NCBI RefSeq assembly: GCF_039555535.1
Contig: NZ_CP154630.1
Coordinates: 2,245,001-2,309,000 of the forward strand
Direction of reading: 5' to 3'
Source of the DNA: Stenotrophomonas maltophilia
Lineage (GTDB): Bacteria; Pseudomonadota; Gammaproteobacteria; Xanthomonadales; Xanthomonadaceae
Length of the DNA stretch: 64,000 bases
The notes under the pieces were generated by a model. That model saw nothing but the letters and a program-made list of their open reading frames with translations, made no database searches and was not told where the DNA came from. Within the stretch, counting starts at the first letter, position 1, and every line of letters starts with the position of its first letter. Both the position numbers and the translations under genes were made by a program. Below are positions 1-64,000 of this stretch, in pieces.

Positions 1-2067
1 GTCGTAGCGGCCGTTGGCACGGGCATAGCCCAGGCCGAGCCGGCTGTCGCCAAGCCGCAACCGCAGGTTGCTTTCAAAGCCCTCCACGCGGGTCGCCTGG
101 CGCTGCACTGCGTAAGCATCGATGCCCGGGTCATAGACCAGCACCGAACCCAGCTTCGATTCGGAGGTGTAGTAGGCGATGTCACTGCTGAAGCGGCCAT
201 CGTCATACTCCAGGCCGATCTCGCGGTTGTCCGACACCACCGGCGACAGGTCGATGAGGCTCTCGACGCGCTGGCCGTCGCGGTTGATCGCGCGCAGCAC
301 GCGGCCGACGTCGGCCACGGTGTATCCCTCCGAGTAGGAGGCATAGGCGTTGAGACGATCGTTGATGTACCAGACCGCGCCGAAGTTGGGCAGGGTTTCG
401 CTCATGGTCGGCTTGCCGCCGGTCACCTTGCGCGCGCCATAGCGGGGCAGGGTGGTGTAGTCGCCCACCTCCAGCTCACCCTTTTCGTAGCGCAGGCCGC
501 CGGACAGCATCAGGTGGTCGGTTGGCCACCAGTGCAGCTGCAGCAGCGGCGACAGGCTCTGGTAGGTAGTCAGCGGTACCCAGTTCATGCCGCTGGCCAG
601 CAGCACCTGGTGGGTGCGGTCACGCAGGCCGTCCAGGCCCAAGGTCACATCCAGCGTGGTATCGGCGATGCGGCTCCAGCTCTGGGTCAGCTTGAAGCCG
701 CGCTTGTCCGATTCGTTCTGGGTCTGGTCCCAGGCGGCATTGGCACCGGTATTGCCCCACGGGTCCCACTGGCTGGCGCCATAGCGTCCCTCGAAGTCGA
801 CCGCGAACGCCTGCGCCTGGAAGCGGCCACCGAGCAGGTCTGCGGCGCTGTAGTCCACGGTCAGCGAGCGCGAGCGGTTCATCGGTGGGTCCAGCGGCGT
901 GTCACCGCGCACCGAAATCGTCGGGCGGCCGGTGCGGAAATCGCCATTCACCGCGAAGTAGTTGTCCAGCCCGCGCAGCTCGTAGCGGTTGGCCATCACC
1001 TGCAGGCGCTGGCCTTCGGCAATGTTCCAGCCCAGCTTGGCGAACACGTTCGATGAGGTCGAGTCCATCAGCTCGCCCTGCGCGTTGGTGCCGATCGATC
1101 GGCCCTCGCCGTCGTGGTACAGGCCCTGCTTCTCATAGGCCAGGCCGGCAACCAGGTCGAACTGTTCGCCGCGCACGCCCACCAGGGCCGAGCCGCGCTG
1201 GCCATTGTCGTCGTGGCGGCTGGGCAGGGCGGAGCTGTAGCTGACATTGGTGTCGAGCAGGAAGGCACCCGGCTCGCTGGGCGCGCTGCGGGTGATGATG
1301 TTGACGATGCCACCGGTACCGCCGATGCCCTGCAGCGCGTTGGCGCCGTGGATGACCTCGATGCGCTCGATCATCGCCGGGTCGATGGTGTGCGAATCCC
1401 GTGAGCCGTCACGCAGGGGGGTGGACTGTGGCACGCCGTCGACCATGTAGAGGATGCCGCGGCCACGCATGGTTTCGCCGTAGTTGGACATCTTCTCGCG
1501 CGCCGGGGCAAACGCCGGGATCTGTGACGAGAGCACCCGCGACACATCCGAACCCAATGCCAGCTGCTGGGCGATGTCCTCGCGGGTCAGCACCGTGATG
1601 GTGTTGGGCATCGCCGTCTCGCCCTGCGGCATGCGAGCGGTCGAGGCCGAGACCGTGACACGGGCCAGCGAGGTCGGATTGGCCGGTGCGGCGGGGCGTA
1701 TCGTTGCGTCGGGCCTGGCCTTGGTCTGTGCGGCAGTTGCACTGACCACGAATACCCCGGGGACGCGTTCCTGCAGGGTCAGGTCGTGGCCCTGCAACAG
1801 GCGTTGCAGCGCATCGCGCGGTGCATAGCGCCCATCCAGTGCCGGCGCGCTGCGGCCACTCACACTGTCGGCGGCGAACAACAGCTGGATGCCACTCTGG
1901 CGCGCGAGCGCATTGAGCGACGCATGCAGCGGGCCGGCGGGCAGGTGAAGCTCGACGAGCGCGGATGCAGCGCTCTGCGCCATGGTAGGCAGGGCCGTGC
2001 ACAGGCAGGCGGCGAGCAGGGCAGGGGCCAGCCGGCGCAGGGCGGCAGGTGGGACAGGGCGGGTCAT
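1..2067 (-). CDS. TonB-dependent siderophore receptor, FecA type (3' end outside window)
   Basis: Outer-membrane TonB-dependent receptor that should import a ferric chelate and signal its presence inward. The ATG at 2067 opens a Sec signal peptide (about residues 1-31, ending near TMAQSA), then a secretin/TonB N-terminal (STN) domain at about 35-110, then the plug (VTVSASTARMPQGE onward, with the ERIEVIHGANALQG plug signature) and barrel strands. 689 codons lie in the window and the C-terminus runs off the left edge. The STN domain is the part that, in the FecA/FpvA family, contacts a FecR anti-sigma protein; the fecI- and fecR-like genes directly upstream fit that. The substrate cannot be named from sequence. 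The 70 bp between fecR and this start hold no obvious promoter, so it is probably the third gene of the operon. Confidence 0.93.
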   Translation of the reverse strand, partial: MTRPVPPAALRRLAPALLAACLCTALPTMAQSAASALVELHLPAGPLHASLNALARQSGIQLLFAADSVSGRSAPALDGRYAPRDALQRLLQGHDLTLQERVPGVFVVSATAAQTKARPDATIRPAAPANPTSLARVTVSASTARMPQGETAMPNTITVLTREDIAQQLALGSDVSRVLSSQIPAFAPAREKMSNYGETMRGRGILYMVDGVPQSTPLRDGSRDSHTIDPAMIERIEVIHGANALQGIGGTGGIVNIITRSAPSEPGAFLLDTNVSYSSALPSRHDDNGQRGSALVGVRGEQFDLVAGLAYEKQGLYHDGEGRSIGTNAQGELMDSTSSNVFAKLGWNIAEGQRLQVMANRYELRGLDNYFAVNGDFRTGRPTISVRGDTPLDPPMNRSRSLTVDYSAADLLGGRFQAQAFAVDFEGRYGASQWDPWGNTGANAAWDQTQNESDKRGFKLTQSWSRIADTTLDVTLGLDGLRDRTHQVLLASGMNWVPLTTYQSLSPLLQLHWWPTDHLMLSGGLRYEKGELEVGDYTTLPRYGARKVTGGKPTMSETLPNFGAVWYINDRLNAYASYSEGYTVADVGRVLRAINRDGQRVESLIDLSPVVSDNREIGLEYDDGRFSSDIAYYTSESKLGSVLVYDPGIDAYAVQRQATRVEGFESNLRLRLGDSRLGLGYARANGRYD

Positions 2068-2137
2068 GCAGGGTCCTTCGGAGGGGTTCAGGCAGCTGCC
2101 GGATGGGACGACGTGCAACCCACCCTCGCGTGCGCAA

Positions 2138-2989
2138 TCAATCGCGTGCGCGCAGATGCAGGCTGCCATCGCTGGCCGTGTGCACCTGCACCGGCAGGAT
2201 CTCCGGCAACAGTGCAACAGCGGTCTCGGCGTGATCGGCATCGAACACGCCCGAGACCCGTAATGGTCCCAGCTGCGGGTCATCCAGCACGATCGGGCGG
2301 TCGTGATACCGCTGCAGGATGCGCAGCACTTCGGCCAGCGGCAGGCGATCGAACTGCAGGCGGCCATGGGTCCAGTCGGCCCGGTCCGGGCTGACCGGTT
2401 CGGGTGGCGACAACGATCCCGGCTGGGCCAGCATGCGCTGCCCCGGCTTCAGGCGCTGCTCGGCGCCCCGGCCATCCACGCGCACGCCCACCTCGCCGCG
2501 CCACAGGGTGACCTCGCTGAGGTTGCCCTGCCGGTCCACGTCGAACACCGTGCCGTAGTTGCGCACCCGCACCGGCCCGGCCTCGACCTCGAACGGGCGC
2601 CAGCTCGAGTGCTGCACCTGGAAACGGGCCTGGCCCTGCACCAGCACTACCTGTCGCGAGCGAATGTGCCTGCGAACCTGCAGATGGGTACCGGCGTCGA
2701 GCAGGAGATGGCTGCCATCGGGCAGGCGGATGTCGCGGCGTTCGCCCACCACAGTCCGATAGTCGTGCACCTGCCATGCCGGGTCGGCAATGAACACGCC
2801 GGTGGCCGCGATCAGCAGCAGCGGCAGGACGATCTTCGCCGCACGCCCACCGCGACGACGCTGCAGGGCATCCGCGCTGGGCATGGGGAAGCGTTCCTTC
2901 AGGGCGTCGCGATGCTGGTCCAGCACCTGGTCGGTGGTGGCGGGTTGGATCGGCGGTTGCGGTGTGGACGGCGGCGGCTGTGGACTCAT
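2138..2989 (-). CDS. fecR: FecR-family anti-sigma factor / signal transducer
   Basis: Single-span inner-membrane regulator, 283 aa. A cytoplasmic N-terminus (about 1-50), one membrane helix (about 53-70, KIVLPLLLIAATGVFIADP) and a periplasmic FecR domain (VVGERRDIRLPDGSHLLLDAGT onward) are visible, followed by a C-terminal STN-like segment that would meet the receptor's signalling domain. In this family the protein holds the cognate ECF sigma factor inactive, or activates it, depending on receptor occupancy. I chose the ATG at 2989 because it overlaps the sigma-factor stop as ATGA, typical of translational coupling; an in-frame start 24 bases further upstream also exists. Its receptor partner should be the gene that follows. 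Confidence 0.92.
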   Translation of the reverse strand: MSPQPPPSTPQPPIQPATTDQVLDQHRDALKERFPMPSADALQRRRGGRAAKIVLPLLLIAATGVFIADPAWQVHDYRTVVGERRDIRLPDGSHLLLDAGTHLQVRRHIRSRQVVLVQGQARFQVQHSSWRPFEVEAGPVRVRNYGTVFDVDRQGNLSEVTLWRGEVGVRVDGRGAEQRLKPGQRMLAQPGSLSPPEPVSPDRADWTHGRLQFDRLPLAEVLRILQRYHDRPIVLDDPQLGPLRVSGVFDADHAETAVALLPEILPVQVHTASDGSLHLRARD

Positions 2990-3468
2990 CGCAGGCCAGC
3001 CGACAGGTGGCAATCGGCCATGGCCAGGCGCAGGTGGCGCTCCACCGCCTTGAGGCCGATGCCCATGCGCCGGGCGACCTCGGCCTGTGGCAGTTCATGG
3101 ATCTTGTGCAGGATGAAGACCTGCTGGCGGCGGCAGGGCATGCGTTCGATGGTCGCGCCCAGTCGCTGCATGGCCTGCTGTCCCTGCGCCTGCTGCTCCG
3201 GCCCGGGGCGCGGGCAGGCGTCATCGGGCAGCTTGGCACGCCCCTCCACCCAGTGCCGGCGCAGATCCTCGGCGCGGCAGCGGTCCACCGCGGCATCGTG
3301 TGCGATCCGCCGCAGCAGCGCGACCGGTTGCCGTGCGTCATGCGCGACCGGACGCTCCAGCAGGCGCACGCAGACATCGTGCACCACCTCACGGGCCAGC
3401 CCCGGCGAGCGGAAACGGCGGCGCAGATATTCCACCAGTTCCTCGTAATGGCGCACCAGCGAGGACAT
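2986..3468 (-). CDS. fecI: ECF sigma factor, FecI type
   Basis: Extracytoplasmic-function sigma factor of about 160 aa that should direct RNA polymerase to the downstream receptor gene. Region 2 is visible near the N-terminus (YEELVEYLRRRF, then EVVHDVCVRLLE) and region 4 near the C-terminus (MPCRRQQVFILHKIHELPQAEVARRMGIG with its helix-turn-helix). The reading frame is open back to 3606, but that extension is Pro/Arg-rich, unlike the family, and would contain the Fur-like box; the ATG at 3468 (MSSLVRHYEEL) gives the normal FecI length. It is the first gene of a fecI-fecR-receptor operon. Confidence 0.92.
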   Translation of the reverse strand: MSSLVRHYEELVEYLRRRFRSPGLAREVVHDVCVRLLERPVAHDARQPVALLRRIAHDAAVDRCRAEDLRRHWVEGRAKLPDDACPRPGPEQQAQGQQAMQRLGATIERMPCRRQQVFILHKIHELPQAEVARRMGIGLKAVERHLRLAMADCHLSAGLR

Positions 3469-3574
3469 CAACGGCGGCGCAGGCGGGCAGGGAGAGGGCA
3501 GGCGGGGCATCCGGACCGGCAGTGGAAGCAAAGGGCGGGCGCGGGAGGGCATCCCTGCGCGATGACGCAATACT

Positions 3575-3593
3575 AATGGGAACTGTTCTCGTT
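3575..3593. promoter_or_regulatory. Fur-like box upstream of the fecI operon
   Basis: The 19-base sequence aatgggaactgttctcgtt is an inverted repeat (9-1-9) in which seven of nine arm positions pair. It resembles the AATGAGAAT-centre-ATTCTCATT arrangement of Fur operators. It sits about 107 bases before the chosen fecI start, where a promoter would be. Repression by iron-loaded Fur is inferred from family knowledge, not shown. Confidence 0.65.
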
Positions 3594-3711
3594 TGCCATG
3601 TGGCACGCGGGTCGGGATTGTTCGTCGGGGCTGGAAGGTGAAACCACGATCATCGGCTGGAGCGCAGAATCGGCGGCGGCTAGCCTGCCAGCGGGCTCAA
3701 GGAGATGGACC

Positions 3712-3978
3712 ATGCACGTGCTTCTGGTGATGGTGGGTGGGGTGCTGCTGTTGGGCGTGTTCCTGCTGTTCGGGCGGCTGTGGAGCGTAGGCCAGTCGCT
3801 GCTGCCCACGGCCCTGATCGCGTTCATCGCCACCTGGCTGCTGGTGACGGTAGCCAACATGTGGGTGGGCGTGAGCAAGGCCGGTTACGCCGTGCGGGAG
3901 GAACTGCCGATCCTGCTGCTGGTGTTCGCCGTGCCTGCACTGCTGGCGGGCCTGCTGTACTGGCGCCTGGCGCGCTGA
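3712..3978 (+). CDS. Small three-helix membrane protein of unknown function
   Basis: 88 aa, almost wholly hydrophobic. Three membrane helices are predicted by eye: residues 1-20 (MHVLLVMVGGVLLLGVFLLF), 28-52 and 66-86. An AAGGAG Shine-Dalgarno sequence at 3699-3704 lies at proper distance from the ATG at 3712, which decides this start over an in-frame one 114 bases upstream. It ends 9 bases before the LtrA-like gene, so the two are probably co-transcribed. I do not recognise a named family. Confidence 0.8.
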   Translation: MHVLLVMVGGVLLLGVFLLFGRLWSVGQSLLPTALIAFIATWLLVTVANMWVGVSKAGYAVREELPILLLVFAVPALLAGLLYWRLAR

Positions 3979-3987
3979 AGGATGGCC

Positions 3988-5160
3988 ATGAGCACACGAC
4001 TGCGACTGCCCGCCCTGCGTCAGCGCGATGGCCACCACGCCCGCGTGACCTACGAAGAGCTGTTCTTCGACCTCGTCTACGTATTTGCGGTTACCCAGCT
4101 CAGCCATCATCTGCTGCACCACCTGGACCTTGCCGGCGTGATGCAGACGCTGGTGCTGTGGTTCGCTGTCTGGCTGGGCTGGCAATACGCCTGCTGGGTC
4201 AGCAACTGGTTCGATCCGGAGGCGCCACGCATCCGTGGCCTGCTGTTCGTCACCATGCTGCTGGCGCTGCTGATGTCTTCGTCCATCCCCGAGGCCTTTG
4301 CCGATCGCGCCTGGGTGTTTGCCGGGGCCTACGCCACGATGCAGGTCGGGCGCACCGTGTTCGTGCTGCTGGAGGTCGGTCGCGGCCATCCGCTGGCGCC
4401 GAATTTCCGCCGGATGCTGGCCTGGGTCAGCGTCTCGGCGTGCTTCTGGCTGGCCGGGGCGGCCACCGAGGGCAATGCGCGACTTGCGCTGTGGGCGGTG
4501 GCGGTCGCCTGCGAGTATGTCTCGCCGATGTTCGGTTTTGCGTTCCCGGGGCTGGGCCGTTCGCACACCCGTGAGTGGACCATCGAAGGTGGGCACCTGG
4601 CCGAGCGATGCCAGTTGTTCGTCATCGTCGCGCTGGGGGAGACCCTGTTGGCGACGGGGGGCGTACTCAGCGAGATCGAGCACTGGAGCAGCGCTGTGGT
4701 ATCGGCGGTGTTGGCCACCTTCGCCGGGACCATCGCCATGTGGTGGCTGTACTTCGGCATCTCCAGCCGCGACGCCACCGAGGCGATCACCCATGCGGCC
4801 GACCCCGGGCGCATGGGCGCCAACTTCCACTACGTGCATGCACTGCTGATCGCGGGCATCATCGCCACAGCGGTGGGCAATGACCTGGTGATGGATCACC
4901 CGGGCGCGGCGGTCACGCCGGTGTATGCGACGGTGCTGGTGGCTGGGCCGCTGATCTACCTGCTGGGCAGCGCCTTGTACAAGCGGGTGGTCTACGGGCG
5001 TGCGCCCTGGTCGCATCTGTTCGGTGCCGTGGCGCTGGCCGTGCTGGGCGTCGCGCTGACGCAGGCCCATCTGCTGGCTGCCGGCTGGCTGACCAGTGCG
5101 GTGCTGCTGGCCGTGGGACTGATGGACACGCGGTTGAAGCGCCGCCTACAAAGCGCCTGA
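3988..5160 (+). CDS. LtrA family membrane protein (low temperature requirement A)
   Basis: Polytopic inner-membrane protein of 390 aa. The LtrA signatures are clear: VTYEELFFDLVYVFAVTQLSHHL near residue 20 and the HLAERCQLFVIVALGETLLATGG block about residue 205, separated and followed by hydrophobic helices (about ten in total). LtrA was named for a Listeria gene needed for growth in the cold; the biochemical function of the family remains unknown. I chose the ATG at 3988 because the AAGGA at 3977-3981 abuts the alternative ATG at 3982 but is correctly spaced from 3988. Confidence 0.92.
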   Translation: MSTRLRLPALRQRDGHHARVTYEELFFDLVYVFAVTQLSHHLLHHLDLAGVMQTLVLWFAVWLGWQYACWVSNWFDPEAPRIRGLLFVTMLLALLMSSSIPEAFADRAWVFAGAYATMQVGRTVFVLLEVGRGHPLAPNFRRMLAWVSVSACFWLAGAATEGNARLALWAVAVACEYVSPMFGFAFPGLGRSHTREWTIEGGHLAERCQLFVIVALGETLLATGGVLSEIEHWSSAVVSAVLATFAGTIAMWWLYFGISSRDATEAITHAADPGRMGANFHYVHALLIAGIIATAVGNDLVMDHPGAAVTPVYATVLVAGPLIYLLGSALYKRVVYGRAPWSHLFGAVALAVLGVALTQAHLLAAGWLTSAVLLAVGLMDTRLKRRLQSA

Positions 5161-5246
5161 TCCGCACGTTGCCCGGCATTGCTTGCGCAGGCGTGCGACG
5201 GGTGTAGCGTTGGCAACGGGACGCATGGATCCGGGAGAGGCGCAGC

Positions 5247-5681
5247 ATGCAGAACGTTCCGCAGTGGTTGGTGTGGGCCGGGTTGTCGGCGTGCTTCGCC
5301 GCGCTGACCGCGTTGTTCGCCAAGGTGGGCGTGAAGGGCGTCGACTCGGACCTGGCCATGGCGATCCGCACCCTGGTGGTGGCCGCGGTGATCCTGCCGT
5401 TGGTGGTGGTTACCGGCAAATGGTCCAATCCGCTGCTGTTGCCGGGTCGCACCCAGTTGTTCCTGGTGCTGTCTGCACTGGCCACCGGCGCTTCATGGCT
5501 GTTCTACTTCCGCGCGCTGCAAAGTGGTGAGCTGGCCAAGGTCGCGGTGGTCGACAAATTCAGTGTGGTGCTGGTGATCGTGCTGGCCTACCTGCTGCTG
5601 GGCGAACGACCGACCCTGCGGGAATGGAGCGGGATCGGCCTGGTGGTGGCCGGGGTGATCGTGCTGGCGACGAAGAAGTAG
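5247..5681 (+). CDS. EamA-family transporter, single-domain
   Basis: 144 aa with five likely membrane helices, corresponding to one EamA repeat (drug/metabolite transporter superfamily). Motifs include ALFAKVGVKGVDSDLAMAIRTL, the SWLFYFRALQSGELAKVAVVDKFSVVLVI segment and the closing LLLGERPTLREWSGIGLVVAGVIVLA. Typical EamA transporters have two such domains in tandem; one-domain forms such as this must act as dimers or with a partner. A GGGAGAGG ribosome-binding site precedes the ATG. The substrate is unknown. Confidence 0.9.
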   Translation: MQNVPQWLVWAGLSACFAALTALFAKVGVKGVDSDLAMAIRTLVVAAVILPLVVVTGKWSNPLLLPGRTQLFLVLSALATGASWLFYFRALQSGELAKVAVVDKFSVVLVIVLAYLLLGERPTLREWSGIGLVVAGVIVLATKK

Positions 5682-5714
5682 CGGCGTTCAAACCCATCGA
5701 CGAGGGAGAGCAGG

Positions 5715-6107
5715 ATGCAGGGCGAAGCGCACGGAACCTTTAAAGTGAACCTGCTGCCGATCGGTGGCAACGACGGCCCGATCGGGGTGATGTCGATCGA
5801 CAAGGTCTTCCACGGTGACCTGCAGGGCAGCAGCGTCGGCCAGATGCTGGCGTTCCGCAGCCCGGTACAGGGCTCGGCCGGCTACGTGGCCATGGAGCGG
5901 GTGAGTGGCACGCTGGCCGGACGCCAGGGTGCTTTCACGCTGCAGCACAACGGCCTGATGACCCGTGGCAGGCCGGAGCTGAGCGTGGTGGTGGTGCCTG
6001 ACTCGGGCAGTGAGGGGTTGCTCGGCCTGAGCGGCACACTGGAGATCACCATCAGTGAAGGCCGCCACGACTACCGGTTCGCCTATGCATTGCCGGAACC
6101 GGAATAG
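5715..6107 (+). CDS. DUF3224 domain-containing protein
   Basis: 130 aa soluble protein without signal peptide or membrane helix. It consists of one DUF3224 domain: an N-terminal GTFKVNLLPI strand, the SIDKVFHGDLQGSSVGQMLAF block and the closing LGLSGTLEITISEGRHDYRFAY segment. The family is predicted to fold as a small beta-barrel like allene oxide cyclase, but no activity is established. A GAGGGAGAGCAGG ribosome-binding region sits just before the ATG and only 33 bases separate it from the EamA gene, so an operon is likely. Confidence 0.85.
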   Translation: MQGEAHGTFKVNLLPIGGNDGPIGVMSIDKVFHGDLQGSSVGQMLAFRSPVQGSAGYVAMERVSGTLAGRQGAFTLQHNGLMTRGRPELSVVVVPDSGSEGLLGLSGTLEITISEGRHDYRFAYALPEPE

Positions 6108-6120
6108 CCGGCTTCCGGAT

Positions 6121-6762
6121 TCAAGCGCTGCCCGCCTGCAGGCGGTCATACATTCGCACCAGATCCACCAGGGTGCGCGCACCCATCTTGCGCATCACCT
6201 GTGCGCGGCGAACCTTCACCGTGATCTCGCTGACGCCCAGGTCGCCGGCGATCTGCTTGTTGAGACGGCCGCGCACCACGCCATCGACCACCTCGCGCTC
6301 ACCGGTATTGAGTGTGGCCCAGCGCTGTTGCAGCGCGCCCAGTGCTTCGCCCTCGCGGCGCCGCAGGCGGTCGAGCTCGATGCCCTTGTGGATCGCATCG
6401 AGCAGTTCCTGGTCGCGGAAGGGTTTGGTCAGGAACTCGATGGCGCCGTCCTTGATCGCGTTGACGCCCATCGCGATGTCGCCGTGGCCGGTGATGAACA
6501 CCACGGGCAGCTGCAGGCCCAGGCTGCCCATGCTGCGCTGGAACTCCAACCCGCTCTGGCCCGGCATGCGTACGTCCAGCACCAGGCACGCAGGGGTGTC
6601 TTCCAGTTCGTGTTCAAGGAAGGCCTGGGTGGAGGCGAAGGCGCGCACCTGCAGGCCCATCGAGGCCAGCAGGTCTTCCAGCGCCGCGCGCACCGATGGA
6701 TCGTCGTCGACCACGTAGACGATCGGCGCCGGTTCGGCCGCAGGTGCAGGGGGCTTACGCAT
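6121..6762 (-). CDS. Response regulator, FixJ/NarL type
   Basis: 213 aa two-component regulator. Receiver domain at about 12-128 with the acidic pair (VVDDD, 18-21), phospho-acceptor Asp63 (LVLDVRMPG) and the switch Lys in FLTKPF. A linker helix follows, then a LuxR-type helix-turn-helix at about 148-208 (LNTGEREVVDGVVRGRLNKQIAGDLGVSEITVKVRR). The ATG at 6762 overlaps the kinase stop codon by eight bases, so the pair is translationally coupled; an in-frame start 84 bases upstream would lie deep inside the kinase gene. Architecture is that of FixJ/TtrR/TodT regulators. Confidence 0.93.
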   Translation of the reverse strand: MRKPPAPAAEPAPIVYVVDDDPSVRAALEDLLASMGLQVRAFASTQAFLEHELEDTPACLVLDVRMPGQSGLEFQRSMGSLGLQLPVVFITGHGDIAMGVNAIKDGAIEFLTKPFRDQELLDAIHKGIELDRLRRREGEALGALQQRWATLNTGEREVVDGVVRGRLNKQIAGDLGVSEITVKVRRAQVMRKMGARTLVDLVRMYDRLQAGSA

Positions 6763-7810
6763 GAGGGGTATCCAGGGCGACGGGCAGGTCGAAGATGAAG
6801 CAGGCACCGCCGCCTGCGGGGCGTTCGGCGCGGATCTGGCCGTCATTGGCCTCGATCATTGAACGGCTCAGGCTGAGCCCGAGCCCCAAGCCGTGTGACT
6901 TGGTGGTCCAGAAGGCATCGAACACACGCTCGGGATGGTCGGCGGGCAGGCCGACGCCGCGGTCACGCACACTGAGACTGACCCGCTGGCCGTCACGCCG
7001 GGTCAGCAGTGACAGGCGCCGGTCGGCGGCGGGCACGCCTTCCATCGCGTCCACCGCATTGAGGATCAGGTTGCCGATCACCTGCTGCACTTGCACGCGA
7101 TCGGCCTGCACCGGAGGCAGGTCGGCGTCCAGCAGCAGCGCCACGGCCACGCCGTGCTGGTCGAGCTCGCTGCGCGACAGCGCCAGCATTTCCTCCACCG
7201 CCTGGTTCAGATCGAAGGCGCGTCGTTCCGGTGCCGCGCCCTGGGTCAGGCCGCGGATGCGGGCGATCACGTCGCCGGCGCGGTGCGCATCGGCCAGGAT
7301 GCGGGCCACGGTCTGCCGTGCCTTGTCCACGTTCGGCGGGTCCTGTGCCAGCCAGCGCTGGCAGGCTTCGGCGCTGCTGGCGATGGCGGCGAGCGGCTGG
7401 TTCACTTCATGCGCGATGGAGGTGGTGAGCTCGCCCACGGTGGAAGCGCGCGCCACCCGCAGCAGGCGGCCCTGTGCTTCCTGCACGGCGGCCTTGGCCG
7501 CTTCCATGTTCAGGGCGAGGTAGGTGGTGATGCCGATCACCAGCATGCCGATCACCGAGTTGACCAGGCCGATGCGGTAGGTGCCGAAGCGGGTCAGGAA
7601 GAAGCTCAGCCCGGTCAGCGCGATGCAGGCAATGGCCAGGGTGATAAGCCCGCGCGCGCTCAGTACGCGCGACGCGGCGAGGATGACTGCTGCGTAGAAG
7701 CAGGCGGCGGCAACCGCATAATCGGTGACGGTGTCGATCAGGAAGATCGCCGCCATCACGACGATCAGAGCCAGCAGCACCAGCGGGCGGCGGGGCGACA
7801 GCGATGGCAT
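6755..7810 (-). CDS. Membrane sensor histidine kinase, FixL/TodS-like catalytic core
   Basis: 351 aa. Four or five membrane helices fill residues 8-103 and there is no PAS or recognisable extracellular sensor, so the signal may be sensed in the membrane. The HisKA box GELTTSIAHEVNQPLAAI places the phospho-accepting His at about 134; the ATPase domain shows NLILNAVDAM (N box), DRGVGLP (G1) and GLGLGLSLS (G2). The HEVNQPL wording is typical of FixL/DctB-type kinases. It lies 77 bases downstream of the mgtC-like gene on the same strand, so it may be read with the magnesium operon; a direct link to magnesium is inference. Confidence 0.92.
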   Translation of the reverse strand: MPSLSPRRPLVLLALIVVMAAIFLIDTVTDYAVAAACFYAAVILAASRVLSARGLITLAIACIALTGLSFFLTRFGTYRIGLVNSVIGMLVIGITTYLALNMEAAKAAVQEAQGRLLRVARASTVGELTTSIAHEVNQPLAAIASSAEACQRWLAQDPPNVDKARQTVARILADAHRAGDVIARIRGLTQGAAPERRAFDLNQAVEEMLALSRSELDQHGVAVALLLDADLPPVQADRVQVQQVIGNLILNAVDAMEGVPAADRRLSLLTRRDGQRVSLSVRDRGVGLPADHPERVFDAFWTTKSHGLGLGLSLSRSMIEANDGQIRAERPAGGGACFIFDLPVALDTPHA

Positions 7811-7887
7811 CGGGACGGCTCCCTGGCGTGGGCGGAAAGGATAGCAAAGCCGCCATTGGGTGGATGCCGGCCGGCAGTACCGAACCA

Positions 7888-8625
7888 CTATTCCTCCAGG
7901 CTGGCGTTCCAGAACCCCTGCAGTACGCCGGGCGTCGTCGCCAGTGTGGCCAGCACCGCATCGAGCTCACCGGCATCGACGGTGGTGGCATACAGCACCG
8001 CCTCGATCTCCACGTCGCGCTCGCCGAACGGCCGCTGGTCCACCGCGCGCACCGGGTACTGCGCCTGCTCGAGCAGCAGCAACAACCGGTCCAGCACCTC
8101 GGCCTGCTGCTCGCGCTGGCAGACCACGTTGATCGCATAGGTCGCCTCGCTGAACGCTTCCGGCAGTGGCTGCCGCTGGATGCGGTTCACCACGGGCCGA
8201 AGCAAAGTATTGGCGGCCAGCACGAACACCGCCGCCAGTACCGCCTCAGGCAGCAGCTTGATGCCCGCACATGCGCCCACGGCCGCCGATCCCCACAGGG
8301 TGGCGGCGGTGTTCAGGCCGGACACCTGGGCGCCGTCCTTCATGATCGCGCCGGCACCGAGGAAGCCGACGCCGGAGATCACATAGGCAACCACATGCAG
8401 CGGCGACGGCGGGCCGCCGTACAGGTCATGGAAGCGTACCGCCAGATCGACGAACACCGCCGCTCCCACCGCCACCAGCGTGTTGGTACGCAGGCCGGCG
8501 GTGCGTTGCCGCAGCTGCCGTTCCAGGCCGATGATCGTGCCCAGCACGAATGCCACCGACAGGCTGATCAGCGAGCTGAGCGTTGCGCCGGCGTTGAACG
8601 CCGGCAGGTTGGGATTGATGTCCAT
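7888..8625 (-). CDS. MgtC/SapB family membrane protein
   Basis: 245 aa. The N-terminal MgtC/SapB domain (about 15-150) has the conserved LGTIIGLERQLRQRTAGLRTNTLVAVGAA and GVGFLGAGAIMKDG motifs with four to five membrane helices; a C-terminal soluble ACT-like domain (about 160-245) follows, as in Salmonella MgtC. MgtC proteins support survival in low magnesium and in macrophages, in part by inhibiting the F-ATPase rather than by transporting magnesium. It lies 31 bases after the mgtA gene on the same strand, the same linkage seen in enterobacterial mgtCB. Confidence 0.93.
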   Translation of the reverse strand: MDINPNLPAFNAGATLSSLISLSVAFVLGTIIGLERQLRQRTAGLRTNTLVAVGAAVFVDLAVRFHDLYGGPPSPLHVVAYVISGVGFLGAGAIMKDGAQVSGLNTAATLWGSAAVGACAGIKLLPEAVLAAVFVLAANTLLRPVVNRIQRQPLPEAFSEATYAINVVCQREQQAEVLDRLLLLLEQAQYPVRAVDQRPFGERDVEIEAVLYATTVDAGELDAVLATLATTPGVLQGFWNASLEE

Positions 8626-8656
8626 TGTGTTTCTCCCTGGACCAGGCGGCGGGCGC

Positions 8657-11416
8657 TTACTGCCAGCCGTAACGGCGGATGTAGAACCGCTTCAGCGCAG
8701 TGGTCAGCACCGCATAGCCGAACAGGATCGCCACCAGGAAAGGCCAGTAGCCGGCCGGCAGGGCCTGCAGCTTGAAGTAGCCGGCCAACGGGCTCATCGG
8801 CAGGGCCACGCCGATGGCCATGATCAGGCCGGTCATCAGCAGCAGGGGCGGTGCAGCGATGCTCTGCAGGAACGGTACTTTCGGCGTACGGATCATGTGC
8901 ACGATCAGGGTCTGGGTCAGCAGGCCGACCACGAACCAGCCGGATTGGAACAGGCCCTGGTCGGCCGGCGTGCGGGCATCGAACACGTACCACATCAACG
9001 CAAAGCAGGTCAGGTCGAAGATCGAGCTGATCGGCCCGAAGAAGACCATGAAGCGACCGATGTCCGTCGGGTTCCACTTCAGCGGCTTGCGCACCAGTTC
9101 CTCGTCCACGTTGTCGAACGGAATGGCGATCTGCGAGATGTCGTACAGCAGGTTCTGCACCAGCAGCTGCAGCGGCAGCATCGGCAGGAACGGCAGGAAG
9201 GCCGAGGCCACCAGCACCGAGAACACATTGCCGAAGTTGGAGCTGGCGGTCATGCGGATGTACTTCAGCATGTTGTTGAACGTGCGCCGGCCCTGGATGA
9301 CACCTTCTTCCAGCACCATCAGGTTCTTTTCCAGCAGGATGATGTCGGCGGCCTCCTTGGCGATGTCCACGGCGCTGTCCACGCTGATGCCGATGTCGGC
9401 CGCACGCAGTGCCGGGGCATCGTTGATGCCGTCTCCAAGGAAGCCCACCACCTTGCCCTGAGCACGCAGCTCGCGCACCAGGCGCTCCTTGTGCAGCGGC
9501 GTCAGCCGGGCGAACACGCGATGGTGGTGCAGCGCCCGCGACAGCGCACCGTCATCCATGCGCTCGATCTGCGGGCCGGTCAGGATGGTGTCGGCATCCA
9601 GTCCCACCTGTGCGCAGACACGGGCGGTCACCAGTTCGTTGTCGCCAGTGAAGACCTTGACCTCCACGCCATGCGCGGCAAGCGCCTGCAGCGCCTGCGC
9701 GGCCGATTCCTTCGGCGGGTCGAGGAACGCCACGTAGCCGATCAGGGTCAGGCTACATTCGTCGGCCTGCGAATAGGCGGTCTGGCTGGCCGCGGTCTCC
9801 TTCATCGCCACCGCGACCACACGCAGGCCCTGTTCGTTCAGCTCCTCGGTGGTCTGCCGCACGCGGGCCAGGCGGCGCTCGTCCAGCGGCATGTCCTGGC
9901 CGTTTTCACGCACGGTGCTGCAGACCGCCAGCATCTCTTCTACCGCCCCCTTGCAGATCAGCTCGTGGTGGTCCTCGCGCTCGGAGACCACCACCGACAT
10001 GCGGCGGCGCTCGAAGTCGAACGGAATCTCATCCACCTTGTGGTAGTCCTGCGACAGCCGCAGCGAACTCTGCAGCTCCACGTGCTCCAGTACCGCACGA
10101 TCCAGCAGGTTGATCAGCCCGGTCTGGAAGTGGCTGTTGAGGTAAGCGAACTTCAGTACGTCTTCCGAATCGTGGCCGAACACATCGGTGTGGCGCTCCA
10201 GCGCGATCTTGTCCTGGGTAAGGGTGCCGGTCTTGTCGGTGCACAGTACTTCCATCGCGCCGAAGTTCTGGATGGCATCCAGCCGCTTGACGATCACCTT
10301 GCGCCGCGACAGCAGCACCGCGCCCTTGGCCAGGGTGGAAGTGACGATCATCGGCAGCATTTCCGGGGTCAGGCCCACCGCCACCGACAGCGCGAACAGG
10401 AAGGCCTCGGTCCAGTCGCCCTTGGTCCAGCCGTTGATCAGCAGTACGAACGGCACCATCACCAGCGCGAAGCGGATCAGCAGCCAGCTGACGCTGTTGA
10501 CGCCGGCCTGGAACGCGGTGGGTGCGCGGTCGGTGGCGGTGCTGCGCTGGGCCAGGGTGCCGAAGTAGGTGCGGTTACCGGTGGCCAGCACAATGGCGGT
10601 GGCCGTACCGGACACCACATTGGTGCCCATGAACAGCAGGTTGTGCTGCTCCAGCAGGCCGGCCAGCCCGTCGCCCGGGTGCGCGAACTTCTCCACCGGC
10701 AGCGACTCACCGGTCATTGCCGCCTGCGCCACGAACAGGTCCTTGGCACTCAGCACGCGGCAATCGGCCGGAATCATGTCGCCGGCCGACAGCACGATAT
10801 GGTCACCGGGCACCAGCTCGCGGATCGGAAGGTCCAGCAGGCGCGCCGGGCGGCGGCTGTGCAGGTGCGCGCCGAAGTACTGGTCGGCCACATCCGCAGC
10901 CTCGGTGCCGGGATTGCGGCGCAGCACGCGCGCAGTGTTGCCGACCAGTGCCTTCAGCCGCTCGGCCGCTCGGTTCGAACGACCCTCCTGCACGAAGCGG
11001 ATCAGCGTGGACAGCAGCACCATCGCACCGATGACGATCGTCGCCTTGATGTCCTCGGTCAGCCAGGACACCGCCGCCAGCACGGTCAGCAGAAGGTTGA
11101 ACGGATTGCGGTAGCACTGCCACAGGTGGCGCCACCACGGCAGCGGCTTTTCGTGATCCACCTCGTTGGGGCCGAGCGTGGCCAGTCGTTCCTCGGCCTC
11201 ATGCGGGCTGAGGCCATCGGCATGTGATTCCAGCGTGGCCAGCAGCTGGTCTTCATCCTGCTGGGCGAGGGTGACCAGGCCGGTGGTGAGTGCGAATGGT
11301 GCCGCTTCGGCGCTGCCCGGGCCGAAGCCGGCCTCGGGCATCGCGCGGCGGCGGAACAGGTTGCCTGCGCGACGGCTGCGCAGGAAGGCGTTGAACCAGG
11401 CGTTGAGCAGGCTCAT
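8657..11416 (-). CDS. mgtA: Magnesium-translocating P-type ATPase
   Basis: 919 aa P-type ATPase of the magnesium-importing P3B class. Visible motifs: the actuator TGES loop (AAMTGESLPVEKF), the transmembrane VGLTPEMLPMIV motif in place of the PEGL form, the phosphorylation site CTDKTGTLTQD (Asp about 393), and the hinge FLGDGINDAPALRAADIGISVD followed by the MgtA-typical AVDIAKEAADIILLEKNL. Ten membrane helices are expected. An AAGGAG sequence (in CAAGGAGCGTCCC before the ATG) fixes the start at 11416. It is the second gene of a small-protein/mgtA/mgtC operon. In other bacteria such genes are induced by low magnesium through PhoPQ and leader RNA. Confidence 0.96.
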   Translation of the reverse strand: MSLLNAWFNAFLRSRRAGNLFRRRAMPEAGFGPGSAEAAPFALTTGLVTLAQQDEDQLLATLESHADGLSPHEAEERLATLGPNEVDHEKPLPWWRHLWQCYRNPFNLLLTVLAAVSWLTEDIKATIVIGAMVLLSTLIRFVQEGRSNRAAERLKALVGNTARVLRRNPGTEAADVADQYFGAHLHSRRPARLLDLPIRELVPGDHIVLSAGDMIPADCRVLSAKDLFVAQAAMTGESLPVEKFAHPGDGLAGLLEQHNLLFMGTNVVSGTATAIVLATGNRTYFGTLAQRSTATDRAPTAFQAGVNSVSWLLIRFALVMVPFVLLINGWTKGDWTEAFLFALSVAVGLTPEMLPMIVTSTLAKGAVLLSRRKVIVKRLDAIQNFGAMEVLCTDKTGTLTQDKIALERHTDVFGHDSEDVLKFAYLNSHFQTGLINLLDRAVLEHVELQSSLRLSQDYHKVDEIPFDFERRRMSVVVSEREDHHELICKGAVEEMLAVCSTVRENGQDMPLDERRLARVRQTTEELNEQGLRVVAVAMKETAASQTAYSQADECSLTLIGYVAFLDPPKESAAQALQALAAHGVEVKVFTGDNELVTARVCAQVGLDADTILTGPQIERMDDGALSRALHHHRVFARLTPLHKERLVRELRAQGKVVGFLGDGINDAPALRAADIGISVDSAVDIAKEAADIILLEKNLMVLEEGVIQGRRTFNNMLKYIRMTASSNFGNVFSVLVASAFLPFLPMLPLQLLVQNLLYDISQIAIPFDNVDEELVRKPLKWNPTDIGRFMVFFGPISSIFDLTCFALMWYVFDARTPADQGLFQSGWFVVGLLTQTLIVHMIRTPKVPFLQSIAAPPLLLMTGLIMAIGVALPMSPLAGYFKLQALPAGYWPFLVAILFGYAVLTTALKRFYIRRYGWQ

Positions 11417-11479
11417 GGGACGCTCCTTGAATGTCAGAGCCGGCCGGGGCCGGAACACGAACGGAATGGACGAAACAGA

Positions 11480-11779
11480 TCAGGCGTGGCGCATCGCCAG
11501 CACCGCCGGTGACCACGGCTGCATGTGCAGGCGCTGGCTGCCGCCGATGCACAGTGGCTTCATCGCATCGCGCAGGGGGTAGGGCAGGTGGCGCAGCACC
11601 GTGATGCGTTCGCTGATCGGCAGCAACGACAGCGCGTCGGCCACCACGCGTGGCGAGCCGAGCGACAGCGAACGGGCGAACATGACCGGGCCGTGCTGCA
11701 GCAGCTGGCTGCGCAGAGCGGCAACATCGCGCTCACCGATCAGGCGGCGCAGGGTGATGTAGAGGATCTTGTATGACAT
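11480..11779 (-). CDS. Small MgtE-N-like helical repeat protein heading the mgtA operon
   Basis: 99 aa, no signal peptide or membrane helix. The middle (SPRVVADALSLLPISERITVLRHLPYPLRDAM, about 45-76) has the spacing and wording of the helical repeats in the magnesium-sensing N-domain of MgtE channels (pattern ADxLxxLPxxERxxxLRxLP). It lies 63 bases before mgtA on the same strand. I infer, from context and this resemblance, a cytosolic magnesium-linked accessory or sensor role; no experiment is known to me. The ATG at 11779 is preferred; the frame is open further upstream only from a TTG with a Pro/Cys-rich extension. Confidence 0.72.
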   Translation of the reverse strand: MSYKILYITLRRLIGERDVAALRSQLLQHGPVMFARSLSLGSPRVVADALSLLPISERITVLRHLPYPLRDAMKPLCIGGSQRLHMQPWSPAVLAMRHA

Positions 11780-12071
11780 GGGGGCGATCTCCAGGCAGGC
11801 GGCACCTGGCGATCCCCCCTCACTCAGACAGGCAGGGACCGGCGGGCAGGCGCCAGGAACAGGCAACAAGCGGGCATCCGGGGCGCGGTGCGCCCGGCAG
11901 GGTCGGGGTCCATCTGCGTCTCCATGAGGGGAGGGGCCGGCCAGGGCTGCCCTGGCCAGTGGCGCTATTGTCCGCCCCTGAATGGGGCAGTCCTAGAGGC
12001 TCGTGGGTTACCCCGGCTATACCTTGGTATAGCCGGGTACCCGTAGCGCCAATCGAGGGTTCAGTAATGGA
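11780..12071 (-). other. Leader/intergenic region of the magnesium operon
   Basis: About 290 bases upstream of the magnesium operon without a credible gene. It contains a perfect 8-bp stem with a 3-base loop at 11939-11957 (ggccagggctgccctggcc), a weaker pairing near 11788-11815, and a long hairpin at 12007-12041 described separately. Such structured leaders are common before mgtA genes, where they act as magnesium-responsive attenuators, but I do not recognise an M-box or a leader peptide of the mgtL type here. Confidence 0.4.
12007..12041. terminator. Long palindromic hairpin between the EF-hand gene and the mgt operon
   Basis: Perfect 12-bp arms cccggctatacc (12012-12023) and ggtatagccggg (12026-12037) with a two-base loop; further pairing extends outward with one bulge. 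It lies 31 bases past the stop of the EF-hand lipoprotein gene and so may end its transcript, though there is no T-run on either strand, which weakens the terminator reading. It could also be a protein-binding palindrome. Confidence 0.45.
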
Positions 12072-12371
12072 TCAATGCGAAGCGCTGGTCTGCTTGCAGA
12101 CGTCGTACTCGCCACGGGTCAACGTCTTGTCACGGTCGGTATCGCAGGCATGCAGGCGTTCGGCCCAGTCCGGTGCTACCGCATCGACTTCCGCCAGGGT
12201 GACGATGCCGTCCTTGTCCCTGTCCAGCGACTCGTACGGCGGTATCAACTTCACTTCGGTGACGTCCTCGGCGGCGGTGGCCTTGCTCGCCTCCTGGGTC
12301 CTGGAACAGGCGCCCAGCAGCAGGGCCGCACAAAGCGAGAGTGCAATGGGAAGGTAGCGACAAGCGATCAT
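12072..12371 (-). CDS. EF-hand lipoprotein
   Basis: 99 aa. A lipoprotein signal peptide ends in LLLGAC with the lipidated Cys at 22. Two EF-hand calcium loops follow: residues 50-61 (DRDKDGIVTLAE, a canonical 12-residue loop) and 77-88 (DTDRDKTLTRGE, with Lys in place of the usual Gly at position 6, so probably weaker). Two Cys residues flank the second loop. The ATG at 12371 is preceded by CAGGAG at proper spacing. It should be a periplasmic or outer-membrane anchored calcium-binding protein of unknown partner. Confidence 0.88.
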   Translation of the reverse strand: MIACRYLPIALSLCAALLLGACSRTQEASKATAAEDVTEVKLIPPYESLDRDKDGIVTLAEVDAVAPDWAERLHACDTDRDKTLTRGEYDVCKQTSASH

Positions 12372-12558
12372 GGCGTGCTCCTGAAGAAAAGGCGGACTAC
12401 CGGTGCGGTGGTCACGGCCGGATCTTCTGCGGGAGGCTGTAAGTGGGCTGCGAAGAATGGGGCTCGTGGACCGTTGCCGGTGGGTCGCCATTCACCGGGC
12501 CGCACAGCTACGATTGCGCGGAGACGCCTGGGCGAGGTGGCTCGACGGAGACGGCTCG

Positions 12559-12683
12559 GTAGAGTCGACTGCTAGTCGACTATCGCGCGCAGCGCGGAGC
12601 TTTCAGCTTCCTGCCAAGAGCAGTCGACTAACAGCCGACTCTACCCTGGAACGGCAGGAAGCCGGCCAGCGGCCGGCACTCCC
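12559..12683. repeat. SMAG (GTAG-type REP) cluster
   Basis: A forward element at 12559-12581 (starts GTAGAGTCGACTGC) and an inverted one at 12622-12644 (ends GCCGACTCTAC) face each other about 40 bases apart, followed by a third, GGCCGGC-type element at 12661-12683 that lacks the exact CTAC end. Each is a GTAG-headed imperfect palindrome of about 23 bases, matching the SMAG repeats described in S. maltophilia. The whole gap 12372-12690 holds nothing else that I can see. Confidence 0.85.
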
Positions 12684-12690
12684 GTCTGCT

Positions 12691-13638
12691 TCAGAAGCGG
12701 TCGGCAAAGGCGTCCGTGGCCCGCACCAGCGCATCCACCGTGGCCGGCTCGTTGGCACTGTGGCCGGAGGTCACCATCTCCAGCCGCGCTTCCGGCCAGG
12801 CCTTGGCCAGGTCCCAGGCGCTGCGCGGCGGGCAGATGATGTCGTAGCGCCCCTGCACGATCACGCCCGGCAGGTGGCGGATGCGATCGATATCACGCAA
12901 CAGCTGGTCCGGTTCCAGGAAGATGCCGTTGCGGAAGTAGTGCGCCTCGATGCGGGCCTTGGCGAGGGTATCCAGCGGGTCATCGGTGGATTCGGCATCC
13001 ACGTCGTGCTGCAGGGTGGCCGCGTTGTCTTCCCAGCCCAGCCAGGCCTGCGCGGCTTCGATCCGGATCGCTTCATCCGGGCCATCCATGCGGCTCCAGT
13101 AGGCTGCGATCATGTCGCTGCGCTCGGCTTCCGGAATGTAGGTTTCATAGCGGTCCCAGCGCTCCGGGAAGATCCAGCGCGCACCGCCGTCGGCCTCGGC
13201 GAACCAGCGGTTTTCCATTTCGCGGCCGAGGAATACGCCGCGCACGATCAGGCCGGTGGCGCGCTCGGGATGCGCCTGTGCGTAGGCCAGTGACAGGGTC
13301 GACCCCCAGGAGCCGCCATAGACCAGCCAACGCTCGATGCCCAGGTGCTCACGCACCTTCTCGATGTCGGCCACCAGGTCCTGCGTGGTGTTGTCGCGCA
13401 GCTCGCCGAACGGTGTGGAGCGGCCGCTGCCACGCTGGTCGATCAACACGATGCGGTAGCGTGCCGGATCGAAGAAGCGGCGATGAGTGGGTGAAATGCC
13501 CGCGCCTGGGCCGCCGTGCAGGTACACCACCGGAATGCCGTCCGGTGTGCCGCACTCTTCGACATGCAGCGTGTGCAGATCGCTCACCGGCAGGGTGAAC
13601 TCGCGGTAGGGCTCGATGGCGGGGTACAGGCTGCGCAT
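12691..13638 (-). CDS. pip: Proline iminopeptidase (alpha/beta hydrolase, S33)
   Basis: 315 aa cytosolic aminopeptidase that removes N-terminal proline from peptides. Alpha/beta-hydrolase landmarks are all present: oxyanion motif HGGPG (41-45), nucleophile elbow GGSWGS (Ser110), the acid in VQGRYDIICP and the His in TSGHSANEP near the C-terminus. RIVLIDQRGSGRSTP is characteristic of the family. The start at 13638 (MRSLYPAIEPYREF) is the usual family N-terminus; the open frame upstream lacks similarity. Length matches Xanthomonas Pip. Confidence 0.96.
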   Translation of the reverse strand: MRSLYPAIEPYREFTLPVSDLHTLHVEECGTPDGIPVVYLHGGPGAGISPTHRRFFDPARYRIVLIDQRGSGRSTPFGELRDNTTQDLVADIEKVREHLGIERWLVYGGSWGSTLSLAYAQAHPERATGLIVRGVFLGREMENRWFAEADGGARWIFPERWDRYETYIPEAERSDMIAAYWSRMDGPDEAIRIEAAQAWLGWEDNAATLQHDVDAESTDDPLDTLAKARIEAHYFRNGIFLEPDQLLRDIDRIRHLPGVIVQGRYDIICPPRSAWDLAKAWPEARLEMVTSGHSANEPATVDALVRATDAFADRF

Positions 13639-13752
13639 GGCGGGTGTCTCACAAGCAGGGGCGGCCAGCATAGCGCCGCAGCCGGGTGCCTGCAGTGGCA
13701 CATGCTTTCGCGATGCTGGAAATGGGCTGACCGATGCGCATAAGCTGCCGCG

Positions 13753-14418
13753 ATGCAAGCGACCACGACCGGGACGTCAACCTTCAACTTCACTCTCCGC
13801 AGCGGCGCGCGCGAGCTGCTGAAGTGGATCGCACTGCTGGCCATGACCGGTGATCACGTGGCCAAGGTGGTCTTCGACGGCTACGTGCCGGTGGTCAGCG
13901 AACTGGGGCGCATTGCCTTCCCGCTGTTCGCGCTGGTGATGGCCTGCAACCTGGCCCAGCCCGGGGCCGACCTGCGCAAGTCGATGCGCCGGCTGGCGCT
14001 GTGGGGGCTGATCGCGCAGCCATTGCACGCATTCGCGTTTGGCGCCTGGTTGCCGCTCAACATCCTGCTTACCTTCACTTTGGCGGCCGTGGCCGTGCAC
14101 GCGCTGGCGAACCATCGGCCCGTTCTGCTGTTGCTGGCTGCTGGCGTGCTGCCGATGTTCGTGGATTACCAGTGGGCGGGTGTCGGCTGCGTGCTGCTGG
14201 GGTGGATCGCGTTCCGGCATCGCGCGTGGTGGCTGCTGCTGGTCGGGCTCGCAGCGGTGTGCTGGGTCAACCACAACGGCTGGGCATTGCTGGCCGTACC
14301 GGTGGTGCTGCTGGCCGCGCGGGTAACATGGCCACTGCCGCGCTGGCGGTGGGCGTTCTACGGGTATTACGTGGGGCATCTGGCGGTGCTGGCGTTGGTT
14401 GCCCATCTGCTTGTGTAA
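13753..14418 (+). CDS. TraX family membrane protein
   Basis: 221 aa with about seven membrane helices. The N-terminal LKWIALLAMTGDHVAKVVFDGYVPVVSELGRIAFPLFALVMACNL region is the hallmark of TraX/YfcA-type proteins. In the F plasmid TraX acetylates the pilin N-terminus; chromosomal homologues like this one have no known substrate, and no conjugation or pilus genes are nearby. The DHVAK and GR-aromatic motifs are conserved in the acyltransferase-like family. Confidence 0.88.
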   Translation: MQATTTGTSTFNFTLRSGARELLKWIALLAMTGDHVAKVVFDGYVPVVSELGRIAFPLFALVMACNLAQPGADLRKSMRRLALWGLIAQPLHAFAFGAWLPLNILLTFTLAAVAVHALANHRPVLLLLAAGVLPMFVDYQWAGVGCVLLGWIAFRHRAWWLLLVGLAAVCWVNHNGWALLAVPVVLLAARVTWPLPRWRWAFYGYYVGHLAVLALVAHLLV

Positions 14419-14512
14419 TGTCGGAACTGGCATGTCGAGTGTCTTGAATGCCGGATGCGGTCAAGGAATGCGCGTCGCAGGTGGGGGGTGAAGCATGCCG
14501 CCATCGGCGTGT

Positions 14513-14636
14513 GTAGAGTCGAGCCATGCCCGACTCAGCGGGCGAACCGGAGCCGAGCATGGCTCGGCTCTACACGTTCTGGGAAATCCACGCCATGCGT
14601 GACCGGCAAAGCGAGCCGAGCATGGCTCGACTCCAC
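14513..14636. repeat. SMAG (GTAG-type REP) cluster
   Basis: A forward element at 14513-14535 (GTAGAGTCGAGCC...), an inverted element at 14551-14573 (ends CGGCTCTAC), a partial palindrome atccacgccatgcgtg near 14586, and a further inverted copy at 14614-14636 ending CTCCAC rather than CTAC. The facing pair can form a larger stem-loop. They occupy the convergent gap between the TraX gene and the TonB receptor gene, a usual place for REP elements. Confidence 0.85.
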
Positions 14637-14669
14637 AGGTGATGCATGTCTGGCGTGGAGGCGCCTGTC

Positions 14670-16868
14670 TCAGAAGTCCATCGTCGCCGACACCAGCACC
14701 GTCCTCGGTGCACCCAGCGCCAGGCTCGACAACAACGGCATGCCCCAATACGCCTTGTTGGTCACGTTGTTCACACTGGCTCTCAGCGCAAGCGGTCGAC
14801 CCGCCACGGTGGTGCTGTAGCGCGCCCCGACATCGAACAGCGTGCGGCCCGGCACCGACAGGCTGTTGTCGGCACTGATGTACTGCTTCGACATCGCCGT
14901 GGCATTGCCGGTCAAGGTCAGGCCCTGCAAGGTCGGCACATCCCACTCCACACCCAGCTTGGCCTGCCGCTGCGCAACCGCTGTGGCCATGCGGCCTTCA
15001 TTCACGCCGCCTGCCGTGCGGGTCAGTTTCGGCTGCACATAGGCCACGCCGCCCAGCAGGCGCACGCCGTCCAGTGGCGCACCGAAGAAGCCCCATTCCA
15101 AACCGCGGTTCCGCTGTTCGCCGCCGAACGAGAAAATATTCGTGACCGGGTCGGTGTAGCTGCTGGGCCGCTTGATTTCGTACACGCTGAAGGTGTGCGC
15201 GAAGCTACCCATGTCCAGCTTCATGCCCAGCTCCTTCTGCTTGGTGCGGAACGGTGCGAACACATCGCCCGCGTTGGCGGCGGTCATCGGTGCGGTGGCG
15301 CCCTGGCTGAGGCCTTCGATGTAGTTGGTGTAGACCGAGATCGTGTCGGTGGCCTTCACCAGCAAGGCTGCCGCCGGGGTAGTAGCGCTCTCGTCATACC
15401 GCGAAGTACGTACGCCCGTGGCCACGTTGAAGGTCTCGCTGACTACCTGCTGGCGGCGCACGCCCAGCGTCAGCTGCACGCGGTCATCGGCGAAGGAGAG
15501 GGTATCGGCGAAGCCAAGGCTGTCCAGGCGCAGGTCGGTATGCGAGATGTGTGGCGCTACGAACGGCGCGGCCGGGCCCCACACCGGGTTGTAGAGGTTG
15601 GTGGTCCAGTCCCAGCCGGGCACGCTGCGGCGGCCATAGTCGTTCTGGGTGTGCTGGTAGTGGGTCACGTTGGCGGCCCATTGGTGGCCTACGCTACCGG
15701 TGCGGAAGCTGCCGCGCAGGCCGGCGTCACCGGATTGCTTCTTGATGTCAAAGGCCAACTGGCCGATCACAGTGCTGAAGTCGCCGGCCGGGTTGAGGAT
15801 CTGCGCGCTGATCGAGCCGTTGTAGCGGTAGTTTGTCTTGCTGGTGCCATAGGCCAGGTAGGCCATCACGCTGTCATTGATGTCGAACTCGCCGCGTAGC
15901 ATCGCGCCCTTGTCCTGACTGTCCACGTAGGCCCAGTCCGGGTTGATCAGGGTGTCGCCCCGCGGCGGGCGGGGAATGGCGACGCCCGGTGCCAGGCCGA
16001 CACCACGGGCCGGGCCGTCCACGCGATCGTCGGCGCTGTACAGATCGGCCGACAGGCGGGTGCGATCACCGCGCCAGTCCAGTGCCAGCGATCCCAGTTG
16101 AACCTTCTTGCTCTGCTTGCCAACGGCGCCGTCGCCATCACGCCAGGCGCCGTTGAAGCGGATGCCGAACTGCTTGCCTGCGCCGAGGCGACGGCCCATG
16201 TCCACGTGGGCGCCGAACTGCGCATCGGAGGCGAAGTTGGTGCTGACCCGCAGCAGCGGCTGCTCGCCAGCGCGCTTCGGCACCAGGTTCACCGCGCCGC
16301 CCACCGAGCCGCCCGGTGGCATGCCGTTGAGCAGCGCGGACGGCCCCTTCAGCACTTCGATGCGCTCGAACATCTCCGGCGAGGTGCGGTAGTAGGGCGC
16401 CATGCCGCTGAGGCCGTTGAAGGTGGTGTCGCTGGTGTTGGAGGCAAAGCCACGGATGGCATAGTTCTCGCTCCACGCGCCGGTGACGCCGTTGCTGAAC
16501 ACCGTCGGGTCGGTGGCGGCGATGACGTCGGTGAGGTCCTTGGCCTGGCGATCACGGATGAACGACTCGGTGTAGCTGACCGTGCTGAACGGCGTGTCCA
16601 TGAAGTCCTTGTCGCCCAGCAGGCCAACACGACCGCCGCCCGCCACCTGTCCTCCGGCATAGTCGGCGGTGGCCCGTCGCTGTTCCTGCACCTGCACCGA
16701 GGGCAGGGTGGACGGCGCGGAGTCGGCCAGCGCGGCAAACGAGGCCAGCAGCCCCAGCGCGAGGGTCGAAACGCGATAGCGCCGGGCCAGGCCGGGCGGC
16801 TGCATCGGCAGCCGGGTAGTTGCCACGGCCGGACGGATGGGCGAAGAGGGGAGGTCAAACACGGTCAT
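14670..16868 (-). CDS. TonB-dependent siderophore receptor
   Basis: 732 aa outer-membrane receptor. An extended N-terminal signal sequence (hydrophobic core about 33-48), a plug domain with ERIEVLKGPSALLNGMPPGGSVGGAVNLVPKRA (about 180-215) and a 22-strand barrel ending in the typical aromatic ATMDF are visible. The plug wording places it among ferric-siderophore receptors of the FhuA/FoxA group. It has no STN domain, so it transports without FecR signalling. An AGGAA sequence precedes the ATG. It is divergent from the TetR-type gene at 17107, with a palindrome between them, so that regulator probably controls it. Confidence 0.94.
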   Translation of the reverse strand: MTVFDLPSSPIRPAVATTRLPMQPPGLARRYRVSTLALGLLASFAALADSAPSTLPSVQVQEQRRATADYAGGQVAGGGRVGLLGDKDFMDTPFSTVSYTESFIRDRQAKDLTDVIAATDPTVFSNGVTGAWSENYAIRGFASNTSDTTFNGLSGMAPYYRTSPEMFERIEVLKGPSALLNGMPPGGSVGGAVNLVPKRAGEQPLLRVSTNFASDAQFGAHVDMGRRLGAGKQFGIRFNGAWRDGDGAVGKQSKKVQLGSLALDWRGDRTRLSADLYSADDRVDGPARGVGLAPGVAIPRPPRGDTLINPDWAYVDSQDKGAMLRGEFDINDSVMAYLAYGTSKTNYRYNGSISAQILNPAGDFSTVIGQLAFDIKKQSGDAGLRGSFRTGSVGHQWAANVTHYQHTQNDYGRRSVPGWDWTTNLYNPVWGPAAPFVAPHISHTDLRLDSLGFADTLSFADDRVQLTLGVRRQQVVSETFNVATGVRTSRYDESATTPAAALLVKATDTISVYTNYIEGLSQGATAPMTAANAGDVFAPFRTKQKELGMKLDMGSFAHTFSVYEIKRPSSYTDPVTNIFSFGGEQRNRGLEWGFFGAPLDGVRLLGGVAYVQPKLTRTAGGVNEGRMATAVAQRQAKLGVEWDVPTLQGLTLTGNATAMSKQYISADNSLSVPGRTLFDVGARYSTTVAGRPLALRASVNNVTNKAYWGMPLLSSLALGAPRTVLVSATMDF

Positions 16869-17034
16869 GCCAGATTCCTGTGAATCGCAGGTGCGAACGC
16901 GCCTGGCGCGTTGCCAACGGCAAGCACGCGGGAGGGCGCAGCGCAGGGTTGTCGGCTGGGTGGGGACCTGGCGGGAAGTGAGCCACGGGCTCGATTCCGG
17001 ATGGCGGCGGGGTGCGGCCCAGACGCATTCCGAA

Positions 17035-17056
17035 TTAGTTGAGTAAAATAAACTAA
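17035..17056. promoter_or_regulatory. Candidate TetR-type operator between receptor and regulator
   Basis: TTAGTT and AACTAA form a perfect inverted repeat of 6-base arms around a 10-base AT-rich centre (ttagttgagtaaaataaactaa minus strand symmetric at the ends). This stands out as AT-rich in GC-rich surroundings and lies in the divergent gap 16869-17106. TetR proteins commonly bind such a palindrome to repress themselves and the divergent gene. Assignment is by position and symmetry only. Confidence 0.5.
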
Positions 17057-17106
17057 ATCATATGAAGCGGACAAGAGGGTCCTTTTACTGGCACCCTCGC
17101 GACGGT

Positions 17107-17721
17107 ATGAGCATGCAACCCGAGATCCCGGCGCCGGCCCGTGGCCGCCCGCCCACCATCACTCCCGAGCGTCTGGCTGACATCGGCATCAAGCTGGGCC
17201 TGCCGAACCTGACCATGGCCAACGTGGCCGCCGAGCTGGCGGTGACCCAGGCCGCGCTCTACAAGCGTGTGGCCAACCTGGAGGCCTTGAAGCGGCTGGT
17301 GGCCGATACGGTGTTCCAGCGCTGGCAGATTCCGCGCGCGTCGGTCGAGGCGCCGGGTGGGCTACAGGGCTACCTGATGGTCTTCGTGGAATCGCTGTGC
17401 GAGGTGGTGAAAGCGCACCCTGGATTGCCGCCCTACCTGTTGCGGCGCTCGGTGGCGACCACGCCGATGCTGGAAAAGATCGCCTCGCACCAGGCCCATG
17501 TGGCCGAAGTATTCGGCCTGCCGTTGGACAAGGCGCGCTGGGTGCTGGCCACGATTGCGTTCTACTGCATTGCCGGTGCGGACACGGTGTATGGGCTGGT
17601 GGATGACGAGGCCGAAGCGTTGACCGGGCGGCGCGTGCAGGACGAGGAAGTGATTGCCGAGTTCAGGCAGGGCATGCGTGCGCTGGTGATCGGCTCGCTG
17701 GACGTACTCGGCGTCCGGTAG
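17107..17721 (+). CDS. TetR family transcriptional regulator
   Basis: 204 aa. An N-terminal helix-turn-helix region (GRPPTITPERLADIGIKLGLPNLTMANVAAELAVTQAALYKRVANLEALKRLVAD, about 13-67) is of TetR type, with the ALYKRVANLEAL recognition helix; the C-terminal half is a helical ligand/dimer domain. An in-frame ATG at 17062 exists, but it would start six bases after the putative operator and add 15 residues without family similarity, so 17107 is preferred. The stop codon TAG lies inside the GTAG head of an SMAG repeat. Likely target: the divergent siderophore receptor. Confidence 0.88.
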   Translation: MSMQPEIPAPARGRPPTITPERLADIGIKLGLPNLTMANVAAELAVTQAALYKRVANLEALKRLVADTVFQRWQIPRASVEAPGGLQGYLMVFVESLCEVVKAHPGLPPYLLRRSVATTPMLEKIASHQAHVAEVFGLPLDKARWVLATIAFYCIAGADTVYGLVDDEAEALTGRRVQDEEVIAEFRQGMRALVIGSLDVLGVR

Positions 17722-17789
17722 ATCCACGCCATGCGTGGATACCGGCACACGGTCCGTCAGGGCCCCATCCACGCATGGCGCGGATCTAC
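17718..17789. repeat. SMAG pair
   Basis: Forward element 17718-17740 (GTAGATCCACGCCATGCGTGG...) and inverted element 17767-17789 (ends GGATCTAC) 26 bases apart, able to form a large stem-loop. The forward copy's GTAG contains the stop codon of the TetR gene, and the inverted copy ends 9 bases before the next gene's start. Confidence 0.87.
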
Positions 17790-17798
17790 AATGCGGCC

Positions 17799-18887
17799 AT
17801 GCCTGCCACGCCCACCCTCGATGATCTGCGCCGCCACGCGGTGGCGCGCACGCTGTTCAAACCCACCACGCTGTTGGCCGCGATCCGGCGCCTGGGTTTC
17901 GTGCAGGCCGACCCGATCCGCGCACCGGCACGGGCACAGGACCTGACCCTGCGCCACCGGGTGAAGGACTACCGTGCAGGCGATCTTGAGCGGCGCTATG
18001 CGCGACTGCCGGTGGAAGAGGACTGCCTGGTGAACTACGGCTTCCTGCCGCGCGAGCATCTGGCGCTGATGCACCCGCGCGTGTCCAAGCGCGAGTGGGA
18101 CGCCGAGACCCATCGTCGTGCGGCCGACGTGCTGGCGTTCGTGCGCGAGCGCGGCAGCGTGCACCCGCGTGAGGTTGACCAGGCGTTTGCGCATGGGCGG
18201 GTGACCAACTACTGGGGCGGCACCAGCAATGCCAGTACGCATCTGCTGGATGGCATGCACTACCGTGGCCTGCTGCGCGTGCAGCGGCGCGACAGTGGCA
18301 CCCGCATCTATGCAGTGGCCGAGCATGCCGAGCTGGATGCCAGCGAACAAGCGCAGGTCGAACGCGCGGCCGCCCTGATCGACCTGGTGGTGCGCAAGTA
18401 CGCGCCGCTGCCCTCGGCCAGCCTGACCTATCTGGTGCGGCTGCTGGGCTACGGTGCACCGCATCTGGCCGAACAGAGCCGGCAGGCGCTGAAGCTGGCC
18501 AAGCAACAGCTGGCCAGCTGCACGCTGGATGGAACGACCTGGTACTGGCCAGCCAACGAGAACCCGCGATCGCGCCGACACGCACCGGACGAGCAGGTGC
18601 GCCTGCTGGCACCGTTCGACCCGGTGGTGTGGGACCGCCGCCGCTTCGAGCTGCTATGGGGCTGGGTCTACAAGTTCGAAGCCTACACACCCGCACCGAA
18701 GCGCCAGTACGGCTACTACGCATTGCCAGTGCTATGGCACGACCAGGTGGTGGGCTGGGCCAACGTCAGCATGCGTGACGGTGAGCTGGCATCCAGCGTG
18801 GGCTATGCCGGCAAGTCGCTGGCCCGTGACAAGGTGTTTCGTGGCGCGTTGGACGAAGAACTGCAACGCATGGCCGCTTTTCTGTAG
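17799..18887 (+). CDS. AlkX/YcaQ-type DNA glycosylase (HTH_42 winged-helix family)
   Basis: 362 aa member of the HTH_42 family: tandem winged-helix domains and a C-terminal beta-domain. Family motifs include LGFVQADPIRAPARAQDLTLRHRVKDY near the N-terminus, RGSVHPREV, TNYWGGTSNASTHLLDGMHYRGLL and RLLAPFDPVVWDRRRFELLWGW. Residues 36-38 are QAD, the Q-x-D catalytic signature of Escherichia coli YcaQ (AlkX), rather than the Q-x-Q of Streptomyces AlkZ; AlkX unhooks interstrand crosslinks and nitrogen-mustard adducts. The start at 17799 follows the repeat directly and lacks a good Shine-Dalgarno. The TAG stop sits in another SMAG element. Confidence 0.9.
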   Translation: MPATPTLDDLRRHAVARTLFKPTTLLAAIRRLGFVQADPIRAPARAQDLTLRHRVKDYRAGDLERRYARLPVEEDCLVNYGFLPREHLALMHPRVSKREWDAETHRRAADVLAFVRERGSVHPREVDQAFAHGRVTNYWGGTSNASTHLLDGMHYRGLLRVQRRDSGTRIYAVAEHAELDASEQAQVERAAALIDLVVRKYAPLPSASLTYLVRLLGYGAPHLAEQSRQALKLAKQQLASCTLDGTTWYWPANENPRSRRHAPDEQVRLLAPFDPVVWDRRRFELLWGWVYKFEAYTPAPKRQYGYYALPVLWHDQVVGWANVSMRDGELASSVGYAGKSLARDKVFRGALDEELQRMAAFL

Positions 18888-18999
18888 AGCCGAGCCATGC
18901 TCGGCTGCGCGTTGCGCTGAGCTGCGTTTCGGTATCCATGAGACCCACCTATTGCGCGCGGGGCGCACGAATGGCAGCCGAGCATGGGCTCGGCTCTAC
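18884..18999. repeat. SMAG pair
   Basis: Forward element 18884-18906 (GTAGAGCCGAGCC...) and inverted element 18976-18999 (ends CGGCTCTAC). The forward GTAG includes the stop codon of the glycosylase gene. They fill the convergent gap before the sensor kinase gene. Confidence 0.87.
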
Positions 19000-19032
19000 A
19001 AGGCGATGATCGAGGCGGACCCTTGAGCAATC

Positions 19033-20112
19033 TCAACGCCGCGCATGTACCGGCCAGCGGATCTCGAATGAACTGCCGCCACGTTCGGTAGCCCGGCACC
19101 GCGCGGTTCCGTGATGGGCCACGGCAATCGCACGCACGACCGCCAGGCCGAGCCCGGAACCGCCGCTCTGCCGCGAGCGCGAGACATCGGTGCGCTGGAA
19201 GGCCTCGAAAATGCTGTCGCGCAGTTCGTCCGGCACGCCAGGCCCCCCATCTTCCACGGCCACCGTGCAATGCCCCTCGGCGAGGGTGACGCGTACCCGC
19301 AGCGGGCAGGGGATGGCATGGCGTCGTGCATTTTCCAGCAGCGCCAGCACCGCCTGGCGGATGCGGGCCGGATCGCAGTCCGCCAGCGACGGCCGCGCGT
19401 CCAGGCTCACCGAGAAGCCACTTTCGGCCAGCGCCTCGGACATCGCCTCCACCACCGCAGCCACCTGCACGCTGACGTCGCTGCGTTGCAGGCGCAGGTC
19501 GAGATGGCCGCTCTCGGCCAGGCTGACCACGCGCAGGTCCTCGATGATGCGGGTGAGGCCCTCCAGCTGGGTGAGCATGCTGTTGAACTGTTCGGGCCCC
19601 GGCTCGAACACGCCTTCGGCGATACCCTGCAGGCGGCCGCGCAGGATGGTCATCGGCGTGCGCAGTTCATGTGCGATCGCCGCGTTCCAGAACACCCGGT
19701 TCTCCGACATGCGGTTGAGCCGCTCTGCCATGGAATTGAAATCGCTGACCAGGGTGGCCGCTTCGGTCATCGAGGTGTCACCGCCGCGCGCGCGGGCCTC
19801 CAGATCGCCACTGGCGACCCGGCGCAGGCTCTCGGCCACCGAGTTCAACGGGGTGATGATGCGCCGGGTGAGGCGCGAGGCGACCAGCGTGGCGAAGATG
19901 ACGACCACGGTGGCGGTCAGGCCGATCCACAACCACTCCAGCCCGGACGGCATGATCGTTTCCGGCTCGTCATACCAGCGCGGATAGAACACCTCCATCA
20001 AATAGTAGAACAGGTAGAAGCCGCTGATCGACAGCACCGTCGAGCACAGCGAGGCGACCGTGATGGACAGCGTGATCTGGCGGCCGATGCTCTTGCCTTT
20101 GGGGTTCATCAT
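19033..20112 (-). CDS. Sensor histidine kinase, BaeS-like
   Basis: 359 aa inner-membrane kinase: helix about 14-38, a very short periplasmic stretch of about 20 residues, helix about 58-79, HAMP domain (about 80-132), HisKA with FWNAAIAHELRTPM (His148), and HATPase with NARRH, DGGPGVP and GGSGLGLAVV. The tiny periplasmic loop suggests it senses through the membrane or a partner. Its gene starts one base after the regulator stop, so it is last in an operon of membrane protein, regulator and kinase, divergent from macAB. Similar pairs (BaeSR) respond to envelope stress. Confidence 0.93.
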   Translation of the reverse strand: MMNPKGKSIGRQITLSITVASLCSTVLSISGFYLFYYLMEVFYPRWYDEPETIMPSGLEWLWIGLTATVVVIFATLVASRLTRRIITPLNSVAESLRRVASGDLEARARGGDTSMTEAATLVSDFNSMAERLNRMSENRVFWNAAIAHELRTPMTILRGRLQGIAEGVFEPGPEQFNSMLTQLEGLTRIIEDLRVVSLAESGHLDLRLQRSDVSVQVAAVVEAMSEALAESGFSVSLDARPSLADCDPARIRQAVLALLENARRHAIPCPLRVRVTLAEGHCTVAVEDGGPGVPDELRDSIFEAFQRTDVSRSRQSGGSGLGLAVVRAIAVAHHGTARCRATERGGSSFEIRWPVHARR

Positions 20113-20886
20113 TCAGTCCAGGAAACGATAGCCAACACCACGGATGGTGGCGGGAATGCCGATCACGCCGACGTCTTCCAGCTTTCGACGCAGCTTGCTG
20201 ACATGGCTGTCGACGGTGCGCTCCTGCGCATCGCCTTCGGGCAGGCAGGCATGCAGCAGGTCAACGCGTGCATGCACCTGGCGTGGGGCGCGGGCCATGT
20301 GCACCAGCAGGCGGAACTCGGTGAGGGTGAAGTTCAGTGCATGAACCTGCTCGCCAAGGCGCACCGTCACCTCGTGGCTGCGCAGATCGATCTCGAACGG
20401 CCCCTGGCGGATCAGCCCGCTGGGTTCTTCGACCACGGTACGGGCGCTGCGGCGCAGTACAGCCTGGATGCGTGCCACGATCTCGGCCGGGTTGAATGGC
20501 TTGGCCACGTAGTCGTCGGCACCCACGCGCAGGCCGGTCAGCTTGTCCACGTCCTGGTCGAGCGCGGTGAGCATGATCACCGGCGTGTTGCCGCGCCGGC
20601 GCAGTTCGCTCAGCACCTGCCAGCCGTCCAGCTTGGGCATCTGCACATCCAACAGCACCAGGTCGGGGCGCAGCTGGCGGTGGCTGGCGAGGGCGGCCTC
20701 GCCGTCGGCAGCGCGGGTGCTGCGCAGTCCTGAACGAGCCAGGTAGGCGCCGAGGATGTCGGCAATTTCGCCTTCATCTTCGGCAATCAGCACCAGGGGT
20801 GCCTGTCGGGAGCGGAGATCGTGTTTCATTGCGTTCTGCAGCGTCATGGCAAGGGCGGGAAGTGGCGGCATCCAGGGCAGCGTCAT
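20113..20886 (-). CDS. OmpR-family response regulator, BaeR-like
   Basis: 257 aa. Receiver domain (about 30-145) with LIAEDEGEIADI, phospho-acceptor Asp80 (LVLLDVQMPKLDGW) and the switch KPFNP; winged-helix DNA-binding domain at about 160-257 (HALNFTLTEFRLLVHMARAP, VDSHVSKLRRKLED, RGVGYRFLD). The ATG at 20886 overlaps the upstream gene's stop as ATGA and has GGAG eight bases before it; a shorter start at 20829 would fit the family better but has no ribosome-binding site. Likely controls its own operon and the divergent macAB. Confidence 0.92.
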   Translation of the reverse strand: MTLPWMPPLPALAMTLQNAMKHDLRSRQAPLVLIAEDEGEIADILGAYLARSGLRSTRAADGEAALASHRQLRPDLVLLDVQMPKLDGWQVLSELRRRGNTPVIMLTALDQDVDKLTGLRVGADDYVAKPFNPAEIVARIQAVLRRSARTVVEEPSGLIRQGPFEIDLRSHEVTVRLGEQVHALNFTLTEFRLLVHMARAPRQVHARVDLLHACLPEGDAQERTVDSHVSKLRRKLEDVGVIGIPATIRGVGYRFLD

Positions 20887-21446
20887 CGTCGTTGCTCCAT
20901 CGCCTGCGCTTCCTCGTCCGCTGCCCAGGCCAGGGTGGCCAGCACCAGCGTGCGCTGAAGGCTGGGCTCGACTGCGCCGAGGTCGTGCAACTGCTGCACC
21001 ATCAGCGCGGATACAGAAGCCGGCAGCTTGCTCCAGCGCGATGCCATGGGCGTCGCCTCAACCCGGGCCTGCAGCCTGCGCGCCATGCCCACGACGGCGT
21101 GCAGGCGCAGCGCCAGCAGGATGACAACCAGTGCCGCAGCCAAGGCAAGCAGGCGCTGCAGGGTGGCAGGATTGGCGGTGGGGAGTGCCGCCGCCCAGAC
21201 GGCCAGGCCAATCAGGGCCAGTGATGCCGGAGCCCCCGCGCGGCCTGCGTGACGCGGGCCTTCGCTGCGGAACCACACCAGCGCGGCGGCACCGGCACCC
21301 GCCAGTATGGGCGGCGCCGGGTTCGCGCTGGCAGGCATCCAGGCACTGGTCGACGCCAGCACCAGCGCAAGCGACGAAGGCGCGCACCAGGCAAGGTAAG
21401 CGCGGCGGACATCGATGGGAGGCAGGTCTGGAAACGGCAGGGACAC
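20883..21446 (-). CDS. Four-helix membrane protein preceding the two-component genes
   Basis: About 187 aa from a GTG at 21446; no ATG lies near the expected start, so the exact N-terminus is uncertain. Four hydrophobic helices (about 20-36, 44-60, 70-90, 95-115) are followed by a basic cytosolic tail ending in WAADEEAQAMEQRR. I recognise no family. Its stop overlaps the regulator's ATG (ATGA), so all three genes are translationally linked, which suggests it helps the short-looped sensor kinase perceive its signal (inference). Confidence 0.6.
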   Translation of the reverse strand: MSLPFPDLPPIDVRRAYLAWCAPSSLALVLASTSAWMPASANPAPPILAGAGAAALVWFRSEGPRHAGRAGAPASLALIGLAVWAAALPTANPATLQRLLALAAALVVILLALRLHAVVGMARRLQARVEATPMASRWSKLPASVSALMVQQLHDLGAVEPSLQRTLVLATLAWAADEEAQAMEQRR

Positions 21447-21502
21447 GGCGGGGGCGCAGTCGGCGAGGCCGACGAGGCTAGCGACCGTTGATGGAGACTC
21501 GG

Positions 21503-21596
21503 TCGAGATTGTGTCGAGATTGCGTGGACGCAGGCCACGGCGTTCAGGAGCGGGGGGGGATGCCTGAACGGCCGGCGCATCTCCATGCAATCTCCA
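21503..21596. promoter_or_regulatory. Two pairs of 11-base-spaced direct repeats between the regulator operon and macA
   Basis: TCGAGATTG occurs at 21503-21511 and again at 21514-21522, and ATCTCCA at 21579-21585 and 21590-21596. In both pairs the copies start 11 bases apart, the helical-turn spacing used by OmpR/PhoB-family dimers. They lie in the 237-base divergent gap, with a run of eight G at 21552-21559 between the pairs. Binding by the adjacent OmpR-type regulator is an inference. Confidence 0.5.
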
Positions 21597-21683
21597 CGAT
21601 GGCTCCAAGGAATGTCCATCCACGGCTTCCAGACTGCAGTCTCGGCGGTCGCATCGGGCGACTGCAGGCAGCCGGGCGTTTCG

Positions 21684-22865
21684 ATGAGCAATCGCAGGAT
21701 CTGGATCATTGCCGGTACCGTGGCCACGCTGGTCGCGGGCACCGGATGGTGGGCGCTGGCCGAAGACGGGGATGCCGCGCTGATCACCGCGCCGGCGCAG
21801 GTGGCAGATCTGGAAAAGACCATACAGGCGGTCGGCCGGGTCAATCCCAAGGAGCTGGTTGCGGTGGGCGCGCAGGTGTCCGGCCAGGTCAAGCGCCTGC
21901 ATGTGGTGCTGGGGCAGCGGGTACAGGCCGGCCAACTGATCGCCGAGGTCGACTCGCAGCCGCAGCGCATCGCGCTGCGCAGCGCCGAGGCAGCCACCAA
22001 TGCACTGCGTGCCCAGCATGCCGCCAGCCAGGCGCGCCATGCGCAGGCCAGCGGTGTCTACGAGCGGCAGTCGCAGCTGGTGGCGTCGCGACTGGTGTCA
22101 CAGGAGGGCTTCGAAGCCGCGCGCATGGCACGCGATGCGGCGCGTTCGGAAGTGGCCGCGCTGCAGGCACAGATCGACCAGGCAGTGACCCAGGTGGAAA
22201 CCGCACGGATCAACCTGGGCTATACCCGCATCGTCTCGCCCAGCGACGGCTACATCGTGGCCATCGTGACCAAGGCAGGACAGACGCTGAACTCGATGCA
22301 GACCACGCCGACCATCGTGATGCTGGCGCAGATGGACACGATGACGGTGCGTGCCGAGATTGCCGAGGCTGACGTGGAACTGGTGGCGCCGGGGCAACCG
22401 CTGTGGTTCTCGACCCTGGGGCCGAGCGGTCGCCGTTATGAGTCCCACCTGCAGCAGCTGGAGCCAGCGCCATCTTCCATTGCCGACGTCGCTACCGGCA
22501 ATGCAGGCGGCTCGGCGCAGTCGCCCAAGGCGGTGTACTACGCCGGCCTGTTCGATGTGGCCAACCCCGGCCTGAAACTGAAACCATCGATGACGGTGAA
22601 GGTGACCGTGCAGCTCGCGCGCGCCGCCAATGCGCTGCAGGTACCGTTGACGGCGCTGGTTGCGCCGGACGACATGGATGGCAACCGCGGCACCGTGCGC
22701 GTGGTCGACCCCAAGGGCCGAGTGCGCAAGCGTGCAGTGACGACCGGCCTGCGCACGGCCACCGCCGTGCAGATACTGAGCGGCCTGCGGGCGGGAGAGA
22801 ACGTGGTGATCGGCCAGGCGCCCAGCGGCGGTGAATCCGAACCGACCAGCCTGCTTGGGATGTGA
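21684..22865 (+). CDS. macA: MacA-like periplasmic adaptor (RND/HlyD family)
   Basis: 393 aa. One N-terminal anchor helix (about 5-24), a barrel-sandwich lipoyl half (TIQAVGRVNPKELVAVGAQVSGQVKRLHVVLGQRVQAGQLIAEVD), a long coiled-coil hairpin (about 95-170), the second lipoyl half (INLGYTRIVSPSDGYIVAIVTKAGQTLN), and beta-barrel and membrane-proximal domains. This is the MacA layout. MacA links the MacB ATPase to an outer-membrane TolC-like channel; no such channel gene is nearby. The stop is two bases before the macB ATG. Confidence 0.93.
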   Translation: MSNRRIWIIAGTVATLVAGTGWWALAEDGDAALITAPAQVADLEKTIQAVGRVNPKELVAVGAQVSGQVKRLHVVLGQRVQAGQLIAEVDSQPQRIALRSAEAATNALRAQHAASQARHAQASGVYERQSQLVASRLVSQEGFEAARMARDAARSEVAALQAQIDQAVTQVETARINLGYTRIVSPSDGYIVAIVTKAGQTLNSMQTTPTIVMLAQMDTMTVRAEIAEADVELVAPGQPLWFSTLGPSGRRYESHLQQLEPAPSSIADVATGNAGGSAQSPKAVYYAGLFDVANPGLKLKPSMTVKVTVQLARAANALQVPLTALVAPDDMDGNRGTVRVVDPKGRVRKRAVTTGLRTATAVQILSGLRAGENVVIGQAPSGGESEPTSLLGM

Positions 22866-22867
22866 AC

Positions 22868-24811
22868 ATGACCGACGCACTGCTGGAACTGCATGGCGTA
22901 TCGCGCAGCTATCGCTCGGGTGCTGGCGAGATTGTGGTGCTCAAGGACGTTTCCCTGCGCATCGACGCCGGTGAATTCATCGCCATCATCGGCCCGTCGG
23001 GTTCGGGCAAGTCAACGCTGATGAACATCCTCGGCTGCCTGGACAGGCCGACCGAGGGCAGCTATCGGGTGAACGGCGAGGCCACCGAGCAGATGGCTCC
23101 GGATACGCTTGCACGGCTGCGCCGCGAGCATTTTGGTTTCATCTTCCAGCGCTACAACCTGATGGAGAACCTGAGCGCTACCGAGAATGTAGCGCTGCCG
23201 GCGGTCTATGCCGGCATGGAGGCGGAAGCACGCACGGCCCGCGCGCGCAGGCTGCTGGAAACGCTCGGCCTGGGTGAGCGCACCGCGAACCGGCCGAGCC
23301 AGCTGTCCGGTGGCCAGCAGCAGCGCGTGTCCATTGCCCGTTCGCTGATGAACGGCGGCGCCATCGTGTTGGCCGATGAGCCGACAGGGGCGCTGGACCA
23401 TGCCAGTGGCCAGCAGGTGATGGCCGAACTGAAGCGCCTGCATGCACAAGGCCACACGGTGATCCTGGTCACGCACGACGCGGCGATCGCGGCCAACGCC
23501 AAGCGATTGATCGAGATCGCAGACGGCCGGGTGGTGGCCGACCGCGGTGAGCGTGGCCCGGCTTCTGCATCTGTAGTGACCGCGCCCGATCGCGGTGTTC
23601 CATCAGTTACCGAGCGCCGCGCACGCATGGACGCCATACGCGAGGCCACGCGGATGGCCGTGCGGTCGATGCTGGCCCATCGCCTGCGCACTCTGCTGAC
23701 CATGCTCGGCATCATCATCGGTGTGGCGGCCGTGGTGACGGTGGTGGCGCTGGGCAAGGGCGCCCAGGCGCAGGTGGAATCACAGATAAACGAACTCGGT
23801 GCCAGTACGCTGGAGATCTTCCCCGGTGCCGATTTCGGCGACCCCCGCTCGGCAGAGATCGAGACACTGGTGGTCGGCGACGCGGATCATCTTGGGGCGT
23901 TGAGCTACGTGGACAGCGTCAGCCCGAACCTGACCGGATCAGTGGCTGCCCTGCAGGGCAGCCGTCGTGCCAACACCCAGGTGCTGGGCGTGGGGGCCGA
24001 CATGCTGCGCGTGCGTGGACTGCGACTGAAGGCGGGGCGCTTCTTCACCGGCGCTGAAGTGAGTGAGCATCGTGCGCTGGGTGTGGTCGACCAGAAGGCC
24101 GCCAAGGCGCTGTTCACGGGCAACCCGATCGGCAGCACGGTGCTGCTGGGTGGCATGCCGGTGGAGGTGATCGGCGTGGTGGGGGCCAATGCATTCGCTG
24201 GCGGCGCAACCCCCACGGTCTACGTGCCCTACACCTCGGCGGCGTCGCGACTGCTGGGCAGCCAGCGCCTGGAGAGCATCACCGTACGCGTGCGCGACAA
24301 TGTACCTACCAGCGCCGCAGAGGCCTCGCTGGGTGCCGAACTGGAGCGCCTGCATGGTCGCCGCGATTTCTTCATCTACAACGCCGACCAGATCCGCAGG
24401 GCAGTGATGAAGTCCAGCCAGACCCTGGCGGCGCTGGTCTCCGCCATTGCTGCGGTGGCGCTGGTGGTGGGTGGGGTGGGGGTGATGAACATCATGCTGG
24501 TGTCGGTGAAAGAACGCGTGCGCGAGATTGGCGTGCGCCTGGCCGTGGGCGCGCGGCAGGGTGACATCCTGCGCCAGTTCCTGATCGAGGCGGTGCTGAT
24601 CTGCCTGTTCGGCGGCGTGCTGGGGGTGCTGCTTGCATTCGGCGTGGGGGCGCTGTCCAGCCTGCTGTCGCTGGGTGTGCCGTTCCTGTTCACCGCCGGG
24701 CCAGTGCTGGCTGCGCTGGCGTGTTCCTCGGCAATCGGGCTGGGCTTTGGCTACTTCCCGGCACGCAGTGCAGCGCAACTGGACCCCATCCAGGCGCTGG
24801 CGGCCGAATAG
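22868..24811 (+). CDS. macB: MacB-like ABC exporter (fused ATPase-permease)
   Basis: 647 aa. Cytosolic ATPase domain at about 1-230 with Walker A GPSGSGKST (42-50), signature LSGGQQQRVSIARSL, Walker B IVLADEPTGALD and the H-loop VTHD; then a membrane helix (about 275-297), a large periplasmic MacB core domain (about 298-515) and three C-terminal helices with the FtsX signature VKERVREIGVRLAVGARQGDIL. MacAB pumps export macrolides, peptides or siderophores from the periplasm through TolC. An in-frame GTG at 22862 overlaps the macA stop; the ATG at 22868 is equally possible. Confidence 0.95.
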   Translation: MTDALLELHGVSRSYRSGAGEIVVLKDVSLRIDAGEFIAIIGPSGSGKSTLMNILGCLDRPTEGSYRVNGEATEQMAPDTLARLRREHFGFIFQRYNLMENLSATENVALPAVYAGMEAEARTARARRLLETLGLGERTANRPSQLSGGQQQRVSIARSLMNGGAIVLADEPTGALDHASGQQVMAELKRLHAQGHTVILVTHDAAIAANAKRLIEIADGRVVADRGERGPASASVVTAPDRGVPSVTERRARMDAIREATRMAVRSMLAHRLRTLLTMLGIIIGVAAVVTVVALGKGAQAQVESQINELGASTLEIFPGADFGDPRSAEIETLVVGDADHLGALSYVDSVSPNLTGSVAALQGSRRANTQVLGVGADMLRVRGLRLKAGRFFTGAEVSEHRALGVVDQKAAKALFTGNPIGSTVLLGGMPVEVIGVVGANAFAGGATPTVYVPYTSAASRLLGSQRLESITVRVRDNVPTSAAEASLGAELERLHGRRDFFIYNADQIRRAVMKSSQTLAALVSAIAAVALVVGGVGVMNIMLVSVKERVREIGVRLAVGARQGDILRQFLIEAVLICLFGGVLGVLLAFGVGALSSLLSLGVPFLFTAGPVLAALACSSAIGLGFGYFPARSAAQLDPIQALAAE

Positions 24812-24834
24812 GGCCGCACCCGCTGCTGGAACCT

Positions 24835-24909
24835 GTAGAGCCGAGCCCGCGCTCGGCTGCTCTTCGGCCTCTTCCGCGCGCAGCAAGCCGAGCGTGGTCT
24901 CGGCTCTAC
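24835..24909. repeat. SMAG pair
   Basis: Forward element 24835-24858 (GTAGAGCCGAGCCC...) and inverted element 24886-24909 (ends TCGGCTCTAC), 27 bases apart, in the convergent gap after macB. Confidence 0.87.
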
Positions 24910-24939
24910 AGGAGCGGCGCTGGCGGCGGGGTGGGTGTG

Positions 24940-26100
24940 TCAGCGCGGCGGGAACTCAATGACGATGTCGTTCAGCGGCAGCTGACTCCCATGCTGCGCG
25001 GTCGCGCCGGGTGTCCAGGCCTCCCCTTGGCCGAACAGCTGCGCTTCGCTTTCAGGGCCGAAATCGTTGAAAGCCTGGAAGACATAGGGGATGCCCTCGG
25101 AGCCTTCGAACGTTGCCTTGTTGGAGAGCTGGAAGTGCAGATGCGGGGCGGCGGAGTTGCCCGACTGCCCAAGCTGGGCCAGCGCCTGTCCGCGCTGGAC
25201 GCGCTGCCCGGGTTCCACCTTGATGCTGCCGGTGCGCAGGTGGGCGTAGCTGGCAAAGATGCCCGGTGAAACTTCCAGGACAACGTAGTTGCCAAACAAG
25301 CCATCCGCCGTGAGCGAGGCGGGTTCCGGTTGCGCGGTCAGGGGCGCATGTTCGGGTTGCCCGTCACGTGTCGCGCGCACGATGCCGTCGGCCACGGCCA
25401 GCACGGGTGCTGCGTAGCCCACCCAATCCGAATGGCGGGTGTGCTCCAGATCGCTGGCCGTTGGGCGCACGGCGCGCCCCTGTTCGTCGACGCCGACCAG
25501 ATCGAGCGCGAAGCGCTGCGGAATGGTCAGGTCACCATTCACTGCCACCAGGCTGCCCCAATGGTGTGACTGCGCCGCGCCGGGCCCTTCATGGGCAAGC
25601 CATCGGCCACCCCGTAGGGGCGGGCCGAGCGCCATCACCTTCGCCGCGCTGACCGCAACAAGGGCGCCGTCCAGCGCCACGCTGCCGTGGTGCTCGGTGC
25701 CCAGCAGCATGCGGTGCCGGAGGGTATGCGGCACGCGATCGGCGGCGGGCAGTGACAGCCACAGGAACACCACCAGGCGCTTGCCCGGTGCAATGGATAT
25801 CGCCCCATCCTCTGAAGGCGATGGCCGTACCCAGTGGCGCAGGGCAGGGCCATCCAGGCTCAGCAGCGGAATGCTGGAATCGTCGCCGAACACCTGCAGC
25901 GATTGCGGCAGCAGCGCACCGGTATCGCCGTAGTAGTTGGTGATGTGCAGCTCGTAGGCCAGATGGCGCAGGCCGTCGCTGCCGACGAAGGGCGTCGGCG
26001 CGAAGGGTACCCGTGCTTCAACCGGTGCAGGGGCTGGTGCTGGCATCGCAGGAAAAGGAAGGAGCAACAGCAGCAGAGCCAGGCAGACACTGCGGATCAT
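24940..26100 (-). CDS. Secreted M23-like (LytM-fold) peptidase family protein
   Basis: 386 aa with a clear Sec signal peptide (MIRSVCLALLLLLLPFPAMPAPA). The N-terminal 200 residues form a beta-rich domain I do not recognise; the C-terminal part is an M23/LytM domain with GNYVVLEVSPGIFASYAHLRTGSIKVEPGQRV and the closing GQSGNSAAPHLHFQL, which supplies the HxH zinc ligands. The first zinc motif (usually HxxxD) appears only as RHSDWVGYAAPV, shorter than standard, so metal binding and peptidoglycan cleavage are uncertain. It may be a periplasmic regulator of amidases instead, as some degenerate LytM proteins are. Confidence 0.85.
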   Translation of the reverse strand: MIRSVCLALLLLLLPFPAMPAPAPAPVEARVPFAPTPFVGSDGLRHLAYELHITNYYGDTGALLPQSLQVFGDDSSIPLLSLDGPALRHWVRPSPSEDGAISIAPGKRLVVFLWLSLPAADRVPHTLRHRMLLGTEHHGSVALDGALVAVSAAKVMALGPPLRGGRWLAHEGPGAAQSHHWGSLVAVNGDLTIPQRFALDLVGVDEQGRAVRPTASDLEHTRHSDWVGYAAPVLAVADGIVRATRDGQPEHAPLTAQPEPASLTADGLFGNYVVLEVSPGIFASYAHLRTGSIKVEPGQRVQRGQALAQLGQSGNSAAPHLHFQLSNKATFEGSEGIPYVFQAFNDFGPESEAQLFGQGEAWTPGATAQHGSQLPLNDIVIEFPPR

Positions 26101-26164
26101 ACGTGTTCCCCCAGGCCGACGGTGGCCGCTGCCGAGCATAGCGCCACGCCGGGGGCTCGAGGTA

Positions 26165-27874
26165 TCAGGGCGCCGGCCGGGGATGCTGGCGCACCCGCGC
26201 GCGTTCCCGATACAGGCGACTGTCGGCACGCTGCAGGGTATCGGCCACCGATTCGCCCGGGGTGTGGTGGGTCGAACCGAGCGAGAACGGCGTCGGTGAC
26301 TGTCCGGCCTTCTGCACATACCACAGTTCCAGCGCGGCCAGCCGTCCGGGTTCCGGCGCGGTCAGCACCACCATGAATTCGTCGCCGCCCATGCGCACCA
26401 CGTGCTCCGCCGCACCCAGCGGGCCACGCAGGAAAGCGACGAACTCGACCAGCACCGTGTCACCCCGCGCATGGCCTTGGGTGTCGTTGATCCGCTTGAA
26501 ATGATCCAGATCGAACATCAGGCAGGCCCATGGCTGGTCCGCCAATGCGTCCAGCCGAGGCAGGAAGCGTCGGTTGTAGCTCTGGGTGAGCGGGTCCTTG
26601 AAGGACATCTCGCGCAATTGCTGTTCCTGCATCCGCAGCGCCGTCACGTCCTGCGCATGGCCCAGCACGTACGGCGGACTGGCCTCGTTGTCGAGCACAT
26701 TGTGATAGGCCCAGAAATGCCGGGTGCCGTCCGCAGCGATCAGCTCGATGACGCCAGCATCGGTGTGATTCACCGCAATGCGCTCGAGATAGGCCTTGAA
26801 AGCGGCGCGCTTGTCCGGCGGCATCAGGTCACACAGGCTGCGCCCGATCATCTGGCTCTCATGGAAGCCCAGTCACTGCACGGCGGCCGGATTGACCGAT
26901 GTCAGCACGCCGTCCAGCGTGTGGGTGCAGATCAGGCCAAGGCTGTAGTGGAACAGGCGCCGGTAGCGTGTTTCGCTGGCTTCCAGGGCATCCAGTGCCG
27001 CGCGCTCTTCGGTGATGTCCTGGATGGCCCCAACCAGCCGCGGGCGTCCATCTACCTGCTGCCGCCCACCGACCACCCGGGTCCAGATCGCGCGCCCGTC
27101 GGCGGTGGTCATTGGCAGCTGCACCTCCCAGGACGTGCCTTCGTCGATGCAACGCTGCACTGCCGCGCGGATGATGTTGCGGCTGTCTTCGCGATAGAAC
27201 GACAGCGCGGTGTCGAGCGTCGGTTCAAAGTTGCTGCGCACGCCGTGCAGCTGCTTGGTCTCACGGGTCCAGCGCACTTCGTTGGTGACCAGGTCCATCT
27301 CCCAGCCACCCACCCGTGCTGCGCGGTTGGTGCGTTCCAGGAAGTCCTCGCTGCGCTTCAGCTCTCGATGCAGGGCCTTGGCCTGTCCAACCTGGGCCAT
27401 CAGCGTGCTGCGCTGCTCCAGGACCTGGGTGGTGACCCGCGCCAGATGCACCATCAGTTCGCGCTGGGAGGGAGACAGCACGCCGGGCATCGGGTCGAGC
27501 AGGCACAGCGTGCCAATGCGTGCACCATGGGCCGAGCCCAGCGGGATGCCGGCGTAGTGCCGGATGCGCGGCCCGGCGGTCACCAGGGGATTGGTCGAGA
27601 AGCGAGGGTCCTGGCGCGCGTCGGGTATTTCGAACAGCTCGTCGTGACGGATCGCATGCGTGCAGAAGGAGATCTCGCGGGCCGTTTCGGTGACGCCCTC
27701 CAGCCCGATATTGGCCTTGAACCACTGCCGGTCTTCGGCCACCACGGTGATCAGTCCCATGGTCATGCCGGTCGCGGCGCGGGCGGCGGCGACGATGGCA
27801 TCGAACACTGGCTCAGGGGGCGTATCCAGCAGGTGCAGTCGTTCGATTTCGAGCAGACGTTCGGCTTCGTCCAT
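26165..27874 (-). pseudogene. GAF-PAS-PAS-GGDEF diguanylate cyclase interrupted by an in-frame TGA
   Basis: The frame from the ATG at 27874 (MDEAERLLEIERLHLLDTPP, a GAF-domain start) runs through a GAF domain (about 15-160) and a PAS domain with PAC (about 190-300) into a second PAS, where TGA at 26873-26875 interrupts the text SVNPAAVQ-stop-LGFHESQMIGRSL. The same frame continues through the rest of that PAS and a GGDEF domain with an intact RMGGDEF site to 26165. A single base change would restore 569 codons. No RxxD product-inhibition site is seen before GGDEF. The upstream piece alone has no enzymatic domain; the downstream piece could start at 26851 but would be a PAS fragment plus GGDEF. 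Either a natural nonsense mutation or a sequence error. Confidence 0.9.
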
Positions 27875-27994
27875 GGCGCTTTTCAGGGCTGGGTAGCGAG
27901 GGCGGTTGCGGCGGCTGGCTGGCGCTACGCTTGTGCGCACGGCGATATGTATCGCCATGGCGGAGTGATGCCGATGTGAGGTGGCCGCGCCCGC

Positions 27995-28192
27995 TCAGTG
28001 TTGTTGGAGCGATGCCTGCAGGGCGGTGGCCAGTGCGGCATCGCCGGATAGCAAGTCCTGCCAGCGTAGCGTGATGCCCTTGCGTCGCCCCTTTCCGACC
28101 AGCTTGAGGCCTTCGGGGTCCACGGTGAGGGTATAGGGCCGGCCATCGATGTCCAGTTCGCGACGCAGTGGTTTGTCGAGCGGGGTCATCAT
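27995..28192 (-). CDS. Small conserved hypothetical protein
   Basis: 65 aa, basic (KLVGKGRRKGITLRWQDLLSG), without signal or membrane helix. The ELDIDGRPYTLTVDPEGLKLVGKG part reads as a short beta-meander. It overlaps the stop of the AAG glycosylase gene (ATGATGA at 28187-28192) and so is translated from the same message. Function unknown. Confidence 0.75.
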   Translation of the reverse strand: MMTPLDKPLRRELDIDGRPYTLTVDPEGLKLVGKGRRKGITLRWQDLLSGDAALATALQASLQQH

Positions 28193-28866
28193 CGTTTCCT
28201 CGCAGGGGCGGGAGTACGACGTGGCTGGATCGATACGTGACGATTGTCACGTATGTGCCAGCGCCAAGGGAAATCGACAGCGCGGGTAATGCCGATGCGT
28301 GGACCCACTACCGGGTCGGACGGAGGCGGGGTCCCATCGCTTGCGATCATGATGCCATGGCTGCCGGTCACCAGGTCGGCGCCGTCGAAACTGCGGTCCA
28401 GCCCGAATGCCTGCGAGAGCTTGCCGGGGCCGCTGGCCAGATCGTGGTCCCGGCGCGCGGTGGGGCGCAGCTCGTGCATGCGCTCAAGGCCTGCCAGCGG
28501 CTCGACGGCCCGCAGCAGCACCGCCACGCCGTCACCGACCTCTCCGCAGACCACGTTGCTGCCCCAGTGCATGCCGTAAGTGAAGTAGACATACAGGTGG
28601 CCGGCCTCACCGAACATGCTGGCCGTGCGCGGCGTCTGCCCCCGATAGGAGTGCGCCGCCGGATCGACGCTGCCCGCGTAGGCCTCGACTTCAACGATGC
28701 GACCGGCTCGGCCATCGTTACGGACCAGAAGTTTGTTGAGCAGCTCGGGCGCAACCTCGACGGGCGGGCGCCGGTAGAAGCTGCGCGGGAGGATCTGAAG
28801 AGAGGCGGGCAACCAATCCGGCACGGTAGAGGCAGGCTCGGGCAAATGTTGGTGGGACTGTGGCAT
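28189..28866 (-). CDS. DNA-3-methyladenine glycosylase, AAG/MPG family
   Basis: 225 aa base-excision repair enzyme that removes alkylated purines. Characteristic AAG motifs: LLVRNDGRAGRIVEVEAYAGSVDPAAHSYRGQTPRTASMFG (catalytic Glu in VEVEAY, then the HSYRG and TPR motifs), the YVYFTYGMHWGSNVVCG segment with the intercalating Tyr region, LASGPGKLSQAFGL and GPRIGI. Length fits the bacterial family. It is the first of a two-gene unit with a small basic protein. Confidence 0.95.
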   Translation of the reverse strand: MPQSHQHLPEPASTVPDWLPASLQILPRSFYRRPPVEVAPELLNKLLVRNDGRAGRIVEVEAYAGSVDPAAHSYRGQTPRTASMFGEAGHLYVYFTYGMHWGSNVVCGEVGDGVAVLLRAVEPLAGLERMHELRPTARRDHDLASGPGKLSQAFGLDRSFDGADLVTGSHGIMIASDGTPPPSDPVVGPRIGITRAVDFPWRWHIRDNRHVSIQPRRTPAPARKR

Positions 28867-28896
28867 TGGACTGGTGAAACGGGCGCAGGCGCAGCG

Positions 28897-29856
28897 TCAT
28901 TCCGGCGCGGGCGGCGCCGCCAGCGTGGCGCGCCGGGCGGCATAGACCTCGGGCGTCTGCGGTTTGATGAACAGTGCCACCAGTTCCGGATACTCGCGCT
29001 TTACCGCCGTTTCGATGCGGGTGATGCAGGCTTCAATCTGTGGGGTCTGCCGATCGTCCTCGAACTCGGCGCTGAGCATGGCCACCACCTGTTCCGGGCC
29101 CATCTGCATGGTGGTCACGCCATTGGCGCGGCGCAGGTCCGGATCGGTTTCGGCCACCGCCATGATCCGCTCGGCCACCGCGGGGTGGGCAGGCTCTCCA
29201 ACCAGCAGGCCCTTGGTTTCACGGGCCAGGAGGAAGGCGGTTGCGGCCAGCACGCCGGCGATGCACAGCGACGCCACACCATCAAGCACCGGCATATCCA
29301 GCACCTGCGCGGCCACCAGGCCGATCAACGCGAAGCCCAGCCCGAGCAACGCAGCGCTGTCTTCCAGCAGTACGGTGAAGGTGGAAGGGTCCTTGCTGCG
29401 GCGGAAGGCTTCGAAGTAGCCAAGTTTGCCTTTGGTACGCCGGAACTCCCGCAGCGCCACCCACCAGGAGGCCCCCTCGAACAGGATGGAAATGCCCAGC
29501 ACGCTGTAGCTCAACGCATGATTGGTGGCCGGCTCCGGCCGGCGGATGTGCTGGATGCCCTCGTACGCCGAGACGCCGGCGCCAGCGGCGAACACCAGCA
29601 GGGCGACGATGAAGCTCCAGAAGTACAGCTCGCGGCCATAGCCGAATGGATGGACCGGGTCCGGCGCCTTGCGGGCACGGCGCAGTCCATACAGCAACAG
29701 CAGTTCATTAAGGGTGTCGACCAGCGAATGCACGCCTTCGCTGAGCATGGCCGAGCTGCCGGAGATGCCGGCAGCGATGAACTTGGCGATGGCAATGGCG
29801 AGGTTGCCGGCGAGTGCGGCATAGATGACCAGGCGGGAACCGGTGGGAGCGGACAT
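28897..29856 (-). CDS. Cation diffusion facilitator transporter
   Basis: 319 aa CDF protein exporting divalent metal (zinc, cobalt, iron or manganese). Six membrane helices are predicted; helix 2 carries the SSAMLSEGVHSLVDTLNE signature (with the metal site H-x3-D) and helix 5 the TFTVLLEDSAALLGL motif (E-D in place of the usual H/D pair), which differs from the zinc-type H-x3-D and suggests other metal selectivity. The C-terminal cytosolic domain (about 220-300) is present. A tail rich in Ala/Pro ends the protein. Confidence 0.93.
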   Translation of the reverse strand: MSAPTGSRLVIYAALAGNLAIAIAKFIAAGISGSSAMLSEGVHSLVDTLNELLLLYGLRRARKAPDPVHPFGYGRELYFWSFIVALLVFAAGAGVSAYEGIQHIRRPEPATNHALSYSVLGISILFEGASWWVALREFRRTKGKLGYFEAFRRSKDPSTFTVLLEDSAALLGLGFALIGLVAAQVLDMPVLDGVASLCIAGVLAATAFLLARETKGLLVGEPAHPAVAERIMAVAETDPDLRRANGVTTMQMGPEQVVAMLSAEFEDDRQTPQIEACITRIETAVKREYPELVALFIKPQTPEVYAARRATLAAPPAPE

Positions 29857-29925
29857 TTCGGCAGCGGGGTGAGGCGGACGCCTGATCTTCCCGTTCAGCG
29901 CGTGCCCACTGCGTGCACGGTGCGA

Positions 29926-30510
29926 TCAGCGTCCCTTGGGATTGAGATACAAACGCGCCCCATCCGATTCACGGTACCCCGTCCAACGCCCGCCTCCCGA
30001 CGCGCGGAACCGCCCGAACACCGTGTTGCTGGTGTCGGTCAGCTGCAGCTGGTTGCCCGACAGCACCCAGCGGTTGGCCGAGAAGAAGCCATCCGGGCAG
30101 CCGGCAGGCACATAGGCATTGTAGCCGCCGAACCACTCGATGTTCTTCAGCTCGATGGTGCAGGTGCTGCCGTTCTCCTGGCCCAGTGTCCAGCTGCCGA
30201 ACAGGTCGCTGTCGCGCAAATCGCGGCCGCCACGGTGGCGGTCTTGGCGCCAGTCGTCGTTGTCGTCGTGGGAACCGAAGCCCACGACGATCTCTTTGCT
30301 TCCGCTGCGTGACTCGGACTGCGAGATGCCGCTGGTGGTGGTCTGGGTGGTCACCGCGCCACTGCCCTGGGTCTGGGTGCTGCTGGATTGCGTGGTCTGG
30401 TCGGTGTGGGTGGTCTGTCCGCCGAAGCCGAACGAGGCGTCCTGGGCGAGGGCGGGCAGGGCCAGGCAGCACAACGCGGACAGGCAGGTACGGGCGAGCA
30501 CGGCAGCCAT
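29926..30510 (-). CDS. Secreted AprI/Inh-type metalloprotease inhibitor family protein
   Basis: 194 aa. Signal peptide 1-22 (ends LPALAQ), then a low-complexity Ser/Thr/Gln/Gly stretch (about 23-75), then an Inh domain (about 104-192): LFGSWTLGQENGSTCTIELKN, a second Cys in VPAGCPDG, NRWVLSGNQLQLTD, and the closing RWTGYRESDGARLYLNP. This two-cysteine eight-strand barrel inhibits serralysin-type proteases in Pseudomonas and Erwinia; no serralysin gene is nearby. The family call rests on this motif pattern. Confidence 0.78.
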   Translation of the reverse strand: MAAVLARTCLSALCCLALPALAQDASFGFGGQTTHTDQTTQSSSTQTQGSGAVTTQTTTSGISQSESRSGSKEIVVGFGSHDDNDDWRQDRHRGGRDLRDSDLFGSWTLGQENGSTCTIELKNIEWFGGYNAYVPAGCPDGFFSANRWVLSGNQLQLTDTSNTVFGRFRASGGGRWTGYRESDGARLYLNPKGR

Positions 30511-30623
30511 TGCAGCATCCTCGGAAGGGTGGACCGCGCGAGTATCGAACCGGTGGGGCGGGAGACGGTGTGAGGGTGTGCCCTGGGGCAGCCCAGCGAA
30601 GGCTGGGTGCTGTCTGCTGAAGG

Positions 30624-30724
30624 GTAGTGCCGGCCGCCGGCCGGCTCCTCTTTGGCGCCCAGAGACCGAAGGAATGCCGGCCAGCGGCCGGCACTACCCG
30701 CAGCCAGGCAGGGCCTGGCGCTAC
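30624..30724. repeat. SMAG triplet
   Basis: Forward element 30624-30645 (GTAGTGCCGGCCG...), inverted element 30676-30697 (ends CCGGCACTAC) and a third, inverted element at 30702-30724 (agccaggc...gcgctac). The third element's terminal CTAC is, on the minus strand, the GTAG that contains the stop codon of the 85-residue gene. Confidence 0.85.
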
Positions 30725-30978
30725 GGGTCGGGCTTTACCCGCACCACCCGTTTCCGGTACTCATACACATTGTCACCGCGGATGCGCTTCTCCTCGGTAC
30801 CGGTGACCCTGCCCACCTGCTGGTCCGAGCCGGTGACGGGCTTCGCCTCGATCTCGGTTTCATGCTCGAAGGAGTGGGATTTGTCGGTGTTGCGGTAATA
30901 GCGGTACAACGCCCAGTACAGCGCGGTTGCGCCGGCCGGACCTGCCGCCAACAGCCAGAGGCCACTGTCGTCGCTCAT
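30721..30978 (-). CDS. Small membrane protein of the zinc-ribbon/SPFH operon
   Basis: 85 aa with one N-terminal helix (about 5-24, GLWLLAAGPAGATALYWALY) and a charged cytosolic tail rich in Glu, Lys and Arg. Its ATG overlaps the stop of the zinc-ribbon gene (ATGA at 30975-30978), showing translational coupling. No family recognised. Its stop codon falls in an SMAG element. Confidence 0.78.
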   Translation of the reverse strand: MSDDSGLWLLAAGPAGATALYWALYRYYRNTDKSHSFEHETEIEAKPVTGSDQQVGRVTGTEEKRIRGDNVYEYRKRVVRVKPDP

Positions 30979-32327
30979 GTCGATGCCACCAGGAATGCTA
31001 TTGCGAGGGCTTCAATGACGGTGCCGGTGGCCAGTGCCGCCAGCAGCATCTTCCATTGCTGCACGGGTACGCTGCCCATGGTCTCGCCGGTGCGGCCATT
31101 CACTGCGATGTAATGCAGCATGCCGCCGTTCTTTCCCGGCTGATGGTAGGAATACAGCCACACCGGCAGGTACATCGATACCCAGCGGGTACCATGCACC
31201 TCCAGCTGTTCCTGTTCCCAGCGCACGCCACGGTTGTAGCGCTTCACCGAACCTTCCACCTGTGCGCGGGCAATCGACAGCAGCTGGTCTTCCAGCCGCG
31301 GCCGCAGTCTTTCCACATCCAGGTTGCGCTTCTCCGAAGTGAAGCCGGCCAGGTACGAGGCGTTCCACTTCACCGCGTTCTTGGTGTCGAACGGCAGGAT
31401 GGTGTTGATGATGTTGTTGGTGTTGGCGCGAGTATCCAGATTGCCGCGCTCGGCCGAGGATTCCAGTGGCAGGTCATCGACGGTGAAATCCACCTGGCGC
31501 TCGACCTGGTAGACATCGGCGTCGTACAGGGTGCGCTTGTTCTTCTCGCTGCCCACCGTGTATTCGCGCGTCTTGATCTCGCCCTTGCCGGCCACGGCCG
31601 CGCTGACATTGCTGTCGACGATCATGTAGGGCAGGAATACGCCCACCACGTTTTCCGGGGTGAACTGGTCCTTGAACGCCTTCAGCGCAAACATCCGGCG
31701 CTTGTCGACGAACTGGCGGATGCGTGCGACCGCATCGTCCTTCTTGATATGGAAGGGCAGCACGGCATCTGGCACCGCGCCGTTGGCGATCTGCTCGTTG
31801 ACGCCGAAGACGTGGCGGCACCAGTGGCAGCGCGTTGTCATCGTGCTTTCGGTATTGACCATGACTTCGGCGCCGCAGCCGGTGCACTTGAACGTCATCA
31901 ACGCCGAGGTGTTGGCATCGATGTCGCGTGCGCCGGAGGCGATGACGGTGCCGCGCAGCTGGTCGATGGCCTCGCCCAGCCCGAATTCCTCCTCGACCCG
32001 CGCGCCATGCCATTCGTGACGGCAGTACAGGCAGACCAGGATATCGGTGCCGGCCTTGGGTCGGATGTCGGTGGCGCCGCACTTCGGGCAGCGGTTGAGG
32101 CCATCCTTCAGCTCGCTGGCCGAGGTGTCGATGGCAACCGGATCAGGCGCTTCCACTTCATCGCGGATCGCCTGCGGCAGCGTCGAAGTGTCCAGCGGGA
32201 AGCTGCCGGGCAGGGGAGGGACGTCCTGCGGCGAACCCGGCCGATCCAACGACGCCGCCGGCAGGGGCGGCGGCGTCGCGGGCACGGATCCGGGCAGCGG
32301 CGGTGGGCCGTTTCGGGGATCGGACAT
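30975..32327 (-). CDS. Membrane protein with TFIIB-type zinc ribbons
   Basis: 450 aa. A Pro-rich N-terminus (about 1-75) precedes two zinc ribbons: CPKCGATDIRPKAGTDILVCLYC (about 79-101) and CTGCGAEVMVNTESTMTTRCHWC (about 148-170). A large mixed domain follows and the C-terminus is a hydrophobic helix (LLAALATGTVIEALAIAFLVA). In Bacillus subtilis, zinc-ribbon membrane proteins (YdjG/YdjH) are encoded with an SPFH protein (YdjI) and help recruit PspA to stressed membrane; this gene lies directly after an SPFH gene. The same role here is inferred from context. Confidence 0.85.
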   Translation of the reverse strand: MSDPRNGPPPLPGSVPATPPPLPAASLDRPGSPQDVPPLPGSFPLDTSTLPQAIRDEVEAPDPVAIDTSASELKDGLNRCPKCGATDIRPKAGTDILVCLYCRHEWHGARVEEEFGLGEAIDQLRGTVIASGARDIDANTSALMTFKCTGCGAEVMVNTESTMTTRCHWCRHVFGVNEQIANGAVPDAVLPFHIKKDDAVARIRQFVDKRRMFALKAFKDQFTPENVVGVFLPYMIVDSNVSAAVAGKGEIKTREYTVGSEKNKRTLYDADVYQVERQVDFTVDDLPLESSAERGNLDTRANTNNIINTILPFDTKNAVKWNASYLAGFTSEKRNLDVERLRPRLEDQLLSIARAQVEGSVKRYNRGVRWEQEQLEVHGTRWVSMYLPVWLYSYHQPGKNGGMLHYIAVNGRTGETMGSVPVQQWKMLLAALATGTVIEALAIAFLVAST

Positions 32328-32348
32328 GTGGTGTATGCGTCCTGCCGG

Positions 32349-33488
32349 TTACAGGCCCAGTGCCTTGGCCTTGAGCGCGTCGTAGTCACTCTGGGTGATC
32401 AGGCCCAGGTCCAGCATTTCCTTCGCCTTCTTCAGCTTGGCGACCGGGTCGTCCGCAGCCGGGGCCACCGGCTGCTGCATGCCGCCGACACCGAACATGC
32501 CAGATGCCATGCCGACTCCGACCAGGCCTGCCGCGCCGCCATTCTCGCCTGCCGACTGGATGCCCTGGGCAACACTGGCCTGCAGGTTGGAGTTGCCACG
32601 CGCACCGGACAGCGCATCGGCGCGCTGCACGGTCTTCAGCAGTTCGCGGGTGTTGGCGTCGTATTCGATCGAGACGATGGCGGTCTTGACGATGGCCAGG
32701 CCGCGGTCCGACTTCCACTGGTAGCCCTGTTCAACCGCGGCCGACAGGCTCTGCGCGAAGCCCAGCGAGTCCTGCTGCAGCTTGGTGATGCGGTTGCCCT
32801 TGCCCGGGTCGTTGGTGTACAGGCTGAAGGCCGGGGCCAGCGAACCGACCACTTCATTGAACAGTTGGTTGGCGGCGGCATTGTCCAGATCAGTGAAGTC
32901 GAACACCTGGCCGGGCCGCAGGTAGCTGGCCGGCACGAAGTTCTTCACGAACAGGATCGGGTCGACAATCTTCAGCGTGTACGAGCCACGGGTGACCGCG
33001 CCGACCTGGGTGTTGAGGAAGCCGTCGTCCCAGTAGATTTCCGACTGGGTGCCGAAGCGGTTGTCGGGCAGCTCCTTCAGCGAGACGAAGTAGGCGGCCT
33101 GCTGCGAGCCGGGCTGGCCGCCGAACTTGAAGCGTTCCCAGCTCTGCTTGATGAAGGTGCTGACCAGGCCGTCGCCGGCGAAGATCGACTGCGAGTTCAG
33201 ATCGTCCGAGCGCCACTCATAGCCACCCGGTTCGGCGACGAACGCAGTGATCGCGCCGTCCTGGAACAGCAGCAGGCCGTAGCCTTCGGGCACGATGATC
33301 TTCGAGCCGTTGGTGATGATGTTGGACGAGCCGCTGGTGTTGGAGCCGCGTCCGGCATTGGTGCCCTGCGGCACCGCCGCGAACAGGGCCGCCGTGGACG
33401 GCAGGCCCGCCGGCACGGTGTAGAAGTCCTTCCACTGGTCGGCCAGAACACCGCCAACCGCACCCTTCACCGCCTGTACCAGACCCAT
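32349..33488 (-). CDS. SPFH-domain protein with C-terminal SHOCT motif (YdjI-like)
   Basis: 379 aa. An SPFH (band-7/virion-core-like) domain spans about 55-300: KIIVPEGYGLLLFQDGAI, VEPGGYEW, SYTLKIVDPILFVKNFV and a coiled segment. A Gly-rich linker (GMASGMFGVGGM) and a short C-terminal SHOCT helix pair (DPVAKLKKAKEMLDLGLITQSDYDALKAKAL) follow. The ATG at 33488 has AGGGAG at proper spacing. SPFH proteins form membrane-microdomain cages. It is first in a three-gene operon with the zinc-ribbon protein and a small membrane protein. Confidence 0.88.
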   Translation of the reverse strand: MGLVQAVKGAVGGVLADQWKDFYTVPAGLPSTAALFAAVPQGTNAGRGSNTSGSSNIITNGSKIIVPEGYGLLLFQDGAITAFVAEPGGYEWRSDDLNSQSIFAGDGLVSTFIKQSWERFKFGGQPGSQQAAYFVSLKELPDNRFGTQSEIYWDDGFLNTQVGAVTRGSYTLKIVDPILFVKNFVPASYLRPGQVFDFTDLDNAAANQLFNEVVGSLAPAFSLYTNDPGKGNRITKLQQDSLGFAQSLSAAVEQGYQWKSDRGLAIVKTAIVSIEYDANTRELLKTVQRADALSGARGNSNLQASVAQGIQSAGENGGAAGLVGVGMASGMFGVGGMQQPVAPAADDPVAKLKKAKEMLDLGLITQSDYDALKAKALGL

Positions 33489-33589
33489 GTCCAACTCCCT
33501 GTGATTCGAGGGCAGGCACCGTGCCTGCCGAGCTGGACTGAATATAGCAGCGGTGGGGGGCGGCAGTGGTGCCGGAACATGAATCCGGA

Positions 33590-34474
33590 TCAGCGCCGGC
33601 CCGTGCCGGTTGGCCCGGCCCGTACAGCCTGCAGCACGGCCGCCATGTCCAGCGCCCCCGACCCGGACGCCAGTGCCTGTGCGAACAGCGCGTCGCTGGC
33701 GTCGATCAAGGGCGCATGCATGCCGACCTCATGGGCGGCAGCGGCTACCAGCCCACTGTTCTTGCGCACGTCGGTGATCGACGCCTGCACGCTGAAGTCG
33801 CCACGGACCATCTTGTCCAGCTTGATGCGTGATACTTCGCTGGCCATCGGCCCTGCGTTGAGCACCTGCGCGAAGCGGTCCAGCTCGATGCCGTGGGCTT
33901 CGGCGAAGTGCACCGCTTCGGCCAGGCCGGTGACCAGGGTGATCAGGTACAGGTTCACCGCCAGCTTCATGCGCAGCGCGGACGGCACTGCACCACAGCA
34001 CACCGTTTGCCTGCCCATCGGTGCAACCAGTGGGGCGGCTGCCGCGAGGTCGGCATCCGCACCGGCCAGCAGGATCACCAGCTGCGCCGCTTCGGCCTGT
34101 ACGCGTGAGCCGGACACCGGCGCCTCGACGTAGCGGCCGCCCGCGGCACGGATCTGCTCGGCCAGCGCCTGCGAGTACGCTGCCGAGCTGGTGCCCATGT
34201 TGATCAGCAGGCGGCCCTCGACCCGCTCGCCGAACGCCGCGCTATGGCGGTCGAGCACGCTGTCGATGGCATCGTCGTTGGCCAGCATCAGGATGAGGTG
34301 GTCGCAGGCCGCGAATACTTCGTCCACTGCCTCGCAGACGTCGATGCCGGCGGCGCGCGCGGCAGCATGGTTGCGGTCTGAGCGCGACCAGCCGCGTACC
34401 TCGTAACCTGCGCGAGCCAGATGGGCCGCCATGGGCGTTCCCATCACTCCAAGTCCCAGGAATCCGATGCGCAT
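33590..34474 (-). CDS. NAD(P)-dependent beta-hydroxyacid dehydrogenase (3-hydroxyisobutyrate dehydrogenase family)
   Basis: 294 aa. Rossmann fold at the N-terminus with GFLGLGVMGTPMA (dinucleotide site) and the W-S-R pattern that follows the second strand (often NADP-preferring); substrate motif VEAPVSGSRVQAE; catalytic Lys in RMKLAVNLYL (about 170); all-helical C-terminal domain. The family oxidises 3-hydroxyisobutyrate, tartronate semialdehyde, succinic semialdehyde and related compounds, and the exact substrate cannot be decided here. It stands alone between two operons. Confidence 0.9.
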   Translation of the reverse strand: MRIGFLGLGVMGTPMAAHLARAGYEVRGWSRSDRNHAAARAAGIDVCEAVDEVFAACDHLILMLANDDAIDSVLDRHSAAFGERVEGRLLINMGTSSAAYSQALAEQIRAAGGRYVEAPVSGSRVQAEAAQLVILLAGADADLAAAAPLVAPMGRQTVCCGAVPSALRMKLAVNLYLITLVTGLAEAVHFAEAHGIELDRFAQVLNAGPMASEVSRIKLDKMVRGDFSVQASITDVRKNSGLVAAAAHEVGMHAPLIDASDALFAQALASGSGALDMAAVLQAVRAGPTGTGRR

Positions 34475-34525
34475 GATGGACGTCCGCTGGCCGCAGGGCG
34501 CCCATCATGCCATGGGCAGTGGCCG

Positions 34526-35851
34526 CTAGAGCATGTACGGAATCTTGAACGCCAAGGTGAAGTCCGGCGCATCCGGGGTCAGCCCGATGCCCAGCAGGGT
34601 GACCAGCGTGGTGTGCTGGTTCAGCGCGTAGGTCACGCCCAGATTCAGTGACGCCGCGTTGGCGTCGCTGCCGATCACCTTCGTCCACTTGCCGCCCTGG
34701 AAGCGGGTCGAGGCACGGGCGCTGATGCGGTCGCTGAAGGACAGGCTGAGGCTGGTGCGTTCATTGAACGCAAAGGCAACTCCGGCACCGAAGTACACCG
34801 AGCCGCCCAGCTTCACATCACCCGGGTTCACGGTATCCGGATTGCTGTCGATATCGTTGAACCCGCGCGGGATGGAGTGCACGTAGCCGATGTTGGCGAA
34901 CAGGATCGCCGGATCAGCGGTCTTGACCATCGAGAGGCCCAGGTTGGCCTGCCATACGCCGTTGCCCGTGGGCTGTTCGCGCGGCACGGCGAAGCGGATG
35001 TAGTCGTCGTCATCACGCTCGATCACCTTCCAGTCCAGGCCGTAGGGCGCGCGACCGGTGGGCGCGGTCACGCCTGCCGTCAGTACCGTCTCGGGCCGCC
35101 AGCCACGTTCCCCGAACAGCCGGTAGTTGGCGCTCAGGCCGATATCGCCCAGGCCGTTGCCATTGGTCTCTTCCTGTGCAATGGCAGCAGCTGCGCCGCC
35201 CGCCCCACCTTTCTGGTAAACCGTGCGCCGTGCGAGGTAGGGCACGTCCAGGTTGAGGGTGAGGTTCGGGCTGACGCCCCAGCGCGCAGCCAGGTTGTAG
35301 GTGAGGGAATCGGACTCCACGTTCTCGATGGCGATATTGCCGAGGAAGATCGCGTCCAGTGCGAGGAAGCCGTTGAGGGTGAGCTGCTTGCGGTCGTAGC
35401 GGGCGTAGCTGAGGCTGTTTTCGACGGTGAAGCGGCGGGAAAACAGGGCCGATTGCTGCTGCTTCACATCATCCACGCTGCGTCGCGACTCCTGCTTCGC
35501 CTGCTGCGCCTCGGCCGCCGTGCTGGCGTAGCCTTCGCTGCGTGGTGGAACGGCTGCACCTGCACCGGCCTGTAGTGCCGTGCCGCGCTCTACTGCCGTT
35601 GCCGGAGCATTTGCGACTGCCGGATCCATTGGTCCAACCCGGCCACTCAATCGCGCCTGCATGGCCTGCACCTGCATGTCCAGTTCGCGCAATCGTCGAA
35701 CCTCCTGGGCGTAGTTGCTTTTGAGCTGCTCCAGCTGGTTGGCCAAGGCCTGTACATCCGCATTGTCGTCGGCCGCCGCCGGAGGTGCGGCGAGGGCGGT
35801 GCCCGCCAGCGCCGCCAGCGCCACCGGGGTGATCCTCAGTAGGGTGTGCAT
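34526..35851 (-). CDS. fapF: FapF-like outer-membrane amyloid exporter
   Basis: 441 aa. Signal peptide (about 1-22), a coiled-coil segment (about 32-70, ALANQLEQLKSNYAQEVRRLRELDMQVQAMQA), a linker, and from about 135 a C-terminal beta-barrel (VENSLSYARYDRKQLTLNGFLALDAIFL ... DFTLAFKIPYML). This coiled-coil plus barrel layout is that of FapF, the trimeric pore through which Pseudomonas exports functional amyloid subunits. It is the last gene of a six-gene operon in fapABCDEF order; the assignment rests on architecture and position more than on sequence identity. Confidence 0.82.
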   Translation of the reverse strand: MHTLLRITPVALAALAGTALAAPPAAADDNADVQALANQLEQLKSNYAQEVRRLRELDMQVQAMQARLSGRVGPMDPAVANAPATAVERGTALQAGAGAAVPPRSEGYASTAAEAQQAKQESRRSVDDVKQQQSALFSRRFTVENSLSYARYDRKQLTLNGFLALDAIFLGNIAIENVESDSLTYNLAARWGVSPNLTLNLDVPYLARRTVYQKGGAGGAAAAIAQEETNGNGLGDIGLSANYRLFGERGWRPETVLTAGVTAPTGRAPYGLDWKVIERDDDDYIRFAVPREQPTGNGVWQANLGLSMVKTADPAILFANIGYVHSIPRGFNDIDSNPDTVNPGDVKLGGSVYFGAGVAFAFNERTSLSLSFSDRISARASTRFQGGKWTKVIGSDANAASLNLGVTYALNQHTTLVTLLGIGLTPDAPDFTLAFKIPYML

Positions 35852-35897
35852 GTTCGTGTCCTGCGTTGTGGAACGCGTCCCCCAATGCCGCGCCGTG

Positions 35898-36647
35898 TTA
35901 CTGGCCCGGCCCCATGCCGCGGTTCAGCGCGATTGCCTGGGCCACGTTCTGGCTCAACGGCAGGTTGCCGCCCGCGGTGTTCCTCACCAGTTCCAGCCGC
36001 AGCTGGTTGCTGGCTGCCTGGCCGTCACCGGCCAGGGCGATGCCCTGGCCGACGCTGCCATTGCGTATCCATTGCTGCACCAGCCCCTGGCCGTCCACCT
36101 GCAGCATCAGGCGTGCCTGGTTGCCGTCCAGCACGGCACTGGCACGGATGCCGGCCTGCTGTGCGCTGGCCGCATGAGCGCCGTCGGATGTCGCCACGGG
36201 CACGGCACCGTCACGCACCACCAGCGTGGTGGCGTTGCGTGCGACGTTGCCATCGCCGGCCACCTGCACGCTCTGCACCAGCCCACTGGCGTTGGCCAGG
36301 CCGCTGCTGTCGATGCTGCGGCCGTGCGTGTCCGGTAACGGGGCGTCGGCGGCGGTCACATGCACGCTGGGCTGGAAGCTCAGCTTCGGGGGGCCGCCGC
36401 CGCGGAAGTCCATGCCCAGCGTCAGCGCGCCCTGCAGCGCGGCGCCGTTGCCGGCCTGCCATTGCGAGACCATGGTTACCCCGAACCAGGCCACGGTGTT
36501 TCCACCCACGGTGTAGCGGCCACGCATCAGGTTCAGTTCGGGATCCGGAATCTCTTTCAGGCCGCGTCCTGGCGCGCCCTCGGCTGCAAGCCGGGGCAGG
36601 GCAGGGCTTGCCAGCAGCAGGACCATCAACAAGGGGCGGCGGAACAT
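35898..36647 (-). CDS. fapE: FapE-like secreted accessory protein
   Basis: 249 aa. Signal peptide MFRRPLLMVLLLASPALPRLA; then EIPDPELNLMRGRYTVGGNTVAWFGVTM, a motif typical of FapE and of related amyloid-operon proteins, then Asn/Ala/Gly-rich text (NASGLVQSVQVAGDGNVARNATTL; GQGIALAGDGQAASNQLRLEL). FapE is exported with the fibrils in Pseudomonas and is found as a minor fibril component. A perfect AGGAGG sits eight bases before the ATG, and 13 bases separate it from the protease gene. Confidence 0.78.
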   Translation of the reverse strand: MFRRPLLMVLLLASPALPRLAAEGAPGRGLKEIPDPELNLMRGRYTVGGNTVAWFGVTMVSQWQAGNGAALQGALTLGMDFRGGGPPKLSFQPSVHVTAADAPLPDTHGRSIDSSGLANASGLVQSVQVAGDGNVARNATTLVVRDGAVPVATSDGAHAASAQQAGIRASAVLDGNQARLMLQVDGQGLVQQWIRNGSVGQGIALAGDGQAASNQLRLELVRNTAGGNLPLSQNVAQAIALNRGMGPGQ

Positions 36648-36660
36648 GGCGAGGCCTCCT

Positions 36661-37365
36661 TCAGAACAGGTCGGCATGGCTGAAGCCGAAGTCGACCAGC
36701 TCGGCATCGGTGATCGGCCCCTGTCGCGCGAAGAGCGCGCGGGCACTGGGCCGTTCGTTGGGTTGCAGCAATACCGTGTTGCGATCGAAATCACTGCCGA
36801 TCACCACGAACACGGCACGTGAGGGCCAGGCGGCCAGAAACTCCGGCAGGGCCAGGCTGCGGTTGCCGAGGATCGGGTCTGCCACTTCCACGATGCCCTC
36901 ACGGACCTGCTTGAGCACCACGAAATGGCGGAAGCCGCGCACGTCCATCAGTACCAGGCCGGGAACGCGCAGTGTGCGCAGGCGTTGTTCGTCGATGCGG
37001 TAGCCGCGCCCACGCATGCCCAGTGACTCCACGTAGCGCTTGATGTCGAGCAGCGAAAAGCCGCGTTCGGCGACCAGCGCCGGATCGGATACCCCCATCA
37101 TCCCTTCGATGACCGTCGCCTCGTCGGTGTCCAGGTGGTAGGCGTGGCGCAGGATGGTCGCCAGCGCCGCAGCCCCGCAGCTGTAGTCGGTGTGCTGGCG
37201 TACCACGTTGCGGTAGCGCCGCTCCTGCATGCTCTCCACCGTCTGCTGCAGCAGCGCGCCATTGGGCAGCACGCCACTGAAGCGCACGTCGCCCGCCCAC
37301 GCAGATGCAGTGGCCAGCAGCAACAGGCACGAGAGCAGGCGCATCGAAAGACGGCAACGGATCAT
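36661..37365 (-). CDS. fapD: FapD-like C39-family cysteine protease
   Basis: 234 aa with signal peptide (about 1-24, MRLLSCLLLLATASAWAGD). The C39 peptidase domain shows the active-site Cys63 in QHTDYSCGAAALATILRH, His147 in DVRGFRHFVVL and Asp163 in VEVADPILGN, a complete Cys-His-Asp triad. FapD in Pseudomonas is needed to process or export the amyloid components through FapF. The ATG at 37365 (with GGAGA upstream) is chosen over an in-frame start 75 bases earlier. Confidence 0.85.
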   Translation of the reverse strand: MIRCRLSMRLLSCLLLLATASAWAGDVRFSGVLPNGALLQQTVESMQERRYRNVVRQHTDYSCGAAALATILRHAYHLDTDEATVIEGMMGVSDPALVAERGFSLLDIKRYVESLGMRGRGYRIDEQRLRTLRVPGLVLMDVRGFRHFVVLKQVREGIVEVADPILGNRSLALPEFLAAWPSRAVFVVIGSDFDRNTVLLQPNERPSARALFARQGPITDAELVDFGFSHADLF

Positions 37366-37464
37366 CACGGTCTCCGGCGGCAGGGGGGAGCCCCTGTCCC
37401 AAGGGGGAGGAGGAACAGGGGCTCCCGGGAACCCGGCCATTGGCGGACGGCCGGGGTGTTGCGC

Positions 37465-38781
37465 TTACTCGCCGCTGCCGCCACCACCGCCGGTGCTGGG
37501 CTGGGCGACTGCCAAGGCAAGGCTGTTGGCCTGCAGGTTGCCGGTGCTGGACGCCACGTTCACGCCGATGTTGCCGGAGGCGCCGGAGAAGGCGCTGCCC
37601 GACAATGCCGAAGTGTTGGTGGCGTTGACGTTCACCCAGCGCGTGGTGCTGACCGTGCCGCTGAGGCTGGCATACAGGTCGGCCACGCCCAGTTCGACGA
37701 ACTGGCTGGTGCCACTCTCACGCGTATCGAAGCCCAGGCCGCCCACCCCCGGCCGGTTGGGGTTCATCGTGGCGTTCTGGATCTGGTTGTCCAGGTCGAT
37801 GTGGCCGGTGCTGTTGCCACTCGGGTGCGGCAGTTCGCCATTCCAGGTGTCCAGATAGTAGTTCGCCATCTGGTAGGCGTTGCCGGTGCCGCGGTAGGTG
37901 CCCGCGCCATAGGCCAGGGTCAGGCCGCTGACACCGCCACGCATGCCGACCTGCACGGTATCCGTGTAGGACTGCACGAAGCCGGCGTTGCTGACCGTGT
38001 TGCCGGTGGAGACCTGGTTCGAACTGATGCTCGACTGCGCCACCGCCGTGGTTGCTACCGAGGCCGCGAGCGCGTTCTTCTGCTCGTTGTTGTTGCCCGA
38101 AGCGATGTTCACGCCGATATTGCCGGACGCGCCGCCGAAGGCATTGCCGCCCAGGCCTGCGGCGTTGGTGACGCCGGAGTTCATGGTGGCGTTGCCGAAG
38201 CCAGCCTGGTTGACGAACACCTCGGCGTCGGCCATGCCGAAGCTGAAGGATGCATCGGCAGCGGACAGCGACGCGGCGTTGTCCTGCGCGTTGTTGTCGC
38301 CCGATACCACGTTGAAGCCGAGATTGCCCGATGCACCGGCACCGACGCTGTCACCGATGGAGGCGCTGTTGGTGACCAGGCTGTTGCTGGTGGCGTTGTT
38401 GCTGATCGACTGGCGATTGTCGATCACGGCGATGGCGGCCGAGTCGAGGTCGATGTCACCGGTGATGTTCGGGTCGCCGGAGAAGTTGATGTCGGTACTC
38501 AACCGCAGGTCCTTCTCCAGGTTCACGTCGACGCCGTGGTTGTTCTTTTCCTTGCGTTCGTCGGCCTGGATGTTGCTGTGCTTCTGCACATTGACGTTGA
38601 CGGTGCGGTTGCGCACATCGTTGTCGGTGTGGTTGTGCGTGTCGTTGCGGGTTTCGCTGACGGTATGGTTGTGGTTGATGTTCGCGTTGGCGTTCTGGTT
38701 GTCCCAGCCATTGGCCGCGGCGGCGGTCGAGGCAGTGGCAATCGCCATGGCGAGCATGGTCTGTTTGACGGTCGCTTTCAT
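37465..38781 (-). CDS. fapC: FapC-like major amyloid subunit
   Basis: 438 aa. After a signal peptide (about 1-23) comes an Asn/His-rich region (about 28-72), then three imperfect repeats, GASGNLGFNVVSGDNNAQDN (149-168), GASGNIGVNIASGNNNEQKN (217-236) and GASGNIGVNVASSTGNLQAN (400-419), separated by linkers of unequal length (about 48 and 163 residues). This repeat-linker design is that of FapC, whose repeats form the fibril core. The protein contains no Cys, so the C-terminal CxxC of Pseudomonas FapC is missing; it ends in a Gly-rich tail. Confidence 0.85.
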   Translation of the reverse strand: MKATVKQTMLAMAIATASTAAAANGWDNQNANANINHNHTVSETRNDTHNHTDNDVRNRTVNVNVQKHSNIQADERKEKNNHGVDVNLEKDLRLSTDINFSGDPNITGDIDLDSAAIAVIDNRQSISNNATSNSLVTNSASIGDSVGAGASGNLGFNVVSGDNNAQDNAASLSAADASFSFGMADAEVFVNQAGFGNATMNSGVTNAAGLGGNAFGGASGNIGVNIASGNNNEQKNALAASVATTAVAQSSISSNQVSTGNTVSNAGFVQSYTDTVQVGMRGGVSGLTLAYGAGTYRGTGNAYQMANYYLDTWNGELPHPSGNSTGHIDLDNQIQNATMNPNRPGVGGLGFDTRESGTSQFVELGVADLYASLSGTVSTTRWVNVNATNTSALSGSAFSGASGNIGVNVASSTGNLQANSLALAVAQPSTGGGGGSGE

Positions 38782-38824
38782 GGTGCCCTCTCTCTCATCA
38801 GGTGGTGCATCGGTTGGGTGGTTG

Positions 38825-39442
38825 TCACGGGCGGTCCTGCACGACCAGGCCCAGTACGTTGGCCGTGTCGTTGCCGCTGCCCGCTATCTGATTGAGTTGC
38901 AGGACCCCGTCGAATCCCCGCAGCGCGGTGCTGGCCACACCAACGCTACGGGTGCCCGTCGCAACGCCGCGACCGGCGTCGTCCCGCCCCCCTGCCAACG
39001 CGGAACCTTCGGCGGCCAAGGCCAAGTCGTCGGTTTCGCGTATGCCCTGTCGGGCCAGCGTCGCGCTGACGACGTTGAGCGTCGTGTTGGCGATGCCACT
39101 GGCCTGGTTGATGGATGCGATGCCGCTGGCACCCGCAAGTGCATCGCCGTCGATACCGGCGCGTGCGTGCAATGGCGCCGACAGCACCCGGTTGCCAGGC
39201 AGCAGTTGCTGGGCGCTGATCGCCACATCGGCGCGCTCGCCGGTGGCGATGCCGCGCAGGTTGGCCTGCTGGTTGAGGTCACCGGCGGCCTGGTTCACCG
39301 CGATCGCGCCATTGGCATCGGCCAATGCGCGGCCGTCGATACGGGCTACATCCAGATAGGCAAGCATGCCGCTGTACTCGTCGCAGTGCGCAAGCGACGG
39401 CGCCATCGCCAGCATCAGCAGCGGCAGGCAAGGGCGTTTCAC
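38825..39442 (-). CDS. fapB: FapB-like amyloid nucleator
   Basis: 205 aa. Signal peptide to about residue 19; then three imperfect repeats near 39-65 (ALADANGAIAVNQAAGDLNQ), 101-127 (ALAGASGIASINQASGIANT) and 173-199 (ALRGFDGVLQLNQIAGSGND). FapB in Pseudomonas likewise has three repeats related to FapC and nucleates fibres. The start is a GTG at 39442 that overlaps the upstream stop (GTGA). No CxxC at the C-terminus. Confidence 0.78.
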   Translation of the reverse strand: MKRPCLPLLMLAMAPSLAHCDEYSGMLAYLDVARIDGRALADANGAIAVNQAAGDLNQQANLRGIATGERADVAISAQQLLPGNRVLSAPLHARAGIDGDALAGASGIASINQASGIANTTLNVVSATLARQGIRETDDLALAAEGSALAGGRDDAGRGVATGTRSVGVASTALRGFDGVLQLNQIAGSGNDTANVLGLVVQDRP

Positions 39443-39969
39443 TTGCCACCTGCCGGGGCCGGACCCTGCAGCGGGAACTGGGCGAGGGCGCCGCGCACCG
39501 TATCGCCAATGCCGCGTGTGCTGTTGCCCACCGCGCCCAGCGGACCGCTCATGGCGCCGCCGAGGCTGCTGCCGGCCATGCCGTCGCTGCTGCGGCCGAG
39601 CGTGCCACCAAGGGCCTGCTGCGTGACGCGCTCGACCGTCGTCCCCCCCGGCGCCGAAGCCGGAGCGGCGTGCCCTGCACCCATGCCTGCATAGTCCTCG
39701 TCGCTCAGCTCGTCCATTGCGCCGCTACCGGCGCGGGTGCCAAGCGCGGCGGCGATCTCGCGCTGAGGCTTTGGATCGGCAATCAGCGCCATGCCCGGTG
39801 GCGCCATCCGGTAGGCGGGGCGCGCCGACACATCGCGCAACAGGACGATTTCGCCCGGTTGTGCCTTCACCGCTTGGCGCGCGCCGGAACCGGCTGCGTT
39901 CATGGCGACCGACAACAGGGCCAGCGCCAGGGGTGCCGCCAGGTCACGAATGAGGGTGGTGCCGTCCAT
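39439..39969 (-). CDS. fapA: FapA-like first protein of the amyloid operon
   Basis: 176 aa with a hydrophobic N-terminus (about 9-26, LAAPLALALLSVAMNAAGSG), a central QPGEIVLLRDVSARPAYRMAPPGMALIADPKP segment and a C-terminus of low complexity (Gly/Ser/Ala). In Pseudomonas the first fap gene encodes a periplasmic chaperone that steers FapB/FapC; here the assignment is by position and by N-terminal signal, with no sequence motif of my own certainty. A GGAAGA ribosome site precedes the ATG and a sigma-54 promoter lies 34-49 bases upstream. Confidence 0.6.
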   Translation of the reverse strand: MDGTTLIRDLAAPLALALLSVAMNAAGSGARQAVKAQPGEIVLLRDVSARPAYRMAPPGMALIADPKPQREIAAALGTRAGSGAMDELSDEDYAGMGAGHAAPASAPGGTTVERVTQQALGGTLGRSSDGMAGSSLGGAMSGPLGAVGNSTRGIGDTVRGALAQFPLQGPAPAGGK

Positions 39970-40365
39970 GCCGATCTTCCGCGGTGGGTGCGGCGGAACT
40001 ACGCATCAACCGTGCCAAGTGCCGGAGGCCCGTGCCGCAACCGGCGGCCGGGGTGCGGCGCGGCCGGGTGGCGCCAGGGCGTTACAACGGCGTCGGGAAA
40101 TTGTGGGGATTGCGCAGCCCGCAGCTGCCACAGGGCAAGGCGGATGCCCGACTGTCGCATTGTTGTTACAGGTGACATCGCCGACTGCAACGGTGCCGCT
40201 TCAGCCGGTGATTTCTTGACGCGCTGCTCATTGCGCTGCCGTTTAGCGCAGCGCTAGCATCCGCCCATCAAAGGCCGCCCCGGTGGCCGAAGAAGTCCCG
40301 GCGGGGGGCGGCACGCCGGTGATTGCCTGACAGTCCGCCGACGGTGTCCGGATGCTGGGGGAAGC
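39970..40365. other. Divergent control region of fap operon and its activator
   Basis: About 400 bases with no gene. It holds the sigma-54 promoter at 40003-40018. A short self-complementary stretch lies near 40222-40256 (gcgctgctcattgcgctgcc then gtttagcgcagcgc). Upstream activator sites for the adjacent regulator would be expected at about 40090-40200 but I cannot name one with confidence. Confidence 0.4.
40003..40018 (-). promoter_or_regulatory. Sigma-54 (-24/-12) promoter of the fap operon
   Basis: On the minus strand, TTGGCACG (40018-40011), GTTG and ATGC (40006-40003) match the consensus YTGGCACG-N4-TTGC with a perfect -24 element and one mismatch at -12, keeping the essential GG and GC. 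Transcription would start near 39991, about 22 bases before the fapA ATG. The divergent gene encodes a sigma-54 activator, strengthening the call. Confidence 0.75.
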
Positions 40366-41721
40366 ATGGCGGCGGTCCCGGAGGCTTCAACATCGCGCTG
40401 CGTACTCTGGTTCGGCGAACCGCTGGCAGGCGAGCGCAGCGCGCTGGCGGCCGCAGGCTGGTGTGTACGCAGCATCCATCCCGATCCCGGCATGGCCATT
40501 GGCCTGCGTGGACGCGATCGACTGCTCGCCGTCGTCGATCTACGCCATATGGACGGGCCGGCGCTTCAGCTGCTGATGCCGTGGATCGAACAGCACCAGC
40601 ATCTGCCCTGGCTGGCAGTGCTGCCGCCCGGCGCAGGGGCCACGCCAACGGCATGGCTGCCGCTGCTGCAGTTCTGCCTGGCGCGCTTCACGCTCCCGTT
40701 CGGCCTGCAGGACCTGGTCAGTGCGATGCGCCAGCAGTTCGATGCGGATGAACCCTCTGCTGATGGCGCGTGCAACGGGCAGGGGCCGCGCGCATTGATC
40801 GGCGAGAGCCCCGCACTGCATGCCGTGCGCACGGTGCTGCACAAGTTCGCTCCGGTGGAACTGCCGGTGCTGGTCACCGGTGAAACCGGCACCGGCAAGG
40901 AGTTGGCCGCGCACGCGCTGCATGCGTTGTCCGGGCGCGCGGGCAGGCCATTCATCGCCGTCAATTGCGGTGCGATCCCGGCCAACCTCGTGCAGTCGGA
41001 GTTGTTCGGGCATGAGCGCGGCTCGTTCACCGGTGCCGACAAGCGCCAGATCGGCGTGTTTGAAACGGCCCAGGGCGGCACCGTATTCCTCGATGAGGTG
41101 GGCGACCTGCCGGCGGAGGCCCAGACCAGCCTGCTGCGGGTGCTTCAGGAAGGCACCTTCGAGCGGGTCGGCAGCAGCCAGCCGTTGCGCGCCGACGTGC
41201 GGGTGCTTGCCGCAACCCACGTCGAGCTGGAGCACGCCGTGGCCCATGGCCGTTTCCGCAGTGATCTCTACTACCGCCTCAACGTGCTGCGGCTGCTGAT
41301 GCCGCCGCTGCGCGAACGTGGTGCCGATGTGCAGCTGCTGGCCGAGCACTTCCTGCGCTGCTTCCGGTTGCGTCACACGGTTCGCGCACGCGGCTTTTCG
41401 GCGGCGGCGATCCAGGCGATGCGCCGCTTCGACTGGCCGGGCAATGTCCGCGAACTGCTCAACCGGGTGCAGCGCGCTGCGATCATGGCCGAAGGGGAAC
41501 TGATCAGCGAGCGGGACCTGGAACTGGGCGCACCGGTGCCGGCCCCACCCGGCGCGATGCTGCACGATGCGCGTGGACAGGCCGAACGTGATGTGCTGCT
41601 TCAGACCCTGCGCCAGACCGGCTACAACGTCTCCGAATGTGCGCGCCAGATGCAGATTTCGCGGGTGACGGTGTACCGGCTGTGCCGCAAGCACCGGCTG
41701 GAGCTGCCCGCGCAGCGCTGA
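40366..41721 (+). CDS. Sigma-54-dependent activator (VpsR/FleQ-like)
   Basis: 451 aa. The N-terminal 130 residues fold like a receiver but lack a clear phospho-acceptor Asp pocket, as in VpsR/FleQ proteins that bind cyclic-di-GMP or act without phosphorylation. The AAA+ domain (about 143-380) has Walker A GETGTGKE (172-179), the sigma-54 contact loop as GSFTGA (219-224; the usual form is GAFTGA), and Walker B GTVFLDEVGDL. A Fis-type helix-turn-helix ends the protein (NVSECARQMQISRVTVYRLCRKH). Divergence from the fap operon and the sigma-54 promoter there make it the likely activator of amyloid expression. Confidence 0.93.
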   Translation: MAAVPEASTSRCVLWFGEPLAGERSALAAAGWCVRSIHPDPGMAIGLRGRDRLLAVVDLRHMDGPALQLLMPWIEQHQHLPWLAVLPPGAGATPTAWLPLLQFCLARFTLPFGLQDLVSAMRQQFDADEPSADGACNGQGPRALIGESPALHAVRTVLHKFAPVELPVLVTGETGTGKELAAHALHALSGRAGRPFIAVNCGAIPANLVQSELFGHERGSFTGADKRQIGVFETAQGGTVFLDEVGDLPAEAQTSLLRVLQEGTFERVGSSQPLRADVRVLAATHVELEHAVAHGRFRSDLYYRLNVLRLLMPPLRERGADVQLLAEHFLRCFRLRHTVRARGFSAAAIQAMRRFDWPGNVRELLNRVQRAAIMAEGELISERDLELGAPVPAPPGAMLHDARGQAERDVLLQTLRQTGYNVSECARQMQISRVTVYRLCRKHRLELPAQR

Positions 41722-42030
41722 TCAGCCGGTCGCCAGGTGCTTGAACAGGCGCAACGGCTTGCCCGCGACGCGCTCGATCACGCCCTTGGCTTCAAGATCC
41801 AGCTGCACGGCCTTCAGCCACCAGCCGGCTGTGGCACCTGCCGGGAACAGCGCGGCGGGTAGATGTGGCAGCAGTGCCTGCTTTGCCTGCGCAACGGTCA
41901 GGCCGGGCGGTTGTGCCGGCAGGGCCCTCAGCAAGGCATGGCGCATGGCCAGATACTTGGCACGATCCACGTGCTGGATGTGCCCGGGCGTGGTGATGCT
42001 CTCGATCTCGATCCGCTCGTGCTCAGACAT
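41722..42030 (-). CDS. Conserved hypothetical protein
   Basis: 102 aa soluble protein with a winged-helix-like feel: LTVAQAKQALLPHLPAALFPAGATAGWWLKAVQLDLEAKGVIERVAGKPLRLFKH. It starts eight bases inside the end of the zinc-binding protein gene, so the two are co-translated, and its stop codon abuts the stop of the convergent activator gene with no spacer. Function unknown. Confidence 0.72.
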   Translation of the reverse strand: MSEHERIEIESITTPGHIQHVDRAKYLAMRHALLRALPAQPPGLTVAQAKQALLPHLPAALFPAGATAGWWLKAVQLDLEAKGVIERVAGKPLRLFKHLATG

Positions 42031-42559
42031 GGGTATCTCCCGCGACTTCGATGCGTGGGCTGCGGAGGCCCATGGCGATCCACGCTTTCATCAACCGGGC
42101 ATAGAATTGCAACGACCGGATCTCCAGGTTCGGCACATCGTCGGGAAGGACAGACGCATCCGGAAGATCACTGACCATGGTCCGCATCTCCACGGCGGGT
42201 CTTGCCGATGCCGGCCACAACAGGCCATACAGGCTCAGCCAATGGCCGCCGCTGAACTCAAGGAAGAGAGGGGTATTGCAGCAGCCCGCTAGGACGCGGC
42301 GGCTGCCGCCCCTGCTGGACAATCGCAACGCGCGCAGCATGGAATGTCCGGCATCGATGCTGACGCGATCCTTGCGATGCATTACGAAGAGCGTCTGGCC
42401 GTGCGGGCCCAGCACGGCCGGTGCTTGGGGCATCGACTGCAGCATGGCGCCGGCCTTGCGACAGCTGTCGCAGCAGCATTCTACGGTGGCAATGGGCTGG
42501 CCCGTGGCGGTCAGGCGCACCTGGCCGCAGGCGCAGGCAAGGGACTGGTGTGAGGCCAT
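42023..42559 (-). CDS. Zinc-binding protein, GFA-like fold
   Basis: 178 aa. The start (LACACGQVRLTATGQPIATVECCCDSCRKAGA) resembles the Cys-rich zinc site of the GFA (glutathione-dependent formaldehyde-activating, Gfa/Mss4-like) family, with CxCG and CCxxC patterns and a third Cys pair later (LAGCCNTPLFL). No catalytic role is established for such members. The ATG is preceded by AGGAGA. It forms a two-gene unit with the 102-residue protein. Confidence 0.75.
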   Translation of the reverse strand: MASHQSLACACGQVRLTATGQPIATVECCCDSCRKAGAMLQSMPQAPAVLGPHGQTLFVMHRKDRVSIDAGHSMLRALRLSSRGGSRRVLAGCCNTPLFLEFSGGHWLSLYGLLWPASARPAVEMRTMVSDLPDASVLPDDVPNLEIRSLQFYARLMKAWIAMGLRSPRIEVAGDTHV

Positions 42560-42627
42560 CTTCGTTTTCTCCTGGGGTGGTCATCCTCTCGACGAACCGG
42601 GGCGCCGGAAATCGACGGCATCCGCCT

Positions 42628-43510
42628 TCAGGGGCGCGTCATCCGATAGCGGATGCGGTACAGGTCCAACCCTGCACCGTCCGCGCGCCGCGCCGAATAG
42701 GTCAAGGTGCCGGGTTGCGAGCCATCCAGCATCGCGCCGTAGCTGTCGCCGGAGACCTCGTTCAAGGGGGAGGGCAATGCATGGCCCGTGTCATAACGGC
42801 CTCCACGCTCGTAGGCAATGAACTGGCGCACCGGTGCCCTTCCGAAGTCCAGGGCGCGGGCAAACACGAGCGTCCGGCCGTCGCCCAGGAAGGTGGCATC
42901 GAACTCCTGCGCTACGGTATTGAGGTCTCCCGCCAGCGGCCGGGCACGCTCCGCGACGCCACGGACCATCGTTGCGATGTAGAGGTCATGGCCACCCGCA
43001 CCGCCTGCGCGATCGCTGGAGAACAGTAACGTGCCTGCATCCGGCGAAAGCATCGGCGCGAACTCATCGGCTGCGCTGTTCACTGCGGGGCCAAGATTGA
43101 TCGGCTCCCCGAATCGACCGTCGCTCCCCATGCTGACCCGATACAGATCGCCGCCGCCCTGGCCGCCTGCGCGATCCGAACAGAAGTACACCACGCGGCC
43201 ATCGGCGGAAAAGGCGGGATCGAAGTCGCGCCCCGGCGTGTTGAACGGCACCGGCGTCGCCAGCCGCCAGCGCTGCCCATCGTGGCGGGAGACCCAGATG
43301 TCATACCCGCCCGGACCGCCGGGCCGGTTGCGGCTGAACCACAGCGCGGTCTTTCCGTCGGGGCTCAAGGTCAGTCGAATCTCGTCGTACTGCGTGGATG
43401 CAACGCCCGGGGCAAAGCGCTCGGCCGGGCCGACGATCTGCAGTCCCCTTGATGGAGACGCGGGGGGGCGACGCAGCAACCAGCAGCACCACGGCCAACA
43501 GCGTCTTCAT
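42628..43510 (-). pseudogene. Exported PD40/TolB-like beta-propeller protein, frameshifted in a 7-base homopolymer
   Basis: From the ATG at 43510 the first 14 codons give a signal peptide, MKTLLAVVLLVAASPP; this frame then fails. The propeller domain, with repeated WD40-like/PD40 blades (LSPDGKTALWFSRNRPGGPGGYDIW; FSADGRVVYFCSDRAGGQGGGDLY; LSPDAGTLLFSSDRAGGAGGHDLY), is in another frame. Both frames join cleanly if the run of seven C on the coding strand (seven G at 43462-43468) had six, giving VAASPPASPSRGLQIVGPAERF. The ATG at 43510 overlaps the stop of the upstream gene as ATGA, supporting it as the true start. Reads as a one-base insertion, or a slippage-prone (phase-variable) tract. Function of the propeller is unknown. 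Confidence 0.85.
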
Positions 43511-44547
43511 GCCTGTCGCTCGAAATCGCTGACCCAGTTGGTTTCCCAGCTGCGCCCACCATCGGCCGAGGCCGCCTGTTCCCAGCGCGCCGAACGCGGG
43601 GTAATGCGTGACCAGATCACCCGTGTCTGGATTGATCGACCGTCGTGCTGGTCTTCGCCGAAGAAGTGGCCGACACCGGCCTCGAAGCCACCGCGCAGCG
43701 GCGCGCCGATCCGGGTCGGCTCCCGGCCATCCAGCCACCAGCTCAGCCAGTGCTGCTCCGCCGCATTCCAGGCACGGATGCCCATGCCGCGCAGCGGTGC
43801 TCCAGGCACGTCCATCAGGTTGTCACCCACGTTGCCGAATCCTCCCAGTACCGGCCAGTTGTGCAGGGTGCCGTTGAACGCGTCCCACGCATCGCTGCCT
43901 GCCAGCCGAGCGCGCAGGCGACGATGGCGCACGTTCCAATGGCCCACCAGGAAATCAAAGTCGCCTGGTGCATCCGGCAGCTTCGGAAGCGGAGAGGGGG
44001 CCGCAGCAGTGCGGCGAAACCAGTTGCGCCAGTTCACTTCCCAGTGCGCACCGGCATCATCGGAGAACGCCTGTTCCCACCACGGCTCCTCGCCGTGGAT
44101 GTCATGCCAGCGGAACCAAACATCGATGGGGCGCCCGTCGATCCGGTCGGTGCCATGGAAGCTGCCGGCGTTGCCTTCGAAAACACCGCGCACGGGGGCT
44201 TCGATACGGGCAGGGTTGCGGCCATCGATCCACCAGATCGACCACAGGGAAGACACCGGATCAAATGCACGCACGCCCAGGCCCCTGTAGGGGCCCGAAG
44301 GCAGCGCCATGACGTTGTCATCGATGGTGCCGAGTCCGCCCAGGGTGAGCCATACCGCGCTGGAGCCGGTGAAAGACTCCCAGCGGGTATCGCCCACCAA
44401 GCGCTCCTTCAGGCGTTGGTGCCGGACCTGCCAGTTGCCCTGCAACCATTTCCAGTCTTCGCTGTGGCCGGGCAGGGCCCACCCGGAGGGCAGCGCCGTG
44501 GACGCTGCCGCGGCGGCCAGGGTTGCCAGGAACTGCCGTCGATCCAT
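43507..44547 (-). CDS. Tat-exported protein with tandem DUF1579-like domains
   Basis: 346 aa. The N-terminus MDRRQFLATLAAAAASTALPSGWA is a twin-arginine signal. Two related domains follow (about 30-170 and 190-346): WKWLQGNWQVRHQRLKERLVGDTRWESFTGSS and FDFLVGHWNVRHRRLRARLAGSDAWDAFNGTL, each then having a G-L-G-x-DN motif and a SIWWIDGRNPARI / LSWWLDGREPTRIG strand. The internal duplication is striking. These are DUF1579-like (calycin-type) domains, which bind lipophilic ligands in other families. Its stop overlaps the start of the propeller gene. Confidence 0.8.
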   Translation of the reverse strand: MDRRQFLATLAAAAASTALPSGWALPGHSEDWKWLQGNWQVRHQRLKERLVGDTRWESFTGSSAVWLTLGGLGTIDDNVMALPSGPYRGLGVRAFDPVSSLWSIWWIDGRNPARIEAPVRGVFEGNAGSFHGTDRIDGRPIDVWFRWHDIHGEEPWWEQAFSDDAGAHWEVNWRNWFRRTAAAPSPLPKLPDAPGDFDFLVGHWNVRHRRLRARLAGSDAWDAFNGTLHNWPVLGGFGNVGDNLMDVPGAPLRGMGIRAWNAAEQHWLSWWLDGREPTRIGAPLRGGFEAGVGHFFGEDQHDGRSIQTRVIWSRITPRSARWEQAASADGGRSWETNWVSDFERQA

Positions 44548-44638
44548 GTGCGTGATCCCCTGTCGAAGGTGCCTCCATCGTTGCGCGTACCAAGGGGATT
44601 GACCACGCAGAAATCGGGGCTCAGGCTAAGTCACACTT

Positions 44639-45565
44639 ATGGTCACCCAACGCCAACTGCCATCGCTTGCCGCCATCCGTGCCTTCGAGGCGGCGGCGCG
44701 ACTGGGCAGCTTCGCGCGCGCCGCCGAAGAGCTTGACACCAGTGCGGCGTCGGTGAGCTACCACGTGCGGCGGCTGGAGGCCCAGACCGGGATCTGCCTG
44801 TTCCTGCGCCACGCACAGCACGTGGAACTGACGGTGGCGGGTGCCAGCGTCGCCCAGGAGGCCACCCGGGCATTCGATGCACTGCGCGCCAGCTTCATGC
44901 GCGCCGCTGACAGGGATGCGGCGCGACTGCGCCTGTCCGTGCTGCCGACGCTGGGCACCAGTTGGCTGACGCCGCGGCTGGGCACGTTCCGCGCCCGCCA
45001 CCGGCAATTCGTGCTGGAACTGGACCTGTCGGCAGCGCCGCAGGATCTGGCCGCCGGCCACTTCGACGCCGCCATCCGCAATGGCCAGGGCGAATGGCCG
45101 GGTCTTCAGGCAACTCCCTTGTTTCCCAGCGTGTTCACACCGTTGTGTGCGCCGGCGCTGCTGCACGAGGCGCGTGGGCTGGGCAGCAGCGCGCTGGAGA
45201 TTCCCCTGCTCGGGCGGCCGGACTGGTGGGCCCTGTGGTTTGCCGCGCACGGGCACCATCCACCGCCGGCACCGGAGAGTTTCGTCGCGCCCTTTGCCGT
45301 CGAGCATCTGGATGTCGGCGCCGCGATCGCCGGGCAAGGCATCGCCATTGGTTCGCCGATCCTGTTCCAGGCCGAGCTGGACAGCGGGCGGCTGGTGCAG
45401 GCGCATCCGGGCGTGGCCAGCGACGGTCGCGGCTTCTGGTTCGTGGCACCCACGGCGCGAGGTGGCAGTGCCAAGGTCATTGCATTCCGTGACTGGCTGG
45501 TCGAGCAGGCCGCCGAGGCGCGGCACGCAGCCCGCCATTACTTGGCCCGGGCGGTAATGCCATGA
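44639..45565 (+). CDS. LysR family transcriptional regulator, GcvA-like
   Basis: 308 aa. N-terminal winged helix (LPSLAAIRAFEAAARLGSFARAAEELDTSAASVSYHVRRLEAQTGICLFLR) and a periplasmic-binding-protein-like effector domain (about 95-300). The wording LPSLAAIRAFEAAARLGSFARAAEEL is typical of the GcvA/AmpR branch. Its stop overlaps the AraC gene's start (ATGA at 45562-45565). It is divergent from the Tat-signal protein gene, which may be a target. Confidence 0.92.
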   Translation: MVTQRQLPSLAAIRAFEAAARLGSFARAAEELDTSAASVSYHVRRLEAQTGICLFLRHAQHVELTVAGASVAQEATRAFDALRASFMRAADRDAARLRLSVLPTLGTSWLTPRLGTFRARHRQFVLELDLSAAPQDLAAGHFDAAIRNGQGEWPGLQATPLFPSVFTPLCAPALLHEARGLGSSALEIPLLGRPDWWALWFAAHGHHPPPAPESFVAPFAVEHLDVGAAIAGQGIAIGSPILFQAELDSGRLVQAHPGVASDGRGFWFVAPTARGGSAKVIAFRDWLVEQAAEARHAARHYLARAVMP

Positions 45566-46023
45566 ACCAGAGCCCTGAACTGCTGCGGCGCCTGCTGCGT
45601 GCCAAGGACCGGATGGATCGGGCCAGCCATGAGGAATGGCCCGTCGCGCGCCTGGCCGAGGTCAGTGCGGTGTCGCCGGCGCACTTCGCCCGCTCGTTCA
45701 AGCAGGCCTTCGGGCTGCCACCGCACCGCTATCTCCTCAGCCGGCGCATCGAACGGGCCGTGGCGATGTTGCGTGACACCGAGTTGCCGGTCACCGAAAT
45801 TGCCGCGCAGACAGGGTGGAGCAGCCTGGGTACCTTCGGCCGCATCTTCCGTGACATCACCGGTGACAGCCCGGGCAATGTGCGTGAGCGTGAGCGTGCG
45901 GGTCAGGCGGCGTCGGCCAGCGTGCCGGAATGCCATGCACGCGCCGCGCAGCGCCCGGACCTGAAGATCGCAGTTTTGGAGAAGCGCCGCCGCGAGGCGG
46001 TTGCTAACGTGGACCCTACCTGA
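45562..46023 (+). CDS. AraC family regulator (DNA-binding domain only)
   Basis: 153 aa consisting of an AraC-type double helix-turn-helix (about 8-110: WPVARLAEVSAVSPAHFARSFKQAFGLPPHRYLLSRRIERAVAMLRDTELPVTEIAAQTGWSSLGTFGRIFRDITG with the G-F-x-S-x-x-F-x-R-x-F-like GWSSLGTFGRIFRD) and a basic C-terminal tail. No ligand-binding domain. Translationally coupled to the LysR gene, and followed by the VOC-protein gene. Confidence 0.9.
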   Translation: MNQSPELLRRLLRAKDRMDRASHEEWPVARLAEVSAVSPAHFARSFKQAFGLPPHRYLLSRRIERAVAMLRDTELPVTEIAAQTGWSSLGTFGRIFRDITGDSPGNVRERERAGQAASASVPECHARAAQRPDLKIAVLEKRRREAVANVDPT

Positions 46024-46033
46024 GGGAGGTCCC

Positions 46034-46459
46034 ATGACGAACACTGTGAACACGGTCGGCCTGTATGTGCGCGACCAGGATGAGGCGCTGGCGTTCTACG
46101 TCGGCAAGCTCGGTTTCGAAGTGCATACCGACGTGCGCAATGGCAGCTACCGCTGGCTGACGGTACGCAGCCCGGGCCAGGACGGTTTCCAGCTGGGCCT
46201 GTTCGTGCCGGGCCCGCCCACCCACGATGCGGCCACCGCGCTTTCGCTGCAGCAGCTGGTAGCCAAGGGCGCAATGCCGCCCCTGGTGCTGGCGGTCGAT
46301 GACTGCCAGGCACGCTACACGCAATGGCTGGCACAGGGCGTTGAATTCACCCAGCAGCCGATCGAGCGCTATGGCGCCGTCGACGCCGGATTCCGCGACC
46401 CATCGGGCAATGGCTGGAAGATGATCGAAGCCCGTTCCGAAGCGAGGCGCCGGCAATGA
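46034..46459 (+). CDS. VOC family protein (glyoxalase/dioxygenase fold)
   Basis: 141 aa. Paired beta-alpha-beta-beta-beta modules: NTVGLYVRDQDEALAFYVGKLGFEVHTD and PPLVLAVDDCQARYTQWLAQGVEFTQQPIERYGAVDAGFRDPSGNGWKMIE. Metal-ligand positions of the glyoxalase type are not obvious. A GAGGGAGG ribosome site precedes the ATG at 46034. It forms part of a LysR-AraC-VOC-membrane protein operon. The substrate is unknown. Confidence 0.88.
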   Translation: MTNTVNTVGLYVRDQDEALAFYVGKLGFEVHTDVRNGSYRWLTVRSPGQDGFQLGLFVPGPPTHDAATALSLQQLVAKGAMPPLVLAVDDCQARYTQWLAQGVEFTQQPIERYGAVDAGFRDPSGNGWKMIEARSEARRRQ

Positions 46460-46686
46460 GCCGCGGTGGCTGGGCACGGCCCGTGCATCGTTGGACCTCG
46501 ATCGTGTTCACCCTGGCGGTGATCGCCAACTTCGCCGTACGTGGGCTGGGCCAGGGCGAACCGGCGGCGTGGATCACCTATTCGCCGTTGCCGCCCTTGT
46601 TCCTGCAGCTGTTCACCGGGTTGTACCTGTTCGTGCTGCACTACAACGGCAGGTGCCGCAGCGCCGGGCAGGGCACTGCGGGTTGA
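46456..46686 (+). CDS. Small two-helix membrane protein
   Basis: 76 aa. Helices at about 15-32 (IVFTLAVIANFAVRG) and 44-62 (PPLFLQLFTGLYLFVLHY). Start codon overlaps the VOC gene stop (ATGA). No recognised family. Confidence 0.8.
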   Translation: MSRGGWARPVHRWTSIVFTLAVIANFAVRGLGQGEPAAWITYSPLPPLFLQLFTGLYLFVLHYNGRCRSAGQGTAG

Positions 46687-46693
46687 CGCTGGG

Positions 46694-47389
46694 TCAGGCG
46701 GCAGCGTCGGCGGCGTAGGCCGCCAGCAGCGCGGGAAGGTCTTCCATGCGCTGGAAGATCACCTGGGCACCGGCTGCGCGCAGCGCCTCGGGCGTGCTGT
46801 GGTGCGGGCCGCCCTCGCTGAAGCCGAACACGGTGGCGCCTGCCGCCACACCGGCGGTCGCACCGGTCACGGTGTCTTCGATGACCGCGCAGCGCTTCGG
46901 ATCCACGCCCAGCGCGGCAGCGGCCGCCAGGTAGACGTCCGGGTGCGGCTTGGTGTTGGGCATGTCCTGGCCGCTGTAGACGTGGTCGCCGAAGGCATCG
47001 AGGATGCCGACCTTGCCCAGCTGCAGCTGCACCTTGTGCAGATCGGCGCCGGAAGCGCAGGCAATCCGCCCTTCGGTCGCAACTGCGATCGCACGCACCG
47101 CTTCCGGCGCGCCCTGGATCGCCTGCAGGTCACGCTCCAGGGCGATGTTGCGCTGCTGGCGGAATTCCTCCAGCCATTCCTCGGTGAACGGCTTGCCGGT
47201 GCGTTCTTCGATCAGTCCGGCCAGGTGGGCAACGGATTGGCCAAGGAAGACTTCCCCCGCCTGCGCTGGAGTCAATGGCCAGCCACGTTCGGTCAGCATC
47301 TCGGAGAGGACGCGGGCGACCAGTGGCTCGGAATCGACCAGTACGCCGTCGCAGTCGAACAGCACGGCATCGAAGGGGAAATGGGACAT
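46694..47389 (-). CDS. HAD family sugar-phosphatase
   Basis: 231 aa HAD hydrolase, subfamily I with a helical cap. Motifs: nucleophile Asp12 and acid Asp14 in FDAVLFDCDGVLVDSEP; motif II ACASGADL; Lys in NTKPHPDVYL; motif IV CAVIEDTVTGATAG. The family dephosphorylates sugar phosphates such as phosphoglycolate, 6-phosphogluconate or beta-phosphoglucomutase substrates. Convergent with the small membrane-protein gene. Confidence 0.92.
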   Translation of the reverse strand: MSHFPFDAVLFDCDGVLVDSEPLVARVLSEMLTERGWPLTPAQAGEVFLGQSVAHLAGLIEERTGKPFTEEWLEEFRQQRNIALERDLQAIQGAPEAVRAIAVATEGRIACASGADLHKVQLQLGKVGILDAFGDHVYSGQDMPNTKPHPDVYLAAAAALGVDPKRCAVIEDTVTGATAGVAAGATVFGFSEGGPHHSTPEALRAAGAQVIFQRMEDLPALLAAYAADAAA

Positions 47390-47452
47390 CTACAGCTCCA
47401 GAGGGCAATGCGGTGGTGCAATTGCCCGCCATTTTCCCACAGCCATCCTTGC

Positions 47453-47475
47453 GTGGCACCCGGACCGGGTGCCAC
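47453..47475. terminator. Perfect hairpin between HAD gene and nuclease gene
   Basis: Arms gtggcacccg and cgggtgccac around gac: perfect 10-bp stem with a 3-base loop, 19 bases past the stop of the nuclease gene (minus strand) and upstream of the HAD gene start. It has no T-run, so it may terminate weakly or act otherwise. Confidence 0.45.
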
Positions 47476-47493
47476 CCATTCCCGGCAGGCCGG

Positions 47494-48234
47494 TCAGCCC
47501 AGGTCACACCCCGCCGGCTGGGGCCAGGTGGTGGCCGGCAGCATGTTCTTCAGCGAGGCAGGTGCGTTGATCGCCACGTAGCTGGCACCCAGCAGCTCCT
47601 CCAGATCGGCGATGGTCACCAGGTAGCTGTCCAGGCTGCCCAGGTTCGCTTCATTGGGGATGATCCAGCTGATCGCCTTGGCCGTGCCGGTGTTCGGATC
47701 GCGGGTGATGATCGTCTTCCAGAAGAACTCCGGCGTCGGGATGCCGTGGCTGGAAAGGAAATAGTCGTTGGCGGCGTCGCCGTAGACGACGCCACCGTAG
47801 ACATCCACCGGCGCGATGTCACGATAGCACTCGGCCACGTTCTCGGCCTTCACCCAGATGCCCTGGTTGAAGCTGGACACCTGCGGGACGATGTTGGTCA
47901 TGTAGTTGGCGCGGCGGATGTACGTCGCGTTGTAGTCCATGTGGTTGGACGTCACCAGATGGCCCCGGTCATAGCCGGACTTGATGCTGGCGTAGGAGGC
48001 GGTGCTGGTCTGCCCGAGGCAGCCGGCCGGCAGGTCCGGGTCCTTGTAGAAGCTGGACGGCCGCGCGGCCGAACCAGTGTCTGCGGTCAGGGTGTATTCG
48101 TAGCGGGTGGCGCTGTGGATGCTGCAATCGTAGGTAAGCACGAAGCCGCCCTTGTTGAGGGTGACGACCTGGGCCTGGGCAGCGCCGGCGAAGGCACTGA
48201 GGACGAGCGCGAAGAAGAAGCTTGCAAGGCGCAT
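47494..48234 (-). CDS. Secreted DNA/RNA non-specific endonuclease
   Basis: 246 aa. Signal peptide (about 1-20, ALVLSAFAGAAQA) and a beta-beta-alpha-metal nuclease domain: YDRGHLVTSNHMDYN (88-102; DRGH with general base His92) and NIVPQVSSFNQGIWVKAE with the metal-binding Asn123. Four Cys residues (37, 72 and two near the C-terminus) may form disulphides. The family cleaves both nucleic acids outside the cell (as in Serratia nuclease). The ATG at 48234 is preceded by TGGAGA; an in-frame start 63 bases upstream adds no signal. Confidence 0.93.
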   Translation of the reverse strand: MRLASFFFALVLSAFAGAAQAQVVTLNKGGFVLTYDCSIHSATRYEYTLTADTGSAARPSSFYKDPDLPAGCLGQTSTASYASIKSGYDRGHLVTSNHMDYNATYIRRANYMTNIVPQVSSFNQGIWVKAENVAECYRDIAPVDVYGGVVYGDAANDYFLSSHGIPTPEFFWKTIITRDPNTGTAKAISWIIPNEANLGSLDSYLVTIADLEELLGASYVAINAPASLKNMLPATTWPQPAGCDLG

Positions 48235-48383
48235 TGCGGTTCTCCAGCAGAAGTTCAGGGCGCAGCCGTCCGCCACGGCCTGGCAGGGCGAGGTCATGGG
48301 GAGACGGTGCGGAGTGGGTGCAGCGGATTGCGGTGGGACGTGGCCGCGTTGTTGGGCTGTGGAGGCCCTGCGGTGTCGTAAGC

Positions 48384-48432
48384 GTCACAAGCTGTCGTCT
48401 TTCGGTCAACGACGAAAAGACGAAGCTGTGAC
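48384..48432. other. Long imperfect hairpin in the gap before the nuclease gene
   Basis: The sequence from 48384 (gtcacaagctgtcgtctttcg) is nearly complementary to the sequence up to 48432 (cgacgaaaagacgaagctgtgac), giving about 20 paired bases with two small bulges and a short loop. The gap 48235-48571 between the divergent nuclease and zinc-ribbon genes contains nothing else evident. Neither strand has a T-run, so it is not a clear terminator; it might be a regulatory RNA element or protein-binding site. Confidence 0.5.
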
Positions 48433-48571
48433 CGCGCGCAAGCACTGGAGAGGTGTCAGATCACACGGCACGTGGGTGACATACGCGGGTGCTAGGGCGT
48501 TGTAGCGCAGGCGGTGTACGACTCGATATCCTGCGCAGCAGGACCGGGAGCCATGGGATCGGGCAAGGCGA

Positions 48572-48904
48572 ATGATCAACAGTGAACTGCTTGCAGGGGC
48601 CGCTGCTGCCGCCCTGATCGGGATTGCAATCGTGGCCGCGCTGCGTCGACAGAGACGCCCGCCACATCGCAGTTTCAAGTGTGGGCGCTGCGGCAACGCC
48701 GCCCTCCATGACGAACGTACCCGTGGCGCCTGGCGCGCCGGCAAGCAGCGCTTCTACTGCAGCGCCTGTCATGCCGCCTGGCTGCGATCGCATCCACAGA
48801 CTTCCGCGCCGCACCGCGGGGCGTCCGGATGCCTGGGCGTCGTTGGCACACTTGCATTGATGCCACTTGCAGGCCTGGTGGCGTGGGTGATCCACCGCGC
48901 CTGA
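48572..48904 (+). CDS. Membrane-anchored zinc-ribbon protein
   Basis: 110 aa. Helix at about 7-24 (LLAGAAAAALIGIAIVAAL), then a zinc ribbon (FKCGRCGNAALHDER ... RFYCSACHAAWLR; two CxxC pairs about 24 residues apart), then a second helix at about 86-106. No functional family recognised. Its gene ends 128 bases before the hydrolase gene. Confidence 0.8.
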   Translation: MINSELLAGAAAAALIGIAIVAALRRQRRPPHRSFKCGRCGNAALHDERTRGAWRAGKQRFYCSACHAAWLRSHPQTSAPHRGASGCLGVVGTLALMPLAGLVAWVIHRA

Positions 48905-49032
48905 ATGTGATCGTGCATCGATCCAACCGGGCGCCGGGTTCGAAAGCGTCATGCTGCGTCGCAAGGTGCCACCCACCATTCGCACTGGTACGGTCCGACC
49001 CGTTGCACCACCACCGACGGGGAGAGACCACG

Positions 49033-50607
49033 ATGCGCAAGGTAGTGCTGCTGTTGATCCTGCTGACCGGGCTGGCGCCCACCGCTTGGGCGGCCACGGT
49101 CAAGACCACCCATCGCACCATTCCCAGCTGGGATGGAACGCCTCTCGGGGCCTTCGTCATCGAACCGCAGGACGCGGGCAGCGGACGGCATCCGCTGCTG
49201 GTGATGCCCAGCAGCTGGGCCGTGCCCAGCGTGGAGTACGTGGGCGTGGCGCAGTCACTGGCCCGGCGCGGCTATGTAGTCATCAGCTACAGTTCGCGTG
49301 GCTTCTGGGAGTCCGGCGGCAGCATCGACATCGCCGGGCCGGCCACGGTCGAGGATGTCAGTGCGCTGATTGACTGGGCGCTGGACAACACCCGGGCCGA
49401 TCCCACCCGTGTTGGCGTCTCGGGCATCTCGTACGGCGCCGGCACCAGCCTGCTGGCCGCGGCGCGCGACCCGCGCATCAAGGCGGTGGCGGCACTGAGT
49501 GGCTGGGCCGACCTGCAGGCCTCGCTGTACAGCAACGATACCCCCAGCGCACAGGGCATCGCGCTGCTGGTGGCCGCCGGCCTGGCCACTGGCCGTCCGG
49601 GAACGGAACTGGCCACCATCAACCGCAATGTGCTGGTGGGCAACTACCAGGGTGCTGTGGACTCACTGTTGCCTGTGGCGGCGCAGCGCAGCCCCGGGGC
49701 CAGCATCGATGAGATCAACGCCAACCTGCCGGCGGTGTTCCTGGCCAACGCCTTCAACGACAGCCTGTTCCCGCCGGGCCAGCTGGTGGACTTCTTCAAC
49801 CGCCTGAAGGGCCCCAAGCAGCTGCAGCTGCGCCATGGCGACCACGCGCTCAACGAAGCCTTTGGCGCACTGGGCATTCCCAACGAGGTCTACGACGCGG
49901 TTGGCGACTGGTTCGACCACTACCTCAAGGGTGAAGCCAATGGCATCGACCGGCAGCCTGCGGTGCAGCTGAAGTCGCAGAAGGGCAGCTGGAGCACGTA
50001 TCCGAACTGGCAGGCGACCAATGCCGGCGCCATCAGCTATGCGCTGACCGCGCCCAAAGGGCTGCTGCTGCCCACCGGCGGCCTGGGAGAGAGCGGAAGC
50101 AGTACCGGCTGGAACTACCGTATCGGTAGTGGCCTGCTGACCGCTGCCAATTCGGGCGTGGCGATGGCCTCCGGCGCGCTGCAGATGATCAATCTGCCGC
50201 CAGGCGCCTATGTTCCGTTCGTGGGCCGCAACGCGGCCGGCGTCTGGCAGGGGCCGGTCCAGTGGAGTGCGCGACGCCTGGACGGCGCGCCGGAGGTGCG
50301 CCTGACCGTCACGCCCAGCCGCGCCGACACCACGCTGTATGCCTATCTGTACGCCGAGGATGTGCTGGGCAACGGCCAGCTGATCAGCCACAAGCCGTAC
50401 ACGCTGCGCGGCGCCACGCCGGGCCAGCCGAAGACGCTGGACCTGCGCCTGGAAGCGAGCAGCTGGAACATTCCGGCTGGCAGCCGCCTGACCCTGGTGG
50501 TTGATACGGTGGATCTGCGCTATTCCGGCATCAGCCAGTTGGGCGGCACGGTGACCTTCAGTTCACCAGCCAACGCGCCTTCGGTGCTGAAGGTGCCGTT
50601 GCATTGA
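49033..50607 (+). CDS. Secreted CocE/NonD (S15-type) alpha/beta hydrolase
   Basis: 524 aa. Signal peptide (about 1-20), an alpha/beta-hydrolase core with catalytic Ser133 in VGVSGISYGAGTS, Asp243 in NAFNDSLFPPG and His271 in LRHGDHALNEA, and a C-terminal jelly-roll domain (about 370-524) as in X-Pro dipeptidyl-peptidases and cocaine esterase. The start at 49033 is fixed by GGAGAG and the signal peptide. The substrate is probably a peptide or ester in the periplasm or outside. Confidence 0.93.
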   Translation: MRKVVLLLILLTGLAPTAWAATVKTTHRTIPSWDGTPLGAFVIEPQDAGSGRHPLLVMPSSWAVPSVEYVGVAQSLARRGYVVISYSSRGFWESGGSIDIAGPATVEDVSALIDWALDNTRADPTRVGVSGISYGAGTSLLAAARDPRIKAVAALSGWADLQASLYSNDTPSAQGIALLVAAGLATGRPGTELATINRNVLVGNYQGAVDSLLPVAAQRSPGASIDEINANLPAVFLANAFNDSLFPPGQLVDFFNRLKGPKQLQLRHGDHALNEAFGALGIPNEVYDAVGDWFDHYLKGEANGIDRQPAVQLKSQKGSWSTYPNWQATNAGAISYALTAPKGLLLPTGGLGESGSSTGWNYRIGSGLLTAANSGVAMASGALQMINLPPGAYVPFVGRNAAGVWQGPVQWSARRLDGAPEVRLTVTPSRADTTLYAYLYAEDVLGNGQLISHKPYTLRGATPGQPKTLDLRLEASSWNIPAGSRLTLVVDTVDLRYSGISQLGGTVTFSSPANAPSVLKVPLH

Positions 50608-50667
50608 GGCCAGAAGCCAGGGCCGTCGCCCGATGCCAAGTCGAGCGGCGGCTGTTTCCTGATGGGG

Positions 50668-50850
50668 TCAGTTGCTGCGCGCCCGGGCGGCCGCCGCGTT
50701 CGCGCGATTGATGCGATCCAGTCTTTCCTGTTTTTCGTATGCGTCCTTGGCGTCCATCACGCCACTGGCAGCATGCAACCACCCGCTGGTGGTGCACCCG
50801 GAAAGCAGAAGAGTGCAGGCGAGAGCAGAGGCGGCGAGGGTGACTTTCAT
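50668..50850 (-). CDS. Small lipoprotein
   Basis: 60 aa. Lipoprotein signal ending LLLSGC with Cys near residue 18, and a highly charged helical remainder (DAKDAYEKQERLDRINRANAAAARARSN). An AAGGAA sequence precedes the ATG at 50850. Function unknown. Confidence 0.85.
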   Translation of the reverse strand: MKVTLAASALACTLLLSGCTTSGWLHAASGVMDAKDAYEKQERLDRINRANAAAARARSN

Positions 50851-51043
50851 CTGGATTCCTTGAGGCAACGGTCGCTCCCACGGATCTGAGCGCCTACGCG
50901 CATCGGGCGGGAGCGTCGCAAGGCTACTTCACGATGGCTTAACTTTGTGCGACCGACTGACTGGATTTATTTGTATGTTCAATTGGTTGGCGCCCATTTC
51001 CTGGCGTGGACAGCAGGCCGGATACGTTTCACGGGAGTCGCGG

Positions 51044-52495
51044 ATGTCTGCAACGACGATGCTGGTCGCGGTACTGCTCGGTACCTCCGCAACGGTAGTC
51101 CCGCCCATCGATTGGCCTGACGTGCTGCAGAAGGATCTGGATGCAGCCGACGCGGCCATGCGCGGCAGCCATCCGGGCGCCGTGGATCTGCGGAATCCTG
51201 GTTTCGGCGCGCAGCTGGATGAAGCATTGGCCCTTGCGCGCTCGCGCACGGATCGGGTCTCCAGCTACCAGGGTTACTGGTGGGCGATGAAGGGCTATGC
51301 GGCGTCCTTCAACGATGGGCATGTCAGCCTCAACGCACTTCCCGGCGCGCCCGTGCTTCCAGCGCAGTGGCCCGGGTTCCTGACCGGTTTCGACGGCGAT
51401 GCGCAGGTGGTCATGACCGTGGGCGGTGGTCCGGGCCACCCGCCGCTGGGGGCTCGATTGCTGTCCTGTGACGGCATCGATGCGCAGACGCTGGCTGCGC
51501 GCCGGGTGGGTGACTTCAGTGGGCGCTGGAACCTGCAGGCCAGCCGCATCCAGGGTGGCGGCGAAGTGCTGCTGGAGCAGGGCAATCCGTTCGTGCCAAG
51601 GTTACGCAGCTGCATTTTCCGTGTGAATGGTCGAGAGCAGGCCCATTCGCTACGTTGGACGCCAATCGATCCGGCAGCCCGGAAGGAACGCCTGGCCGAT
51701 ACCCGTCGCAGCTTCCGCCCGGCCAATGGCTGGCACATCATGCCCGACGGCGGCTACTGGATCACCACCAGCAGCTTCAATGCCGACCCTACGGAGCAGA
51801 ACTTCAAGGAACTGACCGCGCTGCTCGAGCAGCTTGCTCCAAAAGCCGAAGCGCTGCAGCGGGCACCGTCGGTCGTGCTGGATGTACGTGGCAACAGTGG
51901 CGGTGCTTCGCAATGGAGCATCGAACTGGCGCGATTGATCTGGGGCCGTGCCGCCGTGGACGGGCTGTCCGATCCCAGCTGGGTGGAGTGGCGGACCTCC
52001 GAGGCCAACATTGCCCAGTTGCGCAGCTTCCTGCAGAAGCTGGTGCGGGCGTCCGACGCATCGCCAGAGCTGCGTCGCATGCTGGAATCGGTGACGACGG
52101 GCATGGCACAGGCACGCGGCCGGGGTGAGGCAGTGTGGCGCGAGCCATCCGATACCAGGGCAGATACAGCATCAACCGCAGGCCCGGCAGCACCGCTGCG
52201 CAAGGGCAGGGTGGTGGTCGTGGCCGATGCGTCCTGCGGCTCGGCCTGCCTCGATGCACTCGATCTGTGGAAACGGCTGGGCGCGATGCAGGTCGGCGTC
52301 GAGACTTCGGCCGACAGCCTCTACATGGATGTCAGGCCGGAGCGGCTGCCGAGCGGACTGGCCAGGATTTCCGTACCGATGAAGGTTTTCCGAGGCCGGG
52401 TGCGCGGTTCCAATGAACCGCATGCTCCGGATCGTCGCTTTGACGGCGACATGCGGGACACACGCGCACTGGAAGCGTGGCTGCTGGCGCTGTGA
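51044..52495 (+). CDS. S41 family (C-terminal processing/tricorn-like) serine peptidase
   Basis: 483 aa. A short hydrophobic N-terminus (MSATTMLVAVLLGTSATVV) is probably a signal peptide. Features of S41: SFNDGHVSLNALPG near the N-terminus, VVLDVRGNSGGASQWS (oxyanion/strand motif), and VVVADASCGSACLDALDLW, where the nucleophile would be Ser397 or Ser400. Family members such as CtpA or tricorn degrade tails of exported proteins. The ATG at 51044 has GGGAG upstream. Function here is unassigned. Confidence 0.85.
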   Translation: MSATTMLVAVLLGTSATVVPPIDWPDVLQKDLDAADAAMRGSHPGAVDLRNPGFGAQLDEALALARSRTDRVSSYQGYWWAMKGYAASFNDGHVSLNALPGAPVLPAQWPGFLTGFDGDAQVVMTVGGGPGHPPLGARLLSCDGIDAQTLAARRVGDFSGRWNLQASRIQGGGEVLLEQGNPFVPRLRSCIFRVNGREQAHSLRWTPIDPAARKERLADTRRSFRPANGWHIMPDGGYWITTSSFNADPTEQNFKELTALLEQLAPKAEALQRAPSVVLDVRGNSGGASQWSIELARLIWGRAAVDGLSDPSWVEWRTSEANIAQLRSFLQKLVRASDASPELRRMLESVTTGMAQARGRGEAVWREPSDTRADTASTAGPAAPLRKGRVVVVADASCGSACLDALDLWKRLGAMQVGVETSADSLYMDVRPERLPSGLARISVPMKVFRGRVRGSNEPHAPDRRFDGDMRDTRALEAWLLAL

Positions 52496-52553
52496 GGACG
52501 CGCCTGCCCATGACACGGAATTCCCACGTGCTGTTGCCGGACGCAACGCTGGG

Positions 52554-53483
52554 TCAGCGCAGGTCCGGTGGATTCATCGAAGCGTCGCGGACAGAGGGAT
52601 CACCGGCGTCCGGTGTCAGGCGCGCCTCGATGTCTGGTGGAAACCGCGGAATCCTGCTGGTCTGCATCACCACCCAGCGCATGATCGTGTGCAGGTAGTT
52701 GAGTGGCAGCATCGTGAGCCACATGAAACCCGGGAGCTGCGCGTCTTCGGCGAAGATGCGCTCCTTGCCGGACGCGAAGCTCTCGCGCTTGCCGTCCAGC
52801 GGCATGCAGTAGCGCACCGCGTCCACGACGGCTGCCGGTCCTTCTTCCATGTAGCGCCGCAGGAACTCCCAGTGGGCATGTGCGTTCTCGATGCGAGAGG
52901 TCGCGATGCAGAACGCGAACGTCTCCCGTACTGTGACGCCATCCGCGTCCAGGATCAGTCCGCGTACATCCCAGTTGTACCATCCGAAGGTTCCGGTTCC
53001 GCGGCCAAGCGTGAAATAGACCTGGTCCCAGGGCACGCTGAGGGTGGTGCCATCCAGCCCGAACACGTGTATCTGCCGGTGCTTGCGATCGAGCGCGATC
53101 GGATAGTAGGTCCAGCGGAACAGCTCGAGGCAGGCCACCCAGATGCTCGCTGCAGTGAAGGCGGCCAGCATCGCCATGCCGATGAATATCGCCTCCCACA
53201 GGCCATTTTCGTTGGGTAGCCTGTTCACGATCAGCAACCAGAGCAGCATCAGCACGCCGCCCAGCCCGAAGGCAATGCCGATCGCGCCCAGCAGGGCTGC
53301 AAAGCCACGCGCGGCGAACCAGCGATCCACCGAAACCAGGCAGTTCGAATTCATCTTCACCACGCACAGATGCGCCAACGGCACGACATCCAACCGCTTC
53401 TTCTGCAGCAGGCGGTGCTCGCGATCAAACGCATTCAGCGGGCGGTTGTTGGGAAACTTGCGCGTGTATCCGGTGTAATCCAT
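52554..53483 (-). CDS. DUF6708-like membrane protein
   Basis: 309 aa. Two strong helices (about 63-87 and 97-119) in the N-terminal half, then YYPIALDRKHRQIHVFGLDGTTLSVPWDQVYFTLG and FCIATSRIENAHAHWEFLRRYMEEG. This wording resembles DUF6708 membrane proteins of Xanthomonadaceae and Pseudomonas, often met near type VI secretion effectors; no such genes lie in the window and I am not certain of the family. Function unknown. Confidence 0.65.
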   Translation of the reverse strand: MDYTGYTRKFPNNRPLNAFDREHRLLQKKRLDVVPLAHLCVVKMNSNCLVSVDRWFAARGFAALLGAIGIAFGLGGVLMLLWLLIVNRLPNENGLWEAIFIGMAMLAAFTAASIWVACLELFRWTYYPIALDRKHRQIHVFGLDGTTLSVPWDQVYFTLGRGTGTFGWYNWDVRGLILDADGVTVRETFAFCIATSRIENAHAHWEFLRRYMEEGPAAVVDAVRYCMPLDGKRESFASGKERIFAEDAQLPGFMWLTMLPLNYLHTIMRWVVMQTSRIPRFPPDIEARLTPDAGDPSVRDASMNPPDLR

Positions 53484-53535
53484 GGGCGATCCCTGCGCGA
53501 TTCCAGCGCCCGTTGGATTCTAGCGGGATTCTCCT

Positions 53536-53546
53536 GGGGGGGGGGG
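53536..53546. repeat. Run of eleven G next to the kdgK stop
   Basis: An uninterrupted poly-G tract in the 64-base gap between the DUF6708-like gene and the end of kdgK, one base from the kdgK stop. Long homopolymers are rare in such genomes and prone to slippage; being outside coding sequence here, it would at most affect transcription of the downstream gene. Confidence 0.8.
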
Positions 53547-53547
53547 A

Positions 53548-54567
53548 TCAGCGACGAACGTCGAACGGATGGCTCTCCATCAGTGCCCGGACTTCAGCTT
53601 CGCGGGCAGGGCTGAAGTCGCCGGGAATGGCGTGCTTCAACGCGCCCGCGGCCAGTCCGAAGCGGACGGTGCTTTCTGCGTCTAGACCGGACAGCAATCC
53701 GTGCAGGACGCCGGCGGCAAAGGCATCGCCACCGCCGATGCGATCAACGATGCCGGGCAGCGGCCTCGGAGCGGCCTGCGCGCGGGTTTCATCGCGTCCC
53801 AGCAGCAGCGCACCGAGCACGTGATGGTCGGCGCTGATCACCTCGCGCTGGGTGCAGGCCAGCCACCGCAGGTGCGGGAACGCAGAAAAGGCAGCGGCCG
53901 CAGCGGCCTCGGTTCGAGCGACCGCATCGTCCTGCGGGAAGCGCAGCCCCAGCACCAGTTCGATGTCCCGATGATCGGCAAAGAGAATGTCGGTCTCGGC
54001 GAACAGCTCGCGCAGGATCGGCGCTGCATCGCCATCCCAGCGTTGCCACAATGAGGGACGGTAATTGCCGTCGAACGACACCTGCACACCGGCCGCGCGA
54101 GCCGCACGCACGGCACCCAGCACCGACTCGGCCACGTTGGCGCCCAGCGCCGGGCTGACGCCCGAAACATGCAGCAGGTGCGCGCCGGAAAGCAGGGCGG
54201 GCCACGCATGATCTTCGGCGCTGCTGTTTGCGAATGCAGAACCGGCGCGGTCATACACCACTTCACTGGCGCGCTGCACCGCACCGGTCGCCAGGAAGTA
54301 CAGGCCCATGCGGTGACCCTCCACTTCACGCACGCCGGCCACGCCCACGCCATGCCGCCGCAGCTCGGCCACGGCGTGCCGGCCCAGCGCGCTAGCGGGT
54401 ACCGTGCTGACCATCTGCACATCGTGGCCCAGGCAGGCCAGCGAGACCGCCACATTGGCCTCGGCGCCTCCCACATGAACCTGCAGCTGCGGCGTCTGCA
54501 GCAGCAGTTCACGACCGCGGGCGCCCAGGCGCAGCAGCAACTCACCGAAACAAACGACGCGGCTCAT
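53548..54567 (-). CDS. kdgK: 2-keto-3-deoxygluconate kinase (PfkB family)
   Basis: 339 aa ribokinase-fold kinase. N-terminal CFGELLLRLGARGRELLLQTPQLQVHVGGAEANVAVSLACLG, the substrate lid and the C-terminal signature DRIGGGDAFAAGVLHGLLSG with the catalytic Asp. KdgK phosphorylates KDG, the end product of alginate or pectin breakdown, feeding the Entner-Doudoroff path. As the last gene in the alginate operon, the role is well supported. Start at 54567 is preceded by GAGAG. Confidence 0.93.
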   Translation of the reverse strand: MSRVVCFGELLLRLGARGRELLLQTPQLQVHVGGAEANVAVSLACLGHDVQMVSTVPASALGRHAVAELRRHGVGVAGVREVEGHRMGLYFLATGAVQRASEVVYDRAGSAFANSSAEDHAWPALLSGAHLLHVSGVSPALGANVAESVLGAVRAARAAGVQVSFDGNYRPSLWQRWDGDAAPILRELFAETDILFADHRDIELVLGLRFPQDDAVARTEAAAAAAFSAFPHLRWLACTQREVISADHHVLGALLLGRDETRAQAAPRPLPGIVDRIGGGDAFAAGVLHGLLSGLDAESTVRFGLAAGALKHAIPGDFSPAREAEVRALMESHPFDVRR

Positions 54568-54577
54568 CGGTTCTCTC

Positions 54578-55765
54578 TCACTCGGAGGTGGTGCAGCCCA
54601 GCATGCGCATATCGATGGCATCGGCCATGCGCCGGTAGCCTTCGTCGTTGGGATGCAGATGGTCGCGGGTGATCTCGTTGGGCAACGACTCGGCGCCCTT
54701 CGGGTCACGCAGCGCGGCATCGAAATCGATGATGCCGTCGAAGCCGCTGTTGCCGCCGCGTGCCCACTGGTTGATCGCGGTGCGGGTCGCTGCGGACACG
54801 GGCTCGTAGCGCTCGGAACCGCCGAACGGGGTCAACGTACCCAGCCAGGCGCGGATGCCGTGCGCATGCAGCCGCGCCGCAACCTGCTGATAGCCCAGCA
54901 GCATGTCCGCCGCATTGCGTCCAGGCAGCGGCTGCGCGCCACCACCGTGGCGGATGTCATTGATGCCTTCGAACAGGATCACCTGATCGGCATCAGCCAC
55001 CGCGATCACATCGCGATCCAATCGTGACAGCGCACTGTGGCTGCGGCCATGGTCAAGCAATTTGTTGCCGCTGATGCCCTGGTTGAGCACCACGAAGCGG
55101 TTGGGGCAGGCCTGCTGCAGGCGCTGCGCCAACCGCTCCGGCCACTGGTTGAAGGTGCCGCGACGTGCGGTGGCGCCTTCGGTGATGGAATCGCCCAGCG
55201 CCACGATTACCTGGGGACGATCATCACGCTGCACCATCACTGCCGAGAACACGTTCTGCTGGTAGCTCAGCCGCACGCTGTCGGCAACGGTTGCCTGCCT
55301 GCCGTCCGCTACCCGCAGCTCGGTGCGGCGCACGGCGGGACGGGTGGGCTGCGGGAAATAGGCACTCACGCTGATTTCCTGCAGCGCCGCCACCGGCATC
55401 CGCACCGGGTCGCTCAGCAGCGCGGCCCCGACCGGCACCTCGATGATCGCGCGGCCGTCCACCGTTACCGGCAGTGGCGCGGCCTTGCTGTTCTTCATTC
55501 CCACGCGCAGGTCCTCGACGCGCAGGGGCGCCGTGCCGAGTTCGTTGCTGATGCGCAGCCGCAGCGCATCGCCACGGCTGCCAATGCGCATGTCCTGGCG
55601 CACGGTCTGTGCGGCGAACTGTACCGGCGCATCGGACGTTCCGTCCTTGCGGTCGGGCGCGGGCGCGGCCGTCCAGGCAGTGACCCACACGGGTGCGGCC
55701 CACGCAGCGGGCGCCGTCATGGCGGAGCAGAGCATCAATGAAAACAGAAGTGTCCAGCGCTGCAT
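54578..55765 (-). CDS. Secreted SGNH/GDSL hydrolase
   Basis: 395 aa. Signal peptide (about 1-23, ending AAWAAP); a beta-rich N-terminal domain (about 25-180); SGNH domain with VALGDSITEG (Ser193), a conserved Gly (GISGNKL), Asn in LFEGINDIRHG, and the DHLHPN Asp-His pair near 373-378. All four SGNH blocks are intact. Ten bases separate it from kdgK. In an alginate operon a secreted SGNH esterase may remove O-acetyl groups from bacterial alginate; that is inference from context. Confidence 0.9.
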   Translation of the reverse strand: MQRWTLLFSLMLCSAMTAPAAWAAPVWVTAWTAAPAPDRKDGTSDAPVQFAAQTVRQDMRIGSRGDALRLRISNELGTAPLRVEDLRVGMKNSKAAPLPVTVDGRAIIEVPVGAALLSDPVRMPVAALQEISVSAYFPQPTRPAVRRTELRVADGRQATVADSVRLSYQQNVFSAVMVQRDDRPQVIVALGDSITEGATARRGTFNQWPERLAQRLQQACPNRFVVLNQGISGNKLLDHGRSHSALSRLDRDVIAVADADQVILFEGINDIRHGGGAQPLPGRNAADMLLGYQQVAARLHAHGIRAWLGTLTPFGGSERYEPVSAATRTAINQWARGGNSGFDGIIDFDAALRDPKGAESLPNEITRDHLHPNDEGYRRMADAIDMRMLGCTTSE

Positions 55766-55786
55766 GGGCAGGAGTCCGGTCAGGTG

Positions 55787-56539
55787 TCAGGAGAAGTAAG
55801 TGCCGCCGTTGACGTCCAGATTCGCGCCGGTGATGAACGCGGCCGCATCCGAGGCCAGGAACACCGCAGCGTCGGCAGCTTCGTCCGGCGCCCCCTGGCG
55901 GCGCAACGGGGTGGCGCCGGCAACGGCCGTGCGTACTTCCGGCTTGGTGAATTCGTCGTGGAAGCGGGTGGCGATCATGCCGCAGCACAGCGCGTTCACG
56001 CGGATGCCCTTCGGCCCCAGCTCCTTGGCCATGGCGCGGGTGAAGGTCATCACCGCCGCCTTGGCGGTGGCGTAGATCGATGCGCCCGGGCCGCCGCCAT
56101 CACGGCCTGCCTGCGAGGCGAAGTTGACGATGGCCGCGCCTTCGCGCATGTGCGGCACCACTGCGTGGGTGGTGAGGTAGGTCGAGGTCAGGTTCAGGTC
56201 CATCACGGTGTGGAAGAACACCGGGTCGATGTCGGCCAGCGGCCGGCGCTGCACCATGCCACCGGCCACGTTCACCAACAGGTCGATGCGCTCGCCGAAC
56301 GCGGCCTGTGCCGCAGCGACCAGGCCGGCGACGGCCGTGGCGTCGGTGACGTCGGCGCGATGCACGATGGCCTGGCCACCGGCCGCATGGATCTGTGCCA
56401 GCGTTTCCTGGGCACTGGCCTCATCATTGGCGTAGTTGATGCAGACGCGTGCGCCGGCGGCAGCCAGCTTGATCGAAACGGCGCGACCGATATCGCGGCC
56501 ACCGCCGGTGACAATGGCCACCTTGTCCTGGAACGACAT
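55787..56539 (-). CDS. SDR family reductase (candidate DEH reductase)
   Basis: 250 aa classical short-chain dehydrogenase. TGGGRDIG (11-18) binds NAD(P); NVAGG (90-94); catalytic Ser142 (VNFASQAG), Tyr156 and Lys160 (YATAK). In alginate-degrading bacteria an SDR of this kind (A1-R type) reduces the unsaturated-uronate product 4-deoxy-L-erythro-5-hexoseulose uronate (DEH) to 2-keto-3-deoxygluconate, the substrate of KdgK, and this gene lies between the lyases and kdgK. Cofactor preference (NADPH or NADH) cannot be told with certainty. Confidence 0.9.
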   Translation of the reverse strand: MSFQDKVAIVTGGGRDIGRAVSIKLAAAGARVCINYANDEASAQETLAQIHAAGGQAIVHRADVTDATAVAGLVAAAQAAFGERIDLLVNVAGGMVQRRPLADIDPVFFHTVMDLNLTSTYLTTHAVVPHMREGAAIVNFASQAGRDGGGPGASIYATAKAAVMTFTRAMAKELGPKGIRVNALCCGMIATRFHDEFTKPEVRTAVAGATPLRRQGAPDEAADAAVFLASDAAAFITGANLDVNGGTYFS

Positions 56540-56585
56540 GCGGAAAACTCCTTGGTTTGCGCGGGAATTGAAGAGAGATGCAGGC

Positions 56586-57890
56586 TCAACCGCCGCGGCG
56601 GTCGAGCTTGTGGATAGGCCCGGTCCACCACCACAGCGCAGCAAGCGACAGCGGCACCAGCGCGGCAACGAGGATGAAGATCGGGGCGTAGGAGTGGCGG
56701 GTCAGCACCGGCACCAGCCAAGTGGTGATCAAGGTGCCGGCTACTGCGGCCAGGCCCCCCAGGCCCGCCAGCGTGCCCACCGAGCGGCCGTCGAACAGAT
56801 CGCCGGGAAGGGTCTGGATGTTGCCGATGGCCACCTGGAAGCCGAACAGCACCGCAGCGATTGCCAGCACCGCCAGCAGCGGCTGGTTGGCCAGCACGGC
56901 ACCCAGCAGGGCAGGAGCCATGACCACGCAGCCCAGCGTTATGGACAGCTTGCGGGCGCGGTCCACGCTGTGCCCGGCGTGGATCATCCGCCCGGAGAGC
57001 CAGCCGCCGCTGAGGCTGCCCAGCATCGCGCCGACAAACGGCACCCAGGCGAACAGGCCGATCTGCTTGATGTCGAAGCCGAAGGTTTCAGCCAGGTAGA
57101 TCGGCAGCCAGGACACGAACAGCCACCAGATCGGGTCCAGCAGGAAGCGGCAGGCGAGCATGCCCCAGCTCTGCCGGTGGGCCAGCAGCTCACGAACGCT
57201 GGCCTTCGGCGCCACCACCGCCTTTTGCCCGGCCTGGTCTTCCTGGATCAGCCGGCGCTCGGCATCGCTCACCCACGGATGCTTGTCCGGGCCGGCGCGG
57301 TAGACAAACAGCCACGGCAGCAGCCACAGGAAACCGATTGCACCGACCAGCACGAAGGTGCCGCGCCAGCCCAGCCACAAGTAGAGGCCGGCGATGGCCG
57401 GTGCGGAGACGATCGCCCCGATCGACGCACCTGCGTTGAACACGCCCTGCGCCAATGCGCGCTCGCGCGCCGGGAACCACTCGGCATTGGCCTTCACCGC
57501 GCCCGGCCACGCGCCTGCTTCGCTGATGCCGAGCATCGCCCGCACCAGGCCGAAGGACAGCATCGAATGGGTGACCGAATGCAGGGCGATGGAGATCGAC
57601 CACACGCTGATCGACAACGCGAAACCCAGGCGCGTGCCGATCATGTCGAACAACCGCCCGAACAGGAACTGGCCGGCGGCGTAGAACAGCATGAACACCG
57701 TCACCAGCAGGGCGTAGTCATCCTTGGTCGCCCCCACTTCCTTGGCGATTTCCGGCCACATCACCGCCAGTGCATTGCGGTCGATGTAGTTGATGACCGT
57801 GGCCACGGCAATCAGGCCCACGATCAGCCAGCGCACTGCTGAACGCACCGGCACCTTGCGCAGCTGGGCCACCACCGCAGGGCCGTTCAT
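56586..57890 (-). CDS. MFS transporter, anion:cation symporter family (uronate importer)
   Basis: 434 aa with 12 membrane helices. The ACS-family signature is clear: VINYIDRNALAVMWPEIAKEVGATKDDYALLVTVFMLFYAAGQ and GISEAGAWPGAVKANAEWFPARERALAQGVFNAGASIGAIV. Homologues import hexuronates, galactonate or glucarate with protons. Its start overlaps the stop of the PL17 gene (ATGA), so it should import the unsaturated monouronates released by the lyases. Confidence 0.92.
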   Translation of the reverse strand: MNGPAVVAQLRKVPVRSAVRWLIVGLIAVATVINYIDRNALAVMWPEIAKEVGATKDDYALLVTVFMLFYAAGQFLFGRLFDMIGTRLGFALSISVWSISIALHSVTHSMLSFGLVRAMLGISEAGAWPGAVKANAEWFPARERALAQGVFNAGASIGAIVSAPAIAGLYLWLGWRGTFVLVGAIGFLWLLPWLFVYRAGPDKHPWVSDAERRLIQEDQAGQKAVVAPKASVRELLAHRQSWGMLACRFLLDPIWWLFVSWLPIYLAETFGFDIKQIGLFAWVPFVGAMLGSLSGGWLSGRMIHAGHSVDRARKLSITLGCVVMAPALLGAVLANQPLLAVLAIAAVLFGFQVAIGNIQTLPGDLFDGRSVGTLAGLGGLAAVAGTLITTWLVPVLTRHSYAPIFILVAALVPLSLAALWWWTGPIHKLDRRGG

Positions 57891-60115
57891 TTTGCGTCAC
57901 CCTTGCTGCGGTCCATGCGCGCGTGGCTGCCGCTCCAGCGGTAGGCATGGCCGTCCACGGTCACGCTGTGCTCGCCCTTGGCGCTGCTGTCATCGGACAC
58001 GCCCAGCGCGATGCGCGCTCCACTGGCAAGGCGCAGTTCGATCACCTCGGCATCGCTGCCGCGGGTGCACACGATGTCCTTGATGCGGCTGTCGGCGCCG
58101 TGCACGTACTCGGCGGTGCCGTTGTACTCGCCATGCGGCTCCAGCACGCTGAAGAAGGTCACGTCCTTCTGGCCTTCCACGCGTTGCAGCAGGGCCGGCT
58201 CGCGGCGCAGGTTGAACTCCGGATCGTTGGCGCCGCTTTCCACCAGCAGCGCCTGTGCAGGCGCACTGCTGCCGAAGCGGTAGGTGTAGAAGCGCCCATC
58301 CAGCAGCCAGGCCAGCGAACGCGGCGCGCTGCCGGGTTTGCTGCGTGCATCCAGCCACAGGTGCTGGTAGCCGTTGTCCTTGCCCAGCACCGGGCGCTGG
58401 GCGGGGAAGTGTTCGGCCTCGAAGCCGGTGGTGACGATGTGGCCATTGAAGTGCAGCGGCAGGTCGTAGCGCGCGGCCTTGTCCCCGTGCACCTTCAGCA
58501 GGTCCAGCACCACCGGCAGGCCCAGGTCGGGGTGGCGCAGCAGCGCCTGGGTGCGGGTGAATACCACGCCGGGATAGGCATCGCTCATCGTTGCCGAGGC
58601 AATCTGGGTATCGGCATCGGCCTGGAAGAAGCGCACCTGCGGGGCGTGCTCCTCGCCGCGCTTCCAGTCACCCTTGAAGTGGCTCTGCTCGTCCACCACC
58701 AGGGTGTTGTGGGCCACGGTCTGTTTGGCCCAGCTGCGGTTCTCCGGCAGGTAGATGCCACCGCGCTTGGCTTCCACGTTGAGGAAGCGTGCTGCACCGT
58801 AGTCGGTCACCACCGGATTGCCGTTGTCGTAGAACAGCCAGTTGAGCTTATCGAAGTGGCCATGGCCCATGCCCTGCATCGTGTCCTTCTGCACCAGTGC
58901 CTGGCCGCGTTCGCCGTTCATGCGCAGGATCGCCAAGCCGCCGCGTTCGCCGTCGGGGCCATCGCGCAGCAACATCGGCCGGTAGTCGAAGGGCCTGGCC
59001 TTGTTCGCGGCCAGTGCCTGCGCCACCTGCAGGCCGTCGGGTGACAACAGCAGGCGTTTCTGCTGCTGGGCCACCGACAGCAGGCGGTCATCGCCGGTGC
59101 GCGCATAGGCGATGCCGATGCCGGCCACCAGCTCTTCGGTGTCGACGCCCTTGTCCAGGATGGCGTCGTTGATCGGGAAGAACAGGCCGTTGTAGCTGGA
59201 CTGCACCAGCACATCCACGGCCTTCAACAGCACGCCGTCGCGGCGCGCGAATATCTTCCGCTGCGGTTCGTTGCGTTCGATGGCATTGGCGAAAAGCAGG
59301 AACGGCGCCAGTGCGTAGCGCTGGTAGTAGGGGCCTTCCTCGTAGTAACCATCGGGCGAGAACAGCAGGTCGATCTGCCGCAGGAAGCCGAACCGGTCAT
59401 CTTTCTGGCTGCCCCGCAGGGACTTCTCCACGAGTTCCTGGTCGCGCAGCACGTAGCCGGTCATGCCGGTGGCGGCCACCGCCCAGGTGGCGTGGTTGTG
59501 GATCTGGTCGTAGTTCTTCGGCTCGCTGACGAGGAACTCGGCCATCGGCCGGAACACCTTCGATTCGATGGTGTCGCGGTCCCCGATGGACAGTGCGTCA
59601 TGGATCGCGTCGTAGCCCTGGATGGCGTTGACCAGCCATACCGAATCGTTGAGCACCTGCCAGAACACGCGCCCGGGGATCTGCCCACGGCCTTCCGGGT
59701 GCGGGCCCAGCGCCGGGTAGAGGCGGGCATACTGCAGCAGCATGTCGCGCGCATAGTCCACGTAGGCCCTGTCGCCGGTCAGCCGGTACAGCGTGCCCGC
59801 CGCCAGCAGCGCCTGGTAGTTGCGCTTGTGCTGTTCATGGGTGCGCCCGCCGCCCTTGTCCTTGGGTACCGGCACGTCGATACCGGCCTTCATCATCTTC
59901 TTCAGCGTCGCCTCGGTGCGCGCCTGTTCCTTGGAAAACCACGGGTAGCGGCGCCCTTCGCTGGCCATCTGCTGCCACTGTGCGGCGGTGACCAGCACCG
60001 GCGCGGCCTCGGCCTGTCGCACGGCAGCAGCGGGGGCTGCGAACAGCGATGCGCTCGGCAGCAGGGCGAAGGGGGCGGCCAAGGCCAGGGAAACGAACAG
60101 CGGCTGCAACCTCAT
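57887..60115 (-). CDS. Exolytic oligoalginate lyase, PL17 family
   Basis: 742 aa, signal peptide about 1-26, an all-helical lyase domain and a C-terminal heparinase II/III beta-sandwich. Active-site motifs IHNHATWAV (Asn207, His208) and GYYEEGPYYQRY (Tyr264) match the Asn201/His202/Tyr258 set of Saccharophagus Alg17c with a constant shift of six, and GMGHGHFDKLNW carries the metal-site His residues. The enzyme degrades alginate oligomers to monouronates; the close Stenotrophomonas exolyase Smlt2602 has been studied. It overlaps the PL6 gene's end (ATGA at 60112-60115). Confidence 0.93.
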   Translation of the reverse strand: MRLQPLFVSLALAAPFALLPSASLFAAPAAAVRQAEAAPVLVTAAQWQQMASEGRRYPWFSKEQARTEATLKKMMKAGIDVPVPKDKGGGRTHEQHKRNYQALLAAGTLYRLTGDRAYVDYARDMLLQYARLYPALGPHPEGRGQIPGRVFWQVLNDSVWLVNAIQGYDAIHDALSIGDRDTIESKVFRPMAEFLVSEPKNYDQIHNHATWAVAATGMTGYVLRDQELVEKSLRGSQKDDRFGFLRQIDLLFSPDGYYEEGPYYQRYALAPFLLFANAIERNEPQRKIFARRDGVLLKAVDVLVQSSYNGLFFPINDAILDKGVDTEELVAGIGIAYARTGDDRLLSVAQQQKRLLLSPDGLQVAQALAANKARPFDYRPMLLRDGPDGERGGLAILRMNGERGQALVQKDTMQGMGHGHFDKLNWLFYDNGNPVVTDYGAARFLNVEAKRGGIYLPENRSWAKQTVAHNTLVVDEQSHFKGDWKRGEEHAPQVRFFQADADTQIASATMSDAYPGVVFTRTQALLRHPDLGLPVVLDLLKVHGDKAARYDLPLHFNGHIVTTGFEAEHFPAQRPVLGKDNGYQHLWLDARSKPGSAPRSLAWLLDGRFYTYRFGSSAPAQALLVESGANDPEFNLRREPALLQRVEGQKDVTFFSVLEPHGEYNGTAEYVHGADSRIKDIVCTRGSDAEVIELRLASGARIALGVSDDSSAKGEHSVTVDGHAYRWSGSHARMDRSKGDAK

Positions 60116-61551
60116 CGATCAACTCCATTGCGGGTGCGTGACAGGGCAACTTCGCCCACCTTGGGATACCAGTCGACGCCGATCGCCTCGCGCGCGGTCA
60201 TCGCCAGGGCAGGATCGGCACCCACGGCGGGCATGGCAGGCGTGGCCACCCACAATCCGCTGGCAGCCTGCTGCAGGCTGACGGCTCGGCTCTCTACGCC
60301 TCCCGGGAACACGGTGCTGGCTGCCGGCGACTGCACGTTGCCGCTGAAGTCGATGCCGGCCAGCGAACTGGCGGTATTGGGCGGGTTGCTGCTAGTGCGG
60401 TTGACGATCAGGTTGCCAGTGAAGCGGCTGTTGCTGGCGGCAACCACGATGCCCTTGGTTTCATCATGGCCGACACCGAAACTGATTTTCGCCACGTCCA
60501 CGAAGGTGTTGCGGCTGATCGTGGCATTCACCACCGGCGCATAGCCGGACAGCGGCGGACTGGCCTGCGCATCCATCACCGCCAGTGCCGAACGGTTGCT
60601 GGACCCGGCCAGCCGTTCGAAGTAGTTGTTGCTGACGGTCTGGTCGGCGTTGATGATGCGTACGCCGCCGGTGCCGGCCTTGTCATCGCCGAGGAAGACG
60701 TTGTCGATCACCCGGTTGCCGTTGCCATGGCGTAGGGTCAGCGCGCCGGCCGAACGGTAGAACACGTTGCCGCGGTAAGTGTTGCCGCCGGACTTGTTGC
60801 TGATGATCTCGGTCTCGCCGTCGCAGCCTTCGAACCAGTTGTTCTCCACCGTGCTGTTGGAATCGCTCAGTGAGCTGTCGCTGGTGCCGACGCGGATCGT
60901 TTCACCACCGTTGACGCCCAGCGACGGGCGCGGCCCGAACCAGTTGTGGTCGATGCGGTGCTGGTTGTCCAGGCCCTGGGTGGCATCGCGCACCACCACC
61001 ACGGTCGGCCCGGCGTTGGTCTTGCCGCGCAACTGGCTGTGATCCAACCGGTTGTTGCTGCCATACAGCGATACCCAGTAGTCCTGGTCGCTGGCATCCG
61101 GGTTGGTGTAGTCATCGATCACCAGGCCGGTGACGCGACTGTTGCTGGCGACGGCCTTGCTCGACTCGCGGAACGCGACCACTGCATCACCCGGCGTATA
61201 GCCGTTGCGGAACACCAGGTTGGACACCTGCAGGTAGTTCCCCGCCAGGCGCAGGTCCGAGCGCCCGCTGAGGACGACCTTGCCGGCGGTCTGCGCGCGC
61301 AGCACGATCGGCGCGGCTGCCGTGCCCTGGGCCTTCAGCAGCAACCGGGCGTCGGTCCAGATGCCGTCAGCCAACACGATCTCATCGCCGGGCTGCAGCG
61401 CCGAGGCGGCGGTAGCGAACTCAGCGACATCGTGGACGAGCCAGCTGGCTGCACTTGCTGCTGAAGTGGTCAGGCACATGGCCAGACCAGTGGCCAGGCA
61501 AAACAGTGATGAATTGTTGTGCGGGTGACGCGCCAGCGAGTGAATGCGCAT
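60112..61551 (-). CDS. Alginate lyase, PL6 family
   Basis: 479 aa. Signal peptide about 1-35 (ends TSAASAASW). Right-handed beta-helix with turn motifs SLYGSNNRLDHSQLRGKT, RIDHNWFGPRP and VENNWFEGCDGETEIISNKSGGNTYRGN ... LTLRHGNGNRVIDNVF. Catalytic Lys253 (SNKSGGN) and Arg274 (LTLRHGN) match Lys250/Arg271 of chondroitinase B with a shift of three. The family acts on alginate (or chondroitin); the adjacent PL17, transporter and kdgK decide for alginate. The ATG at 61551 has GGAAGG upstream. Confidence 0.93.
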   Translation of the reverse strand: MRIHSLARHPHNNSSLFCLATGLAMCLTTSAASAASWLVHDVAEFATAASALQPGDEIVLADGIWTDARLLLKAQGTAAAPIVLRAQTAGKVVLSGRSDLRLAGNYLQVSNLVFRNGYTPGDAVVAFRESSKAVASNSRVTGLVIDDYTNPDASDQDYWVSLYGSNNRLDHSQLRGKTNAGPTVVVVRDATQGLDNQHRIDHNWFGPRPSLGVNGGETIRVGTSDSSLSDSNSTVENNWFEGCDGETEIISNKSGGNTYRGNVFYRSAGALTLRHGNGNRVIDNVFLGDDKAGTGGVRIINADQTVSNNYFERLAGSSNRSALAVMDAQASPPLSGYAPVVNATISRNTFVDVAKISFGVGHDETKGIVVAASNSRFTGNLIVNRTSSNPPNTASSLAGIDFSGNVQSPAASTVFPGGVESRAVSLQQAASGLWVATPAMPAVGADPALAMTAREAIGVDWYPKVGEVALSRTRNGVDR

Positions 61552-61597
61552 GAAATCCTTCCAGGGACGGCCCGGCCGTCGTTTCAGGGTGGGTCTG

Positions 61598-61717
61598 CAT
61601 ACCACTTTCGGGCCTGTTGTAAGCCAGCTTTCGCGCAAAGTCATGCTGCAGAAGCACATTAAATTGCGATCAACTGGTATGGATAAAAGGCATTTGCGCA
61701 GTGACATACCAATTGGT
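61598..61717. promoter_or_regulatory. Candidate ExuR/UxuR-type half-sites in the alginate divergent promoter
   Basis: CATACCA at 61598-61604, TGGTATG at 61675-61681 and CATACCA at 61705-61711, the last extending to the palindrome ACCAATTGGT (61708-61717). The TGGTAT/ATACCA half-site is that of FCD-type GntR regulators of uronate metabolism (ExuR/UxuR: ATTGGTATACCAAT). The sites lie between the divergent PL6 and TonB-receptor genes. No regulator gene is in the window. Assignment is by motif alone. Confidence 0.55.
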
Positions 61718-61792
61718 TGACATTTTCATGTCGACGTGCCGAAGCTGCGTCCCACGCCTGGCATGCAGGCGATCCTTTGGGAGGAGGAAACC

Positions 61793-64000
61793 ATGCGGCG
61801 ACCCGCCGGAGCAGTGCACAGCATCTCGTTGTCCCCCACACCCCTGATCGTGGCGCTGCTCGCCGTGCTGGCGGGCCTGCCCACGGCCCAGGCGCAATCC
61901 AGCAGGGACGCGGCAGGGCAGGATCCCACCACGCTGGACCAGGTGCAGGTCACCGGCATCCGCGAGTCGATGCAGAGTTCGATCAACAAGAAGCGCGACG
62001 ACACGGTCATTGCTGACGTGCTCTCGGCCGATGACATCGGCGATCTGCCGGCGCCCTCGCTGGCCGACGCGATCGAAACCCTGACCGGCGCCGCTTCGAC
62101 CCGCGACAAGACCGGGGCCTCGGAAATTTCCATCCGTGGCCTGGGCGCCTTCCTCAGCAGCACCAACTTCAACGGTCGCGAGATCACCAACGGCAGCGGC
62201 GACCGCTCGGTGAACTTCAACATGTTCCCCGCCGAGCTGATCAATACGGTCGCCATCTACAAGACCTAGCGCGCCGACATCATCGAAGGCGGCGTGGCCG
62301 GCACCATCGGCCTGGAAACGGTGCGCCCACTGGAGTACGGCAAGCGGGCGGCGCAGATCGATCTGCGTGGCAGCTGGGCCGAGTATGACAAGAAGTACCG
62401 CGACGACGACGGCATCGGCTACCGCGGCACCGCCAGCTACATCGACCAGTTCGAATTCGGCAACGGACAGAAGCTGGGCATTTCGCTGGGTTTCCAGCGC
62501 CTGGATGGTACTGATCCGGAAGAGAGCATCACCAGCGGTTCCACCTGGTATGCCTGCGATGGCACGCAGAACGTGGGCAATGCCAACTGCAATGAAGTGT
62601 CCGCGCAGGCCATCGCCAACGGCGCGCCGTACTACCTGGTGCCAAGCAGCCGCATCTACCGGCTCAAGCAGGAGCGCAACGACCGCCAGAGCGAGTTCGC
62701 CGCACTGCAGTGGCGGCCCAATGACGTGGTTGAAGTGAATCTCGACTTCGAACACACCGAGCGCAACTGGTACGAGAACCGCAGCGATCTGAGCCTGTCC
62801 AACGCACGTCGCGGCATCACCCAGCGCGACGTGGACGCAGAGGGCATCGTGCGCCACCTGCATGGCAGCACCTCGATCGACTCCACCTCCAACCGCTACT
62901 GGCGTGGCGAGGAATACACCGGGGGTGGCCTGAACCTGATCCTGCGACCGACCCCGGCCTGGGAGCTGTCCACCGATCTTTCGTACTCGCACACCAATCG
63001 CCTCGATAGCGAGCGCATGACCCGCCTGCGCGCGAACCAGCGCGACGTCAACAATGCCGCCGTGCCCGGCATCAGCAGTGGTGCCACCGGCTACGTGGAC
63101 TATGACTGGGACTGGCACGGCGAAGTGCCCAGTGTTGCGCTGGCGCCGAACTTCGACCCCACCAACTGGGACGCCTACACCGGGGCGGCGCGGGTGACCT
63201 CAAGCGCAACGGAGAACGACCACAGGATCAAGGCCGGCCGCTTCGATGCCAGTTTCATGCCCGAGTCCGGTTTCTTCAGCCGCATCAAGGGCGGCGTGCG
63301 CGCCAGCCAGGCCGACTACCGCCTGCGCGACAATACCCTGGTCACCGACTACGACCAGCGCGTGGCGGCCGACAAGGCGAAGATCATCGCCGCCAACCAG
63401 GCCTGCCGCGCACCGTTCCCCCAGGATGACTTCATGGATGCCGCCAGCGGCAACACGATCTCCTCGTGGGCGTACTTCGATCCGGACTGCCTGTACCAGT
63501 CGTTCCGCGGCAGCCTCGACAGCGGCCTGGATCCGGGTTTCCAGGATCCGAACAATGTCGACATCACCGAGAAGACACGCGCGCTCTATCTGATGGGTGA
63601 GTTCAGCAGCAGCCTGTTCGGCTTGCCGGTGACCGGCAACCTTGGCCTGCGCTGGGTCAAGACCGATGTTCGCTCCGAAGGCGTGCGTACCGGCCTGCGT
63701 ATCGAGGACAACGGTGACGGGACGATCCGCCTGCAACCCACCGGCGAGTACAGCACGCAGGTGTTCAAGGCGGGCAACGACAAGCTGCTGCCCAGCCTCA
63801 ACGCGGCTTTTGAACTGCGCCCGGACGTGTTGCTGCGGGTGGGTGCATATCGCGCGATGTCACGGCCGGATATCGCCGCGCTGGGTGCCGGGCGCACCAT
63901 CAACGTGAGCAGTGATGCCACCTACGGCAATCTGGCCGACGCGCTGGATGACATCAGCGCCAGTGGCAACCCGGCGGCACAGCCGCTGATGTCCTGGAAC
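61793..64000 (+). pseudogene. TonB-dependent receptor of the alginate locus, interrupted by TAG (3' end outside window)
   Basis: From the ATG at 61793 (GGAGGA ribosome site) a signal peptide (about 1-35, LAVLAGLPTAQAQ) and a plug domain of the Xanthomonas/Caulobacter receptor class (LDQVQVTGIRESMQSSINKKRDDTVIADVLSADDIGDLP; FNMFPAELINTVAIYKT) run to TAG at 62267-62269. The same frame continues RADIIEGGVAGTIGLETVRPLEYG and through barrel strands to the window end without another stop. The family usually has Gln or similar at this site, and CAG to TAG is one base. Divergent from the PL6 gene, it should import alginate oligomers; as read, it is truncated. The lesion may be real or a sequence error. 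Confidence 0.88.

Follow-up and report, generated by a model that had tools for sequence, protein, structure and literature searches.

The Stenotrophomonas maltophilia group very probably possesses a Fap amyloid module consisting of fapABCDEF and a dedicated BrfA-type sigma-54 activator, which was relocated in the ancestor of the group. This module lies in a stretch of 64,000 nucleotides of S. maltophilia (contig NZ_CP154630.1; hereafter the window), for which we computed gene identity, the conserved promoter and its dyads, activator synteny and homology, co-occurrence and relocation. While the presence of fap genes in the genus was already known, the position of the switch gene on the opposite side of the operon and a sensing part unlike the Pseudomonas version are new. 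Fap systems were reported in 2013 from S. maltophilia and from further genera outside Pseudomonas (PMC3792158). For Pseudomonas fluorescens, a fap promoter that depends on RpoN has been described, next to which the bEBP BrfA is encoded (PMC9207406). A preliminary description of this DNA had presented a sigma-54 switch at a fap operon outside Pseudomonas as novel; the sigma-54 promoter and its adjacent activator stand, whereas Fap beyond Pseudomonas and RpoN/BrfA control were already published in these sources.

The fap operon

A complete fapABCDEF operon occupies positions 34526-39969 of the minus strand, in the gene order previously proposed and with NCBIfam matches for all six ORFs (scores are followed by the equivalog cut-off):

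39439..39969, minus strand: fapA, chaperone-like, 176 aa (NCBIfam FapA 7.5e-10, 39 bits, cut-off 110)
38825..39442, minus strand: fapB, nucleator-like subunit, 205 aa, GTG start (NCBIfam FapB 4.6e-29, 101 bits, cut-off 190)
37465..38781, minus strand: fapC, main fibril subunit, 438 aa (NCBIfam FapC 1e-46, 160 bits, cut-off 195; PDB FapC 9.4e-12)
37386..37427, minus strand, limits approximate: strong hairpin between fapC and fapD
36661..37365, minus strand: fapD, C39 peptidase (Pfam Peptidase_C39 1e-17; NCBIfam FapD 1.1e-76, 257 bits, cut-off 330)
35898..36647, minus strand: fapE (NCBIfam FapE 4.7e-23, 82 bits, cut-off 250)
34526..35851, minus strand: fapF, coiled coil and outer-membrane barrel exporter (NCBIfam FapF 1.9e-110, 370 bits, cut-off 700; PDB FapF 4.3e-79)

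The six ORFs, as well as a divergent one, were found again where the preliminary description had placed them, and fapA overlaps the start of fapB by 4 nt. Gene order, the six families, the FapC repeats, the C39 peptidase and the FapF exporter are the same as in Pseudomonas fapABCDEF, but the similarity is low and none of the six ORFs reaches its equivalog cut-off. None of 61 Stenotrophomonas genomes has a FapF above the cut-off, compared with 17 of the 79 taken as Pseudomonadaceae (reached through OprF and FapF, the family name being deduced from an OprF match of 260 bits and the FapF scores), so this cut-off is apparently tuned to Pseudomonas. As judged from sequence, Fap homology of the six genes holds and strict equivalog status does not.

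A profile match of 37465-38781 to FapC, the test on which the assignment had been staked beforehand, is present with both NCBIfam and the PDB. The FapC ORF contains three repeats of the form G-N-x-G-x-N...Q-x-N and no cysteine. Cysteine is absent from FapC in all 81 Lysobacterales sequences, whereas the FapC chains matched in the PDB show CTVC near the C-terminal end. In Pfam, the FapA, FapB and FapC ORFs matched no family, although the NCBIfam models match them, and FapC could not be usefully modelled with AlphaFold2 (mean pLDDT 46). FapC is predicted to form secreted amyloid fibrils. In FapD, the Cys, His and Asp of the C39 peptidase can be read in DYSCGAAA, RHFVVL and VADP, and the PDB match of FapF extends across residues 120-440.

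The fapC-fapD hairpin was found by folding a 100-base stretch (-54.6 kcal/mol, without a shuffle control). Because it sits between two candidate starts of fapD, 37365 is more plausible than 37440.

The sigma-54 promoter and its upstream dyads

Upstream of fapA we found a -24/-12 box and candidate activator sites, followed by the divergent activator gene:

40002..40017, minus strand: -24/-12 sigma-54 promoter of fapA, TGGCACGGTTGATGCG
40080..40086, minus strand: predicted proximal half-site, TGTAACG
40153..40170, minus strand: predicted distal activator site, dyad TGTAACA-N4-TGCGACA
40366..41721, plus strand: activator, likely BrfA orthologue, 451 aa (VpsR-like receiver fold, AAA+ with GSFTGA loop, Fis-type HTH)

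The sequence TGGCACGGTTGATGCG agrees with the -24/-12 consensus at 10 of 12 positions, and a box of at least 10/12 lies upstream of fapA in all 80 related loci. In the Pseudomonadaceae loci, the best box reaches 10/12 in 12 of 19 and 9/12 in 18 of 19. Assuming the usual spacing between box and start, transcription would begin near 39991, in agreement with the position predicted before. The earlier claim of a sigma-54 promoter at fap with an adjacent activator is borne out, and sigma-54 control of fap is well supported. The box, together with the GSFTGA loop, predicts that the activator acts with RpoN on fapA.

Also new is a dyad common to Lysobacterales and Pseudomonadaceae, TGTNNCA-N4-TGNNACA, which lies upstream of the -24 element and is likely to be a BrfA enhancer. 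It occurs at 9/10 or better in 73 of 81 Lysobacterales regions (shuffle mean 0.16; the other eight have none at 9/10) and in 19/19 Pseudomonadaceae regions (shuffle mean 0.12), with 4-base spacing favoured; these counts take in related sequences, and the shuffles preserve base composition only. The half-site TGTNNCA is a looser form that was set after the Pseudomonadaceae sites had been seen. Among the latter, 13 of 35 fall outside the two offset clusters, and in other families a dyad was found in 5 of 12 regions. The window dyad has two mismatches to TGTAACA-N4-TGTTACA, and the proximal site is a half-site only, at a position that reads TGTAACA in 16 of the 19 S. maltophilia-group loci.

The activator and its association with fap

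The protein encoded at 40366-41721 is a bEBP by its AAA+ domain (Pfam Sigma54_activat, 5.2e-68), HTH_8 domain (6.1e-08) and GSFTGA loop, and is most likely an orthologue of BrfA. When a single Pseudomonadaceae fap-linked activator was used as query against this whole genome, a one-way test, the window activator was the best match (339 bits, residues 93-440), ahead of a runner-up at 250 bits. In the activator tree, this genome's other activators, three of seven of which were included, fall outside the fap-linked group (split support 93/93). An activator of this type lies 3' of fapF, on the opposite strand and within 1.5 kb, in 18 of the 19 loci taken as Pseudomonadaceae, which is the layout described for brfA (PMC9207406). 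These activators resemble the window in domain layout and in having enhancer-like dyads, and four of them have 441 aa, as given for BrfA of P. fluorescens PF07. Like the window activator, the PF07 protein is described as adjoining fap, with a -24/-12 promoter at fapA (PMC9207406).

Across the 61 Stenotrophomonas genomes, co-occurrence of FapF and the activator, reported here for the first time, is exact: both are present in 55 and both absent from 6. Among the 80 related loci, 76 contain the activator, and in the other four the contig ends in or just past fapE-fapF.

The input domain

The VpsR/FleQ-like degenerate receiver noted earlier holds as a VpsR-like domain, which in the window protein scores below the Pfam cut-off (VpsR, PF20161: 22.0 bits against 23.7). 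Of nine activators tested that come from fap or FapD/F loci in other families, eight pass this cut-off, and PF20161 is present in the precomputed annotation of some near relatives. Searched alone against the PDB, the N-terminal domain gave weak VpsR matches (0.0086 for 7y19, and 0.039), and fold comparison matched the receiver-like domain to the VpsR structure 7v2b. VpsR of Vibrio cholerae resembles the activator in this domain but is described as RpoN-independent, whereas the window protein has kept its GSFTGA loop and is encoded opposite a sigma-54 promoter.

The activator may have kept the P. fluorescens input, binding c-di-GMP directly and turning fap on when c-di-GMP is high, a reading to which we give slightly less than an even chance. 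This reading is favoured by the VpsR-like fold and by the fact that the activator is homologous to, and syntenic with, those linked to fap in Pseudomonadaceae, and BrfA is stated to be a c-di-GMP sensor in PMC13101488, citing a 2024 paper. However, the Lysobacterales input domain departs from the Pseudomonadaceae version, a difference not described before: a pair of motifs occurs in 17 of the 18 Pseudomonadaceae activators in the BrfA position but in none of 77 Lysobacterales activators, and Asp58 is found in 77/77 of the latter but 0/18 of the former. The lost motif may be irrelevant to c-di-GMP binding. A c-di-GMP link of the window activator is therefore plausible by orthology yet weakened by this divergence, and the Pseudomonas switch should not be assumed for Stenotrophomonas.

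More tentatively, the input may have changed in Lysobacterales, the domain answering another cue via Asp58 with the promoter logic as before. In the structure model (mean pLDDT 83.9), this invariant residue is the last of the third strand (E52-58), the position of the phosphoacceptor in receivers. Inspection of the alignment revealed no conserved acidic pair in the first strand, and the fifth strand lacks a conserved Lys at its end; classical phosphorylation is therefore doubtful.

Relocation of the module

The divergent arrangement had been regarded as part of the design of the system. This did not hold up: elsewhere the activator lies 3' of fapF, and the upstream, divergent position arose secondarily in the S. 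maltophilia group, as recognized here for the first time. The ancestral site, read in this genome only, is empty, and the module lies 0.84 Mb away in permuted order. An inversion of the activator alone was rejected because it would leave the gene downstream of fapF.

Loss of the ancestral module and acquisition of another by horizontal transfer would also account for the new place and order, and the genes flanking the window module are indeed mostly absent from the three relatives with the other layout that were searched. We consider this unlikely, since the activator tree places the window group as sister to S. cyclobalanopsidis (support 96/94) and the module DNA aligns with the sequence of this species at 80% between the promoter and the fapF stop codon and at 77% across the activator gene. 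Relocation of the resident module provides a clean natural case in which the position of a regulator gene changed and its predicted target sites did not.

Proposed mechanism

The relocation took the module, in the ancestor of the S. maltophilia group, out of its place between genes for an alkaline phosphatase and an NlpC/P60 protein; it now lies elsewhere in permuted order, with the activator next to the fapA promoter. In what follows, DNA binding, activation, fibril formation, the part played by the hairpin and the input signal are inferred. Most likely, the activator recognizes the TGTNNCA-N4-TGNNACA dyads within the region of about 350 bases now common to both genes and would form an AAA+ ring, whose GSFTGA loop and ATP hydrolysis would open RpoN polymerase at 40002-40017. 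FapB and FapC would then be made, matured with FapD, exported via FapF and assembled into fibrils, and the hairpin 3' of fapC probably favours fapABC over fapDEF. This links a widespread amyloid matrix module with a single conserved activator and with a specific predicted site in the DNA.

It is conceivable, if doubtful, that one fap enhancer/promoter logic extends across distant gammaproteobacterial families with Lysobacterales BrfA sensing a non-c-di-GMP or additional cue via Asp58, and that the fap-brfA cassette moved as a circle, creating a shared, possibly autoregulated, divergent control region.

Dyads outside fap and related regulators

A search of this genome for the dyad with at most two mismatches matched the fap promoter alone, a result telling by place rather than by number, as the reversed control pattern matches two places. 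Five stretches with extra dyads outside fap, from four relatives, were read: three lack a box within 400 bases, and in G022 and G047 a one-mismatch dyad is followed 333-335 bases on by a 10/12 box, equal in score to the window fap box and located inside the following ORF. We take these sites to be chance matches, those of G022 and G047 provisionally, and on this basis rejected a dyad regulon beyond fap. The G022 and G047 sites, and the precedent of BerB of Burkholderia cenocepacia, a bEBP reported to control an exopolysaccharide regulator with RpoN and c-di-GMP (PMC5552954), would suit a general biofilm regulator placed beside fap merely by position, which is very improbable in view of the exact co-occurrence with FapF, the single match in this genome and the location or absence of boxes at the extra sites.

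BerB resembles the window activator as a bEBP acting with RpoN, in its case on a biofilm regulator gene, and is reported to bind c-di-GMP; it differs in being described without an N-terminal input domain and in targeting berA rather than fap (PMC5552954). Finally, the first 150 residues of a related activator, used as a protein query to reach Pseudomonas, returned eight proteins, of which the two named ones both belong to Sulfuriflexus.

The fap operon and its activator

The preliminary description of a complete fap operon with a divergent sigma-54 activator was borne out by NCBIfam, PDB and domain matches. The two ends of the operon and the activator lie as follows.

39439-39969, minus strand: fapA, first of six ORFs in fap order
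34526-35851, minus strand: fapF, last of six ORFs in fap order
40366-41721, plus strand: sigma-54 activator ORF, divergent from the fap ORFs

The six minus-strand ORFs correspond to FapA to FapF by NCBIfam, with E-values from 7.5e-10 to 1.9e-110, none of the six reaching the equivalog cut-offs. A PDB search pairs the FapC ORF with FapC chains (9.4e-12) and residues 120-440 of the FapF ORF with FapF structures (4.3e-79). The divergent ORF contains Sigma54_activat (5.2e-68), AAA lid and HTH_8 domains together with a sub-threshold VpsR match, and its loop reads GSFTGA. Because of these Fap matches, the activator domains and the GSFTGA loop, the module and its activator are real and far exceed chance.

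The system had been recognized correctly and is a known one; both its presence in the genus and this type of regulation have been published before. A section of Dueholm et al. (2013; PMC3792158) places S. maltophilia among the fap carriers and describes all taxa, seven genera apart, as having a single fapABCDEF operon, and a section of Guo et al. (2022; PMC9207406) describes the fapA -24/-12 promoter of P. fluorescens as RpoN-dependent. According to PMC13101488, the BrfA activator adjacent to fap in that species is a c-di-GMP sensor. In the open-licence literature, judged on titles and abstract openings, we found no study of fap regulation in Stenotrophomonas. To our knowledge, four points are new within the literature searched: the enhancer predicted to be shared, the exact co-occurrence of FapF and activator, the relocation of the module with its permuted order, and the divergence of the sensor domain.

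Two further features of the operon were observed. The N-terminal part of FapC (window 38450-38710) is rich in Asn, His and Asp ahead of the first repeat, a composition that could possibly bind metal. A strong hairpin lies between fapC and fapD (37386-37427); across 81 sequences folded, this gap has a folding energy of -50 to -117 kcal/mol, at high G+C and unshuffled, and the hairpin is a candidate setter of the fapC to fapD ratio.

Co-occurrence and orthology of the activator

A FapD scan of named genomes gave 92 relatives, the best 80 of which were compared. The activator gene adjoins fap in 76 of these 80 loci, and in the remaining four the contig ends within or shortly past fapE-fapF. It is upstream and divergent in 19 loci, the S. 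maltophilia group; in the other 57 it lies downstream of fapF and in the opposite orientation. FapF is present in 55 of 61 Stenotrophomonas genomes and the activator orthologue in the identical 55, the limit being set by the drop from 2e-139 for the weakest match accepted to 3e-80 for the one after it. By match coordinates, the layout is upstream in 22 of these genomes, which are those with at least 90% identity, and downstream in 33. One record titled Bacillus subtilis SK7B5 (locus L055) holds a fap operon and activator resembling those of Stenotrophomonas, and is probably a mislabelled or contaminated assembly.

Genome G222 was taken as Pseudomonadaceae on a full OprF match, and 79 genomes of its family were then searched; FapF exceeded the cut-off in 17 of these and was strong but below it in 2. 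Eighteen of the 19 loci have an activator of the window type within 1.5 kb downstream of fapF, encoded on the opposite strand. Four of these fap-linked activators are 441 aa long, the length expected of BrfA, the fap-adjacent activator of P. fluorescens PF07. When one of them (L180) was compared one-way with the window's genome, the window activator ranked top with 339 bits over L180 residues 93-440, the next match scoring 250. In other families, an activator was found in 17 of 19 further stretches (18 genomes, five loci having FapD- and FapF-like genes only), plus one in Aeromonas caviae. In the activator tree, which contains some flagged long branches, Lysobacterales and Pseudomonadaceae each form one clade (100/100), and the three included of the window genome's seven other activators all fall outside (93/93).

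The five loci with FapD-/FapF-like pairs (L168, L169, L170, L171, L172) have an activator of this kind nearby in four cases; FapB and FapC were undetected in them, and the VpsR domain was tested in L168 only. These pairs possibly serve another secreted matrix protein via a Fap-like exporter. The A. caviae record (L173), 4.9 Mb long and filed as a plasmid, is evidently a chromosome.

Promoter and predicted enhancer

A -24/-12 box scoring at least 10/12 lies upstream of fapA in all 80 related loci. In Pseudomonadaceae the best box reaches 9/12 in 18 of 19 loci and 10/12 in 12, and in other families 8 of 14 loci have a box of at least 10/12. Upstream of the -24 box, a TGTAACA-type dyad with spacing 4 occurs in 52 of 64 sequences (the 81 minus 17 from the S. 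maltophilia group), against none in 10 shuffles. The looser pattern TGTNNCA-N4-TGNNACA was adopted after similar Pseudomonadaceae sites had been seen; at 9/10 or better it occurs in 73/81 Lysobacterales and 19/19 Pseudomonadaceae regions (means of 0.16 and 0.12 in 50 shuffles), and in 5 of 12 regions of other families. Perfect sites number 59/81 and 11/19 (shuffle means 0 and 0.04). Among spacings 0 to 11, these 59 and 11 regions belong to spacing 4, any other giving at most 13 and 0, respectively.

Relative to the -24 box, 73 of 76 Lysobacterales sites lie at -150 to -168, and half-sites near -70 or -80 are also frequent in Lysobacterales. Pseudomonadaceae sites lie at -159 to -169 (13/35), at -80 to -82 (9/35) or elsewhere (13/35). 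The clusters near -153 and -163 would be about one helical turn apart.

Across the genome of the window's strain, the only match to TGTAACA-N4-TGTTACA with up to two mismatches lies in the fap promoter, and the reversed control pattern matches at two places. The genus search gave a match in 57 of 61 Stenotrophomonas genomes. Among the matches listed, those with one mismatch or none fall at 19 places, of which 16 are no more than 6 kb from FapF, two lie elsewhere and one is on a FapF-less contig. The six fap-less genomes have 0 to 5 listed matches each, every one with two mismatches.

An identical extra dyad, TGTAACAGGAATGCAACA, lies away from fap in six or more relatives (G032, G006, G022, G040, G047, G060); a genome search did not find it in the window's genome, and the three stretches read contain no sigma-54 box within 400 bases of it. 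Another, TGTAACACAGGTGTTACC, with one mismatch, lies away from fap in L208 (genome G022) and L209 (G047), with a box-like TGGCTCGGTCGTTGCC 333-335 bases past it, within the following ORF; a second activator target is possible in these two strains.

Input domain of the activator

The motif pair [DN][YFH][HYF][TR]xP and [LI]G[HR][AQ]xG is present in 17/18 Pseudomonadaceae, 10/17 other and 0/77 Lysobacterales activators, and Asp58 in 0/18, 3/17 and 77/77, respectively. Since the c-di-GMP-binding residues of BrfA were not found, this difference at the sequence level is a reason for testing c-di-GMP sensing and no proof of its loss. An AlphaFold2 model (mean pLDDT 83.9) places the third strand at residues 52-58. 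Its Foldseek matches, over about 380 to 470 columns, are NtrC1, NtrX, LuxO, FleQ and VpsR; TM-scores are near 0.5 and the rmsd is large, and the modelled domains therefore differ in arrangement from those of these proteins.

Relocation of the module

In S. cyclobalanopsidis (L050), the module is flanked by alkaline phosphatase and NlpC/P60 genes. These flanks align at 91% and 87% near 1.4418 Mb of the window's genome, the only genome read at this old site, where 151 bases stand in place of 7.4 kb in L050; the module itself is at about 2.28 Mb. Compared with L050, its DNA aligns as two blocks with their order exchanged. A circular form of the module, opened between fapF and the activator, would give the exact order and orientation seen; tandem duplication followed by losses would be an alternative route to the same arrangement. 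The upstream layout of the activator is derived, because the window group is sister to L050 in the activator tree (96/94), and the activator is downstream in L050 as it is in the other near relatives.
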